From the IMG/VR virus record IMGVR_UViG_3300030329_005017, positions 1 to 64,000 of that record: a stretch of 64,000 nucleotides of DNA; one strand, 5' to 3'. Positions 1 to 64,000 of this stretch are shown in pieces. The notes below the pieces were generated by a model. The model saw nothing but the letters and a program-made list of their open reading frames with translations. It searched no databases and was not told the DNA's origin. Every line of letters starts with the position of its first letter. Position 1 is the first letter of the stretch. Source of the DNA: a virus. The position numbers and the translations under genes are program-made.

Positions 1-318
1 ATGCCTGTGTCACGATATCAAAATTTTTCTACTGTATTAGATACCCGAACTCGTAAGAGAAGATTGGAAAGTTTTCCGCCTATTTCTTCACAAGAGTTAA
101 AACGGCCAGACGATATGTTTATTGAGCTTAATGATGCTCAACGTATTGATGTATTGGCTGACCAGTATTTAGGTGATGGTAGATATTGGTGGGCTATTTG
201 TTTGTTAAACGATCTTACATTTCCTTTTGGGCAACAAATAGCTGCGGGCACTATTTTACGCATACCTTCAAGTATCAGCGTATTTGTAGATGCTATTCAG
301 AGAAAGATATCTAAATAA
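1..318 (+). CDS. gp53: Baseplate wedge protein, gp53-like (LysM-type)
   Basis: A 105-residue protein with the signature of the small T4-type gp53/LysM-like baseplate proteins: an N-terminal RYQNF stretch, then DRIDVLA-type text (here QRIDVLADQYLGDGRYWW), and a closing GTILRIP. In T4, gp53 joins baseplate wedges together. T4 gp53 is nearly twice as long, so this is a short version, or the true start lies upstream of the window, since the ATG is the very first base. Its stop overlaps the next start (TAATG). The neighbouring baseplate genes support the call. Confidence 0.72.
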   Translation: MPVSRYQNFSTVLDTRTRKRRLESFPPISSQELKRPDDMFIELNDAQRIDVLADQYLGDGRYWWAICLLNDLTFPFGQQIAAGTILRIPSSISVFVDAIQRKISK

Positions 319-3300
319 TGACAGAGTTCAATTACTATGGTAATCAAAGAGGGGTGACTTGGCGGCAATCTATTCGTGATGCGGCTACCTTTGATGAGCA
401 GAAAACTATTTGGATGAGACATAATACTCGGGCCGCCGATGAAAATATGTCCCAATATGGTCTGCGAATGCTCCAAGGAGTAACTCAGATTATACAAGGT
501 GATGATTATGTAGATACTGGGACATTTGGATTTAATCTTGGTGACGCAGATTTTTATTCCGAAGAATATAGAGAAAGTATAGAGGCCCTACCCGATGATT
601 TTTGGGAAGATATAAATAAAAACGCTCAAGCTACCCGTAACTTTAATCAGTTTAATGTTCAATTTAGAAATGCTGAGCAAGATACTGGTGTAACCCCAGC
701 AAATTTATCTTCCGATTCTGATGATGATATAGATCCGACAGCTCTAGTATTTCAGACCGAAGAAAACTTACAAGACGATCCCGATGCTAATGGCTTATCA
801 ACTAGTCCTGGCTTTGATGCTTTTTTTATGGCAGCAGATGAAGCAGCTGCGACATTTGAGGCAGAACAAGCGGAACGAAATGCGGGAGCAGTTAACAATG
901 TGTTAGAAGATCCAGGATATCAGAAAGTGGTAACGGGGTGGAATCAAAAAATAAGATCGTCTTCTGAAGACATTTCCGGATTAACACCTTTTTGTGAGCT
1001 GTATGCCGTGTTTCCCGAAAATGATTTAATTTATAGTGAAGATGGAACTAAATATACAGCTATAAAAAATAGATTATATAATGTTAGGTTTCAAGGAGTA
1101 AGAAGTGACATAAAACCTCCTTTGCCTGAGGGTATAACTCCAAACTCTAAGGTTGCTAAAATTGCTGGAGATAATCAAAGTCAAATACAACCAGATTCTA
1201 TAACTAAAAATTCTTCAAATAACTATGAAGCTTATTCTAGTTTTAAGGGATTACCTGGCATTAATGATTTAGCAGTATCAAGAGGCTCAGCCGCGGCACA
1301 AAATGTTAAATATGATTTAACCATCACTCTGCCTAATCCAGAACTTATTAATGAAAGATTTGAGTATAGTAAGTTAATGCTAATGAACTCAGCATTTCTT
1401 ATAATCTATGGATGGAACATTAGAGATGGAGCTTTTGATGCTGATAACTATCCTCCTACAATACAGCATGGTGTAGAAAATAATGTTGTGGTTGGAAACG
1501 GTATGGGTGGGTTTTGGTCTTCGGCAATAATCAGTTTGTCTAACTTTCAGTTTGACTTTGATAGTGTGGGACACTTAGTAGGAAAACTTACATTTCTCAA
1601 TAATAGTGGTATATTTTTAGGAACTATGACAGTAGAGCCCATCGGTAATAAGCTTCTTGATTCTTTAACAAAGCCAGCGCAATCTATTTTAGATAGAGTT
1701 AATAATAATCAAAACTTTATTTGGCAAAATGGTATTCCTTGGTCTGCTACTCAAGGTAACGAAGAGATGGTTGATGTAACTGGACCTAATGCAGCCAATA
1801 ATGATCTTTTAAGAGAATTTTTTGCTAGGGAAGGAGATGGTGGTTATTCATCCCATTTAGATAGAATCTTTTCTGAGAGACATTATACCGACCAAGATGC
1901 TGTGCTTGCTTTGAGAGATAAGGTTCGTCAGCTAAACGAGTTGGGCGAGACATTTTTGAAAAAATACCGACAGCACTTGCTTTTGACAATATTTTTTCGG
2001 AAAGAGAACAACCTTATGGCAGATTCAGCCGAAGCTGCGCGGGCAGAGGAATTGGCTGAGTTCAATACCGATTATTTTAACTACAGCGGTGGCAAGCAGG
2101 ACGCTGACGACTTCGACGATCACGAAGCAAATATGAATCTGGATACTATCCCTTACTATAGTGACTTAATTGATATAAATTATAATAATTTATTTTTAAG
2201 TTGGCAAGCTGGATACTTTAATCAAGATAACCCTAACATGATGTTTATTTTTATGTTTGATGACCTAGTTGATTCTCCTGTAAATAACATAGACATTGGG
2301 TTTAATTATTTTGATTTTTATGATTTAATGTATCGACCAAGTGATATTGCTGGCCAGCCTCCGCAGCAAGAAATTAAGTTTGTGGGTGGTTTGCTTTCTG
2401 GGCGTGGTCAATTTGTACCTGCTGCTTTTGAAGAGTTTTTGGTTGATACGCCTGTGGGGACTGGCGAAACATCTTATATAACAAATATGCCTCCTTTTGG
2501 TGTGGATCTGCAATCAAAAATTATAACTGCCTTTTCAGATCCTAATAATGTGAATTATAGACATTTTAGTGGATCAAGACCTACAATAGCGCAAAATGTA
2601 TTAGACCTAATAACAAGTACATCAGTAATATCTGTGCCATCAGTAGTGTATGAAGATGGGCAGGCAATATTGCCAGTTTTTGAAAAAACATACTCTCAAG
2701 TAATGGAAACGGAACCAGAGTTAGTTTTAATATCGTTTGAGTTTCTTAATAAGGTCGAAAGTGCTGAAGGTGATCAATGGGATGATTCGTTACATAGAAT
2801 AAAGTTTCATAGTCAAGAAATGCTTACCTCTTTAGAAGGGTTGGGTTCTGATGATGGTATAGGACAATGGGCAGAGCATTTTAGGGATGAATGGAATACT
2901 GACACCAATACGCTTGATATTGTTACAACGGATGATGGAGCAGCATTTTTCCAAAATCATTTTTCAAAAGTTTATAATGCAGATGCTATAAGCTCTGGTG
3001 GTCGGTTTGTAGATACAAAATATGCGATTTTAAAAAATGGTTACTTTGTTTCTACACACGCCGCAAATAGAAATGCAAAGTTTGTTGATAAGGAGACAGC
3101 GGATCTTATTGTTACACCTGATGGCGAAGATAGATTATATTTTCTAAATATGGCCCCAGATGGTGTAACCGTAGAGCAATTGGCAGAAAGGCACGAGGCT
3201 AGAGAAAATATTGCTAGGTATGTTGATGCTGGCATGCCTACGAGGCTTATGAGCCCTGAAGAGAGACGCATTTATAATAGTCTCGATTGGAATCTTGCAG

Positions 3301-6281
3301 GCATACAACTAACGGATCTGACTGGCGGCGACACAAGCGCCGAACAAAAAATTTCTATGCTTATAGAGCAGAATGCCGAGATGGTGAGAACCATGGACGC
3401 TATAACAAAATTAAAAAGAATTATACTTGATGCTTCTCAGGGGGCTGAAATAGCTAGAAGAGTAGAATTAGGGGTAGGTAATATAGATGAGATTGCTGTT
3501 GAAGATGAGGATGGCGGCACTACAACAAGAAAGGTGTTTAGACAGCCAGTATTTTTCTTTTTAGGTTCAGTTTTAGAGGCGTTAAGAATTGCCACTAATA
3601 ATAGAGTAAAGTTCCAGTATTCTGCTATACCTCAAAAAAAGGAAGGCAAGCCTTTTATTATTAATATACCAGAACAATCTGCTACCAGTATTACTTCTCA
3701 GTTTGATCGTGAAATAGAATCTTTAAAGAAAAAGTTAGTTGAGTTAAATGTGGCGGTTGAAGACGAAGCAGAGCAGGTAACTATATTGCAAAATCAAGGT
3801 CAGCAAGAAGTAGAAGCTGCTGTTGAGTTGGAGAAAAAACAAAAAGAATGGGACGATGCTCTTGTACAATATATTATAGACAGAGGTACTAATGTTGCTT
3901 CGTTGGGATATAATACCGCAGGTCAAAAGGCTTATTGGGCTGGTCAGTTTGTGGAAGGCGGAGGTCTTCAATCTCAAGGCGTTTATGGTCCTACTTATAC
4001 TAACCTAAAAGGTAATGTTATTCAAACCCAAGTTCAGTTTCCAACATATCGCTTCTATGAGGGCAAAGGCGGCGAAGGTGGACCTAGTGTCGTAGGATAT
4101 CAAACTACCGGTATATCGGATACTGGTCAGCCCATTAGAGCACCATTTGTTTATAAAATTAAACTTTCACAAGATCATCAAAATTATTATGGTAAGACTA
4201 GTCCTTATGAGAGCATTCCAACCGCGCTGGACAACCTTGGCAGCAGGGGCGACGATGGAAGAGATGAGGGTTTTATGAGATTATGGCGGCCCGAAGATTT
4301 ACAAATGGCGATTACAGCTGCTGAGATGGGCAATGACTGGCATTTTTTATGGCGAAAAAAACCAAGCTTCGGCTTCGCGAAAGATGGCGGCTACCCGTCT
4401 TTTCTGACCGATTCATTTGGCATACGGAGTCCGGGCACGGGCGGGCCCGATTATGGTCTGCAGTACATCAAGCATGGGGGAGATAATGTGTCGGCAAAGG
4501 ATATGAGTCAGTTCATGAAAAAAGACAGTGATACAGTATTCCCTGAGTTTCCTTATTCTAATCCTTATGAAAATAGAACCATAGACCGCCCAAAAGCTTT
4601 GGTACAAAGATTAGTGCAATGGTTAAATTGGTTCCCCGCCGATGGAAATTTAGAATATACTATTTTAGGTAAATCATTACATGAGTTTTATGGCAATAAT
4701 AAAGAAGTTCCATGGGATAACCCTAATACACTTGATTCTGATGAATTGGTAAGTCAGGGATGGTACTATATAGCATGGCCGAATCGTCGTCCAAGAGGTT
4801 TTGAGATGATGAATCTATCTTCACAGAGCACAACAGTTTATGAGCCTTTTTATGTTAGAGGTGTTGTGGTTGATGATTTTATTCAGTTAAATGGCGTTAG
4901 ACCAACAGCAGAAAATCCTGAGCCCTTAGAAGGTGAAACTGGTAGAGAGTTACAAATAAGAAATGCTAGAGTAGCTATGATAAATGAAAGAATAGACAAT
5001 CTAGAAAGACAAAAGAATAATTCTGATGTTAGTACTCAATTTTCTAATTTGCCTATACGCACTACTTATGAAATACCTGTTAAGATTGATACTATAAGGC
5101 AATTTTTAACTTCAGAACCAAACGCTCCTTTACATAACTTATTAAAAAAAGTTCTTGCTTCTACTAGAGAGGTAACTCCATCTATACAGTTATCTATGCG
5201 CCCGTCACCATCAGATAACTCATATATTGATGTCTTTCCTAGTGCTATGAATTATGATGGTGTAATACAAGAAGTATTTACAGAATTTGATATTAATAGA
5301 ATAGATGCATCTGATGAAGGTGGCATCATAGCAGCAGGAAGAAGTATAAATCGAGGTGGCTTAGTCACTTCGGAAAAGGTTATGGTTTGTCAATTTGGTA
5401 CCGGTCAATCTTTGATAGAAAATTTTGGGTTATCTTCTAAAATAGATCCTACTGCTTTTTCTTCTTTTAGATTACCTGCTGTAGTAGGTGGTGCAAGAAT
5501 GAATGTCATAGAAGTATTAAGAACTACTCAAGAAAATGATCCTGTTGCTTTTGCGGGGCTTTTAAATGATTTTAGACAGATATTGGGTGAGGGATTAACT
5601 TCGGGTATGGCTGGATTGAAAAATCTTAAGATAGTAACCGAAGCTGAAGATGGAAGCTTTACTGTTACTGAGCAAGGTAAAAACAATCTTATAAACTTTT
5701 TATTAGCTGAAAATGCGCCGGTTATCTCTAAGGCTGCTACTGGTTTTCTTGAAGATATGATGAGTCAAAATGTAGGGGTTTATAATAAGATGTTATTATT
5801 ACAAAATCAGTTTTTTACTAATTTGGACACAAGTGCCGAGGGATCTATAGGTAATCCAGAATCAAATACAAGATTAGCAGGTAGTAAGTTTTATGGGAAT
5901 GTCTTAAGTACATTCTTAAGGACCGCTACTCTTACTATTCACGGCACTACTGGCTTGAATGTATTCAACTTGGTGTATCTAAAAGGTCTTGTAAGTGGTG
6001 TAGAGGGTTTGTATTTAATTAGTAGCGTTAATGAAAGTATAGCGGCATCTACTTTTACAACTACTTTAGAGTGTAAGTTAGTAGAATATGTTAATAATGA
6101 TGATAAAACTAATCCGTTGGCTTATAGAGGCAACGCTGATCTTAATCGCTTGGCATCTGTTATTGATCAACGTAAGGCTGAAGAAGGTGCAAAAGCAGAG
6201 TTTGGTGTTGGCTATGAAATAGGAGACTTGGATAGATACATCCAAGAGTTTGATGCCAAGTCGGGATTTTTACAAGGCTGA
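318..6281 (+). CDS. Giant baseplate/tail hub-like structural protein
   Basis: 1987 residues, the largest gene here. Two parts look like phage tail hub proteins. Around residues 340-460 is a beta-rich stretch (LTITLPNPELINERFEYSKL, then LIIYGW and ISLSNFQFDFDSVG). Near residues 1880-1940 is a C-terminal block (LTIHGTTGLNVFNLVYLKG, then GLYLISSVNESI and FTTTLECKLVEY) of the kind found in gp27/gpD-type hubs. A charged coiled coil runs at about 1126-1185. No signal peptide or enzyme motif was recognised. It sits between gp53-like and gp55-like genes in a baseplate block, so a structural role is a fair inference; the exact position in the particle is not known. By eye, two stretches (about nt 2025-2130 and 4205-4490) are GC-richer and use different codons from the rest. 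Confidence 0.6.
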   Translation: MTEFNYYGNQRGVTWRQSIRDAATFDEQKTIWMRHNTRAADENMSQYGLRMLQGVTQIIQGDDYVDTGTFGFNLGDADFYSEEYRESIEALPDDFWEDINKNAQATRNFNQFNVQFRNAEQDTGVTPANLSSDSDDDIDPTALVFQTEENLQDDPDANGLSTSPGFDAFFMAADEAAATFEAEQAERNAGAVNNVLEDPGYQKVVTGWNQKIRSSSEDISGLTPFCELYAVFPENDLIYSEDGTKYTAIKNRLYNVRFQGVRSDIKPPLPEGITPNSKVAKIAGDNQSQIQPDSITKNSSNNYEAYSSFKGLPGINDLAVSRGSAAAQNVKYDLTITLPNPELINERFEYSKLMLMNSAFLIIYGWNIRDGAFDADNYPPTIQHGVENNVVVGNGMGGFWSSAIISLSNFQFDFDSVGHLVGKLTFLNNSGIFLGTMTVEPIGNKLLDSLTKPAQSILDRVNNNQNFIWQNGIPWSATQGNEEMVDVTGPNAANNDLLREFFAREGDGGYSSHLDRIFSERHYTDQDAVLALRDKVRQLNELGETFLKKYRQHLLLTIFFRKENNLMADSAEAARAEELAEFNTDYFNYSGGKQDADDFDDHEANMNLDTIPYYSDLIDINYNNLFLSWQAGYFNQDNPNMMFIFMFDDLVDSPVNNIDIGFNYFDFYDLMYRPSDIAGQPPQQEIKFVGGLLSGRGQFVPAAFEEFLVDTPVGTGETSYITNMPPFGVDLQSKIITAFSDPNNVNYRHFSGSRPTIAQNVLDLITSTSVISVPSVVYEDGQAILPVFEKTYSQVMETEPELVLISFEFLNKVESAEGDQWDDSLHRIKFHSQEMLTSLEGLGSDDGIGQWAEHFRDEWNTDTNTLDIVTTDDGAAFFQNHFSKVYNADAISSGGRFVDTKYAILKNGYFVSTHAANRNAKFVDKETADLIVTPDGEDRLYFLNMAPDGVTVEQLAERHEARENIARYVDAGMPTRLMSPEERRIYNSLDWNLAGIQLTDLTGGDTSAEQKISMLIEQNAEMVRTMDAITKLKRIILDASQGAEIARRVELGVGNIDEIAVEDEDGGTTTRKVFRQPVFFFLGSVLEALRIATNNRVKFQYSAIPQKKEGKPFIINIPEQSATSITSQFDREIESLKKKLVELNVAVEDEAEQVTILQNQGQQEVEAAVELEKKQKEWDDALVQYIIDRGTNVASLGYNTAGQKAYWAGQFVEGGGLQSQGVYGPTYTNLKGNVIQTQVQFPTYRFYEGKGGEGGPSVVGYQTTGISDTGQPIRAPFVYKIKLSQDHQNYYGKTSPYESIPTALDNLGSRGDDGRDEGFMRLWRPEDLQMAITAAEMGNDWHFLWRKKPSFGFAKDGGYPSFLTDSFGIRSPGTGGPDYGLQYIKHGGDNVSAKDMSQFMKKDSDTVFPEFPYSNPYENRTIDRPKALVQRLVQWLNWFPADGNLEYTILGKSLHEFYGNNKEVPWDNPNTLDSDELVSQGWYYIAWPNRRPRGFEMMNLSSQSTTVYEPFYVRGVVVDDFIQLNGVRPTAENPEPLEGETGRELQIRNARVAMINERIDNLERQKNNSDVSTQFSNLPIRTTYEIPVKIDTIRQFLTSEPNAPLHNLLKKVLASTREVTPSIQLSMRPSPSDNSYIDVFPSAMNYDGVIQEVFTEFDINRIDASDEGGIIAAGRSINRGGLVTSEKVMVCQFGTGQSLIENFGLSSKIDPTAFSSFRLPAVVGGARMNVIEVLRTTQENDPVAFAGLLNDFRQILGEGLTSGMAGLKNLKIVTEAEDGSFTVTEQGKNNLINFLLAENAPVISKAATGFLEDMMSQNVGVYNKMLLLQNQFFTNLDTSAEGSIGNPESNTRLAGSKFYGNVLSTFLRTATLTIHGTTGLNVFNLVYLKGLVSGVEGLYLISSVNESIAASTFTTTLECKLVEYVNNDDKTNPLAYRGNADLNRLASVIDQRKAEEGAKAEFGVGYEIGDLDRYIQEFDAKSGFLQG

Positions 6282-6350
6282 AGTGGTTAGTGTAGAAAAA
6301 TAGTAAATATTATTAATATAAAGATGTAACTATATTTTGAAAGGAAATAT

Positions 6351-7004
6351 ATGAAATATTGGGGGGAAGTACAGGAGGCTGGTATTATAGAGTTTAATAC
6401 GGTTGATGATACACACACAAAGCATAAGGTATATAATGAAATTATCCTACCTGCCTTTTTAAAACTTATCGAAAACATCTATTATACCTACAACTTTAAT
6501 ACAATACTTTTTGATTATCAACAAACTCAACATGAAGCTATGGCTCACTTATATGAGAAGTTGAGCAAGTTTGATCCCACTTCTGGTGCTAAATCATTTT
6601 CTTATTTTGGCACCATTGTAAAGAACTGGATGATACAACAAGCTAATGCTGCTAAAAAACAAGTATTTGTTGATAACGAAAATGCTGATACTGTTGTATT
6701 TGATAAGAGCATGGAAACTTATCAAGATAATGAGAAGATGGAAGATGATTATGCTTTTATAGGTGGGCTTACTCAACATTTTGATAGTTTAATGGCTCAA
6801 GAAACACTAAACAAGGATGATATAGCTGTTTTAGAAATAATAAATGATATACTGAAAAACTATCACAAGTTCAATATTTATAATAAGAAACAACTATATG
6901 TCTATGTAAGAGAAGCAACAGACTTGCCGAGTAGGAAGATAACTAAGTCTATTAAAAAGATAAAACAGACATATATGGTTTTAAAAGATGACTACTTCAA
7001 CTAA
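6351..7004 (+). CDS. gp55: Late-transcription sigma factor, gp55-like
   Basis: 217 residues. The central part (EAMAHLYEKLSKFDPTSGAK, then SFSYFGTIVKNWMIQQANAAKK) follows the sigma region-2 pattern of T4 gp55: a helix, a KFDP-type turn, an aromatic-rich SYF helix and a basic end. In T4, gp55 binds host RNA polymerase and directs it to late promoters with the sliding clamp. T4 gp55 is about 185 residues, so the size fits. The gene has its own 69-nt leader with the Shine-Dalgarno GAAAGGAA. A different sigma-like phage regulator is the main alternative. Confidence 0.66.
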   Translation: MKYWGEVQEAGIIEFNTVDDTHTKHKVYNEIILPAFLKLIENIYYTYNFNTILFDYQQTQHEAMAHLYEKLSKFDPTSGAKSFSYFGTIVKNWMIQQANAAKKQVFVDNENADTVVFDKSMETYQDNEKMEDDYAFIGGLTQHFDSLMAQETLNKDDIAVLEIINDILKNYHKFNIYNKKQLYVYVREATDLPSRKITKSIKKIKQTYMVLKDDYFN

Positions 7005-7218
7005 TGATAAGTTTAAAGATGTATCCGATGAAAAAATAGCAGACTTATTTTTACAAGGCATTCAAGTTTATGAAGATCAGATTGAACTAATGGATTATGT
7101 TAGAAAGAAGTCAATAGAAGTAAGAAATGATTTGGTAGAGTTAGAAGAAGAGCTTGTTAAAAGAAAAATAGAAATAGAAGTAACTGAAGAGCCACCAGAA
7201 GCGGAAGAAGAAAAATGA
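6988..7218 (+). CDS. Small acidic coiled-coil protein
   Basis: 76 residues, overlapping the end of the sigma-factor gene by 17 nt and coupled to the next gene by ATGA. The middle (residues 12-60) is predicted helical with heptad-like leucines and isoleucines; the tail is rich in Glu. No family was recognised. Lying directly behind a gp55-like gene, it could be a transcription partner comparable to T4 gp33, but nothing in the sequence proves that. A baseplate chaperone is equally possible. Confidence 0.6.
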   Translation: MTTSTNDKFKDVSDEKIADLFLQGIQVYEDQIELMDYVRKKSIEVRNDLVELEEELVKRKIEIEVTEEPPEAEEEK

Positions 7219-8777
7219 ATCAAAGCCCATCTATAGATAGATTGTTTGAGTCTGGCACTTACCAAGAAGACTTATATAGTAGTGCGCTTCAGTGGGAGGT
7301 TCCGGAATTTTTTGTTTTAAAAAGAGCTATTGTTATTAGTGTTAAGATGGGCATTAATACTAACGACAATACTGCTGCCTTTCTACCTCAATATTCTATT
7401 AATGCTAGGGTTATTGGAGAAGGTAGTAGCACTCCTACTCCAGAAAACGATATTCCCGAATGGTATATTCCATTTATACCAAATGCCATTATGGCTATAC
7501 CAGAAATAGGGGAGCAGATTTTAGTTATTCACGAAACCATAAAGTCTAACTCTAGAGGGTATTGGATAGGAAGAGTAAATGATTCTGATAAAATGAGCCT
7601 TAAGCTTACTAATGAGCAAAGAAGAGAAAGCAATCCTCTTTCTTTATCTCGTTATGGTAAGGCTTTTGATGTTAAAGACTTACATGATAGGTCAAAACAA
7701 AATACAGCTGGCGTCGAGGGTAAAAAAATATTTCAATTGCCTGGTCAGCTGGGCGATGTAATCGTTCAAGGACGGAGTGGCAGTTATACAAAACATAGCT
7801 TTAATCCAATGTCGGGCGGCGCTAGTAAGCCAGGGGTGTTGGAAATGGGAGTGTTGGAAACACGAACCTATAAACCCTCTGTACAGCCAACTATAGGAGC
7901 TTCATCTACTAAAACTGCCCATTTTGCCAATAGCGCAGTTTCAATTTTAGGTAGTCAATTTACTAAACAAACTCCTAACGCGGATGATTTGGTAGAAGAA
8001 ATAACCCGTAGCTCTATACCAGAAGTTCCAGATACTTCTACTTTGGTAGAAAAAAGAAAAAACTTTATTGTTAATATTGCGAATGAAATATATAATGTAT
8101 CTAATACTACTGATTCAGAAGAGTCTATGTATAGGCAGGTGTTGGGAGAAAAATTAGAAGAATATTTTACGGAACAAGATCAGTTAATAAGGGGCATGTT
8201 AGAGTCTGTTAAAGGTATTGTTAATACTATGGGCATATTGTTTGATTCTTATCTAAATCATACTCATACTATTCCAGAAATCAATATTGATATTCCCGAT
8301 AAAGAAGTTAGCTTTACTGATTTGATTAATTTGGGCATTAAGATGGAGCCACAACCACCTATTAGTGTTTTTGTACCTGCTACTACAGTGAATGTGCCAG
8401 GAACTGGCTCAAGAAGTGTGAGCAGAACAGTAATGACTCCTATTGGACCAAAATTTGTTACCGAAGAAGTTGCCGGAACCCCTGGAACAAGTGTTACCAT
8501 TCCATCTAAGTTTATTAGGATTCCTCAGCCAGATAAAGCGGTTAATAGAGGATACAGAACGCAAAAAAGAACAAAGACAATAGAATATGAAAAGATAAGT
8601 ATTGGAGGGGCTGCTAACCCAAGAAACACCACTACTATTGAAACAGATATAGTAACTGATAGAGTTCAAAATGATATGAATGATTTGAAAGATAGCTTTG
8701 ATGCGACTAGAGATGGTTTTATTGCCTTGATAGAACGGTTTGAAGAAGTATATAGTCAAAGACAATATATAAACTAG
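7215..8777 (+). CDS. Baseplate hub/spike protein, gp5-like OB-fold
   Basis: 520 residues. Residues about 35-120 look like the N-terminal OB-fold of gp5/gpV-type spike proteins: beta strands around SINARVIGEG, then IPNAIMAIPEIGEQILVIHE and GYWIGRVND. A second block (LPGQLGDVIVQGRSGSYTKH, residues about 175-195) is also typical of these hubs. No lysozyme domain is seen, unlike T4 gp5. The C-terminal half contains Pro/Thr/Val-rich repeats and a final helix. It would form part of the central baseplate spike or hub. The neighbours gp25 and gp6 support this. Confidence 0.6.
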   Translation: MNQSPSIDRLFESGTYQEDLYSSALQWEVPEFFVLKRAIVISVKMGINTNDNTAAFLPQYSINARVIGEGSSTPTPENDIPEWYIPFIPNAIMAIPEIGEQILVIHETIKSNSRGYWIGRVNDSDKMSLKLTNEQRRESNPLSLSRYGKAFDVKDLHDRSKQNTAGVEGKKIFQLPGQLGDVIVQGRSGSYTKHSFNPMSGGASKPGVLEMGVLETRTYKPSVQPTIGASSTKTAHFANSAVSILGSQFTKQTPNADDLVEEITRSSIPEVPDTSTLVEKRKNFIVNIANEIYNVSNTTDSEESMYRQVLGEKLEEYFTEQDQLIRGMLESVKGIVNTMGILFDSYLNHTHTIPEINIDIPDKEVSFTDLINLGIKMEPQPPISVFVPATTVNVPGTGSRSVSRTVMTPIGPKFVTEEVAGTPGTSVTIPSKFIRIPQPDKAVNRGYRTQKRTKTIEYEKISIGGAANPRNTTTIETDIVTDRVQNDMNDLKDSFDATRDGFIALIERFEEVYSQRQYIN

Positions 8778-8786
8778 AGATATGCT

Positions 8787-9215
8787 ATGGGAATAAACTT
8801 AAAATTTCCTTTACGTTCTTATCGTAGAGGTTTTTTTGAAATGAACAATACTACTACTGCTGCTGTTAGAGAGAATATAAAAACTCTTTTGATGACAGTT
8901 AAGGGAGAAAGAGTGGTTCAGCCAGGTATTGGAACCAACATTCCTACTCTTATGGGTCAGTTATTTGAACAGGTTGATACTGGGGAGATGGAAGCTCAAA
9001 TTGGAGCAGAAGTACAGAGTGCTCTTGAGACTTGGATGCCAGAGGTTACAATGTTATCAATAAATGTATATACACAAGATACAGTGCCAGGAGGAACGGC
9101 ACTAAATCCAAATGATATTTTAGTAAGAATGGCTTTTGAATATGCGGGGATACCCGATATGATAGATTTAAATTATGCTACTCAAACAGCAACTACAGCT
9201 GGGATGATGAGTTAA
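8787..9215 (+). CDS. gp25: Baseplate wedge protein gp25 (GPW/gp25 family)
   Basis: 142 residues, the normal size for the GPW/gp25 family. It shows the family pattern: an N-terminal LKFPL stretch, AAVRENIKTLLMTVKGERV, the VQPGIGTNIPTLMGQLFE block, then EVQSALETWMPEV and a strand ending in VRMAFEY. In T4 and related contractile tails, gp25 sits at the inner baseplate and starts sheath assembly. It lies immediately before the gp6-like gene, the usual order in contractile tail modules. The C-terminal tail after residue 125 is Thr/Ala rich. Confidence 0.88.
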   Translation: MGINLKFPLRSYRRGFFEMNNTTTAAVRENIKTLLMTVKGERVVQPGIGTNIPTLMGQLFEQVDTGEMEAQIGAEVQSALETWMPEVTMLSINVYTQDTVPGGTALNPNDILVRMAFEYAGIPDMIDLNYATQTATTAGMMS

Positions 9216-9236
9216 CAACATACAAAGAGATAAAAA

Positions 9237-11054
9237 ATGCCAGACTATCAATCAACAAGACAGGCAACTAAACAAACGCCTAATATTAGTTACCTTTCAA
9301 AAGACTTTGATTCTATTAAAGCGGATCTAATAGATTATCTGCAAAGATATTTTCCAGATGACTATAGAGACTTTAATGATGCTTCTGGTGGAATGGCTAT
9401 TGTTGAGCTATTAGCTTATATAGGCGACACTATGTCGTTCTATATTGATAGGCAGGTTAATGAAGGCTTTTTAGATAGAGCAATAGAAGAAAAGAATATT
9501 TTTTCTCTGGCTCAAAACTTAGGATATAAGCCCAAGTTTGCCAGACCTGCTGTAGTGGAGCTATCAGTTAGTGCTACTTTTGATGATGCTACTTCTGGTG
9601 ATTCTTCTTTTGTATTAAAGAAGGGTTCCAAGGTTGTTACTAACTTTGAACCTTCAATAGAGTTTGAAACTTTAAATGATGCTGATTTTGGAAGCGCAAC
9701 CAATAGAGTCACAACAAAAATAGGAAACACTACTCAGTATTCTATCACAAGCCTTTCTGCTATGGCTGGCTCTACGAGAACATTTTCATACAAAGTTGGC
9801 GATGCTATTCCTTTTTTAAAGTTAACTTTACCCGATAGCAATATAACAGAGATAGTTTCTGTAACAGCGTCGGATGGTAAAGAGTATTTTGAAGTTGATA
9901 ATTTAGCACAAGGTCAAATATTTACAGGATATAAAAACACAACTTCTTCTTCGGGCGATGCGGAGTATATTCTTCAATATAAAAAGATACCTTATAGGTT
10001 CACTCGTCATGTATCAAGCAACGGCGATACTTCTATTATTTTTGGTTCGGGGACTACTGACTTACAAGATTCTGAAATAATACCAAACCCCGAAGATTTT
10101 GTATTACCACCCACTCTAAGAGGCTCACCTTCTGGTTTTGCTCCGGCAGTTGTAGATTCTTCTAATTTTTTGAAAACAAGTGGGCTTGGGTATGCGCCAA
10201 GAGATGTTACCATAGATATCAAGTATAGATATGGTGGTGGTAATGCTACCAATGTTGGCCCAAGAACTTTGGACTCATTTGTGTCGAGAGTTATTTCATT
10301 TAAGAATTCTAATTTCTCTACTTCTAATCCTGTAGTAGCTCAAAATGTGTTAGGAACCTTAAGTATTAGTAATGTTGAGCAAGCCATTGGTGGCGCAGAT
10401 AGAGAAGGAAGAACAGCTATTAGACAAAATGCGTTACAATTTTTTAACTCTCAAAATAGAGCAGTTACATTAGAAGATTATCAAGTAAGAGTTTTATCAA
10501 TGCCAACAGAGTTTGGCTCTGTGTTTAGAAGTTATGCAAGAAAAGATCCCAATAACACATTGGGTGTTGAGCTTATTACACTAGCTCGTAATGCTTCTGG
10601 CGTATTAACATTACCTACAGGGGCATTACAAAATAATATAGAAACTTATCTTAGACAGTTCAAATCATTTTCTGATACTGTAAGAATTACAGCTGGTCGT
10701 ATTTGTGATATTGGTATTGAATTTACTATTGTTCCTAACCAAGACTTTAATGTTAATGATGCTTTGTTAGATTGTTTTGTTTTGTTGAAACGTATTTTTA
10801 TTTTAGAGAATACTAACTTTGGTGCTACTATGGTAATTTCTAATTTTACATCTAGATTACAGGCACTGACTAAAGTTAGGTCTGTAGTAGATTTTAAGAT
10901 AACAAGTAAATCTGGTATTATTGATGGTCGCTCATATTCGGCTTATCAATGTAATATACCAGCTAACACTGAAAATGGAATTGTATATTTTCCCGAAGAT
11001 ACTTGTTGGGAACTCAAGTATCCGAATTTTGACATTGTTGGGAGAACCTCATAA
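9237..11054 (+). CDS. gp6: Baseplate wedge protein gp6 (gpJ-like)
   Basis: 605 residues. The start (ISYLSKDFDSIKADLIDYLQ, then RDFNDASGGMAIVELLAYIGD and MSFYIDRQVNEGFLDRA) is the hallmark of T4 gp6/P2 gpJ proteins, which form the dimeric wedge ring of the baseplate. A later block, with EGRTAIRQNALQFFNSQNRA and VTLEDYQVRVLSMP (residues about 385-425), is the conserved gpJ core. The length is close to T4 gp6 (660). A translational overlap (TAATG) couples it to the next gene. Confidence 0.9.
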   Translation: MPDYQSTRQATKQTPNISYLSKDFDSIKADLIDYLQRYFPDDYRDFNDASGGMAIVELLAYIGDTMSFYIDRQVNEGFLDRAIEEKNIFSLAQNLGYKPKFARPAVVELSVSATFDDATSGDSSFVLKKGSKVVTNFEPSIEFETLNDADFGSATNRVTTKIGNTTQYSITSLSAMAGSTRTFSYKVGDAIPFLKLTLPDSNITEIVSVTASDGKEYFEVDNLAQGQIFTGYKNTTSSSGDAEYILQYKKIPYRFTRHVSSNGDTSIIFGSGTTDLQDSEIIPNPEDFVLPPTLRGSPSGFAPAVVDSSNFLKTSGLGYAPRDVTIDIKYRYGGGNATNVGPRTLDSFVSRVISFKNSNFSTSNPVVAQNVLGTLSISNVEQAIGGADREGRTAIRQNALQFFNSQNRAVTLEDYQVRVLSMPTEFGSVFRSYARKDPNNTLGVELITLARNASGVLTLPTGALQNNIETYLRQFKSFSDTVRITAGRICDIGIEFTIVPNQDFNVNDALLDCFVLLKRIFILENTNFGATMVISNFTSRLQALTKVRSVVDFKITSKSGIIDGRSYSAYQCNIPANTENGIVYFPEDTCWELKYPNFDIVGRTS

Positions 11055-12601
11055 TGGCCACTATAGCAAGAGCTTTTGCAACTAAAGATACATGGATTAC
11101 TGAACAAAGTGTTACATCAAACTTTGGGGCTTCTCCTATATTGGAAACATGGACTAAGTTTAACTCTACTTTAGCTGATCCAGTAAAACAAAGATCCAGA
11201 ATATTAATACAGTTTGACTTATCAGCATTAAGTTCAAGTATTGTAAGTTTGGCTAAATATCCTGATCCAAGAACAGACTCTACTGTTACTGCTTTCTTGT
11301 GTATGAAAAATGCAAAGCATGGTCAAGTTCAAGCTGAAAACTTTACACTTGATGTTTTTCCGCTAACTGCTGCTTGGACAGAAGGTCAAGGTGTGGATAA
11401 TGACACCTTTAGTCAAACTGGTTATGCTAACGCCATTAGCGCTTCTAATACTAATGCTTGGAACTATAACAGAGGTGGAACTGGTGGTAATGTATATATT
11501 GGTTGGGACAATAGAGAGTATGACTCTAATAGTGCTTCTCAATATTTTGAAACTGGTCAAGAAGATTTAAAAGTAGATGTGACAGATTACTTCAAAGCTT
11601 ATTTAAACTACGCTACAGGAACAAGTGTGGCTGCTGGTGGTAGTGCTGACTATGGCTTTATGGTTCGTATGTCGGACGCTCAAGAGTGTATAACAGCCGG
11701 TGAAGCAACTTCTGCTGGCGTAGCTACGGCTACAGTTTCTTCAAGTTTTTATAGTAAGAAGTTTTATAGTAGGCAAACCAATACAAGGAAACAGCCATAC
11801 ATTCAGATGGAATGGCCTGGAGAAATAAAAGATAATAGAAATAGTATTGTGTTTGGCAAGACAGCTAACTTGTATTATTATAGTTTGATAAATGGTGAGT
11901 TAGCAGACTTAAATGATTCGGGTCCATTTCCTGGCTATGTTAACTTAAGTGGTAATGGAACGAGTTTGGCAGCTGCTGTAGGAGGAAACTTGACAGCTAG
12001 TCGTGTTTCTAAAGGAATATACAAGCTAGCTATTGGGTCAGCTACTAATGGAGCCGGTGGAGCAAGCCCACTTACAGGTATTAATATTGCTGCCTCAAGC
12101 AGCACAGCATTTGTGGATACTTGGGTTGTTACAACCGCGGGTGAAGAGATATCTAATAGCTTCTCTTTTGATTGCACTCTACCTGTATCTGGTTTTCAAG
12201 ACTTTAAGACAGCTAACTATGAAGTATCTTTTGGTAACTTAAGAAACAGATACGAGCAGGGAACGTATCAACGAGTTAGAGTCTTTGTAAGAGACAAGAC
12301 AACTCAATGGCAGGCAGTAACGGGAACAAGCACAGCTATGAGCAATAGTGTTATTCAAAGTGGCACCGTAGAGATAAGAGAGTTAGTAACAAATGATGTT
12401 GAAGTGCCAGCCTTTGGTCTTTCATTTGATAAAGACGGTAACTATTTTGATTTGGACGCAAGCTTGCTGTATGAGGGCATGAGATACAAAGTTGTGTTAA
12501 AATTGAACGCAAAGGGCGAAATATTACATTACGACAAACCGAATGATTGGAACTTCCAAATAGGTAATGTATATGACATAGACTATAAGTCGGGATATTA
12601 A
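11054..12601 (+). CDS. Structural protein with DNRLRE/CBM-like beta domain
   Basis: 515 residues. Residues about 8-250 follow the layout of DNRLRE-type beta-sandwich domains: ATKDTWITEQSVTSNFGASP, then RSRILIQFDLSAL, VTAFLCMKNA, LDVFPLTAAWTEGQG, and a YDSNSASQYFETGQEDLKVD strand before the last edge. These domains are common in extracellular and virion surface proteins. The C-terminal half is a further beta-rich region without a recognised family. Its place between gp6 and the gpI/gp7-like gene suggests a baseplate or fibre-anchor protein. Confidence 0.6.
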   Translation: MATIARAFATKDTWITEQSVTSNFGASPILETWTKFNSTLADPVKQRSRILIQFDLSALSSSIVSLAKYPDPRTDSTVTAFLCMKNAKHGQVQAENFTLDVFPLTAAWTEGQGVDNDTFSQTGYANAISASNTNAWNYNRGGTGGNVYIGWDNREYDSNSASQYFETGQEDLKVDVTDYFKAYLNYATGTSVAAGGSADYGFMVRMSDAQECITAGEATSAGVATATVSSSFYSKKFYSRQTNTRKQPYIQMEWPGEIKDNRNSIVFGKTANLYYYSLINGELADLNDSGPFPGYVNLSGNGTSLAAAVGGNLTASRVSKGIYKLAIGSATNGAGGASPLTGINIAASSSTAFVDTWVVTTAGEEISNSFSFDCTLPVSGFQDFKTANYEVSFGNLRNRYEQGTYQRVRVFVRDKTTQWQAVTGTSTAMSNSVIQSGTVEIRELVTNDVEVPAFGLSFDKDGNYFDLDASLLYEGMRYKVVLKLNAKGEILHYDKPNDWNFQIGNVYDIDYKSGY

Positions 12602-12604
12602 TAA

Positions 12605-15600
12605 ATGGCTGATGGAATAACATTTGATAGTTTAGTAGCCTCTCTATCGGGACTAGGTGCTGCTAGTGGTCAGTTGGCAGATATCTCTGCCACTGGTCGT
12701 AGCGCTAGAGTTCTGCCTCTTATTGACTATAATGATTTTTCTCAACACATCTTCTTTGGTAATGCAGTAAGAAAATATGACTCAGTAAGAAAGAAGATTA
12801 TTAATGAGTATCCTATTGGTCTTTCTGGTTTATCCGCTGGCGCTGAATTAACCAGTGATGCAAACGCAGGAATTAAAGCAGTTTTTGAAGTAGATAAGTT
12901 TCGTAAAGAAGCTGATGGCTTTACCTTGTATGTGTTAGATAGGCTTGGCGTTACTGGTAACACTTCTGGTAATGTAAATGCTACTTCTAACAATACTGTT
13001 TTAGCCAAAAATCAAAAAGGTGAAAGTGTCCCCCTTATAGCTGTATATAGAAATACGAGCAATGCTATCACTGGTAGCCAAACAGGAATGATAGAATCTA
13101 TTTCTGCAAGGGCACATAACTACGAAAGCGAACAACTTAATGTTATAGATCAAACTGCTGGCACCGCTACTGAAATAGTAGGAACCTCTAGTGGTGTTCA
13201 TCGTTCTCAAGTTATCTTTGGCTCTACTGCTGAAACTATTATTACAAGAGCGGAGAAACTACAGAACTTATTGCCGGCCACATTGTTTACAGGTGATGAT
13301 CAAGATGTGTTGGCGCGGCTGTTAGCCGCTTTTGGTGATGAGCTAGATGAGATAAAAGCTTTTGCCAATCAAATACCAGCAGTAAAAAACATAGACTATG
13401 GTGAGATTAATAGAACTCCAAGCAAATTTATTCCTGTATTTCTAAAACAGTTTGGGGTTCAAGTATTTGAAAACGCAAGAAAGAGTGCTGTTGTTGATAG
13501 TATTATTGAGGCTTCACCGAGTGGATATACAACTCAACAGATAAACTACGAGATTTGGAATAGAATACTTAATAATGTAATGCACCTTATCAAAACTAAA
13601 GGCACAAGAGAAACTTTGGAGTCTATTGGTAGAATATACGGTGTAGATAGAAACTTTTTGAAGGTAAATGAATATTCTATTTTTGCAAAACCCATTCAAG
13701 TAACGGAAGTAGAAGAAGTTGATGTACCAGCCCTTTATGCTACAGGTTCTAACTTTGTTCAAACGGTAGCTAATAAGTCAGCTTCTGTTTTTGACTTTCA
13801 ACCTAGTGATAACTTTACTATTGAGATGAGAGTATCGGCAACGGGAACTTCTACTACAGGGCATACATTACTTGTTCATCCAAAGTATCGTATCGAGCTA
13901 GACCCATCGGGACAAGTATCGTTTAAGTCTGTAGCTACTGCTTCCTTATCGGCTCAAACTACTCAATCTTCTATATCAAGTTTTATTCAAGGTGCGGGTA
14001 GTGCTAATAACTTCTTAAATGTAGCAGTGAGTCGCTCTGGTGATACCATTAATGTATATGCGATGGTATTGTCTGCAACTCCATCGGGGGGTTATGAATC
14101 AGTAGTAACCGAAACTGCATCAACAAGTCAAACTACGGGATACACTTTATCAGCAGTTAACTTAAGTTCTAGTGGTGGCTCTAGTTCTTTCCCATCTTAT
14201 TTTCCTGGCAGCGGTGATACGAGATTTACAGGGTATATGCATGAAGTTAGAGTGTGGAATGTGGCCTTGAAGCAGGTTGACTTGGAAGAACATACTAAAA
14301 ACTTTGAATCAGTTTCGTTTCAAGGATCAACCGCTACAGATACATATGCCGGCATTAGTAATGCCGCCACTTATAGTAGCCTGTCTGCTCATTATAAACT
14401 TAAAGAGGATATGGTGTTACAAAATCCATACAACTTTATTGTAGACTCTACTACTGCAGGTAACTCTGCAACTCCTGTAAGCTTCTCTGACATCTCTACG
14501 AAGAGATATAGGGTATTCAGTGATATGAGAAAGATAGCTGGTTATAAGCCAGCAGGGCTTGCTGCAGACAATGATAGAATACGCCAAGATGCTATTGATG
14601 GAGCTATCCAAGATACAGGATACATTAGTATTAGTTTGAATCCCATAAACGCTATTAATAGAAGTATTAAAAATTATTTTAATAACATTTCGCCTCCTAA
14701 CTTATTGGGCGATCCCGAAGACTTGTATAAGTCTTCTTATAAAGGAGAGTTTCAAAAGAGGTGGCACGAAATAACTTCTCAATGGGGGTTAGCAGTTAAT
14801 AGTGGCGATACTTTAGCAGGCGACACTGGTTGGGCGCTCACTGGAAAAAGTCAAGGTGTAACTGGATCTACGGTTGGGTTAGCTGACTTGAATAGGTTTG
14901 TTAAAGGAATGGAAAACTTTAATGATACATTTGGTGGTATTTTTCAATTCGCTCAACAGTTTTTGCCAGCTAAAAGCGGACTACTAGCTGAAGGCCTTTT
15001 TGTAGAAAACCACTTATTAGAAAGATCAAAGATGAGAAGGCAGTTTGGCTTTAGAGAGTCAAGCGGCACCGGCTTTGTTGGCGCACCTACCACAAGTGGA
15101 GACATTGGTCATCTTTCTGATGATGTAGCAGCAGTTTCTTATAACCAAACACCTAGTGTATTTCCGGTAGAAACGAAATATATTGCTATTGATACTCATT
15201 ATACAGGAAGTAACTTGGCTCTTACTGGTGCCTCTAGTGCGAATACGACAGCGTTAGCAGCATCGGCAGCTACTACAGCTTCATTTATGGGCTATATGTA
15301 TGATGGGCTTCAACAGACTATAACCAACTCTGTTACATCAGATAGAGCTATTCCTAATTTATCCACAGGAAGCACTGTTAATGCTCCTCGTTTTTCACCA
15401 ACCCGAGTTGGAAGATTTCTACCAGTAAAAGTTATGCCTGCGGCTGGAGCAGCTTCTGTTATTGATGTTACTTTAGATAAGTTACTGATTTCGCCATCTG
15501 CGTCACCTATTGATAATAATGTAAGAGCTATTATTAAAGGCACAGCTAGACTACTAACCAAAGGACGTTCTTTTAAAACAGATCAACCAGCCTTAAGGTT

Positions 15601-15976
15601 TGAGTTTCCGGCGTCTGCTGATGGAACTAACTTTTTTGAAGCTACTATTGGCAACATATCACAAGGTCAAGGTAGAGTTATAAAAAATAAAGACACACAA
15701 CTTACATCCACATTGGAAACAGAATCTGTAGAGTTTGAGCTTAGGTTAGCCCGTGTCGTAACATCATTAACTGCTGTTAATGCTAGCATTGGCGTTACTC
15801 AAGCAAGAGTAGATGATTCTGTTTCTGGCTCTATAGGTATTGTGCCTATTAGAATAGTTAATCTTTTTAATAATGACGCTAATGTATTCAGAGTTGCTGT
15901 AAATACTGACTCAACAAAGGATACTGAATTTATTAGACAACTTGCCGATCAAGGCGGAGTAAGGGTTACATCATAG
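12605..15976 (+). CDS. Baseplate wedge protein (gpI/gp7-like) with LamG insert
   Basis: 1123 residues. Residues about 222-360 match the P2 gpI/T4 gp7 type tail-protein pattern: LPATLFTGDDQDVLARLLAA, FGDELDEIKAFANQIP, FIPVFLKQFGVQ, and LIKTKGTRETLESIGRIYG. A LamG/concanavalin-like beta sandwich is inserted at about 389-570 (FDFQPSDNFTIEMRVSA at the start, FTGYMHEVRVWNVAL at the end). The gpI-type text resumes in the next 150 residues (SISLNPINAINRSIKNYF). In T4, gp7 links wedges and carries peripheral proteins. The LamG insertion probably displays a glycan-binding surface, an inference from the fold. Confidence 0.66.
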   Translation: MADGITFDSLVASLSGLGAASGQLADISATGRSARVLPLIDYNDFSQHIFFGNAVRKYDSVRKKIINEYPIGLSGLSAGAELTSDANAGIKAVFEVDKFRKEADGFTLYVLDRLGVTGNTSGNVNATSNNTVLAKNQKGESVPLIAVYRNTSNAITGSQTGMIESISARAHNYESEQLNVIDQTAGTATEIVGTSSGVHRSQVIFGSTAETIITRAEKLQNLLPATLFTGDDQDVLARLLAAFGDELDEIKAFANQIPAVKNIDYGEINRTPSKFIPVFLKQFGVQVFENARKSAVVDSIIEASPSGYTTQQINYEIWNRILNNVMHLIKTKGTRETLESIGRIYGVDRNFLKVNEYSIFAKPIQVTEVEEVDVPALYATGSNFVQTVANKSASVFDFQPSDNFTIEMRVSATGTSTTGHTLLVHPKYRIELDPSGQVSFKSVATASLSAQTTQSSISSFIQGAGSANNFLNVAVSRSGDTINVYAMVLSATPSGGYESVVTETASTSQTTGYTLSAVNLSSSGGSSSFPSYFPGSGDTRFTGYMHEVRVWNVALKQVDLEEHTKNFESVSFQGSTATDTYAGISNAATYSSLSAHYKLKEDMVLQNPYNFIVDSTTAGNSATPVSFSDISTKRYRVFSDMRKIAGYKPAGLAADNDRIRQDAIDGAIQDTGYISISLNPINAINRSIKNYFNNISPPNLLGDPEDLYKSSYKGEFQKRWHEITSQWGLAVNSGDTLAGDTGWALTGKSQGVTGSTVGLADLNRFVKGMENFNDTFGGIFQFAQQFLPAKSGLLAEGLFVENHLLERSKMRRQFGFRESSGTGFVGAPTTSGDIGHLSDDVAAVSYNQTPSVFPVETKYIAIDTHYTGSNLALTGASSANTTALAASAATTASFMGYMYDGLQQTITNSVTSDRAIPNLSTGSTVNAPRFSPTRVGRFLPVKVMPAAGAASVIDVTLDKLLISPSASPIDNNVRAIIKGTARLLTKGRSFKTDQPALRFEFPASADGTNFFEATIGNISQGQGRVIKNKDTQLTSTLETESVEFELRLARVVTSLTAVNASIGVTQARVDDSVSGSIGIVPIRIVNLFNNDANVFRVAVNTDSTKDTEFIRQLADQGGVRVTS

Positions 15977-15986
15977 GAGATAAAAA

Positions 15987-16490
15987 ATGGATTACAAATA
16001 TATTTCTAAGTATCAACAGTTTAGTAATGATGAGTTAAAGGAACTAGAAAATACTATTATTAAAAACCATCCAGATGATATTGATAATATTATAGAAGTA
16101 GGAACCAAGGCAGGATTTGCTACATTAATGCTTTCTAGTATTTCCAAGAATGTTATTACTGTAGATGAGCCAGCATTTTGGAGTCCTTCTGTTAGGGATC
16201 ATTTGGATCTAAACAAGATTCATAATGTTAAGGTTCGTAATGAACGAGATATTTTAACAGTATTAGAGCAAGAAATAAAGAACAAGCCAGAAGTTATTTA
16301 TATTGATTCTGTTCCTAATGAAATAACTCCTTTTCTAAATGTAGTTAAGAAGTTTCAAAAAACTGCTTCAGATTATAAAAGTGTTACTATTGTGTATAGA
16401 ACAGAAGATGGCTTTGAAAGTGAAAAGTTAGAAGCTTTTAAAAAGACACCTAAAAAGAAACCCGCTGCTGAGGATAGTGTTAGCGGCTAA
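15987..16490 (+). CDS. Methyltransferase-like Rossmann protein
   Basis: 167 residues. The sequence NIIEVGTKAGFATLMLSS (residues about 36-54) resembles motif I of class I SAM methyltransferases, followed by a strand ending VITVDEP as motif II and VIYIDSVP as a later core strand. The C-terminus is a Lys/Pro-rich tail. The protein is shorter than most functional methyltransferases, so it may be degenerate or non-catalytic. It sits inside a structural gene block, where an enzyme is unexpected; modifying a virion protein is one possible role. Confidence 0.5.
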   Translation: MDYKYISKYQQFSNDELKELENTIIKNHPDDIDNIIEVGTKAGFATLMLSSISKNVITVDEPAFWSPSVRDHLDLNKIHNVKVRNERDILTVLEQEIKNKPEVIYIDSVPNEITPFLNVVKKFQKTASDYKSVTIVYRTEDGFESEKLEAFKKTPKKKPAAEDSVSG

Positions 16491-16555
16491 ACTTATTTTT
16501 AAAAACTATTTATTTTGTATATTTTATTTATTAAAATAAAAGAAAAGGAAATACT
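16491..16555 (+). other. AT-rich spacer with small hairpin
   Basis: 65-nt gap between the methyltransferase-like gene and the first fibre gene. It is almost pure A/T and holds a perfect 8-bp inverted repeat, TTTTATTT at 16522-16529 and AAATAAAA at 16534-16541, with a 4-nt loop. It is followed by the Shine-Dalgarno AAAAGGAAA. The stem has no G-C pairs, so a strong terminator is unlikely. It may hold a late promoter, but I see no clear TATAAATA. Confidence 0.35.
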
Positions 16556-17125
16556 ATGGCATTCTTAGATTCAACAACCGCAGTCATCGACGCGATTTTA
16601 ACTCGTAAGGGCAGGGAGCTTCTTGCAAAAAACGATGGTAGTTTTCAGATTACTAAGTTTGCCTTTGGCGATGACGAAATAAATTATCAGCTTTATGATG
16701 CTACTAAGGCAACCAATCAAGATGCAGACATCCTTAGTCTTCCTGTATTGGAGCCTATTTCAAATGAAAATGTCGCACTACTTTATAGACTTATTTCATT
16801 ACCACAAGGGACGCTTAAGATTGCAACTCTAAGTGTTACTCCTACGGTTGGTACTGTAGATTATGGCGACGATCTTAGTATTACTGTTTCTACTGATAAT
16901 GGTACTGATGGTCAAGGCTACGCAGCTACATCTAGAGATCCTGACATTGCAAGGTTGGCTTCACCTACTGTTGGAGTTGATAATGCTGTAGGTACCTTTA
17001 CAATAAGAACAGGTGCTAATGCAGGTAGCAAGTCTGGCACTACCATTATTGACATAACAGGCATTAACACCGGAGCAAGAAAAGAGGTAACCCTTACTGT
17101 AAGCGCATCAGGCACTACAACATAG
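16556..17125 (+). CDS. Tail-collar-fibre-like adaptor with Ig-like domain
   Basis: 189 residues. The N-terminus (AILTRKGRELLAKNDGSFQI, then TKFAFGDDEINY) resembles the beginning of phage collar-fibre proteins, which read roughly LT-x-AG-x-x-LA, then ITKFALGDG. From about residue 85 to the end there is one Ig-like beta domain (IATLSVTPTVGTVDYGDDLS at its start, EVTLTVSASG at its end), of the bacterial-Ig type seen on phage surfaces. It heads the fibre gene block and is likely a fibre attachment or decoration protein. The family assignment is by eye only. Confidence 0.55.
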   Translation: MAFLDSTTAVIDAILTRKGRELLAKNDGSFQITKFAFGDDEINYQLYDATKATNQDADILSLPVLEPISNENVALLYRLISLPQGTLKIATLSVTPTVGTVDYGDDLSITVSTDNGTDGQGYAATSRDPDIARLASPTVGVDNAVGTFTIRTGANAGSKSGTTIIDITGINTGARKEVTLTVSASGTTT

Positions 17126-17135
17126 GAAATAAATT

Positions 17136-18011
17136 ATGGCAATTAACACATTCGATTTAGATAGAGATGTTACAACTGCAGCAGTAATATCAAAAACTAA
17201 CTATGAAATAACAAGTCCTACTGCTGCTCAGAATAGAAGTATTGCCGCTTTTGTTATGGAAGCTACATCTACTGGTTTTTTGGTTAACTCTCAGGGCACT
17301 ACTACTACAACACCTCTTAGTTCAGCGTTTAGAAATATATCAAACTATTTCTTTTCGTCTTCTGCCGCTAATGCCATACCAGTAGCCCAGAATAATGTTA
17401 CTACTTCGGGTATCGCGAGAGTTATTACTATTGGTAGAGAGACAACTGATGACGCTATTCTTTCGGGTAGTGTTACGGCTACTTTTAGTTTTGGAACTGC
17501 ACAGAATAAGGTTATTGTTGATGTGCCAGAGACAACCGTGTCGGGTAGTGTGGGACAAAAAGGTGACTTGGTAGAAGCTTCGCAAACTACTAACATTGTA
17601 GGTACAGTGTTTTACGATAGTGGCACTTTGGTATTTCATGGTGGTGATAGTTCTAGAAATACTAACTTTCTAGATGCCGCTACTTCAGGCTTTCAGTTTG
17701 GAACTGGAGCCACAGCTAACACTATTGCTGTTAATAATCTTCAGTTTACAAGCCTTAATTTGATAAAGAGAAGTATGTTCTTTGTAAGAGCATTTAATAG
17801 AGAGTTTAACTTTACTAACAATCCTACTGCTATTACAAATGCCGTTGATGGTTCTGTTTCTTCTAACCTTACTGGCAATCCTACTACCTTTATTACTACT
17901 GTAGGTTTATATAATAGTGATAATGAATTGTTAGCGGTAGCAAAAACTTCGCCTCCGGTAAGAAAGGATTTTTCTACGGAGAAAATTTTTAATATTAGAC
18001 TACAATATTAA
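17136..18011 (+). CDS. Fibre/appendage protein with C-terminal GLYN module
   Basis: 291 residues, rich in Thr, Ser and Asn as phage fibres are. The last 39 residues start ITTVGLYNSDNELLAVAK and are shared with the next two gene products. The GLYxxDxxLLAVA pattern resembles the GLFDEDGDLIAVG motif of P2-type collar-fibre proteins. The preceding gene has the N-terminal half of that pattern, so the two may complement each other. No enzyme motif was seen. Confidence 0.58.
   Translation: MAINTFDLDRDVTTAAVISKTNYEITSPTAAQNRSIAAFVMEATSTGFLVNSQGTTTTTPLSSAFRNISNYFFSSSAANAIPVAQNNVTTSGIARVITIGRETTDDAILSGSVTATFSFGTAQNKVIVDVPETTVSGSVGQKGDLVEASQTTNIVGTVFYDSGTLVFHGGDSSRNTNFLDAATSGFQFGTGATANTIAVNNLQFTSLNLIKRSMFFVRAFNREFNFTNNPTAITNAVDGSVSSNLTGNPTTFITTVGLYNSDNELLAVAKTSPPVRKDFSTEKIFNIRLQY
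17892..18011 (+). repeat. GLYN module, copy 1 (39-residue C-terminal repeat)
   Basis: First of three copies of a 39-residue protein ending: ITTVGLYNSDNELLAVAK, then a Pro/Lys hinge, then a final strand ending LQY. The copies at 20265-20384 and 21270-21389 have exactly the same length and end flush with the stop codon. Confidence 0.7.
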
Positions 18012-18026
18012 TAGTGATCGCATGTT

Positions 18027-20384
18027 ATGGCATATAAAGCATTTAGTCTGGAAGATCAACAACCGTTTGCTACAAGCAAGGGCGCAAATGTCTCTCTTAG
18101 TGAAGACAGCCCTTGCGCCAGCTTTTTACATTTTTTTACAGGTGTAAGAAGTTTTGGTAAAGTAAATATTTTTGATCCTAACCAACCCCCTAGTTTTGAC
18201 ATAACAACTCTGACGGAAGTAAAATATAACTGGAACTTTGATGGATATGTATTACCGGGGCAAACTACTCTAACAGCACAAGTTTATGATGGCGCTTTCT
18301 TAAGTTCTGCTGATCAATTTTTTGCCACAGATACAAACGCTAATAGCTCTAAGAGTCATCAAGATATTTTTCGTTTCTGCCAAAGCTATCTTTATAGAGC
18401 AGATAAAGATCTGGTGGAGTTTGGTGGAGCGGTAGCGGCTACGGCTCTTGATAGTTCATCTTCAGCAGGTTATAAGACAGACGTAGTAAGAGAGATTAAT
18501 ACTCGTAAAGATTTATTTAAGTCTGCTATTAAGCCACAAAGTTTTAGACTACAAGTTAATGATTCCAATACATCTATAACAGGAGCTATTAATGGAGCTT
18601 CTGCTAATACGGCATATAGTGGAACCACTTTGTTTGGAAGTCAAACTCCAAATGTGTCGGCATTTACTACAGCCTTGGAGTTAAAAAATCCTTTTGGTGG
18701 TATAGCATCTACTACTAAGAAAAGCTTTTTTGGTGTAGATGTACAAAGGAATGGCAGTAACGCTAAACAAACTACTCAACCTAACTTAGATTCAGTAAGA
18801 ACTGCCTGTACTATAGAGGCTATTATTAGACCGTTTAGAAGTGATTCTATTATATATTTTAGAAGGCTAAACACAGGCACTAATGGTACTGACTTTTCAA
18901 CATCACTAACCCAAGACAATTTTATGAAGTTGGAGTTAACCAACTCACCAGATGGAACACAGCCGGCCTTTAGGTTTAGTATAAGAACAGTTTCAGATGC
19001 CGGCGATTTTACTTCTGATTTTGCTCAAGCTAATGTTCAAGCTTCTGGGTTATTTATTCCTAATGATGTAGGTATTAATATATTTGATGGTCAGTTTCAT
19101 CATATTGTAGTAAGTTGGGATATGTATGAGTTTGATAACTTAACTTCTTCTAGTAATGCTGAGTTAGGTGCAGGTATTGTTTTAGGGTATATTGATAACT
19201 ATAAGCTTCAAAACAGAGAACAGGTTTTTCCGAGACTTTCGGGCGCTGATGCTGCTGATGGTCCAGTTGTACAGGCTAATATGGTAGAGAATAGAATACC
19301 AGTCAAACAAACTGCTTTGTATGGTGCGTTAGGGGCAGGTGTTTTTAACCTAAACAATGTATATATTGGAACCTCTAACTATAATAGACCAAATGGCGAT
19401 ACTAAGGGAGACATTGGTGCTTTAGCTACTCAGTTTGATGGTAAAATACAAGGTATGTTTGATGGTCAGATACAACATTTGCGGGTGTGGAATCAAAGAC
19501 TCAAGGATGGGTATGGTGAATGGAACTTAGGTGTTGGACAGCAGCTAACCTTATCTGCAGCAAATCAAGAAACCAACACTTCTGTTGCTCTTAGTTATGA
19601 TAACTTTCAAAACTCTGCTTTGACTTCAACTTCAGCTGCCAATATTGCAGCTTGGTGGTATTTCAATAATATCAATGGCGTTAGTGGCGCTGATATTGCA
19701 GGTGGTTTATCGGCATCTACTCAACCTGGCGATGCTACTGGTGTATTATCATCTAACACAGGTGCAGTGGTGGGTAATGGCAAAGTAAAGCTATTTGATA
19801 ATAAGGATATAGTTTGTGGCACTAGTGGTAATGTCTTAACAGACTTACAAGTATCTGCTATTCCACGCGATTATTTATATTTTGATCAGAAACCTATGAA
19901 CTCGCCTGTTAATAACTATTTGCCTCAAGGTAGGTTGTTGAGAACAGGTATTGATAACTCTGAGCATAGAATTGGTTTGGTTTATTATGATTTAGGATTA
20001 GCAACTATTGATGGCGATGATCCTACTGCTCGACTAAACTGGACATTTGCGGCTTCGGGGACTACGGGTGATATGGGGTTTGCTGTAACTGGTCTTAATA
20101 ATACTTCATTTAACTTCCAGCGGATTGTGTTTGAAAATCAAGAAAATATTGCTACATTGTTATTGAATGCTACAGCAAGTGGTAATGAAATGAATTTCGC
20201 TGGCAACAGAACAGGTTATAGTAGTGAAACTGAAGAGCCAGTGTTTGATGATCCTACTAGCTATATTACAAGTGTTGGTCTTTATAATCATAACAATGAT
20301 TTGTTGGCTGTTGCTAAACTAGCTAAGCCAGTTAAAAAAGATGATACTATTAATTTGACTACTCAAGTTAAGCTAGATTTTTAG
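18027..20384 (+). CDS. Fibre protein with LamG domain and GLYN module
   Basis: 785 residues. A LamG/concanavalin-like domain lies at about 261-498: it starts RTACTIEAIIRPFRSDS, has the central FDGQFHHIVVSWDMYE strand pair, and ends in GQIQHLRVWNQRLKDG. These domains usually bind sugars or proteins. The C-terminal 39 residues are copy 2 of the GLYN module. The N-terminal 260 residues are unassigned and may form the anchor. It is likely a host-recognition fibre or side appendage; trimerisation or chaperone sequences were not recognised. Confidence 0.62.
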   Translation: MAYKAFSLEDQQPFATSKGANVSLSEDSPCASFLHFFTGVRSFGKVNIFDPNQPPSFDITTLTEVKYNWNFDGYVLPGQTTLTAQVYDGAFLSSADQFFATDTNANSSKSHQDIFRFCQSYLYRADKDLVEFGGAVAATALDSSSSAGYKTDVVREINTRKDLFKSAIKPQSFRLQVNDSNTSITGAINGASANTAYSGTTLFGSQTPNVSAFTTALELKNPFGGIASTTKKSFFGVDVQRNGSNAKQTTQPNLDSVRTACTIEAIIRPFRSDSIIYFRRLNTGTNGTDFSTSLTQDNFMKLELTNSPDGTQPAFRFSIRTVSDAGDFTSDFAQANVQASGLFIPNDVGINIFDGQFHHIVVSWDMYEFDNLTSSSNAELGAGIVLGYIDNYKLQNREQVFPRLSGADAADGPVVQANMVENRIPVKQTALYGALGAGVFNLNNVYIGTSNYNRPNGDTKGDIGALATQFDGKIQGMFDGQIQHLRVWNQRLKDGYGEWNLGVGQQLTLSAANQETNTSVALSYDNFQNSALTSTSAANIAAWWYFNNINGVSGADIAGGLSASTQPGDATGVLSSNTGAVVGNGKVKLFDNKDIVCGTSGNVLTDLQVSAIPRDYLYFDQKPMNSPVNNYLPQGRLLRTGIDNSEHRIGLVYYDLGLATIDGDDPTARLNWTFAASGTTGDMGFAVTGLNNTSFNFQRIVFENQENIATLLLNATASGNEMNFAGNRTGYSSETEEPVFDDPTSYITSVGLYNHNNDLLAVAKLAKPVKKDDTINLTTQVKLDF
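20265..20384 (+). repeat. GLYN module, copy 2
   Basis: 39-residue C-terminal repeat beginning ITSVGLYNHNNDLLAVAK and ending in a strand with KLDF. At DNA level it is close to copy 3 (GTTGGTCTTTATAAT is shared), which suggests gene duplication rather than convergence. Confidence 0.72.
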
Positions 20385-20393
20385 GGGTATGAA

Positions 20394-21389
20394 ATGAATA
20401 AACTACCACAACAAATCTTTAATAACTCATCTACTGGTGGGCCTAGAGTGCCTGTAGCTGTTCATCCTTTGATTAAAACAGCATATGTAAGTTTGTCTCC
20501 ACAAGATCAGTTTTTTAACAACTGGGAAACTTCTAACCTAGTAACCTTAAGCGGATTTAATTCTGCGTTAGGTTTAGCTGATCACACAATGACAACTAAT
20601 AAAAACAAGGTACAGGCTTATACAGCAACTGTAACAGGTAGTAACTCCAGTAACTTTTTTGTTATTGGAGGTTTGATGAATCAACGACACTTTACTAACA
20701 CTTTGACCGGAACTACTACCGCTTCATTATCTGCTATCGTAGGTAATGGTGCTATGGGTGTATTTTCTATTAGAAAGCTTTATTTTGATACTAAAATAGA
20801 GCCTGGAAGTTTAACGGCTACTGTAACTGGAACCAACTCTTTTGGTATAGATATGGCTGGTGATTATTATGACTCTGGTTCGGGTGAGTTTAAAGCTAAA
20901 ACAGCACATGGTGGTGCTGTTGATGCAGATGGAACTATTGGCGCAGTATTAGTTGATGAAGGAATGTTTGTGGTTACTTCTTCTACTATGAGAGAAGTGG
21001 CTACAGCAGTTACTGCGGTTAAGTATAGGACTAATGTATTAAACACAACTATAAGTGTTTTCTGTAAATGTTCATCTGACGCTCTTAACTTTACATTAAA
21101 CCCATCAAGTTTTAGTATTAGTTCTATTAGTGCTTCTACAGATCCTGCTATTGGCGCTATCGGCCAATCATTTAATAATATTTTAGCTAACTCAACAATA
21201 ACAGCTAGTACTGATAGAGCGCAATATTTACCGGGACTTGTAAGTTCTGGAGCTGGTTGGTCACCATACATAACAACAGTTGGTCTTTATAATAATAATA
21301 ATGATTTATTGGCTGTTGCAAAAGTGGCTACACCACTTAAGAAACCAAATGATTTACCACTAACTTTTAAGGTGCAAATAGATGTTTAA
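20394..21389 (+). CDS. Fibre/appendage protein with GLYN module
   Basis: 331 residues, Thr/Ser/Ala-rich and beta-type throughout. It ends in copy 3 of the 39-residue GLYN module and overlaps the next gene by 8 nt. The N-terminus (LPQQIFNNSSTGGPRVPVAV) is not shared with the other fibre genes. No known domain was recognised. Position and the shared C-terminus place it with the other appendage genes, either as a short fibre or an adaptor. Confidence 0.56.
   Translation: MNKLPQQIFNNSSTGGPRVPVAVHPLIKTAYVSLSPQDQFFNNWETSNLVTLSGFNSALGLADHTMTTNKNKVQAYTATVTGSNSSNFFVIGGLMNQRHFTNTLTGTTTASLSAIVGNGAMGVFSIRKLYFDTKIEPGSLTATVTGTNSFGIDMAGDYYDSGSGEFKAKTAHGGAVDADGTIGAVLVDEGMFVVTSSTMREVATAVTAVKYRTNVLNTTISVFCKCSSDALNFTLNPSSFSISSISASTDPAIGAIGQSFNNILANSTITASTDRAQYLPGLVSSGAGWSPYITTVGLYNNNNDLLAVAKVATPLKKPNDLPLTFKVQIDV
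21270..21389 (+). repeat. GLYN module, copy 3
   Basis: 39-residue C-terminal repeat beginning ITTVGLYNNNNDLLAVAK and ending VQIDV. The copy contains an AAT run (NNNN) at the same site where copies 1 and 2 have SDN and HNN. Confidence 0.72.
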
Positions 21390-23151
21390 AAATATTTTCG
21401 CTAGTGGAACTGGCGTTACTCAAAGCACTGATGTAAGGTTGATTGATGATCCAGATGCATTGGAGTTTGGAGATACGCCTAGTTATTTATGTGCTGCTGG
21501 CATAACTGGAAATAATGTAAATGGTAATCTTACTGGCTCTCTAAAATCACTAGAGTTAGACGGTATAGATGATTATGTAAAGTTAGCCACAACCGCGGGA
21601 CTTGGTAGTGAAATCGTTCTTGAAGCTATTGGGGATGATAATGAAGGAGTTAAGCATGGTTCAACAGCTAACAATATAGCTTTTGAGGCATGGATAAAAC
21701 TTGATTCTTCTATTACTGCCATAGACGACCCTTCACAATATTATGAAGCTACTATTCAAAGAACCGCTACTGGATCTTTTAGTGGTTTTGATGGAATCTA
21801 TAGTTGTAAAACAATATACGCTACAAGTGCGAATGACTCTAGTCCATCTTCACCTGGATATGATGCAGCTGTTTCGGCTCACTTTATTGAGTTTAGTTAT
21901 GCTGGCGAACGGTTAGGTGGCACTGGACCAATATATGATCTTTCTATGTCTTCTGCTTGTAGTATTCCTTTGGATACTTGGGTCAATGTGTGGTGCGAGC
22001 ATACTGTTACGGCATCATCTACAGATACGGCAGCATTAAGTGGAGCACATACTTTTAAAATATATAGAGATGGCGTTTTAGATAGAATGCAAACAGGTCA
22101 TAACTTGATAGACAAAGCCAATCCAGCTGGAGGAGCTTCACAGTTTCCTTCTACTTCATTGAGAGAAAGTTATTGGTATGATGATCCTGTATCATTTGAT
22201 GGCAGGGTGGATGAGATGCGACTATGGCTAATGTCCGCTACTACAGACTCTATAACAGCACTAACTTCTGTTACTGGCATTGGCCTGAAGCCGGATGAGT
22301 TTGATGAGTTAGAACAATCTACTTATGATCAGTTTGCACCAAGTGGAGATTATTTGGCTGCTTGGTGGAGGTTTGAAACACTATCTGCTATTGACTTATT
22401 CGCTACTGTTGCGGATTGTATTCCCGATGTTACAGCTTATGGTCATAGCGGCACACCTTATAACTTTTCTGGCGCTGTAGATTTTTCTGAAGAAACTGTA
22501 CATACAAGAGGTGTTAGATGTACAGATTTTTGGAAACTATCTGGTGGCACAGAAGATCATGGGGGATTAACTGTTGTAGAAGAAAAGGATAGAGGTAATA
22601 ATGCTATATTGATTGATGAGGGTATGGAAAACCTAGTTACATCTGCTAATAATACTTGGAGTGCGATTAACTCTGATGCGGCTGTTAATCAAGATTCTAT
22701 AAATATTTTTTATGGATCTTCAGCGGTTATTGTTAATACTCTTAGTGCGGGAACTGGAGCGGTTCATACAATAGATTATGGAAATTTATTTTTTGATAAA
22801 AATGATTATACTATAGGTATGAGAAACATAGTAACTTCTGGTTCATCTTCAGCGAGAGTTACCTTTACATTAGGTCACCTTTCTAATTCTACTTCTACTA
22901 CCGCTATCTTTAATAAAACTACATGGGTACCTACGACTCTTACCTTGACTTGTTCGGCTGATGCTGATGAAACTAGTATTACTGGTTCGGTAAAAGTTGA
23001 ATCATTAACTAACTCTTCAGAAACAGATAACGCTGGCTCATTATTTAGAATAGATGGCTTATCAATACAAGAAGGTGATTACGACTCTACATTCATTGGA
23101 CCCGATCAAATAAGAAAGTCGGGCGAAATTAACTGGGCCGTGGTGGATTAA
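21382..23151 (+). CDS. Fibre protein with LamG domain
   Basis: 589 residues. Residues about 51-290 form a LamG-type beta sandwich: LKSLELDGIDDYVKL opens it, IAFEAWIKLDSS and DTWVNVWCEHTV are core strands, and FDGRVDEMRLWLMSA closes it. The next 300 residues are beta-rich with no family recognised. The end (RKSGEINWAVVD) lacks the GLYN module. The stop codon touches the next ATG (TAAATG), so the two genes are made together and their products may form one appendage. Confidence 0.6.
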   Translation: MFKNIFASGTGVTQSTDVRLIDDPDALEFGDTPSYLCAAGITGNNVNGNLTGSLKSLELDGIDDYVKLATTAGLGSEIVLEAIGDDNEGVKHGSTANNIAFEAWIKLDSSITAIDDPSQYYEATIQRTATGSFSGFDGIYSCKTIYATSANDSSPSSPGYDAAVSAHFIEFSYAGERLGGTGPIYDLSMSSACSIPLDTWVNVWCEHTVTASSTDTAALSGAHTFKIYRDGVLDRMQTGHNLIDKANPAGGASQFPSTSLRESYWYDDPVSFDGRVDEMRLWLMSATTDSITALTSVTGIGLKPDEFDELEQSTYDQFAPSGDYLAAWWRFETLSAIDLFATVADCIPDVTAYGHSGTPYNFSGAVDFSEETVHTRGVRCTDFWKLSGGTEDHGGLTVVEEKDRGNNAILIDEGMENLVTSANNTWSAINSDAAVNQDSINIFYGSSAVIVNTLSAGTGAVHTIDYGNLFFDKNDYTIGMRNIVTSGSSSARVTFTLGHLSNSTSTTAIFNKTTWVPTTLTLTCSADADETSITGSVKVESLTNSSETDNAGSLFRIDGLSIQEGDYDSTFIGPDQIRKSGEINWAVVD

Positions 23152-24585
23152 ATGGAAACTAAAGATTTAGTAATAGAAGCAACAGTAGCTTTTAAAAGCA
23201 ATAAGGGAAACTTTGATCATCAACCTGTTTTTACTTTGACTAACAATCCGGGACTAACTGGTGATGATTTTATTTCTTTGTATAGAATAAGACGATCCAC
23301 ATTGCCAAGTCAAGGGTTGTCTGGCACAGCTGTTTCCGCTGATGGAAGAATAGGTTTAACTATTGGAAGCTCTCAGGGCATAACTTCTTTAACTGGTAGT
23401 ACAAGAATAAAAGCACAAAGTTTAACTGCTGGCGCGCCGACTCTCACCGCTGATTGGGCTGCTGGTCCTAACTCTGGTACTTTGATTTCTACCACAAGCA
23501 CTACATGGTTGCCTGTTTATAATATTATTATTAATCAAACTGACACCAGTAAGATAGAGGTTATAACATTAGAAGAAGAAGAAAATAGATTTACGAGCGA
23601 TTTAACTATTACGGGGTTACCTACTTTAGCAGATATGAAAGTAATGGGTAATGGAGTAAGGCCACTAGGTAAGCAAACTGAAACAGGAGGTACTACACCC
23701 ACTGGAGAAGAAGGTAAAGCAGAGATATTAACTTATCTTTATAATAGGATGGAAGTACAAAACTCTTGGACCTCATCTGGCTTGACTGGTGTTTATGATA
23801 GATCCTTTAATGGATTAAGTGGTGCGTTGATGGGTAAGGCCGCAGGTAAAGGTGCAATGCAAACTGGTGGAAACCCTGGCGCTGGTACTGCAACAGTTAC
23901 AGGATGGAGTTTAGGACCAATAGAGGGTGGTTTTAGATTAGATAATGGTGGATACATAAAAACAAATAGATTAGCACCTAATGCTAGTCTTTTTAATACT
24001 AGAGATGAAGCTACTAGTGGTATGACATTTATGACTTATGCTAGGTTTCATGCTACTGGCTCTACTCAAAACATTATTACTATAGCCGGTGATGAAACAA
24101 ACCCTGCTTTTACTCTATCTTTTAAAGGTAATGGAGAACAAGCTGATACTGGTATTATAGAGTTTAGTAATTATTTATCTTCTATTACTGCTGGCTCTAT
24201 TACAGCTTCTGATAATACAATGGCTGGAGCTTATCCTATTAAACTTAATAGGTGGTATCATATTGCTGGCAAAGTTTCTGCTATTGGAGATTTATCTGGT
24301 TTATCATTATATATAAACGGAGAAAAAACTACATTAGCTAGATCAACATCTTCTGTATCTGGTACTGGACCTGCAGCTGCTACTGGCAATATAGTAGCTA
24401 TGGCTAGCCCAACTAATCCTTTAGCTTTCTTTGGATCTGATAAGGCAGGTAATGGAGCAGTGGTAGCTCATGATCTATCTTTAACTAGAATATTTACTAG
24501 AGGCTTAAGTGATTCTGAAGTGTTCCAGAATTATATAGCTACTGTACCAGGTAATATTACTTTAAAATCTTTTAAGATAGGATAA
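23152..24585 (+). CDS. Fibre/tip protein with LamG domain
   Basis: 477 residues. A second LamG-like domain lies at about 280-470: MTFMTYARFHATGSTQN, LNRWYHIAGKVSA, then GLSLYINGEKTTL and HDLSLTRIFTRGL are the usual strand pattern ending in the RVFxRALSDxE turn. The first 270 residues are beta-rich and unassigned. It starts directly at the stop of the preceding LamG gene and is the last gene of the appendage block, so it may be a distal fibre or tip protein. Confidence 0.58.
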   Translation: METKDLVIEATVAFKSNKGNFDHQPVFTLTNNPGLTGDDFISLYRIRRSTLPSQGLSGTAVSADGRIGLTIGSSQGITSLTGSTRIKAQSLTAGAPTLTADWAAGPNSGTLISTTSTTWLPVYNIIINQTDTSKIEVITLEEEENRFTSDLTITGLPTLADMKVMGNGVRPLGKQTETGGTTPTGEEGKAEILTYLYNRMEVQNSWTSSGLTGVYDRSFNGLSGALMGKAAGKGAMQTGGNPGAGTATVTGWSLGPIEGGFRLDNGGYIKTNRLAPNASLFNTRDEATSGMTFMTYARFHATGSTQNIITIAGDETNPAFTLSFKGNGEQADTGIIEFSNYLSSITAGSITASDNTMAGAYPIKLNRWYHIAGKVSAIGDLSGLSLYINGEKTTLARSTSSVSGTGPAAATGNIVAMASPTNPLAFFGSDKAGNGAVVAHDLSLTRIFTRGLSDSEVFQNYIATVPGNITLKSFKIG

Positions 24586-24637
24586 ACTAAAAACCCACTG
24601 CACATAAGGTTAATAAACTTTTACAGAGATTTAAACT

Positions 24638-25261
24638 ATGAATTTTCAAATAAATAAAAATAAAACGGTTGATGATTTCAAAAAGTATATTAAAAAGTTT
24701 GAAAAGCCAGAGGATGATTATAATCCTAAGCATGCTAAGAAAATAAGCACTCCTAGTAATTATTATGTGTTGGATAGAGTACGCTCTCTGTATCAGTGGG
24801 TATTAAGAAACTCTATTTTAGATCTAAGGCATAGCTATATTCATAATGACGATGACTTCAAACAACTTAAAGGTGATATTGAAAACTATATTAGAAACAA
24901 AATAAGAAGCAGAAGTGATGGAACCATCTATCTGAAGGTTAAAGATATAGTTTTTGATGGAAGCCAAGAACAATATAAAGATTATTTAGTAAAGAATAAA
25001 ACAAAACTTATTTCTGTAGTTAGAAAGATAGTTGATGATATTAATGGTTTTATTAATGGTGAAGCTGAGTTTGATAAAAATAAGCCAGTATTAAACGATG
25101 AGTTTATTAAGGAAGAGATTGTAGAAGAAGAGGTAGTGGTAGAAGAAGAAGAGCAACCAGAAGAGAAGCCAGTCGTTGAGGAAGAAAAAAAGATATTTAT
25201 TGGAGTAAGTTTATCACTAAAGAGCTTAATGGAAGAGATTAATAATGAACAAAGTGATTGA
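24638..25261 (+). CDS. Unknown protein with acidic C-terminal tail
   Basis: 207 residues. The first 145 are charged and helical with many Lys, Asp and Tyr. Residues about 150-185 are a near-continuous run of Glu and Val (EEIVEEEVVVEEEEQ), then a short helix, ISLKSLMEEI-like, closes the protein. I recognise no family. It overlaps the next gene by 17 nt. Acidic tails of this type occur in phage scaffold and internal proteins, but that is only a compositional resemblance. Confidence 0.55.
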   Translation: MNFQINKNKTVDDFKKYIKKFEKPEDDYNPKHAKKISTPSNYYVLDRVRSLYQWVLRNSILDLRHSYIHNDDDFKQLKGDIENYIRNKIRSRSDGTIYLKVKDIVFDGSQEQYKDYLVKNKTKLISVVRKIVDDINGFINGEAEFDKNKPVLNDEFIKEEIVEEEVVVEEEEQPEEKPVVEEEKKIFIGVSLSLKSLMEEINNEQSD

Positions 25262-27185
25262 TGACATTCTAGTAGAAGCTACTATATTGGGAATGATGAG
25301 TGAGGCTTCTAGTTATGAAGATTTTGTAAATCAAAAGATGCCTGGATTAGATAACAAACAGGTTAAGGTTGGTACTGCCTTAACATATAAGACTCATAAA
25401 GATTTTAATCAGCGCCAAGATAAGCAAAAAGTATATATGGACGCAGTGCAGAATCTACAAAGCGGTATTGAAAGCGGTCAAATAAAGAAAAGTCAAGTGC
25501 CCGATGAATACTCTGCAGAACTAAAAAGAAAATCGGCTGAACCTACCAAAGATACTGATAAGAAAGAAAAAGAGAAAGATTCGGCTCGGGCTGATCAATC
25601 AACTGATGATTCTGATTTTGCAAAAGTTGCCGACGATCCACCACAGAAGGATACCGACAAGAAAAAAGATAAAAATAAAGATTCCGATGGTCGCAGAATG
25701 ATTGGGGATAAGGATAAAACCTTAAGGGATGTCGATAGCACAACAACAGAAGAGTTTCAAAGAGAATTAGAGCCAAGTGATGAAGAGTTTGAAAAGAGAA
25801 ACAAAAAGTTTGCCAATCCCATACCACCACCTGCATACAAAGCGCCAGAGGGTCTTTTAGATAATCCCAACTTTCCTAAAAAGTATGTAAAGGCACTTGA
25901 GAGATTAATAAATACTCAACCAATTGGTGATGCAAAAAGGTGGGGTCATTATAGTGACATTCCTGGCGGAGCAGGTAGGGTTCAAGCTCAGGCTGGCGAG
26001 CTAATGACGATGATGGGCGCCTCTATGAGTGATGAAGATTTTGAAACATTTATTAATTCCATAGATAGTCATGTTGATGAGTTAGTTGATAAGAATCCAA
26101 ACATGAAAAAAGATAGTACTAGATCGGTACCGAAGAGCTGGGTCAAATCAGCTGTAAATAATAGACAAGCTATTCTAAATAGAGTCAGAGAAGAATATCC
26201 CGATGCTGAAATAGTAGCTACTTCATGGGACACCAAAGATGATGTTGAAGCCTTGGGGCTAGATGACTATGAGAAAAATAAGGGTTTTTCTACAGACATG
26301 TACATGAAAATAAGAACCGCTGATGGCGATGTTTTGGATGAAATATCTTTGAAGAAAGATGTGAATGTTAACTTCCTCAATGCAGGTACTGGAAGTTTTT
26401 CAAAATGGGATCCGGACTTACCCGATGAGATAAATCCAAATGTATATGCGCGTACCCAAAGAGAAAATCTAGCTAAAACAGGTAAAAAATTAAGTGGTAG
26501 TATTGAAAAGTTATTATCTAGCGGCAAGAATACTCCAGAGATAAAGGCGTTTAAGGCGCTAATGAAATCGAAGAAAATAGATTTTTCTCAAGCTTTAGAA
26601 GATACAATGGCAGGCAAGGGAAGTAGAGCCAAGTCCAATGTGGTACAGTCAGGCATAGCAGCTATGGCCGCGGCCGGCAATAAAGATGCACAAAAATTTA
26701 TGAAGGGAGTTGATAGTAGACATAGAGCATATAATGCGGCAGCTATAGAAGCTATTGTTAGTAATGACAAACTAAAAGAAGGAATGCTAAAAGAGATTAG
26801 ATCAGAGTTTCCGTTAAAAGCCGTTGGCGAAGGCGAAGAAACTATGGCTATTGGAGATCTATCATTGGATAGAGCGACAATGAGAAACATATTTGGAACT
26901 GATGATTTCGACACAATAAAACAAAGACTTTCCGCTGAGCCAGGTCCACCACCTTATTTGTCCTATAAGGCAGGCCCAGAAGGTGATATAATTCCATTAG
27001 CTGAAATAGTAGTGCGTGAAGACGGAGTTGGGTATGGTGCCAACTTTAAGTTTGAAATGACATTAGATAAAAGGTTTGCTAAAAAATTAAGAGAAGCCAA
27101 CGAAGCGGTTTATGGCGGAAGCAAGAATGAATCAGTAGTATATGATCACATACAAACCCTGTTAGAAATGGCAAGGCAGGTTTAG
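25245..27185 (+). CDS. Large protein with possible PD-(D/E)XK nuclease core
   Basis: 646 residues. An N-terminal helical part is followed by a highly charged, disordered Lys/Asp/Glu linker (about 95-190). The folded part starts near 200. At 345-375 the text STDMYMK, then GDVLDEISLKKDVNV has the spacing of a PD-(D/E)XK core, with D351, E366 and K370 as candidate catalytic residues, followed by a glycine-rich LNAGTGSF turn. This makes a virion-associated or recombination nuclease possible, but the motif is short and could be chance. No other family was recognised. Confidence 0.5.
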   Translation: MNKVIDDILVEATILGMMSEASSYEDFVNQKMPGLDNKQVKVGTALTYKTHKDFNQRQDKQKVYMDAVQNLQSGIESGQIKKSQVPDEYSAELKRKSAEPTKDTDKKEKEKDSARADQSTDDSDFAKVADDPPQKDTDKKKDKNKDSDGRRMIGDKDKTLRDVDSTTTEEFQRELEPSDEEFEKRNKKFANPIPPPAYKAPEGLLDNPNFPKKYVKALERLINTQPIGDAKRWGHYSDIPGGAGRVQAQAGELMTMMGASMSDEDFETFINSIDSHVDELVDKNPNMKKDSTRSVPKSWVKSAVNNRQAILNRVREEYPDAEIVATSWDTKDDVEALGLDDYEKNKGFSTDMYMKIRTADGDVLDEISLKKDVNVNFLNAGTGSFSKWDPDLPDEINPNVYARTQRENLAKTGKKLSGSIEKLLSSGKNTPEIKAFKALMKSKKIDFSQALEDTMAGKGSRAKSNVVQSGIAAMAAAGNKDAQKFMKGVDSRHRAYNAAAIEAIVSNDKLKEGMLKEIRSEFPLKAVGEGEETMAIGDLSLDRATMRNIFGTDDFDTIKQRLSAEPGPPPYLSYKAGPEGDIIPLAEIVVREDGVGYGANFKFEMTLDKRFAKKLREANEAVYGGSKNESVVYDHIQTLLEMARQV

Positions 27186-27230
27186 TATTATGACCTTTTT
27201 TATTAATATTATTCAAGAAAGGTTTTTGAT

Positions 27231-27656
27231 ATGGAGCAGATAAGTGACACACTATTGTTAGCCACTTTCTGTAAGGCTCGTAATGTTAAATCTACTATTG
27301 ATTTGATTACCGACAGTTTTGAAGTTGTTGGTGGCAAGATTTTTATTTTACAGGATGAGTCAGACAGATATAAAAAAATACTTACCTACAATATTGTTAA
27401 AGACGAAGTAGTATTTTCGGACGTTATTAAGAACACCATTTCATTGCATCGTAAGAAGGAAGTCAATTCTTTATATACGCTTAATGCTTTAAATGAAGTA
27501 GTGAAGATTCAAAATAATGGCGTGCTTGATTCTAAGTTTTCAGTTGAATGGGAAGACTATAGAAATACTTTGTTAGTAACATACAAAGAAGAGGATGGCG
27601 AACAAAAGCTTAGGAGAATAAACACAAGGCTTATTAGTGTTGTAAATATTGATTAA
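27231..27656 (+). CDS. Conserved-looking phage protein, unknown function
   Basis: 141 residues, mixed alpha/beta, with alternating Val/Ile strands (EVVGGKIFILQDES, ILTYNIVKDEVVF) and a C-terminal strand pair ending RRINTRLISVVNID. No catalytic motif, Cys cluster or membrane segment. It stands alone, separated by 45 nt before and 23 nt after, with the Shine-Dalgarno AAGAAAGG. I do not recognise its family. Confidence 0.55.
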   Translation: MEQISDTLLLATFCKARNVKSTIDLITDSFEVVGGKIFILQDESDRYKKILTYNIVKDEVVFSDVIKNTISLHRKKEVNSLYTLNALNEVVKIQNNGVLDSKFSVEWEDYRNTLLVTYKEEDGEQKLRRINTRLISVVNID

Positions 27657-27679
27657 AGGTTTTTTAGAAAGGTTTTTTA

Positions 27680-30187
27680 ATGGGCAAGAAGAAGAAAAAG
27701 AATAAGTCTCGCCGTGCGCAGGTTGCCAGACCTGTTGCTACTTCAACTTCAAATTTCTCTAAAGATACATTAGTTAGTGTTATTCTTATTGCTGAGTCTG
27801 TAGATGATGATGGTCTATATACAGTAATCAAGAATGTCGTAGAAGAGCAAACTCATAAGAAGATTGATTTGATTGTTTCTTCTTTTAGAGAAGAAGAAGA
27901 GTGCAAAGATATCATGGAGCGCGCTTCTAAACTACATTTGGATGTTCGGTGGGTATTTCATAAGCCAGAGAATAACTTTATTGATCCTTTGTCAGCATTG
28001 GCTGAAGGTGAAGTTGTTTTTTATAAGACTACAAATAACTGTTTGTGGTTTCCTCGACACATTCAAGTTCATCTCGACAACTATAACAAAGATAGTGGTT
28101 ACGGCTTCTCTCTGAGTAGGATAGAGCAGAGAAACCTTGATAACCCCGATAGCCCTTATTCTACTCTATCTTGGCGTATTGCGAATGTGCCAGAGATTGA
28201 GCATATTATTATTGATGAAATAAGTCATATCGGTCATGTTGAAACTGATTGGGGTCAGTGCTTAAGAGATAACAAAGGACAACCTGTTTTCTTTGCCGGT
28301 CTTGTATTGAAGCAATGGATTGGTGATAAGAAGTTGCGCGGAGGTATTCCCGATGAAATTACAGTTATCGAATGGAAGAGCCGCCACGAAGAAGGACAGC
28401 AACCCAATCAACCCGACATGGAAGAGCTTTATGGGCAAGTTGCACCACCCGAAAGAACAGAGCCTGAAGAAGAGGTAATCGAAACCGAAGAAGGGTTGGA
28501 GATTAAATATAACTTTCCAACTATTATGGGTAGTGTTCATCACAATGAATATTGTGATAAGATTATGGACATTGTTAATAACCAAGATACTATTGAAAGT
28601 ATTGCTCTTAAGAGAACAATGGGTATGGGTGATGTTATTTTGGTTGAGCCTATTATTAAGAAGCTCAAGGAGAAGTGGAACGCACCTGTTACTCTTTATA
28701 CTGGTAAGGCTGATATAGTTGAGTATTTTAAGAATAAACCAGATAAGGTTGAGACTATTGATGAAGAAATGGTAGTCAAGGATGGGTTGCATGATAAGCC
28801 TGAGCAGTTGAAGATAGACTTAGACTTGTCTTATGAGAGTCGTTTAAACTGCCAGTTTGTAGATGCCTATAGTAGAGTTGCAGGTATTGAGTTTGAAGAT
28901 GTAAAAGATAAACACCCACAACTTGTTTGCGCTGATGACCCAATCATTACTGATAAGAAGTATGTAGTAGTTGGTGCTGATGGTAGTGGTTGGCCTGGCA
29001 AGTCATGGCCTGTTGAAAAGTATGCTGAAGTTATTGACTATGTAAGAAGTATGGGTTATGAAGTTTATGAGACAGGTTACGAAGTTACTGATAGAACAGA
29101 CAAAACCTATCATGCTTGTGATTTAAAAACAGCAGTTAATCTATTAGCTCATTGTGAGTTTTATATTGGCGCTGACAATGGAAACATTCATATCGCTCGT
29201 AGTTTTAATAAACCATGTGTAGCTATTAATGGAGCAGCATTGACATATCTTTCTAATCCAAATAGAGATGATATTATTTATGTAGAAGATCCAAGCAATG
29301 GTGGTTATGGAATCAAGCATCGCCAGTTCTTCAATCTTACAGAGCAGGGAATAACATTCGTCCCTCTGTTTGAAGAAGATCCATCCAGTGGTTTGAATAA
29401 TGTTGAAGTGTCTCATGTTACTGACGCTATTGATAAACTATTTTCTACTCAAGAAGGTCGTAAGTTTTCAATGAATATATCGGGTTCTATTTCGCAAAAA
29501 GATAAGATTCCCGGCTTCGCTTATTACAAAGATGAAACTGGCACCTATCATCGCGAGAATCCTGCTTATCATCCCGATCAAAGAATCAATATCTCTATGG
29601 TCTATGAAGAGCAAAAAGATCAGATATGGGAAAACAACTTTGAAAGCATCCATGATGAAATTAAAACTCAGTGGAACGGCAACCCACAACAGCCAACTAT
29701 TTTGGATTTAGGTTGTAATATGGGTATCTTTATTAATGGTATGTATGAGAAAGGCTTTACTGATGTTACGGGCTATGATATTAATAGAATGTCGATAGAT
29801 AGAGGTAAAGAGGTTTATAAAAATATTTCTGATAAGTTGATTGTAAAAGATGTGAGCGGCACTATTGAAGAGGAAGAAAAGTATGATGTGATATTGGCAA
29901 GCGACATTATTAGCTATGTAGGCTCACCTAGCGACACTATCGCCAACATTAGCAAGCTACTCAAACAAGATGGCGTGTGTTACTTAAACTCCATTATTAT
30001 TGATAGTGATAGATTTGAGCAAGATCCAAGAGGATATCCTCCGGTTGGCAACGGTGAGCACATAACCTTATTCACTTCTGATGGTTTAAAGAAGATACTT
30101 GCTGATAATGGATTAATACAAGAAAAGTATGGTGAGTGGGACAGCGATGATGAACAGATGATTTTTTGGAGGTTGAAGAAAGGATAA
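27680..30187 (+). CDS. Three-domain GT2/GT9/methyltransferase fusion
   Basis: 835 residues and three enzyme domains in a row. After a basic N-terminus (KKKKKNKSRR), residues about 30-150 look like a GT-A (GT2) nucleotide-binding half. Residues about 285-600 look like a heptosyltransferase-type GT9 protein: KRTMGMGDVILVEPIIKKLK near 307, GADGSGWPGKSWP near 431, and FYIGADNGNIHIARSFNKP near 495. Residues about 660-830 are a class I SAM methyltransferase (ILDLGCNMGIF, then DVILASDIISYVG). It opens the sugar operon. Substrates are unknown; the GT9 part fits heptose transfer. A separate role for the N-terminal half is unproven. Confidence 0.7.
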   Translation: MGKKKKKNKSRRAQVARPVATSTSNFSKDTLVSVILIAESVDDDGLYTVIKNVVEEQTHKKIDLIVSSFREEEECKDIMERASKLHLDVRWVFHKPENNFIDPLSALAEGEVVFYKTTNNCLWFPRHIQVHLDNYNKDSGYGFSLSRIEQRNLDNPDSPYSTLSWRIANVPEIEHIIIDEISHIGHVETDWGQCLRDNKGQPVFFAGLVLKQWIGDKKLRGGIPDEITVIEWKSRHEEGQQPNQPDMEELYGQVAPPERTEPEEEVIETEEGLEIKYNFPTIMGSVHHNEYCDKIMDIVNNQDTIESIALKRTMGMGDVILVEPIIKKLKEKWNAPVTLYTGKADIVEYFKNKPDKVETIDEEMVVKDGLHDKPEQLKIDLDLSYESRLNCQFVDAYSRVAGIEFEDVKDKHPQLVCADDPIITDKKYVVVGADGSGWPGKSWPVEKYAEVIDYVRSMGYEVYETGYEVTDRTDKTYHACDLKTAVNLLAHCEFYIGADNGNIHIARSFNKPCVAINGAALTYLSNPNRDDIIYVEDPSNGGYGIKHRQFFNLTEQGITFVPLFEEDPSSGLNNVEVSHVTDAIDKLFSTQEGRKFSMNISGSISQKDKIPGFAYYKDETGTYHRENPAYHPDQRINISMVYEEQKDQIWENNFESIHDEIKTQWNGNPQQPTILDLGCNMGIFINGMYEKGFTDVTGYDINRMSIDRGKEVYKNISDKLIVKDVSGTIEEEEKYDVILASDIISYVGSPSDTIANISKLLKQDGVCYLNSIIIDSDRFEQDPRGYPPVGNGEHITLFTSDGLKKILADNGLIQEKYGEWDSDDEQMIFWRLKKG

Positions 30188-30190
30188 ATA

Positions 30191-30637
30191 ATGACTGCAG
30201 GTTATTTGTTGGATTTATTTATTATCAATCAAGTTCGCAAAGAAGAGCTTGGTAATAAGATTGATGGAGAAGTCAAACAGGATTTAATGAAACAAGATGG
30301 CCATCTTCTAAAAGAGATTGGCAAAATGTTGATTGAAGTTGCGGACGGAAAGAGACCAGGGATCTTTGCGAAGCATAAAGTTTATGATCAGGGTGTTGGT
30401 GAAATGGACAACGATAATTTAATCCTAACATTATATAAGCTTTATGAACGACATAGAGAGCTATGGTATTTAGAAGACCTTCGGCGCGATCTAAATAATA
30501 GCGATAAAACCAGATTGGACGCTTGCGACAGGGTTAGTATCGCAAACAAAAAGCGAAATGATTTGGTAGAGAATGTTGATCGTATTATCAATAATCGTTT
30601 GAAGCAAACTAAAATATGGGGAACTACATCCGAATGA
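30191..30637 (+). CDS. Helical protein in sugar operon, unknown function
   Basis: 148 residues, almost entirely helical by composition. It contains DLFIINQVRKEELGNKI near the N-terminus and a charged C-terminal helix (SIANKKRNDLVENVDRII). No catalytic or metal-binding motif. It is coupled by ATGA to the RmlD-like gene behind it and follows the GT fusion by only 3 nt, so it is part of the sugar operon. Function not recognised. Confidence 0.55.
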   Translation: MTAGYLLDLFIINQVRKEELGNKIDGEVKQDLMKQDGHLLKEIGKMLIEVADGKRPGIFAKHKVYDQGVGEMDNDNLILTLYKLYERHRELWYLEDLRRDLNNSDKTRLDACDRVSIANKKRNDLVENVDRIINNRLKQTKIWGTTSE

Positions 30638-31557
30638 AAAAAGTAGCGGTCACTGGCTCTAATGGGCAGCTTGTTTCTGATCTAATAAATGTGTTATCTT
30701 TTGGAGAGCATTGTGAGTATGAGGTATTTCCTTTCACAAGAGAAGAGTTAGACGTAACAGATGTTGAAAATGTAAGTTATGTTTTTGATGACTTGAATCC
30801 CGATGTTTGGGTTCAAGGCGCTTCTTATCATGTAGTTGAAGAAATTAATAATAACCCTGGTTTAGCAGCTGAAATAAATGTCGCTTCGCTTCATACCATT
30901 TCTAACTTGTGTAATGAATACGACACTACTCTTATTAACTTCTCTACCAACTATGTTTTTGATGGCGGATATATGCCGGTTGAGGGTTTTAGAGCATTAG
31001 AGCATTACAATGAACATGATGTTCCTAATCCTGTAAATCTTTATGGTATTTTAAAATATGCTGGCGAAAGAGTTGTGGCTACTACTGCTGAAAAGTATTA
31101 CAATATTAGAGTAAGTGGCTTGTTTTCAAAGCAGGGTAGTAGAGCCAAAAATGGTAGGTGTTTCCCCAGTATTATTTTGAATGAGTTAGATAAGCAAGGT
31201 AGGGCTGATGTGGTTTCAGATCAAGTTATTAACCTTACATACACTCCCACGGCAGCCAAGTGGGTAGAGAAAATGATCAGAAAAGAAGGAGAAGATGTAT
31301 ATGGTCTTTATCATTTAGTTAATAGGGGTGATGTTACTTGGTATGAAGCAGCTCAAGAAATAGGGGCACTTATAGGTAGGTTTGGTGATGTGTATCCCAT
31401 AGAGAGTGGCGAGTTTTATTCAAACCTTAAGCGACCGTTGCATACACCCATGAATCCAACAAAGTTAGAAGATACATTTCAAGATGATAAAGATGACACC
31501 ATTCCCTATTTGAGAGATGATTTAGCAAACTATTTAAAAGAAATAGGGAGAATGTAA
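30634..31557 (+). CDS. dTDP-4-dehydrorhamnose reductase-like SDR (RmlD type)
   Basis: About 307 residues from the ATG at 30634, which overlaps the preceding stop (ATGA); an upstream in-frame ATG at 30616 is less likely. Extended SDR fold: TGSNGQLVSDLI as the NAD(P)-binding glycine motif, DVTD, the NFSTNYVFDGG strand with the catalytic Thr region, and the YxxxK pair in NLYGILKYAGE. RmlD enzymes reduce the 4-keto group of dTDP-sugars. In this operon it could act on a heptose or deoxysugar intermediate; exact substrate unknown. Confidence 0.75.
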   Translation: MKKVAVTGSNGQLVSDLINVLSFGEHCEYEVFPFTREELDVTDVENVSYVFDDLNPDVWVQGASYHVVEEINNNPGLAAEINVASLHTISNLCNEYDTTLINFSTNYVFDGGYMPVEGFRALEHYNEHDVPNPVNLYGILKYAGERVVATTAEKYYNIRVSGLFSKQGSRAKNGRCFPSIILNELDKQGRADVVSDQVINLTYTPTAAKWVEKMIRKEGEDVYGLYHLVNRGDVTWYEAAQEIGALIGRFGDVYPIESGEFYSNLKRPLHTPMNPTKLEDTFQDDKDDTIPYLRDDLANYLKEIGRM

Positions 31558-32786
31558 TGTTAGAAAAGATTCAAGAGTATATAAACTCTGGAACAAACAT
31601 CTTTAATCCACAAGCTAAAATCATTGCTAACATAGATAATGTAATGGAGTTTTTGGAAACCAAAAATACTGCTCCAGTGTTGGTTGAGATCGATCCAAGT
31701 AATGCCTGTAATCATGGATGTTACTTCTGTATTTCTTCATACATCCACCTGCCCGAATCTAAAGAGCTTGAAACATTTGATAGGTCTATCATGCCTAAAG
31801 AGATTTTGATGAGCGTATGCGAGGACTTGGTGGACATGGGAGTAAAAGCAGTTAACTGGACTGGCGGCGGCGAACCTACACTAAACCAACATCTTAAAGG
31901 CGCTATTCAGTATATGGGAAAAAATAATATTCCTATGGGTATGTTTACTAATGGCGCACTATTAGACAAGTTTGACTTGTTTGAAACACTTGTTAAAAAT
32001 ATGACTTGGGTTAGAATATCCGTAGATGCTGGCACAGCAGAAACCTACAACCATATTAGAAGACCAGGACGTGGGCAAGATTGGAATAAGATGCGACAGA
32101 ATCTTACACGTTTAATAGATACCAATAATGAGCATGGTAAGAAAATAGACATTGGTGTAGGTATGGTTATTACGCCAGACACTTATACAGAGATAGTAGA
32201 TTACGCAAATGCGTTTAAGGATTTTGATTTAGATTATTGCCAGTTCAAACCAGAGATTGTAAATCGTGAAAGAGAAGAAGGTATTCAGCGGGATGTTGAT
32301 TTTTGGAACGAAAAGGTTGAGCCATTAGTTGAAGAAGCTAGAGATATATTAGGTGACAAGTTTCAAATGAATGGCTACAAGATTACTGACTTGGGTGAAG
32401 ATCCAGAACTTTTTGGCAGGCACTATAAGAAGTGTTTAGGTTCCCAGATACAACCCTGTATTGGTGCTGATGGTCATGTTTATGTTTGCCCTAACCAGCG
32501 AGGATATAAACAGTATAGTTATGGCTCGTTACATGATGCCAGCTTCTATGACATTTGGAATGATTTGCAGGCTCGTCAAGCAGTAATGCATCAAATAGAT
32601 GATGTAGAATGTTTTAAGTTTTGCACACAACTCTGTAAGCCACACGAATCTAATAAGATGGTTTGGTATCTATATGAAGAACATAGTAAGGTAAAGACGG
32701 AAGAAGATAAACAGCAATTCAAGAGTATTCTGAATGAGGCAAAAGAAAAAGTTTCGGGCTCTATAAAGCATAAAGAGTTTATTTAA
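31557..32786 (+). CDS. Radical SAM protein with SPASM-like C-terminus
   Basis: 409 residues. The 4Fe-4S motif CNHGCYFC (C51, C55, C58) is the CxxxCxxC of radical SAM enzymes, followed by the WTGGGEPTLN SAM-binding strand. The C-terminus (CLGSQIQPCIGADGHVYVCP, then CFKFCTQLC) has the Cys spacing of a SPASM or twitch domain that holds extra iron-sulfur clusters. Such enzymes carry out radical rearrangements, epimerisations or dehydrogenations. Located between an RmlD-like and a HAD gene, it may modify a sugar or a peptide. The reaction cannot be read from the sequence. Confidence 0.82.
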   Translation: MLEKIQEYINSGTNIFNPQAKIIANIDNVMEFLETKNTAPVLVEIDPSNACNHGCYFCISSYIHLPESKELETFDRSIMPKEILMSVCEDLVDMGVKAVNWTGGGEPTLNQHLKGAIQYMGKNNIPMGMFTNGALLDKFDLFETLVKNMTWVRISVDAGTAETYNHIRRPGRGQDWNKMRQNLTRLIDTNNEHGKKIDIGVGMVITPDTYTEIVDYANAFKDFDLDYCQFKPEIVNREREEGIQRDVDFWNEKVEPLVEEARDILGDKFQMNGYKITDLGEDPELFGRHYKKCLGSQIQPCIGADGHVYVCPNQRGYKQYSYGSLHDASFYDIWNDLQARQAVMHQIDDVECFKFCTQLCKPHESNKMVWYLYEEHSKVKTEEDKQQFKSILNEAKEKVSGSIKHKEFI

Positions 32787-32837
32787 GTTTGCCTTTTTAT
32801 TAAGATAAGTATCACTAATATGTAAAGGAGAATGGTT

Positions 32838-33284
32838 ATGATGCGTTGGGTATTCGACCTTGATAACACACTTGTTAATACAAAAGGTAGCGATTACGAA
32901 AACAGCACGCCTATTCCCGAAGCTATTGCCAAGGTAAGAGGATATAAAGATCGAGGCGATCATATTATTATTATGACAGCCAGAGGTTCGGGTAGTAAGG
33001 TAGATTGGAGAGATTTTACTGAGAAGCAACTCAACAAGTTTGGTATTCCATACGATCAGCTTATTGTTGGTTTGAAGCCCGGCGGCGTGGATGTGTTCGT
33101 AGATGACAAAGCAATCAACGCTTTGGACTGGCTGGCGGATGAAGAAAGAGCTTTGAGTAGAGTAGAAACGAAAGAGCATAAGAAGGGCGTTCAGCTTTTC
33201 GATCCTTTCTTCCCTTATGCTAAAAGCATTTTTGATGAGTTGGGTGTTGATCCCGATGATTACCCAAAGAAGAGAGATGACTAA
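32838..33284 (+). CDS. HAD-family phosphatase
   Basis: About 148 residues. The start at 32838 is preferred because the strong Shine-Dalgarno AAAGGAG lies 7 nt upstream; an ATG at 32832 is too close to it, and 32841 is also possible. HAD motifs are clear: FDLDNTLVNT (motif I, nucleophile and acid Asp), IIMTARG (motif II), and KPGGVDVFVDDKAI (motifs III/IV). This short, capless type occurs in capsule and heptose loci. It is a candidate for the bisphosphate phosphatase step (GmhB role) missing from the pathway here, an inference from context. Confidence 0.75.
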   Translation: MMRWVFDLDNTLVNTKGSDYENSTPIPEAIAKVRGYKDRGDHIIIMTARGSGSKVDWRDFTEKQLNKFGIPYDQLIVGLKPGGVDVFVDDKAINALDWLADEERALSRVETKEHKKGVQLFDPFFPYAKSIFDELGVDPDDYPKKRDD

Positions 33285-33835
33285 TGGCACAAGCAGCAAC
33301 TGACATGAAACATGGTGGCAGATTCCACATGGATGATAGAGGAATCCGATACTGCGACATTTTTCCGGAAATCGGTAAGGGAGATATAAATGTTTCTGTC
33401 ATTGAGCCTGAAGCAGCTGCTATGTGGCATAGACATAGACAGCAAGCTGATTATCAGTTGGTTATAAAGGGTTCGCTAAAAATTGGTATGTGTAATATGC
33501 CTAACACTGGTTTTGATTTTTTTCGACCAGATGATGTTGTGAAATCCATAGAAGATTATCAAGCCCCCTTTGTGGCGGAATGGCCGCAAATTAAAGAAAA
33601 ATATGGACTAGATGATTGGAGTGACGAGCCAGAAGTTAGGTGGCATTATTTGAGTGAAAGAAACGCTAATGATGGAGCTTTGTATATCCCCACTGGTTTG
33701 TGGCACGGCTGTTATAACTATACCAACGAACCTGCTATACTTATCTATCACATCACTAATAAGTATGATGGGACGGATGAAGAAAGAATGAGTCCCTATA
33801 TGGCAATGTGGGATTATGAGAGAAAAGATCATTAA
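33284..33835 (+). CDS. Cupin, RmlC-like sugar epimerase
   Basis: 183 residues with a double-stranded beta-helix (cupin) pattern: MWHRHRQQADYQLVIKGSLK and IPTGLWHGCYNYTNEPAILI. The ending HITNKYDGTDEERMSP resembles dTDP-4-dehydrorhamnose 3,5-epimerases, where Tyr/Asp/Arg of this region shape the active site. RmlC enzymes epimerise 4-keto sugars at C3 and C5. It overlaps the neighbours by single bases. It would pair logically with the RmlD-like reductase 1.7 kb upstream. Confidence 0.66.
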   Translation: MAQAATDMKHGGRFHMDDRGIRYCDIFPEIGKGDINVSVIEPEAAAMWHRHRQQADYQLVIKGSLKIGMCNMPNTGFDFFRPDDVVKSIEDYQAPFVAEWPQIKEKYGLDDWSDEPEVRWHYLSERNANDGALYIPTGLWHGCYNYTNEPAILIYHITNKYDGTDEERMSPYMAMWDYERKDH

Positions 33836-34881
33836 TGGTTGATCATTTTTTAGGTGGTGATATTACACACGCTGACGGTGATGTTTATCTTGTAACTGGC
33901 TCGCATGGTCACATTGGAAGCTATATTGTAGAAGAGCTTTGCAAAACAAGAGACAACATACAAATAATCTGTGTTGATAATCTTTACAACGGTATGGTTG
34001 ATAACCTAAAAAAATCAATGTCTATTGCTCAAGAAAGTAATATTTCTATAGTTCCAGTGTTGGCAGATATTACTGATGAATCATTGATGAGAGAGACATT
34101 CTCTAAGTATCGTCCAGATTATGTTTTTCATTGTGCGTCCTATCTTACTTTGGATTCTAACAAATATAAAAGCCGAAGCGTTAAAGTCAATGTGTATGGT
34201 GGGGCTTTGTTATTTGAATTGTGTTTGGAGTTTGATGTTAATAAGGTTGTGTATAGTTCTTCTGCTTCTGTTTATGGCACTCCTACATTAACCCCCACAA
34301 AAGAAGATTATCCTTTTGATGATTGTGTATTATTATATGGAACATCTAAGGTTGGATTAGAATACATTGCTAAGTCCTTTATGGATTTTGGCTTAAACAT
34401 TGTGGGCTTAAGATATTTCAATGTCTATGGTCCTCGACAAAGTTTATCTAATGTCTATACACAAATCGTTCCCAAATGGATTAATGCTATTGCTAACGGC
34501 GAAACCATTACTATCTATGGTGATGGAAAACAAACAATGGATATGATTTTTGGGGCTGATATTGGTAGAGCTAATGTTGCGGCATTGAATAATGATGAGT
34601 GTAAAAATATGTTTATCAATGTAGGCACAGGATTCCAAACTTCTGTTATTAATCTGTTTGAAATGATTTCTTATAGAATGAAAAAACTAATGGGAGATGG
34701 TGTTACTATTGATGTTAAGTATGAAGATCATGATCCCAATCTTGTAAAAAGAAGATGTGCGGATGTAGAGAAAATGCACAAGTATCTCTGTTTTCCGGAA
34801 GTAAGTGTTGATCATGGTATTGACTTAACTTGTAAAGAGCTTTACAAAAGAGCTACTGAATGGCAATCTCATAATGGCTAA
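33835..34881 (+). CDS. NAD-dependent epimerase/dehydratase (GalE-type SDR)
   Basis: 348 residues. Extended SDR with VYLVTGSHGHIGSYIVEELC (GxxGxxG), CVDNLYNG, the conserved VVYSSSASVYG strand, YGTSKVGLE (YxxxK) and RYFNVYGPRQ. These are the normal marks of UDP-glucose 4-epimerase-like enzymes. In heptose operons a family member (HldD) epimerises ADP-heptose at C6, but the sequence resembles GalE more than HldD. It overlaps the next gene by 8 nt. Confidence 0.83.
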   Translation: MVDHFLGGDITHADGDVYLVTGSHGHIGSYIVEELCKTRDNIQIICVDNLYNGMVDNLKKSMSIAQESNISIVPVLADITDESLMRETFSKYRPDYVFHCASYLTLDSNKYKSRSVKVNVYGGALLFELCLEFDVNKVVYSSSASVYGTPTLTPTKEDYPFDDCVLLYGTSKVGLEYIAKSFMDFGLNIVGLRYFNVYGPRQSLSNVYTQIVPKWINAIANGETITIYGDGKQTMDMIFGADIGRANVAALNNDECKNMFINVGTGFQTSVINLFEMISYRMKKLMGDGVTIDVKYEDHDPNLVKRRCADVEKMHKYLCFPEVSVDHGIDLTCKELYKRATEWQSHNG

Positions 34882-35356
34882 TTTGATTTTTAGGTTTGGA
34901 AAAGATAATTTAGATGGATTAGAAAATTGTGTCTTTACAAATGGTTGTTTTGATATTCTTCATCGTGGTCACATAGAGTTATTGAAGTTTGCTTATAGAC
35001 ACTCAATAATGGGTCGGCCAGCAGTTCTTGGTGTAAATGATGATAAAACCATTAGAGAGCTAAAAGGCCCAGATAGACCTGCTATGAAAGAAGAAGATAG
35101 GTTGGCTGTTTTAGGGGCTATAAAGTGGGTAGATTATATTGTAGTTTTTGATACCAAAAGTGTATTTCCCGTAATAGAGGCATTAAAACCTAGTGTGCTG
35201 GTTAAGGGAGGCAACTACTCAAAGAAAGCTTGTGCAGAAACAGATAGAATAGTAGGAGAAGAATACGTTGAAAGTTATGGTGGCAAGGTAATAACAGCAC
35301 CATTGATAGAAGGCATTTCATCTACAAAGATAATAAATAAAATTAGAAAGGCTTAA
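34874..35356 (+). CDS. Heptose-1-phosphate adenylyltransferase (HldE-C/RfaE2 type)
   Basis: 160 residues, the size of a stand-alone RfaE2 domain. The HxGH box is FDILHRGHIELL (H30, H33). RfaE2-specific text follows: GVNDDKTIRELKGPDRP, EEDRLAVLGAIKWVDYIVVF, and LKPSVLVKGGNY, ending EGISSTKIINKI. Such enzymes transfer AMP to heptose 1-phosphate to make ADP-heptose. A glycerol-3-phosphate cytidylyltransferase is an alternative, but the LVKGGNY and SSTKII motifs favour the heptose enzyme. It lies directly upstream of amt. Confidence 0.8.
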   Translation: MANLIFRFGKDNLDGLENCVFTNGCFDILHRGHIELLKFAYRHSIMGRPAVLGVNDDKTIRELKGPDRPAMKEEDRLAVLGAIKWVDYIVVFDTKSVFPVIEALKPSVLVKGGNYSKKACAETDRIVGEEYVESYGGKVITAPLIEGISSTKIINKIRKA

Positions 35357-35362
35357 TAGGTT

Positions 35363-36496
35363 ATGTTAGACATACAGTATATTCTTAGTACATTTTTGTT
35401 GTTGTTTTCAGGCGCACTGGTTTTCTTTATGGCTTGTGGTTTTTCAATGTTGGAGTGTGGTTTAGTTAGGGCAGCAAACGCAGTAGATATTCTTAAGAAG
35501 AATGTAGGGTTATATTGTGTAAGTGCTATCTTTTTTGCTTTTGGTGGATACAGTATAATGTATGGAAACTTTGAAGGTATTGGTCATTCATCAGCAGCAG
35601 ACCTTTTATTTCAAATGGTTTTCGTAGCAACAGCTGCTTCTATTGTTTCTGGCACCATCGCTGAGCGAGCGAGGTTTTGGCCGTTTATGATTGTAGTAGC
35701 TGTGTTGTCTATTATTATTTATCCCATTCAAGGCGCTTGGGCTTGGGGTGGTGGTTGGTTAAGTGAGATAGGGTTTAGTGATTTCGCTGGCTCTACTATT
35801 GTTCATAGTGTTGGTGGTTGGGCAGCCCTTGCAGGTGCTATTCTTTTAGGAGCACGAAAAGGCAGGTATAATAGCGATGGAACAATTAACACATGGCAGT
35901 TTGAACCTTCTAATCTTACAGCAGCCACGATAGGCACATTCATTCTGTGGTTAGGGTGGTTTGGTTTTAATGGTGGTTCTCAACTTGCGATGGCTTCTAA
36001 AGATGATGTTGATGCTATTGCTAATGTATTCGCCAATACTCACATTGCAGCAGTAGCTGGTTCGTTAGCTGCCCTGGCTCTATCAGTAATCAAAATTTCT
36101 CATAAAAAAGGCCGCGGCCTGTTTTTCGATAATAAAGAAGTTAGCCTTCCATTTATGTTGAATGGAGCTTTGGCAGGTTTGGTAGCCATTACTGCTGGTC
36201 CCGACTACCCATCTTTAGAGTTAGCTGTTTTGATTGGAGCTATTGGTGGTGTTATTATGTTTATTGCGACACCTTTGTTTGATAAGGTAAGAGTTGATGA
36301 CCCTGTTGGAGCGCTTTCCGTTCACTTGGTTCCTGGCATTTGGGGAACATTAGCTGTGGGCATTTTCAAAGAAGATGTAAGCTTTCTATCGCAGCTACAA
36401 GGTGTAGGAGCTATTGGTGGGTTTGTATTTGTTACTAGTTTTATTCTTTGGTTTATTTTGAAGAAGACAATGGGAATTAATAGCGAGGAACAATAA
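35363..36496 (+). CDS. amt: Ammonium transporter (Amt family)
   Basis: 377 residues, about 11 membrane helices. Amt signatures: FFMACGFSMLECGLVRAANA near the start, VATAASIVSGTIAERARF (residues 88-105), D140-FAGSTIV-H148 and ALSV-H321-LVPGIWG. H148 and H321 are the twin pore histidines; D140, F87, W126 and the GWFGFNGGS helix (198-206) match conserved positions of the ammonium site. All key residues are present, so it should be functional. It conducts ammonium across the host inner membrane. No PII/GlnK gene is adjacent. It lies between the heptose nucleotidyltransferase and a nuclease gene, with only 6 nt and 0 nt gaps. Confidence 0.94.
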   Translation: MLDIQYILSTFLLLFSGALVFFMACGFSMLECGLVRAANAVDILKKNVGLYCVSAIFFAFGGYSIMYGNFEGIGHSSAADLLFQMVFVATAASIVSGTIAERARFWPFMIVVAVLSIIIYPIQGAWAWGGGWLSEIGFSDFAGSTIVHSVGGWAALAGAILLGARKGRYNSDGTINTWQFEPSNLTAATIGTFILWLGWFGFNGGSQLAMASKDDVDAIANVFANTHIAAVAGSLAALALSVIKISHKKGRGLFFDNKEVSLPFMLNGALAGLVAITAGPDYPSLELAVLIGAIGGVIMFIATPLFDKVRVDDPVGALSVHLVPGIWGTLAVGIFKEDVSFLSQLQGVGAIGGFVFVTSFILWFILKKTMGINSEEQ

Positions 36497-36898
36497 ATGT
36501 TTGAATATAGTGCAAAAGTAGTTAGAATAGTCGATGGGGACACGCTTGATGCGGAAATCGACATTGGTTTTGATGTGTTTGTAAAGAAGCGTATTAGGTT
36601 GTATGGCATTGATACTTGGGAATCAAGAACGAGAGATATGGAAGAAAAGAAGAAGGGGCTAGCAGCTAAGGCACGCTTGATTGAGATACTAGAGGATAAT
36701 GGAAATAAGTTTGTTTTACAGAGCCATGAGCTTGGGAAATATGGTCGGGTGCTTGGTTCCATCATTCTTGATGATGATATAGATGCGTGTGACATTCTGT
36801 TAGAAGAGGGTCACGCTTATTCTTATCATGGCGGAAACAAAGAAGAAGCGAGAGCTAAGGCCGCAGCCATTTTGGCTGAAAGGAGTAATGATGGCTAA
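36497..36898 (+). CDS. Thermonuclease-like (SNase) protein
   Basis: 133 residues. The staphylococcal nuclease OB fold is clear: RIVDGDTLDAEIDIGF (D13, D15), RIRLYGIDTWES (R34, D39, E42) and GKYGRVLG (R84). Counterparts of the calcium-binding and catalytic residues D21, R35, D40, E43 and R87 are all present, so it is likely an active nuclease. No signal peptide is seen, so it would act inside the cell. It overlaps the next gene by 11 nt. Degrading host nucleic acid is a reasonable guess. Confidence 0.85.
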   Translation: MFEYSAKVVRIVDGDTLDAEIDIGFDVFVKKRIRLYGIDTWESRTRDMEEKKKGLAAKARLIEILEDNGNKFVLQSHELGKYGRVLGSIILDDDIDACDILLEEGHAYSYHGGNKEEARAKAAAILAERSNDG

Positions 36899-38849
36899 GA
36901 GTTTTATAGAAACCATTAAGGGCGATAAGCCTATATTTTTTATCAACGCTCTTTGTGGTTTAGGGGATGTAGTTTCCCATCTAACACGCATTCCCGCAGT
37001 AAAAGAGAAATACCCTAACCATACTGTTTGCTTCCTTCTGGGTGGGTTTGGCGCAAGCCCACGACTAATGAAGGAGATGATTGAAAGACAGGGTGAGATT
37101 GCCTTAATCATTAAAAACTATACATGGCATAGTCAACATGATAAGATGGAAGAGTTTATCAAAAAGACTTATGTTAAAGAATCTCGCGGCGACGTTTATG
37201 AAACATGGTCATTCTGTAAAGAGATTTTTTCAAATCAAGAACCCAGTTTTATGCAGTATGAAATGGCATTTCCTTATACCTATAATACTAGCTCTACACC
37301 AGAGATGTTAGAAGGTTTCTCCGACTTTGTTAATACAAAAACAGTAGTCATAAAACCTTTTACCACCGAAGGTAATGCTGAAGGTTTTGAGCATGATGTA
37401 GAAAACAATAGATTTTGGTCAACTGAAAAATGGGTTTGTCTTATTGAAAGATTAAAGAATGACGGTTTCTTTCCTATCTTTATTGGATTGAAAAAAGACC
37501 TTCAAGATTTGCCAGAACAATGCCAAAAGAAAAATATAGACTTTTTAGATTTTACTGATAGATCTATTGAAGAAACCATTCTAGTAATCAATAACTCTAA
37601 TGGGTGCATAACAACAAACTCATGGGAGTGGAATATTGCAGCACGTTGTGGTCTTCCTACTATTTGTGTTTATTTGAAAAACCATTTCTTTCTGCCGATT
37701 CATGTGCCACAAGGACCATCTCCAATATGGGATAACTTGTATGTAGAAACAGATACATTTAGTCAAGAGCCAGAGTCTGCTTATCCAATAGCTGATGTTT
37801 TCAACTTCATTACTGCTCATAAGAAAAAGCCTGATGTTGATTATTCTATCGCTATGATTACATATAACGATATGGACTGCATTGAAGACACATTAGAAAA
37901 TGTGGCTCCTTATATTAAAAAAGACTTTGTTGTAGTAGATGGTGGCTCAACTGATGGCACTTTAGAAGTTTTGAAGTCACACAAAGATATTACATTACTA
38001 GAGAATAAGTGGGAAGATAACTTTGAAACTCAAAAGAACTTTGCTTTAGATGCAACTACAGAAGAATGGCGCTTGTTGATTGACGCTGATGAGCAATACG
38101 AACATCTTTTTTGGAATCAGTTATCTTGGCACATAGCGCAAGCTGTAGCTGATGAATCTGATTGTGTAAGTGTGCCTCGTATAAACATTGTTGATGGATT
38201 AACTCAAGAGATGGTTGAAAGAAATGGATGGAAGCTTTCACACTTTAATTGGATTAACTATCCCGATTATCAGCAGCGTCTTTATAAAAGAAACTGTAGA
38301 TACGTAGGTCAAACCCATGAGCGCATTGTTGGAGCAGAAAACCCAACCGCAATAATGGGTCAGCATATTATTCATAGGAAAAGTGCCTCACGACAGGAAA
38401 GAGGTCTGAAAAGAGAGCATGACCAATATGTGTTAGCTGCTAAAGATGCTAAACAAAAACTAGATACTAGCTCTAATGTTGTTATACATTGTGTTGAAAG
38501 TTTGGCTGATGATGATAGAGTGAAAAAGTTAGAAGATAATATTCAGTTTCTTGTAGATAATAAAGATGGGTTTAGTCATGTATTAGCCACACCCGCACAT
38601 AGTGACTTGACAAAAGAGGATGAATTTGTTAACTTATTAGGAGATGATAAGATAATAAGGTTTGCCAGTATACCAGAGCTGTTATATATCTTGGAAGAAG
38701 TAAAACCATATATCATCCATATGCAAACTGACGTTGAAATAGAAGGTAATATTGGTAATGCTATTAAGAAGAAATCTAAACATTTTATAGAGAAGCATTT
38801 AGATGGCACACCCGAAGATGGCTTAAAGTTTTATAAGGCTATAGGATAA
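36888..38849 (+). CDS. Two-domain glycosyltransferase (GT9-like + GT2)
   Basis: About 653 residues from the ATG at 36888, which has AGGAG just upstream (36881-36885); longer in-frame starts overlap the nuclease gene. Residues about 1-300 resemble GT9 heptosyltransferases: FINALCGLGDVVSHLTRIPA at the start and NNSNGCITTNSWEWNIAARCG later. Residues about 315-480 are a GT-A (GT2) domain: YSIAMITYNDMDCIEDTL, VVDGGSTDGTLEVL, and the DxD-type RLLIDADEQYEH near 397. The C-terminal 150 residues are unassigned. It likely adds one or two sugars to a glycan acceptor. Confidence 0.75.
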   Translation: MMAKSFIETIKGDKPIFFINALCGLGDVVSHLTRIPAVKEKYPNHTVCFLLGGFGASPRLMKEMIERQGEIALIIKNYTWHSQHDKMEEFIKKTYVKESRGDVYETWSFCKEIFSNQEPSFMQYEMAFPYTYNTSSTPEMLEGFSDFVNTKTVVIKPFTTEGNAEGFEHDVENNRFWSTEKWVCLIERLKNDGFFPIFIGLKKDLQDLPEQCQKKNIDFLDFTDRSIEETILVINNSNGCITTNSWEWNIAARCGLPTICVYLKNHFFLPIHVPQGPSPIWDNLYVETDTFSQEPESAYPIADVFNFITAHKKKPDVDYSIAMITYNDMDCIEDTLENVAPYIKKDFVVVDGGSTDGTLEVLKSHKDITLLENKWEDNFETQKNFALDATTEEWRLLIDADEQYEHLFWNQLSWHIAQAVADESDCVSVPRINIVDGLTQEMVERNGWKLSHFNWINYPDYQQRLYKRNCRYVGQTHERIVGAENPTAIMGQHIIHRKSASRQERGLKREHDQYVLAAKDAKQKLDTSSNVVIHCVESLADDDRVKKLEDNIQFLVDNKDGFSHVLATPAHSDLTKEDEFVNLLGDDKIIRFASIPELLYILEEVKPYIIHMQTDVEIEGNIGNAIKKKSKHFIEKHLDGTPEDGLKFYKAIG

Positions 38850-38850
38850 A

Positions 38851-39585
38851 ATGGCAAATTTAAAAAATGTTCATCACATATGTATAGGTTATGATCAATA
38901 CATTGACCTAATGTTTAATAGAGACATACTTCGACATAACTTTGCTAATGGTAATGACTTATGGCTTACTGTAGTTTATAATGGCGATCTTGATAGAGTT
39001 CCATCGGGGGCTGGAGAAAATACTTTTATTAAGATAAGTGATAATAGAGGTTACGCATATGGTGCTTTAGATGCTATTAATGTGGGTCTTAACTTTGCAC
39101 TAGAGGGCTATAGAGACATTATAGTCTTGACTAACTTCGATGGTTATTTCTTTTCTGAGGAAAAATATCAAATTCTTTTAGATGAGTTTATTGAAAGTGG
39201 AAAGCCATTTAGTTCTGGTTATCATCAATCACACGATATGCCTTTAACTGATTTGATGCTGTTTAAGAAAGATTTCTTAAAGGAGCTATTACCAATAGAG
39301 GCAGAGATATATCCACCCCGTAAAGAGATAGAGTTTCTGCAACAGGAGTATGACGGCACACAGTTGGGTTTTCATAATGTAGAAGAATGGGTGCTTAATG
39401 CATTACATAAGATGGGCAACCCAGATGAGTTATGGTATAAAATGCAAAGAGATGGTCATCCCCGATACAGATATACAGGGAAGTATGGTTTTGGTCATTT
39501 ACATGATATGAATGAGAAAAAGATGTATATGAAGCAACATAATGTATCAAAGGGTAGTATCATCGAAGCTTACATGAGGTCATAA
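38851..39585 (+). CDS. GT-A-like glycosyltransferase (probable)
   Basis: 244 residues. The fold is suggested by the strand VHHICIGYDQYIDLMFNRD, the NRGYAYGALDAINVGLNFAL helix, then IIVLTNFDGYFF, where a DxD-like position would be. The second half has GTQLGFHNVEEWVLNAL. No strict DxD is present, so the call is tentative. It sits between two glycosyltransferase genes and its start follows the previous stop by 1 nt. Confidence 0.52.
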   Translation: MANLKNVHHICIGYDQYIDLMFNRDILRHNFANGNDLWLTVVYNGDLDRVPSGAGENTFIKISDNRGYAYGALDAINVGLNFALEGYRDIIVLTNFDGYFFSEEKYQILLDEFIESGKPFSSGYHQSHDMPLTDLMLFKKDFLKELLPIEAEIYPPRKEIEFLQQEYDGTQLGFHNVEEWVLNALHKMGNPDELWYKMQRDGHPRYRYTGKYGFGHLHDMNEKKMYMKQHNVSKGSIIEAYMRS

Positions 39586-40673
39586 TGTATAATAGAGTAA
39601 GTTATAAGGGAGTGACGATTGAGAGAAGCCTTAATAAACCTATTGTCATTCATCACCTAAATGACTTGACATTAGGCGGAACTGAAAAAATGGTTCAGAC
39701 CAATATGTTTTTCTTTGATCGTGATAATACGTTTGAACATTATTTAGCTTACAAAGCAGATGGAGATTTATCGCGAGAAGAATTCTTTAAGAAAATACTT
39801 GGTGAAAGAATGCTTCCATATAAGGGTGAGCAACACTTCATTAATATAGTAAGAGATAAGAAGCCATTTATTATCCATCGGTATTCTGCAGGTATTCCAG
39901 AGTTTCCTTTTGTAAAAGAAGTTAAAGCCAATACGGAACACTTTGTTTCTACATCTACTTTTGGAAATCAAGATACTACAATAGACATAAGTAAAGTTAT
40001 TTATGTATCTAAACATATCCAATGGCAAGCCGGTCAAGCCGGCAAAGAAGGACATAGCGTTATAGGTATTCCTGTCTTTTCGCCGAAGTCGGCTTTTCCT
40101 TGGCAGGAGGATTTGAGGGAAGAGTTAGGAATTCCTGCTGATGCTTTTGTTTTTGGTAGAATAGGTAGGGATGATGAAAATATTTATGACCCTATTAACA
40201 TAAAGGCTTTTGCACAGGTTGAGGAAGAAAATGTATTTTTTGTTCTTGTCAACCCTTCTGCGAAATGTAAAAGCGATATTGAAAGCCTTGGTATCAAAAA
40301 TGCAAAGTTTATTGAGAGAACCACAGACGACAAAAGGATCAGCCAGTTCTACAACACTATTGATGTCCTAGCACATAGTAGAAAAGATGGTGAGTGTAGC
40401 CCACAAAATGTTTGGGAAGCTTTTTCTCATGGCAAGCCAGTTATAAGTCACTATGGTCACCCCTTCAACGGTCACATAGAAGTTATTCAAGATTGTGGCT
40501 TTGTTGTGTTAAGTGGTGATGTTGATGAGTATGCGAGAATTATGAAGAAGTTTATAAAAAAAGAGATTGATTACTTTAAAATATCTGAAAAATGTATTAA
40601 GAACTGGCGTGATAATTGTATACCAGAGAATATTGCGAAGCAACAATTAGATCTTTATAAGGAGTTGTTGTAG
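39585..40673 (+). CDS. Glycosyltransferase family 4-like
   Basis: 362 residues, GT-B fold. The N-terminal half has HHLNDLTLGGTEKMVQTN (the GGTE loop). The C-terminal half has VFGRIGRDDENIYDPINIKA, then SPQNVWEAFSHGKPVISHYG, where the ExFsxGxP helix that binds the nucleotide sugar is expected, and a GFVVLSGDVDEYA end. Retaining GT4 enzymes transfer a sugar from a nucleotide donor. The donor here is unknown. Confidence 0.78.
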   Translation: MYNRVSYKGVTIERSLNKPIVIHHLNDLTLGGTEKMVQTNMFFFDRDNTFEHYLAYKADGDLSREEFFKKILGERMLPYKGEQHFINIVRDKKPFIIHRYSAGIPEFPFVKEVKANTEHFVSTSTFGNQDTTIDISKVIYVSKHIQWQAGQAGKEGHSVIGIPVFSPKSAFPWQEDLREELGIPADAFVFGRIGRDDENIYDPINIKAFAQVEEENVFFVLVNPSAKCKSDIESLGIKNAKFIERTTDDKRISQFYNTIDVLAHSRKDGECSPQNVWEAFSHGKPVISHYGHPFNGHIEVIQDCGFVVLSGDVDEYARIMKKFIKKEIDYFKISEKCIKNWRDNCIPENIAKQQLDLYKELL

Positions 40674-41668
40674 TGAAACATTTAGTAACAGGAGTGTGTG
40701 GCTTTGTGGCTTCTAACCTGGCAAGAAAGTTGTTAGAAGCAGGTCATCATGTAACTGGTATTGACAATATGTCGTGCGGTTATTTCTCAAATATCGCTGA
40801 TCTTATTGGTCATAAGTCGGGGTTTCATTTTGAAGAAGCCGATGTTAGAGATTGGAAAGGAACCGGTGAATCTTATGACGCTGTATGGCATTTAGCGGCA
40901 AGAGGGGAGCTTTATTATTGTAGGGATCATATTGATGAAGCAATAGATGTTAACATAAAAGGAACTCTCAATATGTTGAAGCTCGCTAAAGAAAGTTTAG
41001 CTAGTCATTTTTACTTTGCGGATACATCTGCTGAATACGATAGTTTTGAAGACGAACAATATTATCCTGTAGCCGAGTGGATGGCTCCAAACACTATTAC
41101 TCCGATGGGGTATTACGCTATTACAAAAATGGCAGCTAGTCAGTTTGTAAGAAGCTTTGGGAAGACCAACGACATAGGCACAACTCTGTTTCGATATACT
41201 AATATCTATGGCCCAGAGATGAACCTAAGCAGGGATATCCCTCCTGTTATTGGTTCGTTTGCTAATAAACTTTTTAATGGTGTAGCTTGTGTTATTTATG
41301 GCGATGGCTCAAAACGCCGTGACTTTTTACACATAGATGATTTGAGCGACTTACATTTAGCAGCATTGGAGCATAGGCAAGATAAAAAAGATTCACAAAC
41401 ATTTAATGGCGGCTCTGGTGAGAATCATTCTATTCACGAAGTGTGGGAAGTTGTATACAATAGTTGTATAGAGTATTATCCCAATGCTTCGGGTAATGTT
41501 ATTTATCAACCAGATCAACCTAATGAAGCACAAATCACTTTGGTAAATATAGATAAAGCAAAGGAGCATCTTGGTTGGGAGCCGAAAATAAGTTTTAGTG
41601 AAGGAGTAGGTAAAACTGTAACTAATCTTTGGGAAAGGTTTTGTAATGACCGTAAGAGTAACGCCTGA
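40673..41668 (+). CDS. NAD-dependent epimerase/dehydratase (SDR)
   Basis: 331 residues, GTG start overlapping the preceding TAG by one base. Extended SDR features: HLVTGVCGFVASNLARKLL (TGxxGFxxS), GIDNMSCGY, the conserved AVWHLAARGELYYC strand, YYAITKMAASQFV (YxxxK), and FRYTNIYGPEM. It belongs to the sugar nucleotide epimerase/dehydratase group. It is the second GalE/WcaG-type enzyme of the operon, so more than one sugar or more than one step is probably modified. Confidence 0.82.
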   Translation: MKHLVTGVCGFVASNLARKLLEAGHHVTGIDNMSCGYFSNIADLIGHKSGFHFEEADVRDWKGTGESYDAVWHLAARGELYYCRDHIDEAIDVNIKGTLNMLKLAKESLASHFYFADTSAEYDSFEDEQYYPVAEWMAPNTITPMGYYAITKMAASQFVRSFGKTNDIGTTLFRYTNIYGPEMNLSRDIPPVIGSFANKLFNGVACVIYGDGSKRRDFLHIDDLSDLHLAALEHRQDKKDSQTFNGGSGENHSIHEVWEVVYNSCIEYYPNASGNVIYQPDQPNEAQITLVNIDKAKEHLGWEPKISFSEGVGKTVTNLWERFCNDRKSNA

Positions 41669-41975
41669 AATGCGCGAAAGAATTGATGCGAAGAAAATAG
41701 ATATGCAAAAGGAAAATTACATTTACGAAAGCCCCGATGGTGGTAAAACTATTTATCGGAGTGAGATTTATGATGATGTTAGTGGCGTAAAGATAGATGA
41801 TGCTGAGCAACTTCTACTCCCTTTTGATGAAACTAGAGCCCATCCTGTATATACTGAAGGATTCAATGCCGCTAGAGAGATGTTGGAAGCTGATAAAAAG
41901 ATTATAGGCAACTTGAACGCAAAGGTTTTGGAGCTTGAAGAAATTATTGATAAAATTAGGGATCTTGTAAAGTAA
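41646..41975 (+). CDS. Small coiled-coil protein, unknown function
   Basis: 109 residues, starting inside the end of the SDR gene and ending on the ATG of the next. The middle reads YESPDGGKTIYRS, then a charged region ends in a leucine-rich helix (residues 75-108) of coiled-coil character. No family was recognised. Being embedded in the operon with overlaps on both sides makes it a real gene. Confidence 0.5.
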   Translation: MTVRVTPEMRERIDAKKIDMQKENYIYESPDGGKTIYRSEIYDDVSGVKIDDAEQLLLPFDETRAHPVYTEGFNAAREMLEADKKIIGNLNAKVLELEEIIDKIRDLVK

Positions 41976-42970
41976 TGATTATAACCAAGACACCATTACG
42001 CATTACTTTTGCAGGCGGGGGAAGTGACATGGCTTCGTATTACGAAGAGCATCCTGGCACTTGTATATCCGCTACAATCAATAAGTATGTGTATGTGTTG
42101 GTTAAGAAAAGGTTTGACGATAAGGTTTATCTAAAGTATTCCGACAATGAAGTGGTGGATGTAAATAAAATTGATGATATACAACATGACTTCATTCGGG
42201 AAACTCTTAAGTTTATGAGTGTAGATTATGGTGTAGAGATTATCAACTGGGCTGACATACCTACAAAGGGAACTGGGTTGGGTAGTAGCAGTTCTTTTCT
42301 TGTTGGTTTGCTGCTTGCGTTACATACCTTGGAAGGTAGGCACGTTAGTAAGAAAACTTTGGCAGACCAAGCTTGCTATATAGAAATAGAAAAGTGTGGT
42401 AAGCCCATTGGAGTACAAGACCAATATGCTGCGGCTTTTGGTGGATTCAATCATATGGAGTTTTCTGCAGCGGAGCATAGAGTAAGTGGTTTTGGTTTTT
42501 GCGATCAAGAGATAAGAGACATTTCTGAAAACCTACATTTGTTTTATACAGGAATAACAAGGGAGTCAAAAGATATACTAGCAACTCAAACACAAAATCT
42601 TATAAGCGATAATGAAGTCGTTCAGAACATGCATCGTAATGTTGAGTTAGCTGAAGAGTTAGTTGAGCATTTAGTATATAAAGACATTGATGCTATTCCT
42701 ATTGCTTTGAGACAAAACTGGGAGTTGAAGAAAAAGTTTGCTGGTAGCATTAGTAACTCAGAGTTAGATAGAGTTTATGATGTCGCCACAACCATAGGTG
42801 GAGCAGGTGGTGGAAAAGTAATAGGCGCAGGTGGCGGAGGATTCTTTTTGTTTTGGGCTGAAGATAAAAAGAAACTAAAGGATGCACTGGCAGATTATCA
42901 AGAAATGCCATTTATAATTGACAAGTATGGATCAAGAGTAGTTTTGAATCTGGAGACTTTGGCATGGTAG
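41975..42970 (+). CDS. hddA: D-glycero-D-manno-heptose 7-phosphate kinase (HddA-like)
   Basis: 331 residues, GHMP kinase. It opens with KTPLRITFAGGGSDMASYYE, the HddA/FGGP type start, then has the ATP loop TKGTGLGSSSSFLVGLLLAL, IGVQDQYAAAFGG, and the C-terminal GAGGGKVIGAGGGGFFLFW motif. HddA phosphorylates sedoheptulose-derived D-glycero-D-manno-heptose 7-phosphate at C1 to give the 1,7-bisphosphate. The next gene is GmhA-like, which supplies its substrate. Other GHMP sugar kinases are possible, but the pairing supports HddA. Confidence 0.82.
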   Translation: MIITKTPLRITFAGGGSDMASYYEEHPGTCISATINKYVYVLVKKRFDDKVYLKYSDNEVVDVNKIDDIQHDFIRETLKFMSVDYGVEIINWADIPTKGTGLGSSSSFLVGLLLALHTLEGRHVSKKTLADQACYIEIEKCGKPIGVQDQYAAAFGGFNHMEFSAAEHRVSGFGFCDQEIRDISENLHLFYTGITRESKDILATQTQNLISDNEVVQNMHRNVELAEELVEHLVYKDIDAIPIALRQNWELKKKFAGSISNSELDRVYDVATTIGGAGGGKVIGAGGGGFFLFWAEDKKKLKDALADYQEMPFIIDKYGSRVVLNLETLAW

Positions 42971-43536
42971 AAAATGATTATTACAAAGACATCATTTCTG
43001 TATTACAAAAGATAGAAGATAGTGAAGATAGAGGTACAATAAGAAAGATTACTAAGCTATGGCGACATGAGTATCAGCGCCTACAAGGTTTTGTTGGACA
43101 TCGTAAGCGAGTATTTATTATAGGTAACGGTGGTTCATGCGCTATTGCCGAGCACATTTCAACTGACCTTAATAAGCGATGTAGTGTGAAAGCGTTGACG
43201 CTAAGTAATAATAGTTTGCAAACTGCCCTTACCAATGATTATGGTCAAGAGAATACTTTTGTAGAATGGTTAAAAATGAATCATTTTAACAAGGGTGATT
43301 ATCTTGTGGCCGTATCTTCTTCGGGTAAAAGCAAAAATATTTTGAATGCTTTGGAATATGCTAACGATTGTCTTGGTTCAACTCTCTCTATTTTTGGAAT
43401 GGATGGCGAAAATCCATTTCCCGATAAATCCTTTGAGCATGATTATATTCACATTAACAACTATAACTATGGTGTAATAGAATTGACTAGTGAGATTATA
43501 TTGCATGGCATAGTGGAATCGATGGTGATGAAATGA
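42964..43536 (+). CDS. gmhA: Sedoheptulose 7-phosphate isomerase (GmhA-like, SIS domain)
   Basis: 190 residues, the normal GmhA length. SIS domain: VFIIGNGGSCAIAEHISTDL and LVAVSSSGKSKNILNALEYA bracket the phosphosugar site, with ALTNDYGQENTFVEWL in between, a GmhA-type sequence. The first helix (KDIISVLQKIEDS) is also typical. GmhA converts sedoheptulose 7-phosphate to D-glycero-D-manno-heptose 7-phosphate, the first step to ADP- or GDP-heptose. It overlaps the hddA-like gene by 7 nt. Confidence 0.86.
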   Translation: MVENDYYKDIISVLQKIEDSEDRGTIRKITKLWRHEYQRLQGFVGHRKRVFIIGNGGSCAIAEHISTDLNKRCSVKALTLSNNSLQTALTNDYGQENTFVEWLKMNHFNKGDYLVAVSSSGKSKNILNALEYANDCLGSTLSIFGMDGENPFPDKSFEHDYIHINNYNYGVIELTSEIILHGIVESMVMK

Positions 43537-43712
43537 GTGATAGAATACTAAAACAGGTTTTACATAATGAAGCAGACAATACAATTATGATTACTATCTC
43601 TGATGAAGTTAAGGCTGAAACACTAAAGAAGATTTATACAATGTTGCTTGATGAAGAAATCAAACAGACCGAGCCAGAGGCAAAGGAGACGCCAAGTGGC
43701 AGAAGAAAGTAA
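43533..43712 (+). CDS. Small protein, unknown function
   Basis: 59 residues, start ATG overlapping the gmhA stop by ATGA. The protein reads MSDRILKQVLHNEADN at the start and has an SDEVKAETLKKIYTMLLDEE helix, ending in a basic SGRRK. It is very short and has no recognised domain, but the ATGA coupling and the overlap with the following GTG start argue that it is translated. Confidence 0.5.
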   Translation: MSDRILKQVLHNEADNTIMITISDEVKAETLKKIYTMLLDEEIKQTEPEAKETPSGRRK

Positions 43713-43953
43713 GATTAAAGAATTTCCATTAGATAAAGCCGGCGGCGGCAACACTGTAGTATGGTCGTGTAAGGCTTGTGGGCACAACATTACAGAGCGA
43801 ATGGATGAACAAAATGAGGACAAGTCAAAAGTGCTTCCACTAAATTTAGGTGGCATGATGATTTATGTTTGTCCTAACTGTCGCACCTTTCAAATGCCAG
43901 AAGAAGTTTTTGATGAAGTTTTCAAGAAAGCTAATAGTAGGATAATCACATGA
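43696..43953 (+). CDS. Zinc-ribbon protein
   Basis: About 85 residues from a GTG start at 43696, with AAAGGAG 7 nt upstream; longer in-frame readings overlap the previous gene. Two Cys pairs (CKACGH and CPNCRTF) fit a zinc ribbon of the rubredoxin-like kind. The remaining sequence is acidic. Function unknown; such small zinc proteins often bind nucleic acid or an RNA polymerase subunit. Confidence 0.6.
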   Translation: MAEESKIKEFPLDKAGGGNTVVWSCKACGHNITERMDEQNEDKSKVLPLNLGGMMIYVCPNCRTFQMPEEVFDEVFKKANSRIIT

Positions 43954-44183
43954 ATAAAATAGATGACCTAGAAAGAGCAATGATGGCCAAGTTTGAGAAG
44001 GCCGAAGAAGAAGAGAAGCTTCGCAATATGAGCACAGCAGAAAAGCTTCAGCTGCAAGAAGAAGAGGAGCATGCTAAAATGGTTGAGTCTAGGTTTATTC
44101 AAAAGTTTAGTCCCGAATGGAGAAAGAAGAATAAAAAGAAAAAGAAGATAGCTAAAGCTAGTCGTAAAAGAAATAGAAAATGA
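43950..44183 (+). CDS. Charged coiled-coil protein, unknown function
   Basis: 77 residues: an acidic helical N-terminal part (KAEEEEKLRN, then LQLQEEEEHAKM) followed by a very basic tail (RKKNKKKKKIAKASRKRNRK). The ATGA coupling on both sides makes it part of the operon. No function is recognised; the basic tail could bind nucleic acid or a membrane surface. Confidence 0.5.
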   Translation: MNKIDDLERAMMAKFEKAEEEEKLRNMSTAEKLQLQEEEEHAKMVESRFIQKFSPEWRKKNKKKKKIAKASRKRNRK

Positions 44184-44710
44184 ACTATAAAAATTTAGGC
44201 TCTATAGATGCTCAACTGGTTCATGTTGAGATTGGTTGTGGTAATAATAAAAGAGAGATGCAAGGATACAAAGACATTGGTATAGATGTAGTTGATGGAC
44301 CATGTGTTGATAAGGTTTGTAACCTAGGGTTTGAAGACATACCACTCCCTTCTGACTATGCTGACTTTGTTCAAGGTATTGATTTTTTAGAACACGTTCC
44401 TAAATGTTTGTGGGTTGATGGCAAGCGCACAGTTCCCTTGATTGATACGATGAATGAAATATGGCGTATTATGAAACATGGTAAAGAGCTATATTTAGAA
44501 ACTCCGTTTTCTAACTGGGCTTATAATCGTGATCCTACTCATGTGTCATGGCTTGCTGAAGACTGGTATAACTATTTCAAAAAAGAAGATAACCTATATT
44601 ATGATCAAGGTTTAGTTACTTGTAATTTTCAAATAAAAGATTCTACTATTAAAGCCTATAAAAATCCCGATGACATTCTATGCACTACACTTGTGGCTAT
44701 TAAGGTATAA
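44180..44710 (+). CDS. Class I SAM-dependent methyltransferase
   Basis: 176 residues. VHVEIGCGNNKREMQGYKDI (residues about 14-33) is motif I, followed by GIDVVDGP as the acidic motif II and FVQGIDFLEHVPKCLWVD with the DFLEHV motif of methyltransferase type 11 enzymes. It is short for this family but holds the complete core. Located between a zinc ribbon and a GT gene, it may methylate a sugar in the glycan. Confidence 0.7.
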   Translation: MNYKNLGSIDAQLVHVEIGCGNNKREMQGYKDIGIDVVDGPCVDKVCNLGFEDIPLPSDYADFVQGIDFLEHVPKCLWVDGKRTVPLIDTMNEIWRIMKHGKELYLETPFSNWAYNRDPTHVSWLAEDWYNYFKKEDNLYYDQGLVTCNFQIKDSTIKAYKNPDDILCTTLVAIKV

Positions 44711-45673
44711 ATGAATAAAAGAAAAAACATTTTTGTTATTAACCCACATCATTATTGTTATTCTACCGCAGCTTTGATTGAGGGACTTAATAAGTTTGAT
44801 AACGTAAAGGTATTCTCAAACTCATTTCAAAACTATGCTCTTAGTCCTGCTAGCCAGTTAAAGTCACAGATTCAACTGGCAAAAGCATCAGACATTGTAG
44901 TTTTAGCGCACTCTGCGTTAGAGAGTAAATACAATCAAATAATAGGACCACTATTAAATGAGGTAGAAGTAGATGTATTTCTAGATGGTTCAGACCACCG
45001 TCCTTATGAAAGTGATCCAAGTAAGTATAAACTTTATTTGAAAAGAGAGTTAGACCCCACTCAACTAGAACATTATGATAATGTTGTGCCTTTTGAGTTT
45101 GCTGTTGAGGATAGATTTTTTATTTATGGTCAAGGCCGTGCGCATTCAAACATATGGGATTATAAAAAACTAGATCTAGTCTGTATGATGGGAATAGGTC
45201 AATGCCCTTGGAGAGTAGAGATCCAGGATGGTCTTAAAGAAAAGTATGGAGAACCATCAGATCGTTTTTATATTGGCCCTTATTATGAGCAACCCGAAAA
45301 GCAAAGGATAGAGACAGATGGGCGCCACAACATAGGTTATTTCAAAAACTTATGGGAATCAAAAATAAGTGTAGCAGCTTATGGTGCAGGAGAATGCCGA
45401 CAAACAGGAAGGTTTTGGGAATCTTTGGCGATGGGGTGTATGATTCTTTATCAACCGATTGAGCCTTTTGTATGGCATACTCCGTATGAGGATGGTGAGC
45501 ATTATGTGTCTTATAGAAATAATGAGGAACTATTTGATAAGGTTGACTATTATATAAGTAAGCCCGAAGAAGCTAGAAAGATAGCAGAAAACGCATTTGA
45601 TCTTATGATGGCACATGGACAAACACATAATAGAGCGCAGGAGTTTTTATTGCATTGTGAGCAATATTTATAG
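44711..45673 (+). CDS. GT-B glycosyltransferase, CgeB-like
   Basis: 320 residues. The C-terminal half has a typical CgeB/glyco_trans_1_2 ending: KISVAAYGAGECRQTGRFWE, SLAMGCMILYQPIEPFVW and HYVSYRNNEELFDKVDYYIS, in which the donor-binding ExLAMG helix and the final paired helices are clear. The N-terminal half is a Rossmann-like domain starting KNIFVINPHHYCYS. It closes the long sugar operon. A 27-nt gap separates it from the next gene. Confidence 0.7.
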   Translation: MNKRKNIFVINPHHYCYSTAALIEGLNKFDNVKVFSNSFQNYALSPASQLKSQIQLAKASDIVVLAHSALESKYNQIIGPLLNEVEVDVFLDGSDHRPYESDPSKYKLYLKRELDPTQLEHYDNVVPFEFAVEDRFFIYGQGRAHSNIWDYKKLDLVCMMGIGQCPWRVEIQDGLKEKYGEPSDRFYIGPYYEQPEKQRIETDGRHNIGYFKNLWESKISVAAYGAGECRQTGRFWESLAMGCMILYQPIEPFVWHTPYEDGEHYVSYRNNEELFDKVDYYISKPEEARKIAENAFDLMMAHGQTHNRAQEFLLHCEQYL

Positions 45674-45700
45674 GAGAATAACTTTATCAAGAGAAAGAAT

Positions 45701-47527
45701 ATGCTCCTTACCGAATCTCTCAAACCCCGTATTGTTGTTATCTACCCAGGACGCTACCAACCATACGGCGCTCATCATCACAAAGCTTACAAGCATCTTG
45801 CTTCTAAGTTTGGTCCGAAGAATACTTTTATTGCCACCAGTAATGCTACTGGCGAGAAAAGCCCCTTTAATTTCAAAGAGAAAAAGAAAATAATAGGGGC
45901 TGCTGGCGTGCCAAGCAAGCAAATAGTTCAGGTAAAAAACCCATACAAAGCTGAAGAAATACTATCAAAGTTCCCAGACGACACTATCGCTGTCTTTGCT
46001 GTCGGCGAGAAAGATGGCAGTCGTCTAACTGCTGGTAAGCATTTTGAGTATTACAAAGACGGCAAAGCTACAAAGGGATATAAGGACGGAGGATATATTT
46101 ATATTGTGCCTCATGTGGCTCTAAAAGTTGCCGGGAAGGAAATGTCCGGCACATCTATTAGACAAGCGTTGGGTAGTAAGAAACTTTCTACAAAACAAAA
46201 ACTAAAACTATTCTCCGACATTACTGGTATCAAAACACCATCGGTTGCTAAAATGGTAATAAATAAACTTTCTGAAGGCTTGATGCTAAATGAGCAACGC
46301 AAGTTATTACTTTGCGGAGGAGCTTCAGGGCATATGCATCATCCGTGGGAGAACATAGACATGAGCTTTGCAGAGATGAAGAAGATGATAACTGCATTGC
46401 TGTCTGGTGAGATGAGTGTTAATAAAATATCAGAAAAAACTGATGGTCAAAATCTAAACATCACTTATCATAATGGTGAAGTAGTTGCTGCAAGAAACAA
46501 AACACAAAGTAAAAACTTTGGAGCTAATGGATTAACCATAGCTGCTATAAAGAAAATGTTTGCCGGAAGAGGCGAGTTAGAAAAAGCTTTTGTTTCTGCT
46601 ATGGAAGATTTAAATAAGTCAATTAATGGCTTGACAGAAAAACAAAAAAGCCGTATATTTGATAATGGTAGAAATTGGATTAACCTTGAAATCATTTATC
46701 AACCAACAAGGAATGTTATACCATATAATACTGACCTACTTCAGTTTCACGGTATAAACAAGTTTGACGCAGAGGGAAACAAGATAGGAACTTCTGCTAA
46801 AGAAGGTAAAGAATTGGCCGGCATGATAAAACAGATTAGTCAAAACAAACAGAAGACATTCGATATTATTGGCCCAGTTGCCGTAGAGTTGCCGAAGAGT
46901 CAAGATTTTTCTAAAAAGCAAGCTGCTTACATAAAGAAAATAACTGGCTTACAAAGAAAGTATGGTTTAAGTAATAAGGATAATTTATTACAATACCATA
47001 GGAAATTTTGGCTTAATATGATTGAAAAAGAGGCAAAGAAAAAAAGAGTGAAGTTAAGTAGAGACTTAAAGGTAGCTCTGGTTAAAAGATTTGCCGAAGG
47101 TAATAAGTCATTCGCTTTGAGTAAGAAGAATATTAAGGATGAAGCAGTTTATGAGTTTGCAAGTAAGTTAGATAAAGTTGATTCTAAAGCCTTGTTTGAA
47201 AAAAATGTTAGACCATTTGAAGATGTTTTCCTCTCACTGGGAGCTGACGTTTTAGAAAATGCACGTAACTTTATTGCTGTCTCACCAGAAAAAGGTGTGA
47301 GAGACATTAGGAAGGATATTTCACAAACAATATCTACTTTACGAAAAGGGGGTGATCGAACAAAGATGTCGCAGCTCAAGAAGCAGTTGATGAGAATCAA
47401 ACGAGCTGGTGGTTTTGACAAAATAGTTCCTAGTGAGGGGATTGTTTTTGACTACAAAGGAAACACATATAAACTAACAGGAGTATTTGCACCCATCAAT
47501 CAAATATTAGGAATGACTAAATTTTAG
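45701..47527 (+). CDS. Cytidylyltransferase-like domain fused to a ligase-type domain
   Basis: 608 residues. Residues about 10-190 look like an HxGH-family nucleotidyltransferase: VIYPGRYQPYGAHHHKAYKH, VFAVGEKDGSRLT and the MSGTSIRQALG end motif. The HxGH box is divergent (AHHH). Residues about 200-608 look like a covalent nucleotidyltransferase: SEK246TDGQNLNITY is motif I (KxDG), NWINLEIIYQPT is motif III, and SEGIVFDYKGNTYKLTG near the end resembles motifs IV and V of DNA/RNA ligases. A similar pairing of an NMN adenylyltransferase-like domain and a ligase suggests nucleic-acid repair or NAD chemistry, an inference only. Confidence 0.68.
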   Translation: MLLTESLKPRIVVIYPGRYQPYGAHHHKAYKHLASKFGPKNTFIATSNATGEKSPFNFKEKKKIIGAAGVPSKQIVQVKNPYKAEEILSKFPDDTIAVFAVGEKDGSRLTAGKHFEYYKDGKATKGYKDGGYIYIVPHVALKVAGKEMSGTSIRQALGSKKLSTKQKLKLFSDITGIKTPSVAKMVINKLSEGLMLNEQRKLLLCGGASGHMHHPWENIDMSFAEMKKMITALLSGEMSVNKISEKTDGQNLNITYHNGEVVAARNKTQSKNFGANGLTIAAIKKMFAGRGELEKAFVSAMEDLNKSINGLTEKQKSRIFDNGRNWINLEIIYQPTRNVIPYNTDLLQFHGINKFDAEGNKIGTSAKEGKELAGMIKQISQNKQKTFDIIGPVAVELPKSQDFSKKQAAYIKKITGLQRKYGLSNKDNLLQYHRKFWLNMIEKEAKKKRVKLSRDLKVALVKRFAEGNKSFALSKKNIKDEAVYEFASKLDKVDSKALFEKNVRPFEDVFLSLGADVLENARNFIAVSPEKGVRDIRKDISQTISTLRKGGDRTKMSQLKKQLMRIKRAGGFDKIVPSEGIVFDYKGNTYKLTGVFAPINQILGMTKF

Positions 47528-47544
47528 AAAGGTGAGCATGCAAG

Positions 47545-47730
47545 ATGGCAAGAACAAACCGGCGTAGGGAGCCTAGAGAGGTTGTTAACCCTAACCGTGG
47601 AACAAAGAAGAATCAAAGACGTAATAGTAGGAAAAACAATAAACAGAAGCTACAAGAGATTGACTATACGAATCCCGATGCTTGGGACGAATACGATGAT
47701 GAAGAATACATAAGTAGGGGTAATGACTAG
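47545..47730 (+). CDS. Small basic protein, unknown function
   Basis: 61 residues. The first 35 are extremely basic (RTNRRREPREVVNP, then GTKKNQRRNSRKNNKQK), the last 20 acidic (DAWDEYDDEEYI). It overlaps the deaminase gene by 8 nt. No family is recognised; the composition suggests nucleic acid binding. Confidence 0.5.
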   Translation: MARTNRRREPREVVNPNRGTKKNQRRNSRKNNKQKLQEIDYTNPDAWDEYDDEEYISRGND

Positions 47731-48175
47731 ACCTACATTCTCAGAACTATTTGTAAATATTACATTACAAATAGCCCACCGAAGTTCTTGTGTAAAAGCT
47801 CAGCAGGCGGCCTTATTAATTAAAGACAACAGAATAATATCTTTCGGATACAACGGCCCACCTGCTGGGCATATCAATTGTGAAACTGATGGCGGTGAAG
47901 AAGTATGTGGTAAAGATAGCAACGGTTCCTGCTTTCTTGGAATCCATGCTGAACAAAACGCTATTGGTTACGCAGCTCGTCATGGAATAAACACCGAAGG
48001 ATGTTTTATCTATTGCACCCAAACACCCTGCATATCTTGTGCTAAATTAGTTGTAGCAGCGGGAATAAAAGAGTTTTACTATTTAGATTCATACAGAATA
48101 CTAGATGGTTTGGACTTTCTTAAACAAGCTGGTGTAAAAGCTGAAAAGGTAAAAGATGAATCAAGTTTTAGATAA
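47723..48175 (+). CDS. dCMP deaminase
   Basis: 150 residues, the size of phage dCMP deaminases. Zinc motifs are present: GIHAEQNAI (HAE) and TQTPCISCAK (PCxxC), with the CETDGGEEVCG insertion often found in the T4-type enzyme, which can carry a second zinc. It makes dUMP from dCMP. The next gene, ThyX, uses dUMP, and the two overlap by 20 nt. A ComE-type nucleotide deaminase is the alternative. Confidence 0.88.
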   Translation: MTRPTFSELFVNITLQIAHRSSCVKAQQAALLIKDNRIISFGYNGPPAGHINCETDGGEEVCGKDSNGSCFLGIHAEQNAIGYAARHGINTEGCFIYCTQTPCISCAKLVVAAGIKEFYYLDSYRILDGLDFLKQAGVKAEKVKDESSFR

Positions 48176-48845
48176 AGGCTTTGTTGAAGTAATAGATTGT
48201 TTAGGCACCGACTTAACGGTAGCAAATAGTGCTCGTGTAAGTTTCGGTAAGCGGAAGGACAAGTATGATACAGGTGATGAACGACTTGTTCGTTATTTGG
48301 CGAAGCATAAGCATTTTTCTCCGTTTCGTCATCTGATTGTTCAGTTTCACATAAAGGCTCCAGAGTTTGTTACTCGACAACTTTATAAACACGTTGTTGG
48401 TATTGAAACAACCTCTTCCTCTATAACAAAGGATCATGCTTGGAATGAAATATCGCAACGCTATGTGCCTGTGGATGAGTTTTATGTGCCAGAAGTTTTT
48501 CGGGCGCAGAGCGAAGATTCCAAACAGGCGAGCAGTGGAAAGATTGAAAAACAAGAAGAAGCCGCTGAAGCCTATACGAAAGCGCAACAAGTTATGAAGC
48601 ATTATTATGATAAGCTTTTAGAGCTTGGTGTGGCAAAAGAACAAGCAAGAGCTTTGATACCACTATCCTGCTATACTGAGTTTTACTGGACAGCATCTTT
48701 TCAAGCCATCTGTAACTTTATTGAGTTGCGTGATAAGCCTGATGCCCAGTGGGAGATACGAGAATACGCAAAAGTACTAAAAAAGCTGCTACATGAGCTT
48801 TACCCAATAACAACCCAAGTTTGGGAAGATATCTACTGGGATTAA
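48156..48845 (+). CDS. thyX: Flavin-dependent thymidylate synthase ThyX
   Basis: 229 residues. ThyX features: SARVSFGKRKD near 27-37, YLAKHKHFSPFRHLIVQFHI (48-67) and FVTRQLYKHVVG followed by WNEISQRYV. The canonical RHRxxxxxxxS motif is replaced by a KHV-type motif with an insertion of about 12 residues before NEISQRY. The enzyme methylates dUMP to dTMP with FAD and methylenetetrahydrofolate. It follows the dCMP deaminase directly, forming a two-step dTMP route. Key surrounding residues are kept, so it is probably active. Confidence 0.9.
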   Translation: MNQVLDKGFVEVIDCLGTDLTVANSARVSFGKRKDKYDTGDERLVRYLAKHKHFSPFRHLIVQFHIKAPEFVTRQLYKHVVGIETTSSSITKDHAWNEISQRYVPVDEFYVPEVFRAQSEDSKQASSGKIEKQEEAAEAYTKAQQVMKHYYDKLLELGVAKEQARALIPLSCYTEFYWTASFQAICNFIELRDKPDAQWEIREYAKVLKKLLHELYPITTQVWEDIYWD

Positions 48846-48848
48846 AAA

Positions 48849-49004
48849 ATGACGAAAATCATAATTTCTTCAATTTTAGCCTTGACTTTGCCTGTACTAT
48901 TCCTTATATTAGTAGTATTGAAATTGAGGAATGGAAAACCTCTAACACGATGTGGGGAGAGTTGCGAATGTTTTGATAGTAATAATCCAGAACTTGGTTT
49001 ATAA
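48849..49004 (+). CDS. Possible small membrane protein, Cys-rich tail
   Basis: 51 residues. It has a hydrophobic helix (IIISSILALTLPVLFLILVV) and a short tail with a Cys cluster (RCGESCECF). No Shine-Dalgarno is visible and the strongest promoter of the region (48882-48910) lies inside it, so it may not be expressed. If real, it would be a single-pass protein with a metal- or disulfide-binding tail. I give it low confidence. Confidence 0.35.
   Translation: MTKIIISSILALTLPVLFLILVVLKLRNGKPLTRCGESCECFDSNNPELGL
48882..48910 (+). promoter_or_regulatory. Sigma70-type promoter P1 for the gp32 operon
   Basis: TTGACT at 48882-48887, a 17-nt spacer, TATATT at 48905-48910, with AGTAG after it. Predicted start near 48917, about 145 nt before the gp32 ATG, leaving a long leader. 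The element matches three others in this module (51466, 56564, 57061) in both boxes and spacer length. Confidence 0.72.
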
Positions 49005-49060
49005 ACGGTTATAAATGTATTAAGATGATACACACTCAAATCTCATAAAGGAGATATAAA

Positions 49061-49882
49061 ATGGCTATTAGCCTAGATAAGATAAACAATGCCCTCGATC
49101 GCCTTGATAACAAAGGCGGCGGAAACAACAACAGCCAGGAGAACATCGTCAAGCTGGAAGAAGGTGAGCACCAGTTGCGTATTGCTCCTTACAAAGAGGA
49201 TCTTGAGATGCCTTTTCAGGAGTTGTGGTTTCACTTCCGTATCGGTGGGCGGACGTTCCTTTGTCCCAACAAGATGAAGAATGAGCCAGATCCGATTTGT
49301 GATTTCGCTACAACTTGTTGGAACGAATTCACGAAGACCAAGGATGAGTCTTATAAGGAAATGTTTAAGACTATGGCACCCACTCTTCGTGTATACTTGC
49401 CGGTCATGCTTCGTGGTGAAGAAGATAGGGGTTTGCGTTGGTGGAGCATTTCGCCTCGCACTACCTATAAGGAGATTCTAAATCACGTTCGCAGTGGGCT
49501 ACGTCAGAATGTTGACATCACCGATCCAAATGAAGGTTTGGATTTGATGGTAACTGTTGAACCTGGCTTTAATGGTTGGCTAATGCCGACTACCATTACT
49601 ACTGCCTTGAAGCCGACTCCGCTGGCTCCCAAGAAGGACATCAAGGATGTTATTGATACTATCGCTCCTATCAATACTCTCTTTGAGTATAGCCCAGTAG
49701 AAGAGATGAAGGAGGCGTTGGAGAAGCACATTAATCCTAACGCTAATGATTCTGATTCTTCTGCAGGAACTTCTATCGACTTTAGCAAGGGTGGCGCAAG
49801 CACCAAGGCTGAAACGGTCACTGCTGAAGAAGATAACACCAACGACAAAATCAATGACGCTTTTGATAAGTTGTTGAATTAA
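49061..49882 (+). CDS. gp32: Single-stranded DNA-binding protein gp32
   Basis: 273 residues. A basic, Asn-rich N-terminus (residues 14-30) leads into the OB-fold core with LWFHFRIGGRTFLCPNKM and PICDFATTCWNEF; H58, C68, C80 and C86 are candidates for the zinc site of gp32. The C-terminus is acidic (EEDNTNDKINDAFDKLL), as needed for partner binding. It coats single-stranded DNA in replication and recombination. The gene has a strong Shine-Dalgarno (AAGGAGATATAAAATG) and higher GC than its neighbours, in keeping with high expression. It overlaps uvsX by one base. Confidence 0.86.
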   Translation: MAISLDKINNALDRLDNKGGGNNNSQENIVKLEEGEHQLRIAPYKEDLEMPFQELWFHFRIGGRTFLCPNKMKNEPDPICDFATTCWNEFTKTKDESYKEMFKTMAPTLRVYLPVMLRGEEDRGLRWWSISPRTTYKEILNHVRSGLRQNVDITDPNEGLDLMVTVEPGFNGWLMPTTITTALKPTPLAPKKDIKDVIDTIAPINTLFEYSPVEEMKEALEKHINPNANDSDSSAGTSIDFSKGGASTKAETVTAEEDNTNDKINDAFDKLLN

Positions 49883-51036
49883 TGGCAAGAAAAAAGATTG
49901 CAACGGACGGGTCTTCCTCTAACGGGGAAGACTCCGTTCTTAATGATATTCTTGTTGATAGTCTAAATAAAAAGCTAGGTGATGTAGCTTATATTTTAGG
50001 CAAGGGAGATTCCCCACCAGAGGTCAAGGAATGGCTTTCAACAGGTTCTACAGTACTTGACACCATAGTATCCAATGATGCTACGGCAGACGGTGGCATA
50101 CCCGTAGGAAGACTCACAGAGATATGTGGCGAAGCTGCTACAGGTAAGTCTCTTTTGTCGTATATGATTCTCAAAGATTGTCAAGACAAGGGTGGAATTC
50201 CTGTACTTATTGATACCGAAAATGCAGCTAATGAAGATTTCCTTCAGCTATTAGGATTGAAGTTTTATCCCGAAGGATCTTTAGTTTATATTCAAGTAGA
50301 TTCGGTAGAAAAAGTATTCTCTGCTATTGAAGAAATCATTAGGAAAATCAAGGAAAACGATAAAGACAAGTTGTGTTGTATCGTTTGGGATAGTGTAGCT
50401 GGAACTTCTACTGATGCAGAAATCCAAAATGATTATGGTGAAGCTACTATTGGTATGCAAGCTCGTATGATTGGGCAAGGTTTGCGAAAGCTCATCCGTT
50501 TCATTGGTAAGCAGCGAGTAGCGCTAGTATTTCTAAACCAAGTTAGGCAGAAGATTGGCGTATTCTTTGGTGATGATACAGTTACTCCTGGCGGTAAGGC
50601 TATTCCATTTTTCTCATCGGTTAGAATGAAACTTTATAGTGGCGGCAAAGTTAAGACGGGTAAGGATGTTATTGGTGTTGGTATTAAGCCAAAGCTAATA
50701 AAGAATCGTATGGGCCCACCCCACCGTGAAGCAGAGTTGAAGATGTATTTTAGTAGAGGTTTGATTGATGAAGAAAGTTGGTTGGATGAACTTTTGAAGT
50801 CTGGTGTTGCTGATAAAGTATCTGTTCAAAAATCTTCTATCACTAATAAAGACACTGGTGAAGTGTATGAGTTTCAGAATAGAAAGTTTGTAGATTGGAT
50901 AAGAGATCCTGCTAACGCTGAAGCGCATGCTTATTGTAAGGTCAAGGTGAAAGAAGGTTTGGTAATAGAGCAAGACCCTTTCAATAGAGAAGAAGAAGCA
51001 GTAGTTGAAGATCTAGTGGGTGAAGAGGAGCTATAA
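49882..51036 (+). CDS. uvsX: Recombinase UvsX (RecA family)
   Basis: 384 residues. Walker A is GEAATGKS (83-90), followed by the RecA text VLIDTENAANEDFLQLLG and LCCIVWDSVAGTS (Walker B), then ARMIGQGLRKLI and LVFLNQVRQKIG, and GGKAIPFFSSVRMKLY. It catalyses strand exchange in phage recombination-dependent replication. Directly after gp32, as in T4-type modules where the two work together. The C-terminal tail is acidic. Confidence 0.9.
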   Translation: MARKKIATDGSSSNGEDSVLNDILVDSLNKKLGDVAYILGKGDSPPEVKEWLSTGSTVLDTIVSNDATADGGIPVGRLTEICGEAATGKSLLSYMILKDCQDKGGIPVLIDTENAANEDFLQLLGLKFYPEGSLVYIQVDSVEKVFSAIEEIIRKIKENDKDKLCCIVWDSVAGTSTDAEIQNDYGEATIGMQARMIGQGLRKLIRFIGKQRVALVFLNQVRQKIGVFFGDDTVTPGGKAIPFFSSVRMKLYSGGKVKTGKDVIGVGIKPKLIKNRMGPPHREAELKMYFSRGLIDEESWLDELLKSGVADKVSVQKSSITNKDTGEVYEFQNRKFVDWIRDPANAEAHAYCKVKVKEGLVIEQDPFNREEEAVVEDLVGEEEL

Positions 51037-51323
51037 TGGTTGCGATAAATGGCAATCCTGCTGAAGAACTAGTTGATAATATTAAGGAAAGTGTAAGTAA
51101 GAAAAATATTATTATCGGCGGTGTTGTTTGTGTTTTTATAGCAGCTGCTATCCTAGCGGCTGTGGTTGGTATTACGTATGTTGTTACAGGATTTTTAGCT
51201 TACTTGTGGAATGTTGGAGTTGCGCCATTTGGTATTTCAGAAGTAACATGGTGGCAAGTAACAGCCATATGGGTACTAACTGCTTTTATTGCTAAAATCA
51301 TAAAAATAATTTTCAAAAGTTGA
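51036..51323 (+). CDS. Small membrane protein
   Basis: 95 residues with two membrane helices, IIIGGVVCVFIAAAILAAVV and an AIWVLTAFIAKIIKIIF-type one near the C-terminus, with a loop containing WNVGVAPFGISEVTWW. It starts on the stop of uvsX and is the last gene before a terminator. No family recognised; location suggests co-expression with replication genes. Confidence 0.58.
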   Translation: MVAINGNPAEELVDNIKESVSKKNIIIGGVVCVFIAAAILAAVVGITYVVTGFLAYLWNVGVAPFGISEVTWWQVTAIWVLTAFIAKIIKIIFKS

Positions 51324-51401
51324 ATCTAAATATTTTTGATTAGTAGCGGTTTTTTCTAAAATATTTCAGCCATATTTATACTACCCGAAGAGATAAAAAA
51401 G

Positions 51402-51438
51402 TAGGCGGGGTTGAAAAAACCCTGTCTATTTTTCTCTT
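51402..51438 (+). terminator. Intrinsic terminator after uvsX unit
   Basis: An 11-bp stem (TAGGCGGGGTT at 51402-51412 against AACCCTGTCTA at 51418-51428, including two G-U pairs) with a GAAAA loop, followed by TTTTTCTCTT. It ends the gp32-uvsX-membrane-protein unit. Confidence 0.75.
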
Positions 51439-51461
51439 ATAGGGTAAAAAGGTTTTATTTT

Positions 51462-51887
51462 ATGCTTGACAAGTTTGAAGAAAATCGTTATATTATAGAT
51501 AGTGTTTTGGAGAATAAGTGGTTCCGACTTGCAAGAAATGAATGTCTTAAGAGTATTCACAATACAAGATTTGGTACTGTCTTAATTCTAAAAAATGGCA
51601 AAGTATTTACTGGATTTAATAAAGACAAAAGCCATCCAATGATTAAAAAGCATTATGATTACTTCGCTCAAAGTATTCACGCCGAATTGGATGTGATGTT
51701 AAAAGTAAATCCGTATCGTCATTCTGATGATATCTATGGATCAAAAATGTTTATTTATCGTGAGGATAAGTTGGGGTGGTTAAAGCCAGCGCATCCTTGC
51801 AAATCTTGTTATCGCATTATGCAGGATTATGGCGTAAAGAAGTGTTACCATACCACCAAGACAGGTTATAGTCTCACATACCTATAA
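51462..51887 (+). CDS. Cytidine/deoxycytidylate deaminase-like protein
   Basis: 141 residues from the ATG at 51462. Zinc motifs: SIHAELDVM (HAE) and HPCKSCYRIM (PCxxC), the deaminase fold around NTRFGTVLILKNGKVFTGFN. This is a second, divergent deaminase besides the dCMP enzyme. The promoter at 51466-51494 lies inside the first codons, so a message from it would start near 51501 and miss the ATG; a TTG at 51507 is then the first in-frame start. An upstream transcript may supply the full protein. The substrate is not clear. Confidence 0.7.
   Translation: MLDKFEENRYIIDSVLENKWFRLARNECLKSIHNTRFGTVLILKNGKVFTGFNKDKSHPMIKKHYDYFAQSIHAELDVMLKVNPYRHSDDIYGSKMFIYREDKLGWLKPAHPCKSCYRIMQDYGVKKCYHTTKTGYSLTYL
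51466..51494 (+). promoter_or_regulatory. Sigma70-type promoter P2
   Basis: TTGACA at 51466-51471, 17-nt spacer, TATATT at 51489-51494 then ATAG. It directly follows the terminator and overlaps the first codons of the deaminase-like gene. Predicted start near 51501; it would serve the exonuclease-helicase-RNR unit. Confidence 0.7.
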
Positions 51888-51900
51888 GGAGTATTCTTTA

Positions 51901-52875
51901 ATGGAAAGCAAGCCCGTCCTTTTTATTGATTTACTAAATTTGTATTGTAGGAGCTTCGCTAGTGTCCCACTAACGAACGATAATGGGGAGCATGTAGGTG
52001 GCATCTATGGAACCCTCAATGCTCTCCAAAGTTATATCAAGCGGTTCGAACCAAGCGAGTGTATCCTAGCATGGGAGGGAGCCCAGTCGGGTGAGAGAAG
52101 ACGTAAGAAACTGCGAGAGTATAAAGAAGGGCGTAAGATGGTGGGTATGAGAAGGGGTTTCACAACCTCTGACGGCGATGAGAAAGAGGCTTTTGCTCGG
52201 CAGTTAGAGTTACTAAAAGCTTCTCTGGATTATCTTCCTATGAAGCAGGTAGCAGTAAAATATTTAGAAGCTGATGATGCTATTGCATATTTGGCTAAAA
52301 AGGTTATTGATAAGAAATCTATCATTCTCACAACCGATAAAGATTATCTCCAACTAGTGGATGAGAATATCTCTGTTTTTCGCCCGGTAAAAACAAAAGA
52401 GAATCCCCAAGGTGAAATGATTGATCTAGACTGGATGCACAAGAAAGAAAACATTCATCCACCTAACTATGCTTTGCTAAAAGCAATAGTGGGCGATAAG
52501 AGTGATAACATTGAAGGCGTAAAAGGAATAGGTGAAAAGACAGCACGCAAAGACATACATCTACTCTGGTCTGCACATGAAGAATACGGCATCGACGATC
52601 TGTTTGAATGGCTGAAGAGTCGTAGTGAAAGCAAGTATCAAAAGTATATTGATAACGAAGAGCTTATTAGGCTTAACTACAAGATAGTTCAGTTGTTAGA
52701 GTTGGAGATATCTCTAGCCTCTATAGATAGTTTGAGAAACTCTTATATTTCCGATACACCAAAGTTTAATTCTTACAAGTTTCGTATTAATCTTATGTCC
52801 GAAGACATTAGCCCAAACAATATAGATAACTGGGTGGCTAACTTTTCCATCCTAAATGAACAACCCGTTTTATAA
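51901..52875 (+). CDS. 5'-3' exonuclease / flap endonuclease (T4 RNase H-like)
   Basis: 324 residues. PIN/FEN features: LFIDLLNLYCRSFAS at the start (catalytic Asp), then ECILAWEGAQSGERRRKKLR, YLEADDAIAYLA (metal-binding Asp pair), IILTTDKDYLQLV and GDKSDNIEGVKGIGEKTARK, the H3TH DNA-binding motif. Such enzymes remove RNA primers and flaps in lagging-strand replication. It has the Shine-Dalgarno AAGGAG. The neighbouring helicase gene fits a replication role. Confidence 0.88.
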   Translation: MESKPVLFIDLLNLYCRSFASVPLTNDNGEHVGGIYGTLNALQSYIKRFEPSECILAWEGAQSGERRRKKLREYKEGRKMVGMRRGFTTSDGDEKEAFARQLELLKASLDYLPMKQVAVKYLEADDAIAYLAKKVIDKKSIILTTDKDYLQLVDENISVFRPVKTKENPQGEMIDLDWMHKKENIHPPNYALLKAIVGDKSDNIEGVKGIGEKTARKDIHLLWSAHEEYGIDDLFEWLKSRSESKYQKYIDNEELIRLNYKIVQLLELEISLASIDSLRNSYISDTPKFNSYKFRINLMSEDISPNNIDNWVANFSILNEQPVL

Positions 52876-52886
52876 GGAGAACAACA

Positions 52887-54239
52887 TTGGCAACAAATAC
52901 TGATTCTTTTGAGTCGTTTGGAGTAGGGTTTCAGAATAATGTTATTCAAGGACTTCTTACTGATAGAGAGTTTTTTGAAAAGTCATTTGAAACATTGAAA
53001 GACGATTATTTTACTAGTGACGCTCATAAGACAGTTTGGACCGAAGTAAGAAAACTATTCAATAAGTATAACACTCCACCTACCTATGAGACATTGAAGG
53101 TTGAAATTTCATCTCTACCCGATAATCAACTCAAGGAAGACACGATTGAAGTGCTTATTGATATTGAAACAAAAGTAAATAGACAAGAGATAGAATACGC
53201 AAAGGATAAGTCATTAGAGTTTTGTAAGAACCAATCTATGAAGCAAGCAATACTTACTTCTGTAGATTTATTGAAAGAAGGAAAGTATGAAGAGATTCAA
53301 TCAGTTATTGAGCAGAGCCTAAAGATAAACACAGAACAAGATTTGGGTCAAAACTATTTTGATAGCTTTGAGTCAAGACGTAAGGTTCATACTCGGCAAA
53401 CTATTCCTACTGGTTTTCCACTGTTGGATGAAGAAAAGATTTTAGATGGTGGATTAGCACATGGTGAGTTGGGTGTGGTAATGGCTCCAACCGGCGGTGG
53501 TAAGTCTTTCTTCCTAGTCAATCTTGGTTATGGAGCATTGGCTGCTGGGAAGAATGTGATTCATTATTCTATGGAGTTGAGCGAAACCCATGTGGGTAAT
53601 CGTTATGATTCTCGTATTACTGGCATTCCAACAAAAGAACTACGAACCCGAATGGTAGAGGCAGAGAATGAATTGGCTCGTTTCATGGGTGGTCAGTTGA
53701 TGATTAAGGAGTATCCGCCAAAGGTTGCCACAATCAATACTATCAAGTTTCACGTAGGTAGGTTGTTGTCTAATGGTTTTGAGCCAGACCTTATCATTAT
53801 TGACTATGGTGATTTGATGAAGTCTAGAAGAGGCTATGAGCAAAAACGATTTGAGCTTGAGTCTGTCTTTGAAGACTTGAGAGCTTTGTCTATGGAGTTA
53901 AAGTTGCCTATTTGGACAGCAACGCAAAGTAATCGTGATGGCTTCAATGACGATGTTATTACCATTGATAAAGTTGGTGAAGCAATCAACAAGGCTCATG
54001 TTGTTGATTTCTTTGGAACATTCTCACAACGTAAGTTTCACATTGGTAAGAATCGTATGGGAGCAGCTAATGTAAACTTCAACATTGACATGAAGCCAGA
54101 GTGTGCTTTTATTGACTTGAATGACGATCAGCCAGCAGGGTTTTCAACTTCTGAGAAGTTGAGTAGCTTGTTGAATGGTGGTGGTGAAGGTAGAAATAAA
54201 ATGGGTAGCTTATATCAAAGCTATAAGGACGGAGAGTAA
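52887..54239 (+). CDS. Replicative DNA helicase, DnaB/gp41-like
   Basis: 450 residues from a TTG start at 52887, supported by TAAGGAGA 6-7 nt upstream. A helical N-terminal domain (residues 1-150) is followed by the RecA-fold ATPase: ILDGGLAHGELGVVMAPTGG with Walker A APTGGGKS (200-207), then VIHYSMELSETHVGNRYD, LIIIDYGDLMKSRRGYEQ (Walker B) and LPIWTATQSNRDG. These are family markers of hexameric DnaB/gp41 helicases. It unwinds DNA at the fork. No primase was found in the window. Confidence 0.88.
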   Translation: MATNTDSFESFGVGFQNNVIQGLLTDREFFEKSFETLKDDYFTSDAHKTVWTEVRKLFNKYNTPPTYETLKVEISSLPDNQLKEDTIEVLIDIETKVNRQEIEYAKDKSLEFCKNQSMKQAILTSVDLLKEGKYEEIQSVIEQSLKINTEQDLGQNYFDSFESRRKVHTRQTIPTGFPLLDEEKILDGGLAHGELGVVMAPTGGGKSFFLVNLGYGALAAGKNVIHYSMELSETHVGNRYDSRITGIPTKELRTRMVEAENELARFMGGQLMIKEYPPKVATINTIKFHVGRLLSNGFEPDLIIIDYGDLMKSRRGYEQKRFELESVFEDLRALSMELKLPIWTATQSNRDGFNDDVITIDKVGEAINKAHVVDFFGTFSQRKFHIGKNRMGAANVNFNIDMKPECAFIDLNDDQPAGFSTSEKLSSLLNGGGEGRNKMGSLYQSYKDGE

Positions 54240-54484
54240 TGGATAGATTTACGGTTACGAAAACAAAGCGTTGGGGTAATGCGGACACACAGATTTCAAA
54301 TGTTTATAGTGTAAGCAGAAATAAAGCACGGCGTGATGATGTAATAAAGATAGCTAATGACCTTATTACTAAAGAAGAACTTTATACGAATGAGTCCGTA
54401 GAGTTTGAAGTGCTTTTAACTTATGACTCAGGCAATACTGAATTCATTCATCGTGTAGAAAAAGAAGGAAAGAAAAGCTTATAA
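54239..54484 (+). CDS. Small protein, unknown function
   Basis: 81 residues. Begins FTVTKTKRWGNADTQ and has an alternating basic and acidic pattern with a C-terminal strand FEVLLTYDSGNTEFIHRV. It starts on the helicase stop codon and ends on the ATG of the next gene. No family recognised. Confidence 0.55.
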   Translation: MDRFTVTKTKRWGNADTQISNVYSVSRNKARRDDVIKIANDLITKEELYTNESVEFEVLLTYDSGNTEFIHRVEKEGKKSL

Positions 54485-54705
54485 TGCCTGAATACACTTG
54501 GGTATGTGACGGCTGCACTTATCATTTAATTGAGAGGATGAGCATAAAGGCATACGACCCTAAAAAGAAAAAGTATTGTCCAAACTGCGGCACAGTAGTG
54601 CGAAGAAAGATTGAACAAGTAGGTGTGAAATTTGGAAAAGGATTTTATAGAGATGGTTACGAGTCGGCTAAGAATGTAAGAACACAAACAGATGGAGACA
54701 GTTGA
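54484..54705 (+). CDS. FmdB-like zinc-ribbon protein
   Basis: 73 residues. N-terminal MPEYTWVCDGC, then CPNCGTVVRRKI supply the four cysteines of a zinc ribbon, and the ending VGVKFGKGFYRDGY matches the tail of FmdB-type regulatory proteins. Function in phages is not known; these small zinc proteins may act on transcription. Its stop overlaps the RNR start. Confidence 0.66.
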   Translation: MPEYTWVCDGCTYHLIERMSIKAYDPKKKKYCPNCGTVVRRKIEQVGVKFGKGFYRDGYESAKNVRTQTDGDS

Positions 54706-56555
54706 TGGAACTAAGTCAAGAGATTTTATCAGAAGTTACAGTACATATGAAATACGCAAGATATCTACCTGAAGAACAACGTAGGGAAACTTGGGAAGAG
54801 CTTATTACTCGCAACAAAGAAATGCATACTTCTAACTTTCCTCAGTTAGAATCGGATATAGAAAAAGCGTATAAGTTAGTTTATGATAAGAAAGTTTTAC
54901 CTTCGATGAGATCTCTTCAGTTTGCTGGCGGTGCCATTTCTCAAACTCCAACACGTATTTATAATTGCGCTTATCTACCCATTGATGACTATCGTGCCTT
55001 TAGCGAAGTCATGTTTTTGTTATTAGGGGGAACTGGCGTAGGATATTCTGTTCAGAAGCATCATGTAGAAAAGTTACCAACTGTTCATAAGCCCACTAAG
55101 AAACGGCGATACTTAGTTGGGGATAGTATAGAGGGTTGGGCTGATTGTATTAAGATGCTGATGAAATGTTATTTTCTTGGAAAGCCTGAGCCAGTTTTTG
55201 ATTTTAGAAGCATCAGACCAAAAGGTGCGTTGTTAGTCACTAGTGGGGGTAAGGCGCCAGGACCAGAACCCCTTCGGGATTGTGTTCATAATATTCAAAG
55301 GATTTTTAACAGAAAGGAACACGGTGACCAACTTTCCACTTTGGAAGTACATGATATCGTCTGTTGGATTGCAGACGCAGTTTTATCTGGAGGCATCCGT
55401 AGATCTGCTACTATTAGTTTGTTTTCCCTTGATGATCAAGAAATGCTTCAATGCAAGTTTGGAGACTGGTGGGAAACCGAACCCCAAAGAGCAAGAGCCA
55501 ACAACTCCGCAGTCGTGGTGCGACATAGAGTTAAGAAGAAAGATTTTTTCAATATCTGGGAAAAAGTAAAAGCTAGTGGTGCCGGTGAGCCTGGCGTTTA
55601 TTTTACTAATGATTCAGAATGGGGCACTAACCCATGTGCAGAGATAGCACTAAGACCATTTCAGTTTTGTAATCTTTGCGAAGTAAATGTAAGCGACATA
55701 GAGACACAGCAAGAACTTAATGATAGAGTTTCTGCTGCATCTCTTATCGGAACCCTTCAAGCTTCTTATACCGACTTTCATTATCTGCGTGATGTATGGC
55801 GACGCACTACAGAGAAAGATGCATTGCTTGGTATTGGTATGACCGGTATTGGTAGTGGCCGAGTTCAACGGCTTGATTTGGAAGAAGCTGCTAACTTGGC
55901 AGTATCAACTAACAAGTATTACGCAGGTGAGTTGGGTATCAATCCCGCTGCCAGAGTAACCACAGTGAAACCTAGTGGAACTACTTCTTGTGTGTTGGGA
56001 ACTTCTAGTGGCGTTCATGCTTGGCATAATGACTATTATATTCGTAGAGTTCGTGTAGGTAAGAACGAAGCCATTTATAACTACCTCTCCATTCGTCATC
56101 CAGAGTTATTGGAAGATGATTTCTTCAAGCCCGAAACACAAGCAGTTATTTCTATTCCACAAAAAGCTCCTGGCGATGGCATTCTAAGACATGAAACATC
56201 TGTTGAACTTCTTGAAAGAGTGAGAGATATTTACAGCCGATGGATTGAGCCTGGTCACATTCAAGGAAACAATACTCACAATGTATCTTGTACTGTTTCA
56301 ATTAGAGAAGATGAGTGGGAAAAGGTTGGTGAGTGGATGTGGAAAAATAAAACATTCTATAATGGTTTGAGTGTGTTGCCTTATGATGGTGGCACTTATA
56401 CGCAAGCACCTTTTGAAGATATTGAGGCTGATAAGTTTGAAGAACTAAACGCACAATTGAAAGAGGTAGATGTATCACAAATCGTAGAAATCGCAGACAA
56501 TACTGATTTGACGGGTGAGCTGGCCTGTGCGGGCTCGTCCTGCGAGGTCGTCTAA
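54705..56555 (+). CDS. nrdJ: Adenosylcobalamin-dependent ribonucleotide reductase (class II)
   Basis: 616 residues from the ATG at 54705, which overlaps the stop of the zinc-ribbon gene. It has class II RNR text: VLPSMRSLQFAGGAI, LGGTGVGYSVQ, the active site GTNPCAEIALRPFQFCNLCE with C311 and E313, TTVKPSGTTSCVLGTSSGVH, and a C-terminal CAGSSCEVV pair that passes reducing electrons. Class II enzymes use vitamin B12 and need no oxygen or second subunit; the monomeric layout matches many phage enzymes. It turns ribonucleotides into deoxyribonucleotides and fits next to ThyX and the deaminases. Confidence 0.9.
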   Translation: MELSQEILSEVTVHMKYARYLPEEQRRETWEELITRNKEMHTSNFPQLESDIEKAYKLVYDKKVLPSMRSLQFAGGAISQTPTRIYNCAYLPIDDYRAFSEVMFLLLGGTGVGYSVQKHHVEKLPTVHKPTKKRRYLVGDSIEGWADCIKMLMKCYFLGKPEPVFDFRSIRPKGALLVTSGGKAPGPEPLRDCVHNIQRIFNRKEHGDQLSTLEVHDIVCWIADAVLSGGIRRSATISLFSLDDQEMLQCKFGDWWETEPQRARANNSAVVVRHRVKKKDFFNIWEKVKASGAGEPGVYFTNDSEWGTNPCAEIALRPFQFCNLCEVNVSDIETQQELNDRVSAASLIGTLQASYTDFHYLRDVWRRTTEKDALLGIGMTGIGSGRVQRLDLEEAANLAVSTNKYYAGELGINPAARVTTVKPSGTTSCVLGTSSGVHAWHNDYYIRRVRVGKNEAIYNYLSIRHPELLEDDFFKPETQAVISIPQKAPGDGILRHETSVELLERVRDIYSRWIEPGHIQGNNTHNVSCTVSIREDEWEKVGEWMWKNKTFYNGLSVLPYDGGTYTQAPFEDIEADKFEELNAQLKEVDVSQIVEIADNTDLTGELACAGSSCEVV

Positions 56556-56563
56556 AAAAGTGC

Positions 56564-56592
56564 TTGACTAATAGAGAGATAATGCTTATATT
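56564..56592 (+). promoter_or_regulatory. Sigma70-type promoter P3
   Basis: TTGACT at 56564-56569, 17-nt spacer, TATATT at 56587-56592. It lies 8 nt after the RNR stop. The predicted start near 56600 is just before the AAAAGGAGAT Shine-Dalgarno of the next gene, a short leader. Confidence 0.8.
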
Positions 56593-56622
56593 AGTATTAC
56601 AAGTTTAGAAAAGGAGATAACA

Positions 56623-57057
56623 TTGTCGAGAGTAAGTAACATTATCAAAACAGCAGAGCGTAAAACAGAAACCAATGGTAAGTATGAGAGGGACTTGCTT
56701 CCGGAACGACAAAGGTTGGAAAAGTATCTGGAACGCGAAGAAGAAGAGAAATTGAAAGATGAGGCACAAAAGCAGCATGAGCGATATCGCCGTAAGCAAA
56801 AGAGCGTCGGTGGTGCTGATCTTACATCTCTGATAAAGCCAGCTAAAACTACGGAACGAAAACCAGGCACCTATTTCTATGGAACTTTGTCAAAGCTTGG
56901 TGCTGACTTTGATAATGATATTGTGATGATGGAGAAGCATTTTACATTGGGGCAAAGTGCTAAATATAGGCCGTGTAGTGCGTCAAATCGCATTTATTGT
57001 GTTGCCACAGGAGATGTGCTCTATGATTGTGGTACAGGAGAAAGTTTTGAAAAATAA
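56623..57057 (+). CDS. Charged coiled-coil protein, unknown function
   Basis: 144 residues from a TTG start with AAAAGGAG 7-8 nt upstream. Residues 20-70 are a long charged helix (RQRLEKYLEREEEEKLKDEA), then GADLTSLIKPAKTTERKPGT and a C-terminal cysteine-containing part (CSASNRIYCVATGDVLYDCG). No family known. It is expressed from its own promoter (56564-56592) and so may be an early gene of independent role. Confidence 0.6.
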   Translation: MSRVSNIIKTAERKTETNGKYERDLLPERQRLEKYLEREEEEKLKDEAQKQHERYRRKQKSVGGADLTSLIKPAKTTERKPGTYFYGTLSKLGADFDNDIVMMEKHFTLGQSAKYRPCSASNRIYCVATGDVLYDCGTGESFEK

Positions 57058-57060
57058 TCC

Positions 57061-57089
57061 TTGACAAAATAGAAATGTTTTCGTATATT
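57061..57089 (+). promoter_or_regulatory. Sigma70-type promoter P4
   Basis: TTGACA at 57061-57066, 17-nt spacer, TATATT at 57084-57089, followed by ATATAAAC. It starts 4 nt after the previous stop. The predicted start near 57096 gives a leader only about 20 nt long, with AAAGGAGG at 57102-57109. Confidence 0.82.
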
Positions 57090-57115
57090 ATATAAACATT
57101 CAAAGGAGGCTTATT

Positions 57116-57601
57116 ATCAATATTTTCTTTTTAGATAACCATCCCCAACGGGCTGCCGAACAAATGTGTGACAAGCACGTTGTGAAAATGATTCTTGAAT
57201 CAGCACAAATGCTTTCTACAGCCCACCGTATTCTTGACAAGTCTGACAATGACTTGCTCTACAAAGCATCTTACAAAAACCATCCTTCTACTATTTGGGC
57301 TCGCTCTGGGCACCTAAACTATATGTGGCTTTACTCCCACTTCATTGCTTTAGGTCGTGAGTATGAGCGGCGTTATGGAAAGGTTCACACAAGCATTAGT
57401 AAGCTATCTGAAGCTCTCCGACACGCACCAAGGAGCATAGCCAATCGTCCCTTTTCACCACCGCCTCAATGTATGCCGCCCGATTATCAACAAGAAGATA
57501 CAGTAGCGGCGTATCGTATGTATTACAAATGTGACAAGGCTGAGTTCGCCAAATGGAAAGAGCCAGCAGTTATACCCAAATGGTTTATGGAACCTGTTTA
57601 A
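57116..57601 (+). CDS. Conserved phage protein with apparent ATC/ATT start
   Basis: 161 residues if the start is ATC at 57116; ATT at 57113 is also in frame. No ATG, GTG or TTG fits the Shine-Dalgarno AAAGGAGG (57102-57109), while ATC lies 6 nt after it. From here the protein reads NIFFLDNHPQRAAEQMCDKH, the family's usual N-terminus as I recall it from T4-type phages, so a later ATG (57164, residue 17) would remove a conserved part. Later blocks are HPSTIWARSGHLNYMWLYSH and AAYRMYYKCDKAEFAKW. The family function is unknown to me. Confidence 0.68.
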   Translation: MNIFFLDNHPQRAAEQMCDKHVVKMILESAQMLSTAHRILDKSDNDLLYKASYKNHPSTIWARSGHLNYMWLYSHFIALGREYERRYGKVHTSISKLSEALRHAPRSIANRPFSPPPQCMPPDYQQEDTVAAYRMYYKCDKAEFAKWKEPAVIPKWFMEPV

Positions 57602-57629
57602 TTTATTATGATAGATAAAAGGAAACTAA

Positions 57630-60600
57630 ATGTCTAAAGTAGATACATTTACACACTTACATCTTCACACAACTTATTCAATGTTGGACGGTGTTGGAAC
57701 TGCGAAGGACTATGCTGCTCGTTGTAAGGAGTTAGGTATGCAGGCAGCCGCAGTAACAGATCACGGAACTATGGCAGGACTTTTTGAGTTCTACAACGAA
57801 ATGACTAAGGTTGGCGTAAAACCTATTTTAGGCAACGAAATGTATTGTGTTGAGGATATGCATCAGCGTGGGCTAACAGATGAAGAGAAAGACGGGCTGA
57901 CAGCAACTGAGGTAAGAGAAAAGAATAAGTTGAGGTTGAGGTCACCACATCTTCTGCTATTAGCTGAGAATGATATTGGGTTGAGAAACCTATTTCGTTT
58001 GAATTATTATGCGAATACAGAAGGTTACTATGGTAAGCCGAGAATAGATCTCGATCTGTTGGAGAAACATTCTGAAGGAATTATTGCTACAACAACTTGC
58101 GTTATTAGCAATATGGCGAGGTATTTACAAGCAAAACAAACTGACAAAATGACAGCTTGGTTTGACAGAATGTTGGAAATCTTTGGTGAAGATAATCTTT
58201 TTATTGAGTTACATCCGCATGACTTGGATATACAAAAAGATTATAATGTAGCATTGATAGAGTTGTTTCGTAAGAAGTATGAGAATGTGAAATGTGTATT
58301 AGCTAATGATGTTCATGTTGTTTTGAAAGAGCATGACAAAGTGCATGATTTCCTTTGGAATATTTCAACAGATGGTAAGTTTGATGAGGCAGGTGTGCAT
58401 ACTCTTTATCTTGCTAGCGAAGAAGAGATGCGAGGGTTGTGGTATGATAATGGTTATGGCGACCTTATTGCTGATGAGTATCTAGAAGAAGCTATCGAAA
58501 GCACCAAACACATTGCTTCAAGGTGTAATGCTAAACTTGACATGGAAACCTTGAAGGAGCCTAAGTTTGAAACGCCTGATGGTTTTGCGGATAACAGAGA
58601 ATACATAGTTCATCAGTTGAAGAAGGGAATGCAAGAGAAGTTAGAGGCAGGGCAAATAAAAGAAGAAGACATTCCCGAATATACAACAGCATTGAAGAAA
58701 GAGTTAGACCTTGTAGCGGATAAGGGATACATAGACTATTTCCTTATCACACAAGACTTTTGTAAGTTTGCTTATGATAATGACATTCTAATGTCGCCTG
58801 GAAGAGGTAGTGCGAGTGGAGCGTTATTGTGTTGGCTGTTAGGCATAACTCATTTGAATCCTATAAAGTATAACCTCTTCTTTGAGAGGTTTATGAACCC
58901 AACAAGAATCAAGGAGCCTGACATTGATAACGACTTTTCGGACAAAGATAGAGAAAAGGTTAAAGAGTATGTCGCGAGTAAATGGGGTGATGCTAACATT
59001 GCTTCTGTTTGTGCTTATGCCCGTTACTCCGTTAATACTTTGTTTCGTGATTTGGCGAAGCATAAAGGGTTACCGTTCCAAGAATCAAATAAGATCGCCA
59101 AAACCATTTCGGGGCACATCTCTCTGAATAAAGACATGGCATCGTTCAGTGAAATAATGAATGAGAAGCCAGAGGTAAGAAAGTTTGTTCAAGAGATGGA
59201 TAAGGATGAAGCTACGGACTTTGTGCAAACCATTGATGTGTTGAATGGAAATGCGCGAAACCAAACCATTGCTGCAGGCGGTGTTATTATCTCATCTAGT
59301 CCATTGTATGATATGATGCCATTGAGAAAGACCAAGGATGATGTATTGGTTACAGAATGGCAGATAGATGAACTGGCAAAGATGAAGTTTCTTAAGATTG
59401 ATATGTTGGGTATTTCTACTTTGTCGGTGTTGAAGGATGTGATGGATAAGGTAGGAATGAACATTGCTGACTTGTATAATATGCCGTTGGATAGAGAAGC
59501 ACTATCTGAAGAAGAACAGGTTTATTATGATAAGGCGTTTCAGTTATTGTGTGAAGGTCAAACCTTTGGTGTGTTTCAGTTTGCAGGCTCAAACATTACG
59601 AGAGTGTTGCAGCAATCTAAACCAAAAACTATTGAAGACATCGCAGCTGTAAATGCCATCTATCGTCCTGGCGTTATCAAGATGGGTGCGTTGGATGCTT
59701 TTATTCGCCGTAAGAATGGTCAAGAAGATCCGACCAATGACCATCACCCAATGTTTGAAGAGATACTAGAACCGACTCAAGGTATTATGATTTACCAAGA
59801 GCAGTTTATTCAAATGTTCAGTATGTTGGGTTTGAGTTTTGGTGAAGGTGACATTCTTCGTAAGACAGCCGAGTCATTGGATAAGAAGAAGTGTAATGCT
59901 TATTTAGAAGAACACTTGTATAGTAGCCCAGAAAAACTCATTCTATCATTAGAGGAAACCAAAAAGGTTGCTGATAAGTTGATAGAAAACGCAGGCTATC
60001 TATTCAATAAGTCACACGCTATTAGTTATAGTATCTTGGCGTATTGGACTAGTTACTTCAAGGCAAAGTATCCGGCAGAGTTTATTGAGGTGTTGTGCAA
60101 CCATTCTGCTGATGACCATGATGAAGTAGCACTATGTCTTTCGATGGCTCGCGACTTGTTGGATAACCCAGAAGTTACGTTGGGTAACATCAATAACTTC
60201 TCTTTGGACTTCAAGGTCACCAAGGATGAGTTCATGGTAGGGTTGTTGGGAGTAAAAGGTCTGGGCAAAACTGTATTGAATAAGATAAAGAATCACATGC
60301 CAAGTGCAGGTGGTTGGCTTGACTATACAGAGTTTTTACAAGATAACTTTCAACATAAGATGATTTCAGCAAATGATTTGAAAATGTTGATCACATTAGG
60401 GTTGTTTGATGGACTTGTTTTCTGTGGGAGAGAGTATACTAGAAAGGCATTGGTTGACATTACGGACATCTATTATAACTTGTTCAACCTACCAAAGAGA
60501 GACTTGAAGAAGGTTTGTGAGAAAGTGTTTGATGATGATAGTCTAACCTTTAAAGATTTGGTTCGCAGTGATAGACTTGAATCATTGATAAAGGTATTCA

Positions 60601-61028
60601 ATATTAATACAGAAGAAGAGTATGGCGAAGTTGAGGTAATCACTAATGAGTTGGAGTATGTAGGTTTTAGAGTTACGGAAAACAGAGAAAGATGGGAGCA
60701 CATGACTTCTGTTGTAAAAGACATGGGACTTCCTCACATTTCTGATTTTGATGATGACGCTGAAAGCCATGACCATGTATGGTTGACAGTAAGAACTGTA
60801 GAAATGTTAAAGACAAAGAAGGGTAAGCCATATGCAAATGTGAGAGCGGATGATGGTAGTAGTTTTAGAGTGTGGCATAATAAGCTACAGTATCATACAG
60901 ACGATTTGATTCCGGGTAAAGTTTTAATTGTCAAGTTGAATGCTGATACCTTTGGGCGAAGTATAGCTTGGGATCGTGGCGCTCTTGTGGGTGAAGAAAA
61001 GATATTAGAGCTACGACAACAGTTATAG
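57630..61028 (+). CDS. dnaE: DNA polymerase III alpha subunit (family C)
   Basis: 1132 residues, close to the normal DnaE length. PHP domain at 1-280: THLHLHTTYSMLDGV, AAVTDHGTMAGL, ELHPHDLD and LANDVHVVLKEHDKVHDFL, with metal-binding histidines largely kept, so it may proofread. Polymerase core: MSPGRGSASGALLCW, PDIDNDF with catalytic D433 and D435, FLKIDMLGISTLSVL with the third, D591, and QTFGVFQFAGSNITRVLQQS. The C-terminus has a HhH (LLGVKGLGKTVLNKI) and an OB-fold (VWLTVRTVEMLKTKKGK). It replicates the genome in place of a T4-type family B polymerase. Confidence 0.92.
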   Translation: MSKVDTFTHLHLHTTYSMLDGVGTAKDYAARCKELGMQAAAVTDHGTMAGLFEFYNEMTKVGVKPILGNEMYCVEDMHQRGLTDEEKDGLTATEVREKNKLRLRSPHLLLLAENDIGLRNLFRLNYYANTEGYYGKPRIDLDLLEKHSEGIIATTTCVISNMARYLQAKQTDKMTAWFDRMLEIFGEDNLFIELHPHDLDIQKDYNVALIELFRKKYENVKCVLANDVHVVLKEHDKVHDFLWNISTDGKFDEAGVHTLYLASEEEMRGLWYDNGYGDLIADEYLEEAIESTKHIASRCNAKLDMETLKEPKFETPDGFADNREYIVHQLKKGMQEKLEAGQIKEEDIPEYTTALKKELDLVADKGYIDYFLITQDFCKFAYDNDILMSPGRGSASGALLCWLLGITHLNPIKYNLFFERFMNPTRIKEPDIDNDFSDKDREKVKEYVASKWGDANIASVCAYARYSVNTLFRDLAKHKGLPFQESNKIAKTISGHISLNKDMASFSEIMNEKPEVRKFVQEMDKDEATDFVQTIDVLNGNARNQTIAAGGVIISSSPLYDMMPLRKTKDDVLVTEWQIDELAKMKFLKIDMLGISTLSVLKDVMDKVGMNIADLYNMPLDREALSEEEQVYYDKAFQLLCEGQTFGVFQFAGSNITRVLQQSKPKTIEDIAAVNAIYRPGVIKMGALDAFIRRKNGQEDPTNDHHPMFEEILEPTQGIMIYQEQFIQMFSMLGLSFGEGDILRKTAESLDKKKCNAYLEEHLYSSPEKLILSLEETKKVADKLIENAGYLFNKSHAISYSILAYWTSYFKAKYPAEFIEVLCNHSADDHDEVALCLSMARDLLDNPEVTLGNINNFSLDFKVTKDEFMVGLLGVKGLGKTVLNKIKNHMPSAGGWLDYTEFLQDNFQHKMISANDLKMLITLGLFDGLVFCGREYTRKALVDITDIYYNLFNLPKRDLKKVCEKVFDDDSLTFKDLVRSDRLESLIKVFNINTEEEYGEVEVITNELEYVGFRVTENRERWEHMTSVVKDMGLPHISDFDDDAESHDHVWLTVRTVEMLKTKKGKPYANVRADDGSSFRVWHNKLQYHTDDLIPGKVLIVKLNADTFGRSIAWDRGALVGEEKILELRQQL

Positions 61029-61054
61029 GTTGATATTTATTTGGGAGAGTGTAG

Positions 61055-61639
61055 ATGAAAATTGATTCGCGCAAGTGGACTAGTGAGCACATAGAAAGTA
61101 ATGTTGGTAAACTTGGTGCGCAAATTATTGTCAATGAGCTTATTAAGAATGAATGGAAGATGTGGTTTATTGGAAACACTACTGGCAATTCTTTATATAC
61201 AGTAGATTTGTCAAGTGGAGAGAAGGTTATTGTTGGGTTCACTGATGAGAATGTTGCTGCCAACTATGTGAATAAAAAAGAGATTAGAAAAGGACTGGTC
61301 AAGAACTTTGGTAAAAAGTTGGTATTGGTTCAGTTTTCTATTCTTAAAATAACTGAGATAATGCAACACAATATGCAAGTGGTTAATAAAGTAGGACCGG
61401 GATTATTGTCTCAAAGTTTAGCTCCTTCTCCTATTAATACCTTGATTGTCAATCCGTCTGGTGCTGATTCTTTTATTCCACTTCATGCACCATTATTGGC
61501 AGGCAAACTTTTAGAGGAAGGATATATAGAGAAAGATAGTTTGGGAGAAGAGCCAGTCTTTTCTTTATATGAACTAGATAAAGAAGATGATAGATATTAT
61601 CCGGCAGATGAAGAGGATGAAGAGATAGAAATACCATAA
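61055..61639 (+). CDS. SseB-like domain protein
   Basis: 194 residues. The stretch TVDLSSGEKVIVGFTDENVA and a later INTLIVNPSGADSFIPL block resemble the two repeats of SseB N-terminal-like domains, which read a strand, FTs-x-e-x-A, then a VNP end. The C-terminus is acidic (DKEDDRYYPADEEDEE). Role unknown; SseB-like proteins elsewhere act in secretion and stress. It follows the polymerase gene by 26 nt. Confidence 0.48.
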   Translation: MKIDSRKWTSEHIESNVGKLGAQIIVNELIKNEWKMWFIGNTTGNSLYTVDLSSGEKVIVGFTDENVAANYVNKKEIRKGLVKNFGKKLVLVQFSILKITEIMQHNMQVVNKVGPGLLSQSLAPSPINTLIVNPSGADSFIPLHAPLLAGKLLEEGYIEKDSLGEEPVFSLYELDKEDDRYYPADEEDEEIEIP

Positions 61640-61643
61640 ATAA

Positions 61644-61735
61644 ACGGGGCTATTCAAACAAGCATCAAGCAGTTGGTATCTCCCATAAAGGTTTTTCGCC
61701 AACACTATTATGCAAATGCTCTTGAATAGCCCCGT
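61644..61735 (+). ncRNA. Structured intergenic RNA candidate
   Basis: In the 113-nt gap between two genes. A perfect 14-bp inverted repeat, ACGGGGCTATTCAA at 61644-61657 and TTGAATAGCCCCGT at 61722-61735, encloses about 64 nt. Inside, AGCAT (61661-61665) pairs with ATGCT (61716-61720), and GTTGG (61672-61676) with CCAAC (61699-61703), giving three nested stems on one long arm. No T-run follows either side, so it is not an ordinary terminator. It could be a regulatory leader, a small RNA, an RNase III site or a DNA cruciform. Confidence 0.6.
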
Positions 61736-61752
61736 CATTATAAGAAAGGGTT

Positions 61753-62133
61753 ATGATGACAGAACAAGAAGAAACAATTCTAGACGTAGATGAAAAAGAA
61801 CTTGCAGTTCGCCTAGATCTTTTACGTGGCAAGCTACTGGAAGCATCTAAGGCATTAAGGGCGCAGGTTCCTAGCACCTTACCTGATCAAGCTCTTACGG
61901 AAAATGGATTCTTTAAGCAGTGGGTTATATGCAATACGGTTTATGATTCATCTTTAAAAGACACAAACAATGAAGATTTTAATAGAATGTTGTATTATAT
62001 GTTTGAAGAAAACGGCGGCAATGTTGCCAGGCTTCTTAATCAATATGACTTAAAGGTAGATCTTAATAGTGCAGGACAGTTAGAAAACATTGAGCTTATA
62101 ATACTGGAGACGGAGATAACCGATGCGGAGTAA
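61753..62133 (+). CDS. Unknown helical protein
   Basis: 126 residues from the ATG at 61753 (an ATG pair). N-terminal acidic helix with RLDLLRGKLLEASKALRAQV, a central NGFFKQWVICNTVYDSS motif and an acidic end. The gene directly follows the structured RNA and overlaps the next one by 11 nt. No family recognised. Confidence 0.55.
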   Translation: MMTEQEETILDVDEKELAVRLDLLRGKLLEASKALRAQVPSTLPDQALTENGFFKQWVICNTVYDSSLKDTNNEDFNRMLYYMFEENGGNVARLLNQYDLKVDLNSAGQLENIELIILETEITDAE

Positions 62134-62524
62134 GGATGTTCCAACAAATATTGATGAAGTGTTATCATTGCTGGGTGAAATAGATATTATTAAAAGTGCG
62201 ATGGGTAGCTTTGATAAGTCTGTTAATATTGCATTAGCCAGTGATGAAGTTTCTGATATGATTGGACCCCAAGGTCATTTTTATATTTTAAAGAAAATGG
62301 AAATGGTTCAAGCTGCGGTATTTTCGTTGAACGTAGAGTTGCTAAGCATAGCTGAGAAGCTTGCTGGTGATGCTGTGGAAGAAGAAGTAGAAAAAATGGA
62401 AGAGCAGTTTGAAGAACCAAAACCTGTTAAAAAATTAAATAAGCAGGGGCAACAAAACCCACTAGTTAATAATGTTTTGGATTATCTTAATGAAAGGTTA
62501 ACAACAGATGACGGAGAAGAGTGA
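62123..62524 (+). CDS. Unknown helical protein
   Basis: 133 residues, helical: IDEVLSLLGEIDIIKSAMGS, HFYILKKMEMVQAAVFSLN, and a Glu/Lys-rich linker before a last LNERLTTDDGEE helix. It overlaps both neighbours. No known motif. Confidence 0.55.
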   Translation: MRSKDVPTNIDEVLSLLGEIDIIKSAMGSFDKSVNIALASDEVSDMIGPQGHFYILKKMEMVQAAVFSLNVELLSIAEKLAGDAVEEEVEKMEEQFEEPKPVKKLNKQGQQNPLVNNVLDYLNERLTTDDGEE

Positions 62525-62759
62525 AGGTAATATTTTAACAGCTCAGCAAATACAAATGGCGGAAAACGCAGAACCGCATGAAGTATTGTTTGCCATTCAT
62601 AAGAGAGTTGTTGATACTGAAAAGCTGATGAGGGATTATCGCACCCTAACGCAAAATCTCATGATTGATATTGAGATGATGAAAGAAAGAATAAAAAAGT
62701 TAGAAAATGAAAATGAAGAGCGTTTTGGTTTTAATCTAGTGCCCGAAGAAGGAGATTAG
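62508..62759 (+). CDS. Small coiled-coil protein
   Basis: 83 residues: ILTAQQIQMAENAEPHEVLF leads into a long helix with heptad leucines (RDYRTLTQNLMIDIEMMKER, then IKKLENENEE). It begins 17 nt before the preceding stop. No known function. Confidence 0.52.
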   Translation: MTEKSEGNILTAQQIQMAENAEPHEVLFAIHKRVVDTEKLMRDYRTLTQNLMIDIEMMKERIKKLENENEERFGFNLVPEEGD

Positions 62760-62761
62760 AT

Positions 62762-62989
62762 ATGCCACTAACCAAGCAAGAGAGCATTGGTTTGGGAGTT
62801 GGAGTTTTAAACATTTGGAGCGATTATGTGGATGCTCATTCTATGCATCAACTTGACTTGGTGATGGGTCAATACGTAGATGACAATGTTATTGCCTATA
62901 TAAGAAAAGAAGAAAGTGATATCGGAATCCGAGTAGTTAAGATAGAGGACTTCAAATGCCTAAGAAAAGGTATAACAAAAATAGCATAA
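62762..62989 (+). CDS. Small protein, unknown function
   Basis: 75 residues. It opens MPLTKQESIGLGVGVLNIWS and contains HQLDLVMGQYVDDNVIAYIR; mixed alpha/beta with a final IRVVKIEDFKCLRKGI strand. It overlaps the next gene by 34 nt. No family recognised. Confidence 0.5.
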   Translation: MPLTKQESIGLGVGVLNIWSDYVDAHSMHQLDLVMGQYVDDNVIAYIRKEESDIGIRVVKIEDFKCLRKGITKIA

Positions 62990-63393
62990 AGAAAATGAAG
63001 GAGAAGCTAAGAGGGGCTCAGAAGCACGCGCCTCGTAGTCGCTCTAACCGTCCTATGAGCAATTTAGAGCAGCTCGTCGCTGATATGTTAGACGGGTTAG
63101 GTATAGAGTATGAGCGCGAAAAGCCTCTGCCTTTTCAGAACGGATATAAATACTATGACTTTCATCTGGTAGAGTATGGAGTGCTGATAGAAGTTGATGG
63201 AAGTTACTGGCATTCTTCGCAAGGCAAACCAAGTTATGTTATTATGATGGCGAAGAAAAACGATATGATAAAGAATTGGATGGCTAAGAAGGAAGGTTAT
63301 AAACTAATTAGAATTAAAGAAAAACAGCTCATGGAAGAGTATGATACGGTAGTAGAAAATGTTTCCCTAGCAGTTGGAAATGATTGCCGTTGA
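62956..63393 (+). CDS. Vsr/DUF559-like PD-(D/E)XK endonuclease
   Basis: 145 residues. After a basic lead (KHAPRSRSNRPMSNLEQLVA), the nuclease core reads LGIEYEREKPL, YKYYDFHLVEYG with D68 and VLIEVDGSYWH with E79 and D81, then KNWMAKKEGYKLIRIKEKQL. This is the layout of very-short-patch repair and DUF559 nucleases, often linked to homing. The family usually nicks or cuts DNA. No inteins or introns are seen nearby, so a free-standing homing or repair role is possible. Confidence 0.72.
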   Translation: MPKKRYNKNSIKKMKEKLRGAQKHAPRSRSNRPMSNLEQLVADMLDGLGIEYEREKPLPFQNGYKYYDFHLVEYGVLIEVDGSYWHSSQGKPSYVIMMAKKNDMIKNWMAKKEGYKLIRIKEKQLMEEYDTVVENVSLAVGNDCR

Positions 63394-63458
63394 ACAGTAG
63401 CATTGGAAATAACCCCTTCTGATATTTGTAGTATATAGTATCACGAAGGAGAAGCAAA
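63394..63458 (+). other. Intergenic leader of the mini-MscS gene
   Basis: 65 nt with the strong Shine-Dalgarno GAAGGAG at 63445-63451. It contains A/T-rich text such as TAGTATATAGT but no clear pair of -35 and -10 boxes at a good spacing, and no evident hairpin. Confidence 0.4.
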
Positions 63459-63827
63459 ATGGAAGCAGAGCATATAGAAAGGGTTATAGAAAACAATGTA
63501 AGTGTTTTGCTGGGCGAATATGGATGGATGTTTTTAGCAGGACTAGCAGTATTATTTTTTAAAACCACTATTGAATCAACAATTGCGGGTCTAATAATTT
63601 TTATTGGAAATGATTATAATAATGATGACATTATTATTTTAGATGGTCGACCGGGCCGTATAGTAAGAGTATCAATGTGGAAGACAACTTTTTATCTTTA
63701 TAACATACAGGAGTCAAATGGTAAGAAACACATAACAAGTGGAACTAAGCTTATTGTGGAGAATGATAAGTTGAAGGATATGAAGATAGAGAAACCATTA
63801 GATAACTTTAACCTAGAGATAATGTAA
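63459..63827 (+). CDS. Mini-MscS-like membrane protein
   Basis: 122 residues. One membrane helix (WMFLAGLAVLFFKTTIESTI, residues 23-42, with AGLIIFIG continuing) corresponds to the pore helix of MscS, followed by DIIILDGRPGRIVRVSMW and a TTFYLYNIQESNGK strand that matches the MscS beta domain (GD-x-I-x-x-x-G-x-x-G-x-V), and a last LIVENDKL like its PN-x-x-L. The other helices and C-terminal part of MscS are missing, so channel activity is uncertain. It would sit in the host inner membrane. Confidence 0.6.
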   Translation: MEAEHIERVIENNVSVLLGEYGWMFLAGLAVLFFKTTIESTIAGLIIFIGNDYNNDDIIILDGRPGRIVRVSMWKTTFYLYNIQESNGKKHITSGTKLIVENDKLKDMKIEKPLDNFNLEIM

Positions 63828-63828
63828 T

Positions 63829-64000
63829 ATGAGTAGAGCAGCTAAGCAGAAGTCAGTAGCCAAGCTTATTGAGATTATCAATAAACTTATAGAGCGTCAA
63901 GAAAAGCTTTTGAACCACATAGCTGAACTGGAAGATTATGTTCATGCTTTAGAATCTTTGAATGAGTTTGAAGAAGGTGAAGAGTTTATTTCTTTTATTC
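63829..64000 (+). CDS. Coiled-coil protein, cut by the window end
   Basis: 57 residues seen, open at the right edge. It starts with ATG right after the previous stop: a basic start then a leucine-rich helix (SVAKLIEIINKLIERQEKLL, then HIAELEDYVHALE) of coiled-coil type, followed by an acidic stretch. Full length and function cannot be judged. Confidence 0.6.
   Translation, partial: MSRAAKQKSVAKLIEIINKLIERQEKLLNHIAELEDYVHALESLNEFEEGEEFISFI

Follow-up and report, generated by a model that had tools for sequence, protein, structure and literature searches.

A structured RNA family between two conserved gene families in uncultured, mostly marine phages: probable cis-regulatory setting and candidate recognition loop

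In the early region of phage T7, RNase III processing hairpins separate the messages. In phage T4, the gene 43 operator hairpin lies about 40 bases 5' of the start codon. The T4/RB69 operators are hairpins of 16–18 bases with a UAAC loop; they precede the polymerase gene, and part of their sequence overlaps the ribosome site of that gene (PMC3014915). C-rich loops that target Shine-Dalgarno sequences have been described in small RNAs of staphylococci and Listeria (PMC2837412, PMC3961350, PMC4132741).

The RNA described here resembles the T4/RB69 gene 43 operator in being a phage RNA hairpin 5' of a start codon, in a replication gene region, with a conserved loop on a stem. It differs in its size (about 90 nt against 16–18 bases), in having three helices and a UCUCCC loop instead of UAAC, and in its place after a DnaE-type polymerase or dUTPase-like gene and before a gene for a 126-aa protein; the polymerase families are unrelated. 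The T4 gene 43 operator is the nearest functional parallel of this RNA, not a relative.

The analysed stretch of 64,000 nt (the window) comprises positions 1–64,000 of the 68.9-kb IMG/VR virus record IMGVR_UViG_3300030329_005017. Its gene set is of myovirus type and includes baseplate wedge, UvsX, DnaB-like helicase, ribonucleotide reductase, thymidylate synthase and DnaE-type polymerase. The locus is read entirely from the plus strand, in the order DnaE gene, 194-aa gene, RNA, 126-aa gene, 133-aa gene (Table 1). A tRNA/tmRNA search returned none. Two inter-ORF gaps were seen at 43537–44179 (643 nt) and 54240–54701 (462 nt), the genome being compact in the remainder of the window.

The original prediction described a perfect 14-bp outer helix enclosing 64 nt with two nested helices, lacking a T-run and followed closely by a gene. 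Re-examination of the sequence bore out each of these points. The arms of the outer helix P1 are complementary at 14 of 14 positions with 64 nt between them, and P1 encloses two helical regions (AGCAU/AUGCU with GCA/UGC, and GUUGG/CCAAC). There is no T-run on either side, and the 126-aa gene starts 17 nt past the hairpin, which thus stands in a leader near a ribosome site in the manner of a gp43-type operator; the distance from P1 to the start codon is similarly short in relatives. Nowhere else in the window does a spaced inverted repeat reach 14 bp or more free of mismatches, and no further copy of the RNA was found within the contig. The minimum free energy of the 92-nt stretch was −36.5 kcal/mol, compared with −16.5 ± 3.1 kcal/mol for dinucleotide shuffles (z −6.4, 0/200).

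Table 1. Positions of the RNA, its parts and the adjoining genes and signals in the window
Feature	Position	Strand	Basis or remark
DnaE-type DNA polymerase gene	57630..61028	+	Context; no linkage to RNA in group B
Conserved TTGATATTTATT box, 5' of the RNA's transcript; putative promoter or control site	61030..61041	+	Sequence conservation
194-aa gene	61055..61639	+	Directly 5' of RNA in each member whose locus extends there
Entire RNA element, P1 to P1	61644..61735	+	Fold and shuffles; model R2 match 61647–61732, 72.7 bits, this copy being in the R2 training set
P1 5' arm ACGGGGCTATTCAA	61644..61657	+	Inverted repeat; covariation
P2 5' side AGCAT-CAA-GCA, two short helices flanking a small internal loop	61661..61671	+	Fold; covariation
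P3 5' arm GTTGG	61672..61676	+	Fold; covariation
Apical-loop motif UCUCCC, near-invariant	61679..61684	+	UCUC(C/U)C then purine in 20/20 aligned members
P3 3' arm CCAAC	61699..61703	+	Fold; covariation
3'-side bulge ACTATTA, A/U-rich	61704..61710	+	Length 5–7 nt in all members
P2 3' side TGC-AA-ATGCT	61711..61720	+	Fold; covariation
P1 3' arm TTGAATAGCCCCGT	61722..61735	+	Inverted repeat; covariation
Likely Shine-Dalgarno AAAGGG of the 126-aa gene	61745..61750	+	Sequence; outside hairpin
126-aa gene	61753..62133	+	Directly 3' of RNA in every member seen

Searches of IMG/VR gave a family of 20 distinct members including the window, all from uncultured, mostly marine phages and all sited between the same two gene families. 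A search with DnaE returned 23 loci, and in the 17 that continue past DnaE the order of 194-aa-like gene, 103–126-nt gap and 126-aa-like gene was retained. Model R2 recognised the RNA in every searched locus of these 17 except L015. Five loci (L051, L053, L069, L073 and L074) were added via searches with the two neighbour genes. Four more (L122 and L124–L126) came from a search with the RNA motif only, and here again the RNA lay directly 5' of a 126-aa-like gene. A final profile search found no further members, and confident copies occurred once per contig. A looser RNA pattern gave 44 stretches; those outside the known place were judged to be chance, none having the three-helix fold.

The element measures about 80–95 nt across the family. 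The RNA sequences of L004 and L003 are identical, as are those of L014 and L013, and in L013 and L069 the 5' arm of P1 overlaps the end of the upstream gene. In group B (L051, L053, L073 and L124) the gene before the 194-aa gene resembles a dUTPase/MazG-type gene instead of DnaE, as judged from weak family scores. Since the upstream gene thus switches, the tight linkage of the RNA is to its two direct neighbours. L051 has a gap of 242 nt, in which another strong hairpin (GGCCGATTAA...TTAATCGGCC), at 5741–5880, precedes the RNA. In L015 the same gap, at 10018–10121, holds a diverged relative with a similar multi-helix fold and the loop ACUCCC, which went undetected by the model; L015 was excluded from the counts.

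Two gene families, 194-aa-like and 126-aa-like, accompany the RNA across members. Neither protein of the window had a convincing match in PHROGs, Pfam or NCBIfam, and an RNA-binding fold was not recognisable in either. The AlphaFold predictions for the two neighbours were confident (mean pLDDT 86 and 85); no significant structural match was found for the 126-aa protein in PDB and BFVD, or for the 194-aa protein in BFVD, the only database with which it was compared.

According to the original prediction, a stem of this kind is usually kept for a function, and covariation in related phages was named as a check, with lack of conserved pairing counting against it. We ran this check and observed the opposite: the pairing is conserved in related phages, which strongly supports the idea that it is kept for a function. 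In alignment A7, which was built with the structure in view and so favours it, 93.6% of cells paired under the named structure, compared with 75.7 ± 1.1% after shuffling (0/500 shuffles as high), and sliding the partner by 1–3 columns reduced this to 32–44%. Two-sided changes were found in 22 of the 27 pairs, amounting to 112 cells against 36.4 ± 6.0 in shuffled alignments, and the covariation score was 0.600 compared with 0.252 (shuffled) and at most 0.149 (slid). RNAalifold, run on the same alignment with the structure not supplied, recovered the three helices. When mapped onto a tree built from both flanking proteins, the pairs require at least 48 replacements of one Watson-Crick pair by another. 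Independently of A7, the single-sequence fold of each member was better than all of 100 shuffles.

For A7, the 20 distinct members were split into elements and N-padded per element, and the rows were checked against their source. It superseded an earlier automatic model (R1), which recovered no more than 13 pairs, MAFFT having misaligned the inner helices.

Compensatory change beyond the shuffled and slid controls is what is asked of an evolutionarily conserved structured RNA. The members have in common three stacked helices, a 3'-side bulge of 5–7 nt and a near-invariant apical UCUC(C/U)C, and it is the shape, not the sequence, that is retained across about 20 distinct related viruses. The hairpin is genuine, and it belongs to a structured RNA family.

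The minus strand of the window copy folds slightly better (−39.7 kcal/mol), so the strand must be decided from the relatives, and these favour plus. The plus strand gave the more stable fold in 14 of 20 members. Across members, the plus (gene) strand has 39 G-U pairs compared with 3 A-C mismatches; the 39 would themselves be mismatches if the other strand were read, which shows that the functional strand is the transcript of the genes. G-U pairs are thus tolerated on one strand only, the plus strand. These counts also bear on a DNA-level role, in which the stretch would act as single-stranded DNA or a cruciform in a replication origin, primase or packaging site. A location in the replication region and one confident copy per contig would suit such a role, but the 39:3 excess fits RNA and not a cruciform, and we consider a DNA-level role highly improbable.

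The helices drift among members, P3 for example being GUUGG/CCAAC, GCUGA/UCAGC, UUAGC/GCUAA or AUGAU/AUCAU, whereas the unpaired apical motif UCUC(C/U)C, with a purine after it, is kept in all 20 members and the bulge after P3 stays A/U-rich. A near-invariant loop and a conserved bulge on drifting helices form the pattern that would be expected of a recognition site presented on a scaffold.

This pattern can be set against RNase III processing, by which the element, or a hairpin that stabilises mRNA, would part the upstream and downstream messages. A long near-perfect helix in an intercistronic gap is in keeping with it, as with the T7 hairpins, which likewise lie between cistrons of a polycistronic phage message, and drift of the helices with pairing kept suits a double-strand-specific enzyme. 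Such an enzyme would presumably not require a near-invariant loop and a conserved bulge 30 nt from P1, however, and internal loops break P1 and P2 among the members, leaving only 9–18 bp of uninterrupted duplex. In contrast to the T7 hairpins, loop and bulge are conserved here in sequence and cleavage is hypothetical. We regard RNase III processing or stabilisation as quite unlikely. The functions put forward in the original prediction (early regulatory leader, RNase III site, small antisense or protein-binding RNA) were conjectures. The near-invariant loop, the conserved bulge and the constant location agree better with a cis element that binds a protein or other ligand than with an RNase III site alone. 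Specific antisense pairing with the flanking translation starts found no support from co-variation.

The sequence just after P1 differs among members. A T-rich tract (six or more T among the 8 nt that follow P1) is present in 11 of 20, whereas the T-run is absent from the window and from L002, L003, L005, L006, L013, L051, L073 and L122. Since the window's close group lacks the tract as well, termination can at best be a property of certain lineages, and the tract hints that the role is a different one, or is supplemented, in the roughly half of the members that have it. The tracts would be accounted for if the element were an intrinsic terminator or attenuator that separates the DnaE/194-aa unit from the 126-aa unit and whose conserved interior decides on termination. 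Against it stand the T-less members, the interior, which greatly exceeds the usual length of a terminator loop, and the nearness of a start codon, which would call for regulated read-through. As an explanation for the family, termination seems very unlikely.

It is also possible, though unlikely, that the element acts in trans as a small RNA, processed from the mRNA or ended at the T-tract, with the apical UCUCCC as a seed for ribosome sites containing GGGAGA or GGAGA. The loop is unpaired and nearly invariant, as would suit a seed, and the T-tract of the 11 members would supply a 3' end. GGAGA occurs in 13 of 56 windows at the ribosome sites of this phage (1.1 expected), and GGGAGA lies 12 nt 5' of its 194-aa gene. 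RNAIII, RsaA and LhrC likewise have a C-rich loop that is unpaired and complements purine-rich sequences resembling a Shine-Dalgarno; these are separate transcripts with shown targets, whereas the RNA described here is embedded between two genes and known from sequence alone.

Predicted loop–target energies were no better within a phage than between phages (permutation fractions 0.96 and 0.41), the targets being the two flanking genes only, so that the loop–target co-evolution looked for was not found with these genes. In group B, GGGAGA is absent before the 194-aa gene. The preference for GGAGA is shared by the Pelagibacter phage HTVC008M (7/9), and we therefore took the enrichment as a weak sign of RNA targets. 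A constant place between two genes would, moreover, be needless for a free small RNA. We rank the trans-acting reading second, directly after a cis-acting element, and RNase III processing, termination and a DNA-level role as less well supported. At the ribosome sites of group-A loci and of the genes in the window, the base after GGAG is A in about 72% of cases, and GGAGG is rare; this preference is similar in HTVC008M and different in mixed control contigs.

Upstream of the RNA, a TTGATATTTATT-like box was found in nearly all members. It precedes the 194-aa gene in the window's (DnaE) group. In group B, an exact or slightly altered copy lies before the RNA itself, about 12–20 nt 5' of P1 (for example at about 5538 in L073 and about 2569 in L124); L051 is an exception, with the box more than 100 nt ahead of P1. 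As both arrangements place the box 5' of the RNA and on the same strand, the transcript of the RNA may have its promoter or a control site there. A role as a general phage promoter was rejected, as the window holds one exact copy only.

With just under an even chance, in our judgement, the RNA is a cis-acting intercistronic element whose loop and bulge are bound by a protein or other ligand and which controls the downstream 126-aa gene. Within the polycistronic mRNA, the RNA would fold into a stack of three helices, with the UCUC(C/U)C apical loop and the 3'-side bulge exposed. Loop and bulge together would be recognised by a protein, perhaps a flanking gene product or a replication or host protein, or by another ligand, and binding or its loss would tune the translation or survival of the 126-aa cistron separately from the upstream cistrons. 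The element would be placed between a terminating and an initiating ribosome, the ribosome site following about 10 nt past the outer helix. In favour of a cis-acting element, we counted the covariation, the strand asymmetry, the near-invariant loop and conserved bulge on drifting helices, and the single confident copy per contig. We also counted that every member sits between the same pair of gene families though the next upstream gene changes, and that the scan with the RNA motif only returned to the same downstream gene. Against it, we counted that neither flanking protein shows a recognisable RNA-binding fold or a significant structural match, that T-tracts follow P1 in about half of the members, and that the hairpin leaves the Shine-Dalgarno sequence uncovered, so that a route from binding to translation is not evident. 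The fixed place can also stem from conserved gene order within one phage lineage. The loop of the T4/RB69 type before a polymerase gene is not found either: the RNA has UCUC(C/U)C and follows DnaE or, in group B, is not adjacent to it.

The original prediction had recognised no known riboswitch class, and Rfam agrees with this, since release 15 gave no match at the gathering threshold in the window or in five relatives. The highest score below threshold, 17.2 against 35 bits (E 0.86), was for SECIS_1 on the opposite strand and was taken as chance. Searches of named phages by DNA and by both flanking proteins found no real match, DnaE itself being only about 30–32% identical to those of named phages, and the 194-aa profile and one RNA pattern, when run against the genomes of bacteria and archaea, found neither the RNA nor its genes. 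A literature search, which was not exhaustive and left most subscription journals and preprints outside, did not find a description of the RNA. It is apparently undescribed to date, and we rate it as a new family of RNA whose general kind, an intercistronic and probably cis-regulatory RNA, is already known, and not as a new principle.

With a search model in hand, a defined location, an unpaired motif that hardly varies and two companion genes, the family lends itself to the immediate design of binding and reporter tests. It is possible, though in our estimate somewhat short of evenly balanced, that it is a new class of RNA regulating a replication-region operon in uncultured marine myovirus-type phages, in which the loop and bulge would be a putative site for a phage or host protein or a small metabolite, and which would control a conserved gene pair with its own upstream control box. 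If the operator reading is true, RNA-level control in phage replication-gene regions, as known from T4, would extend to a lineage with an unrelated polymerase.
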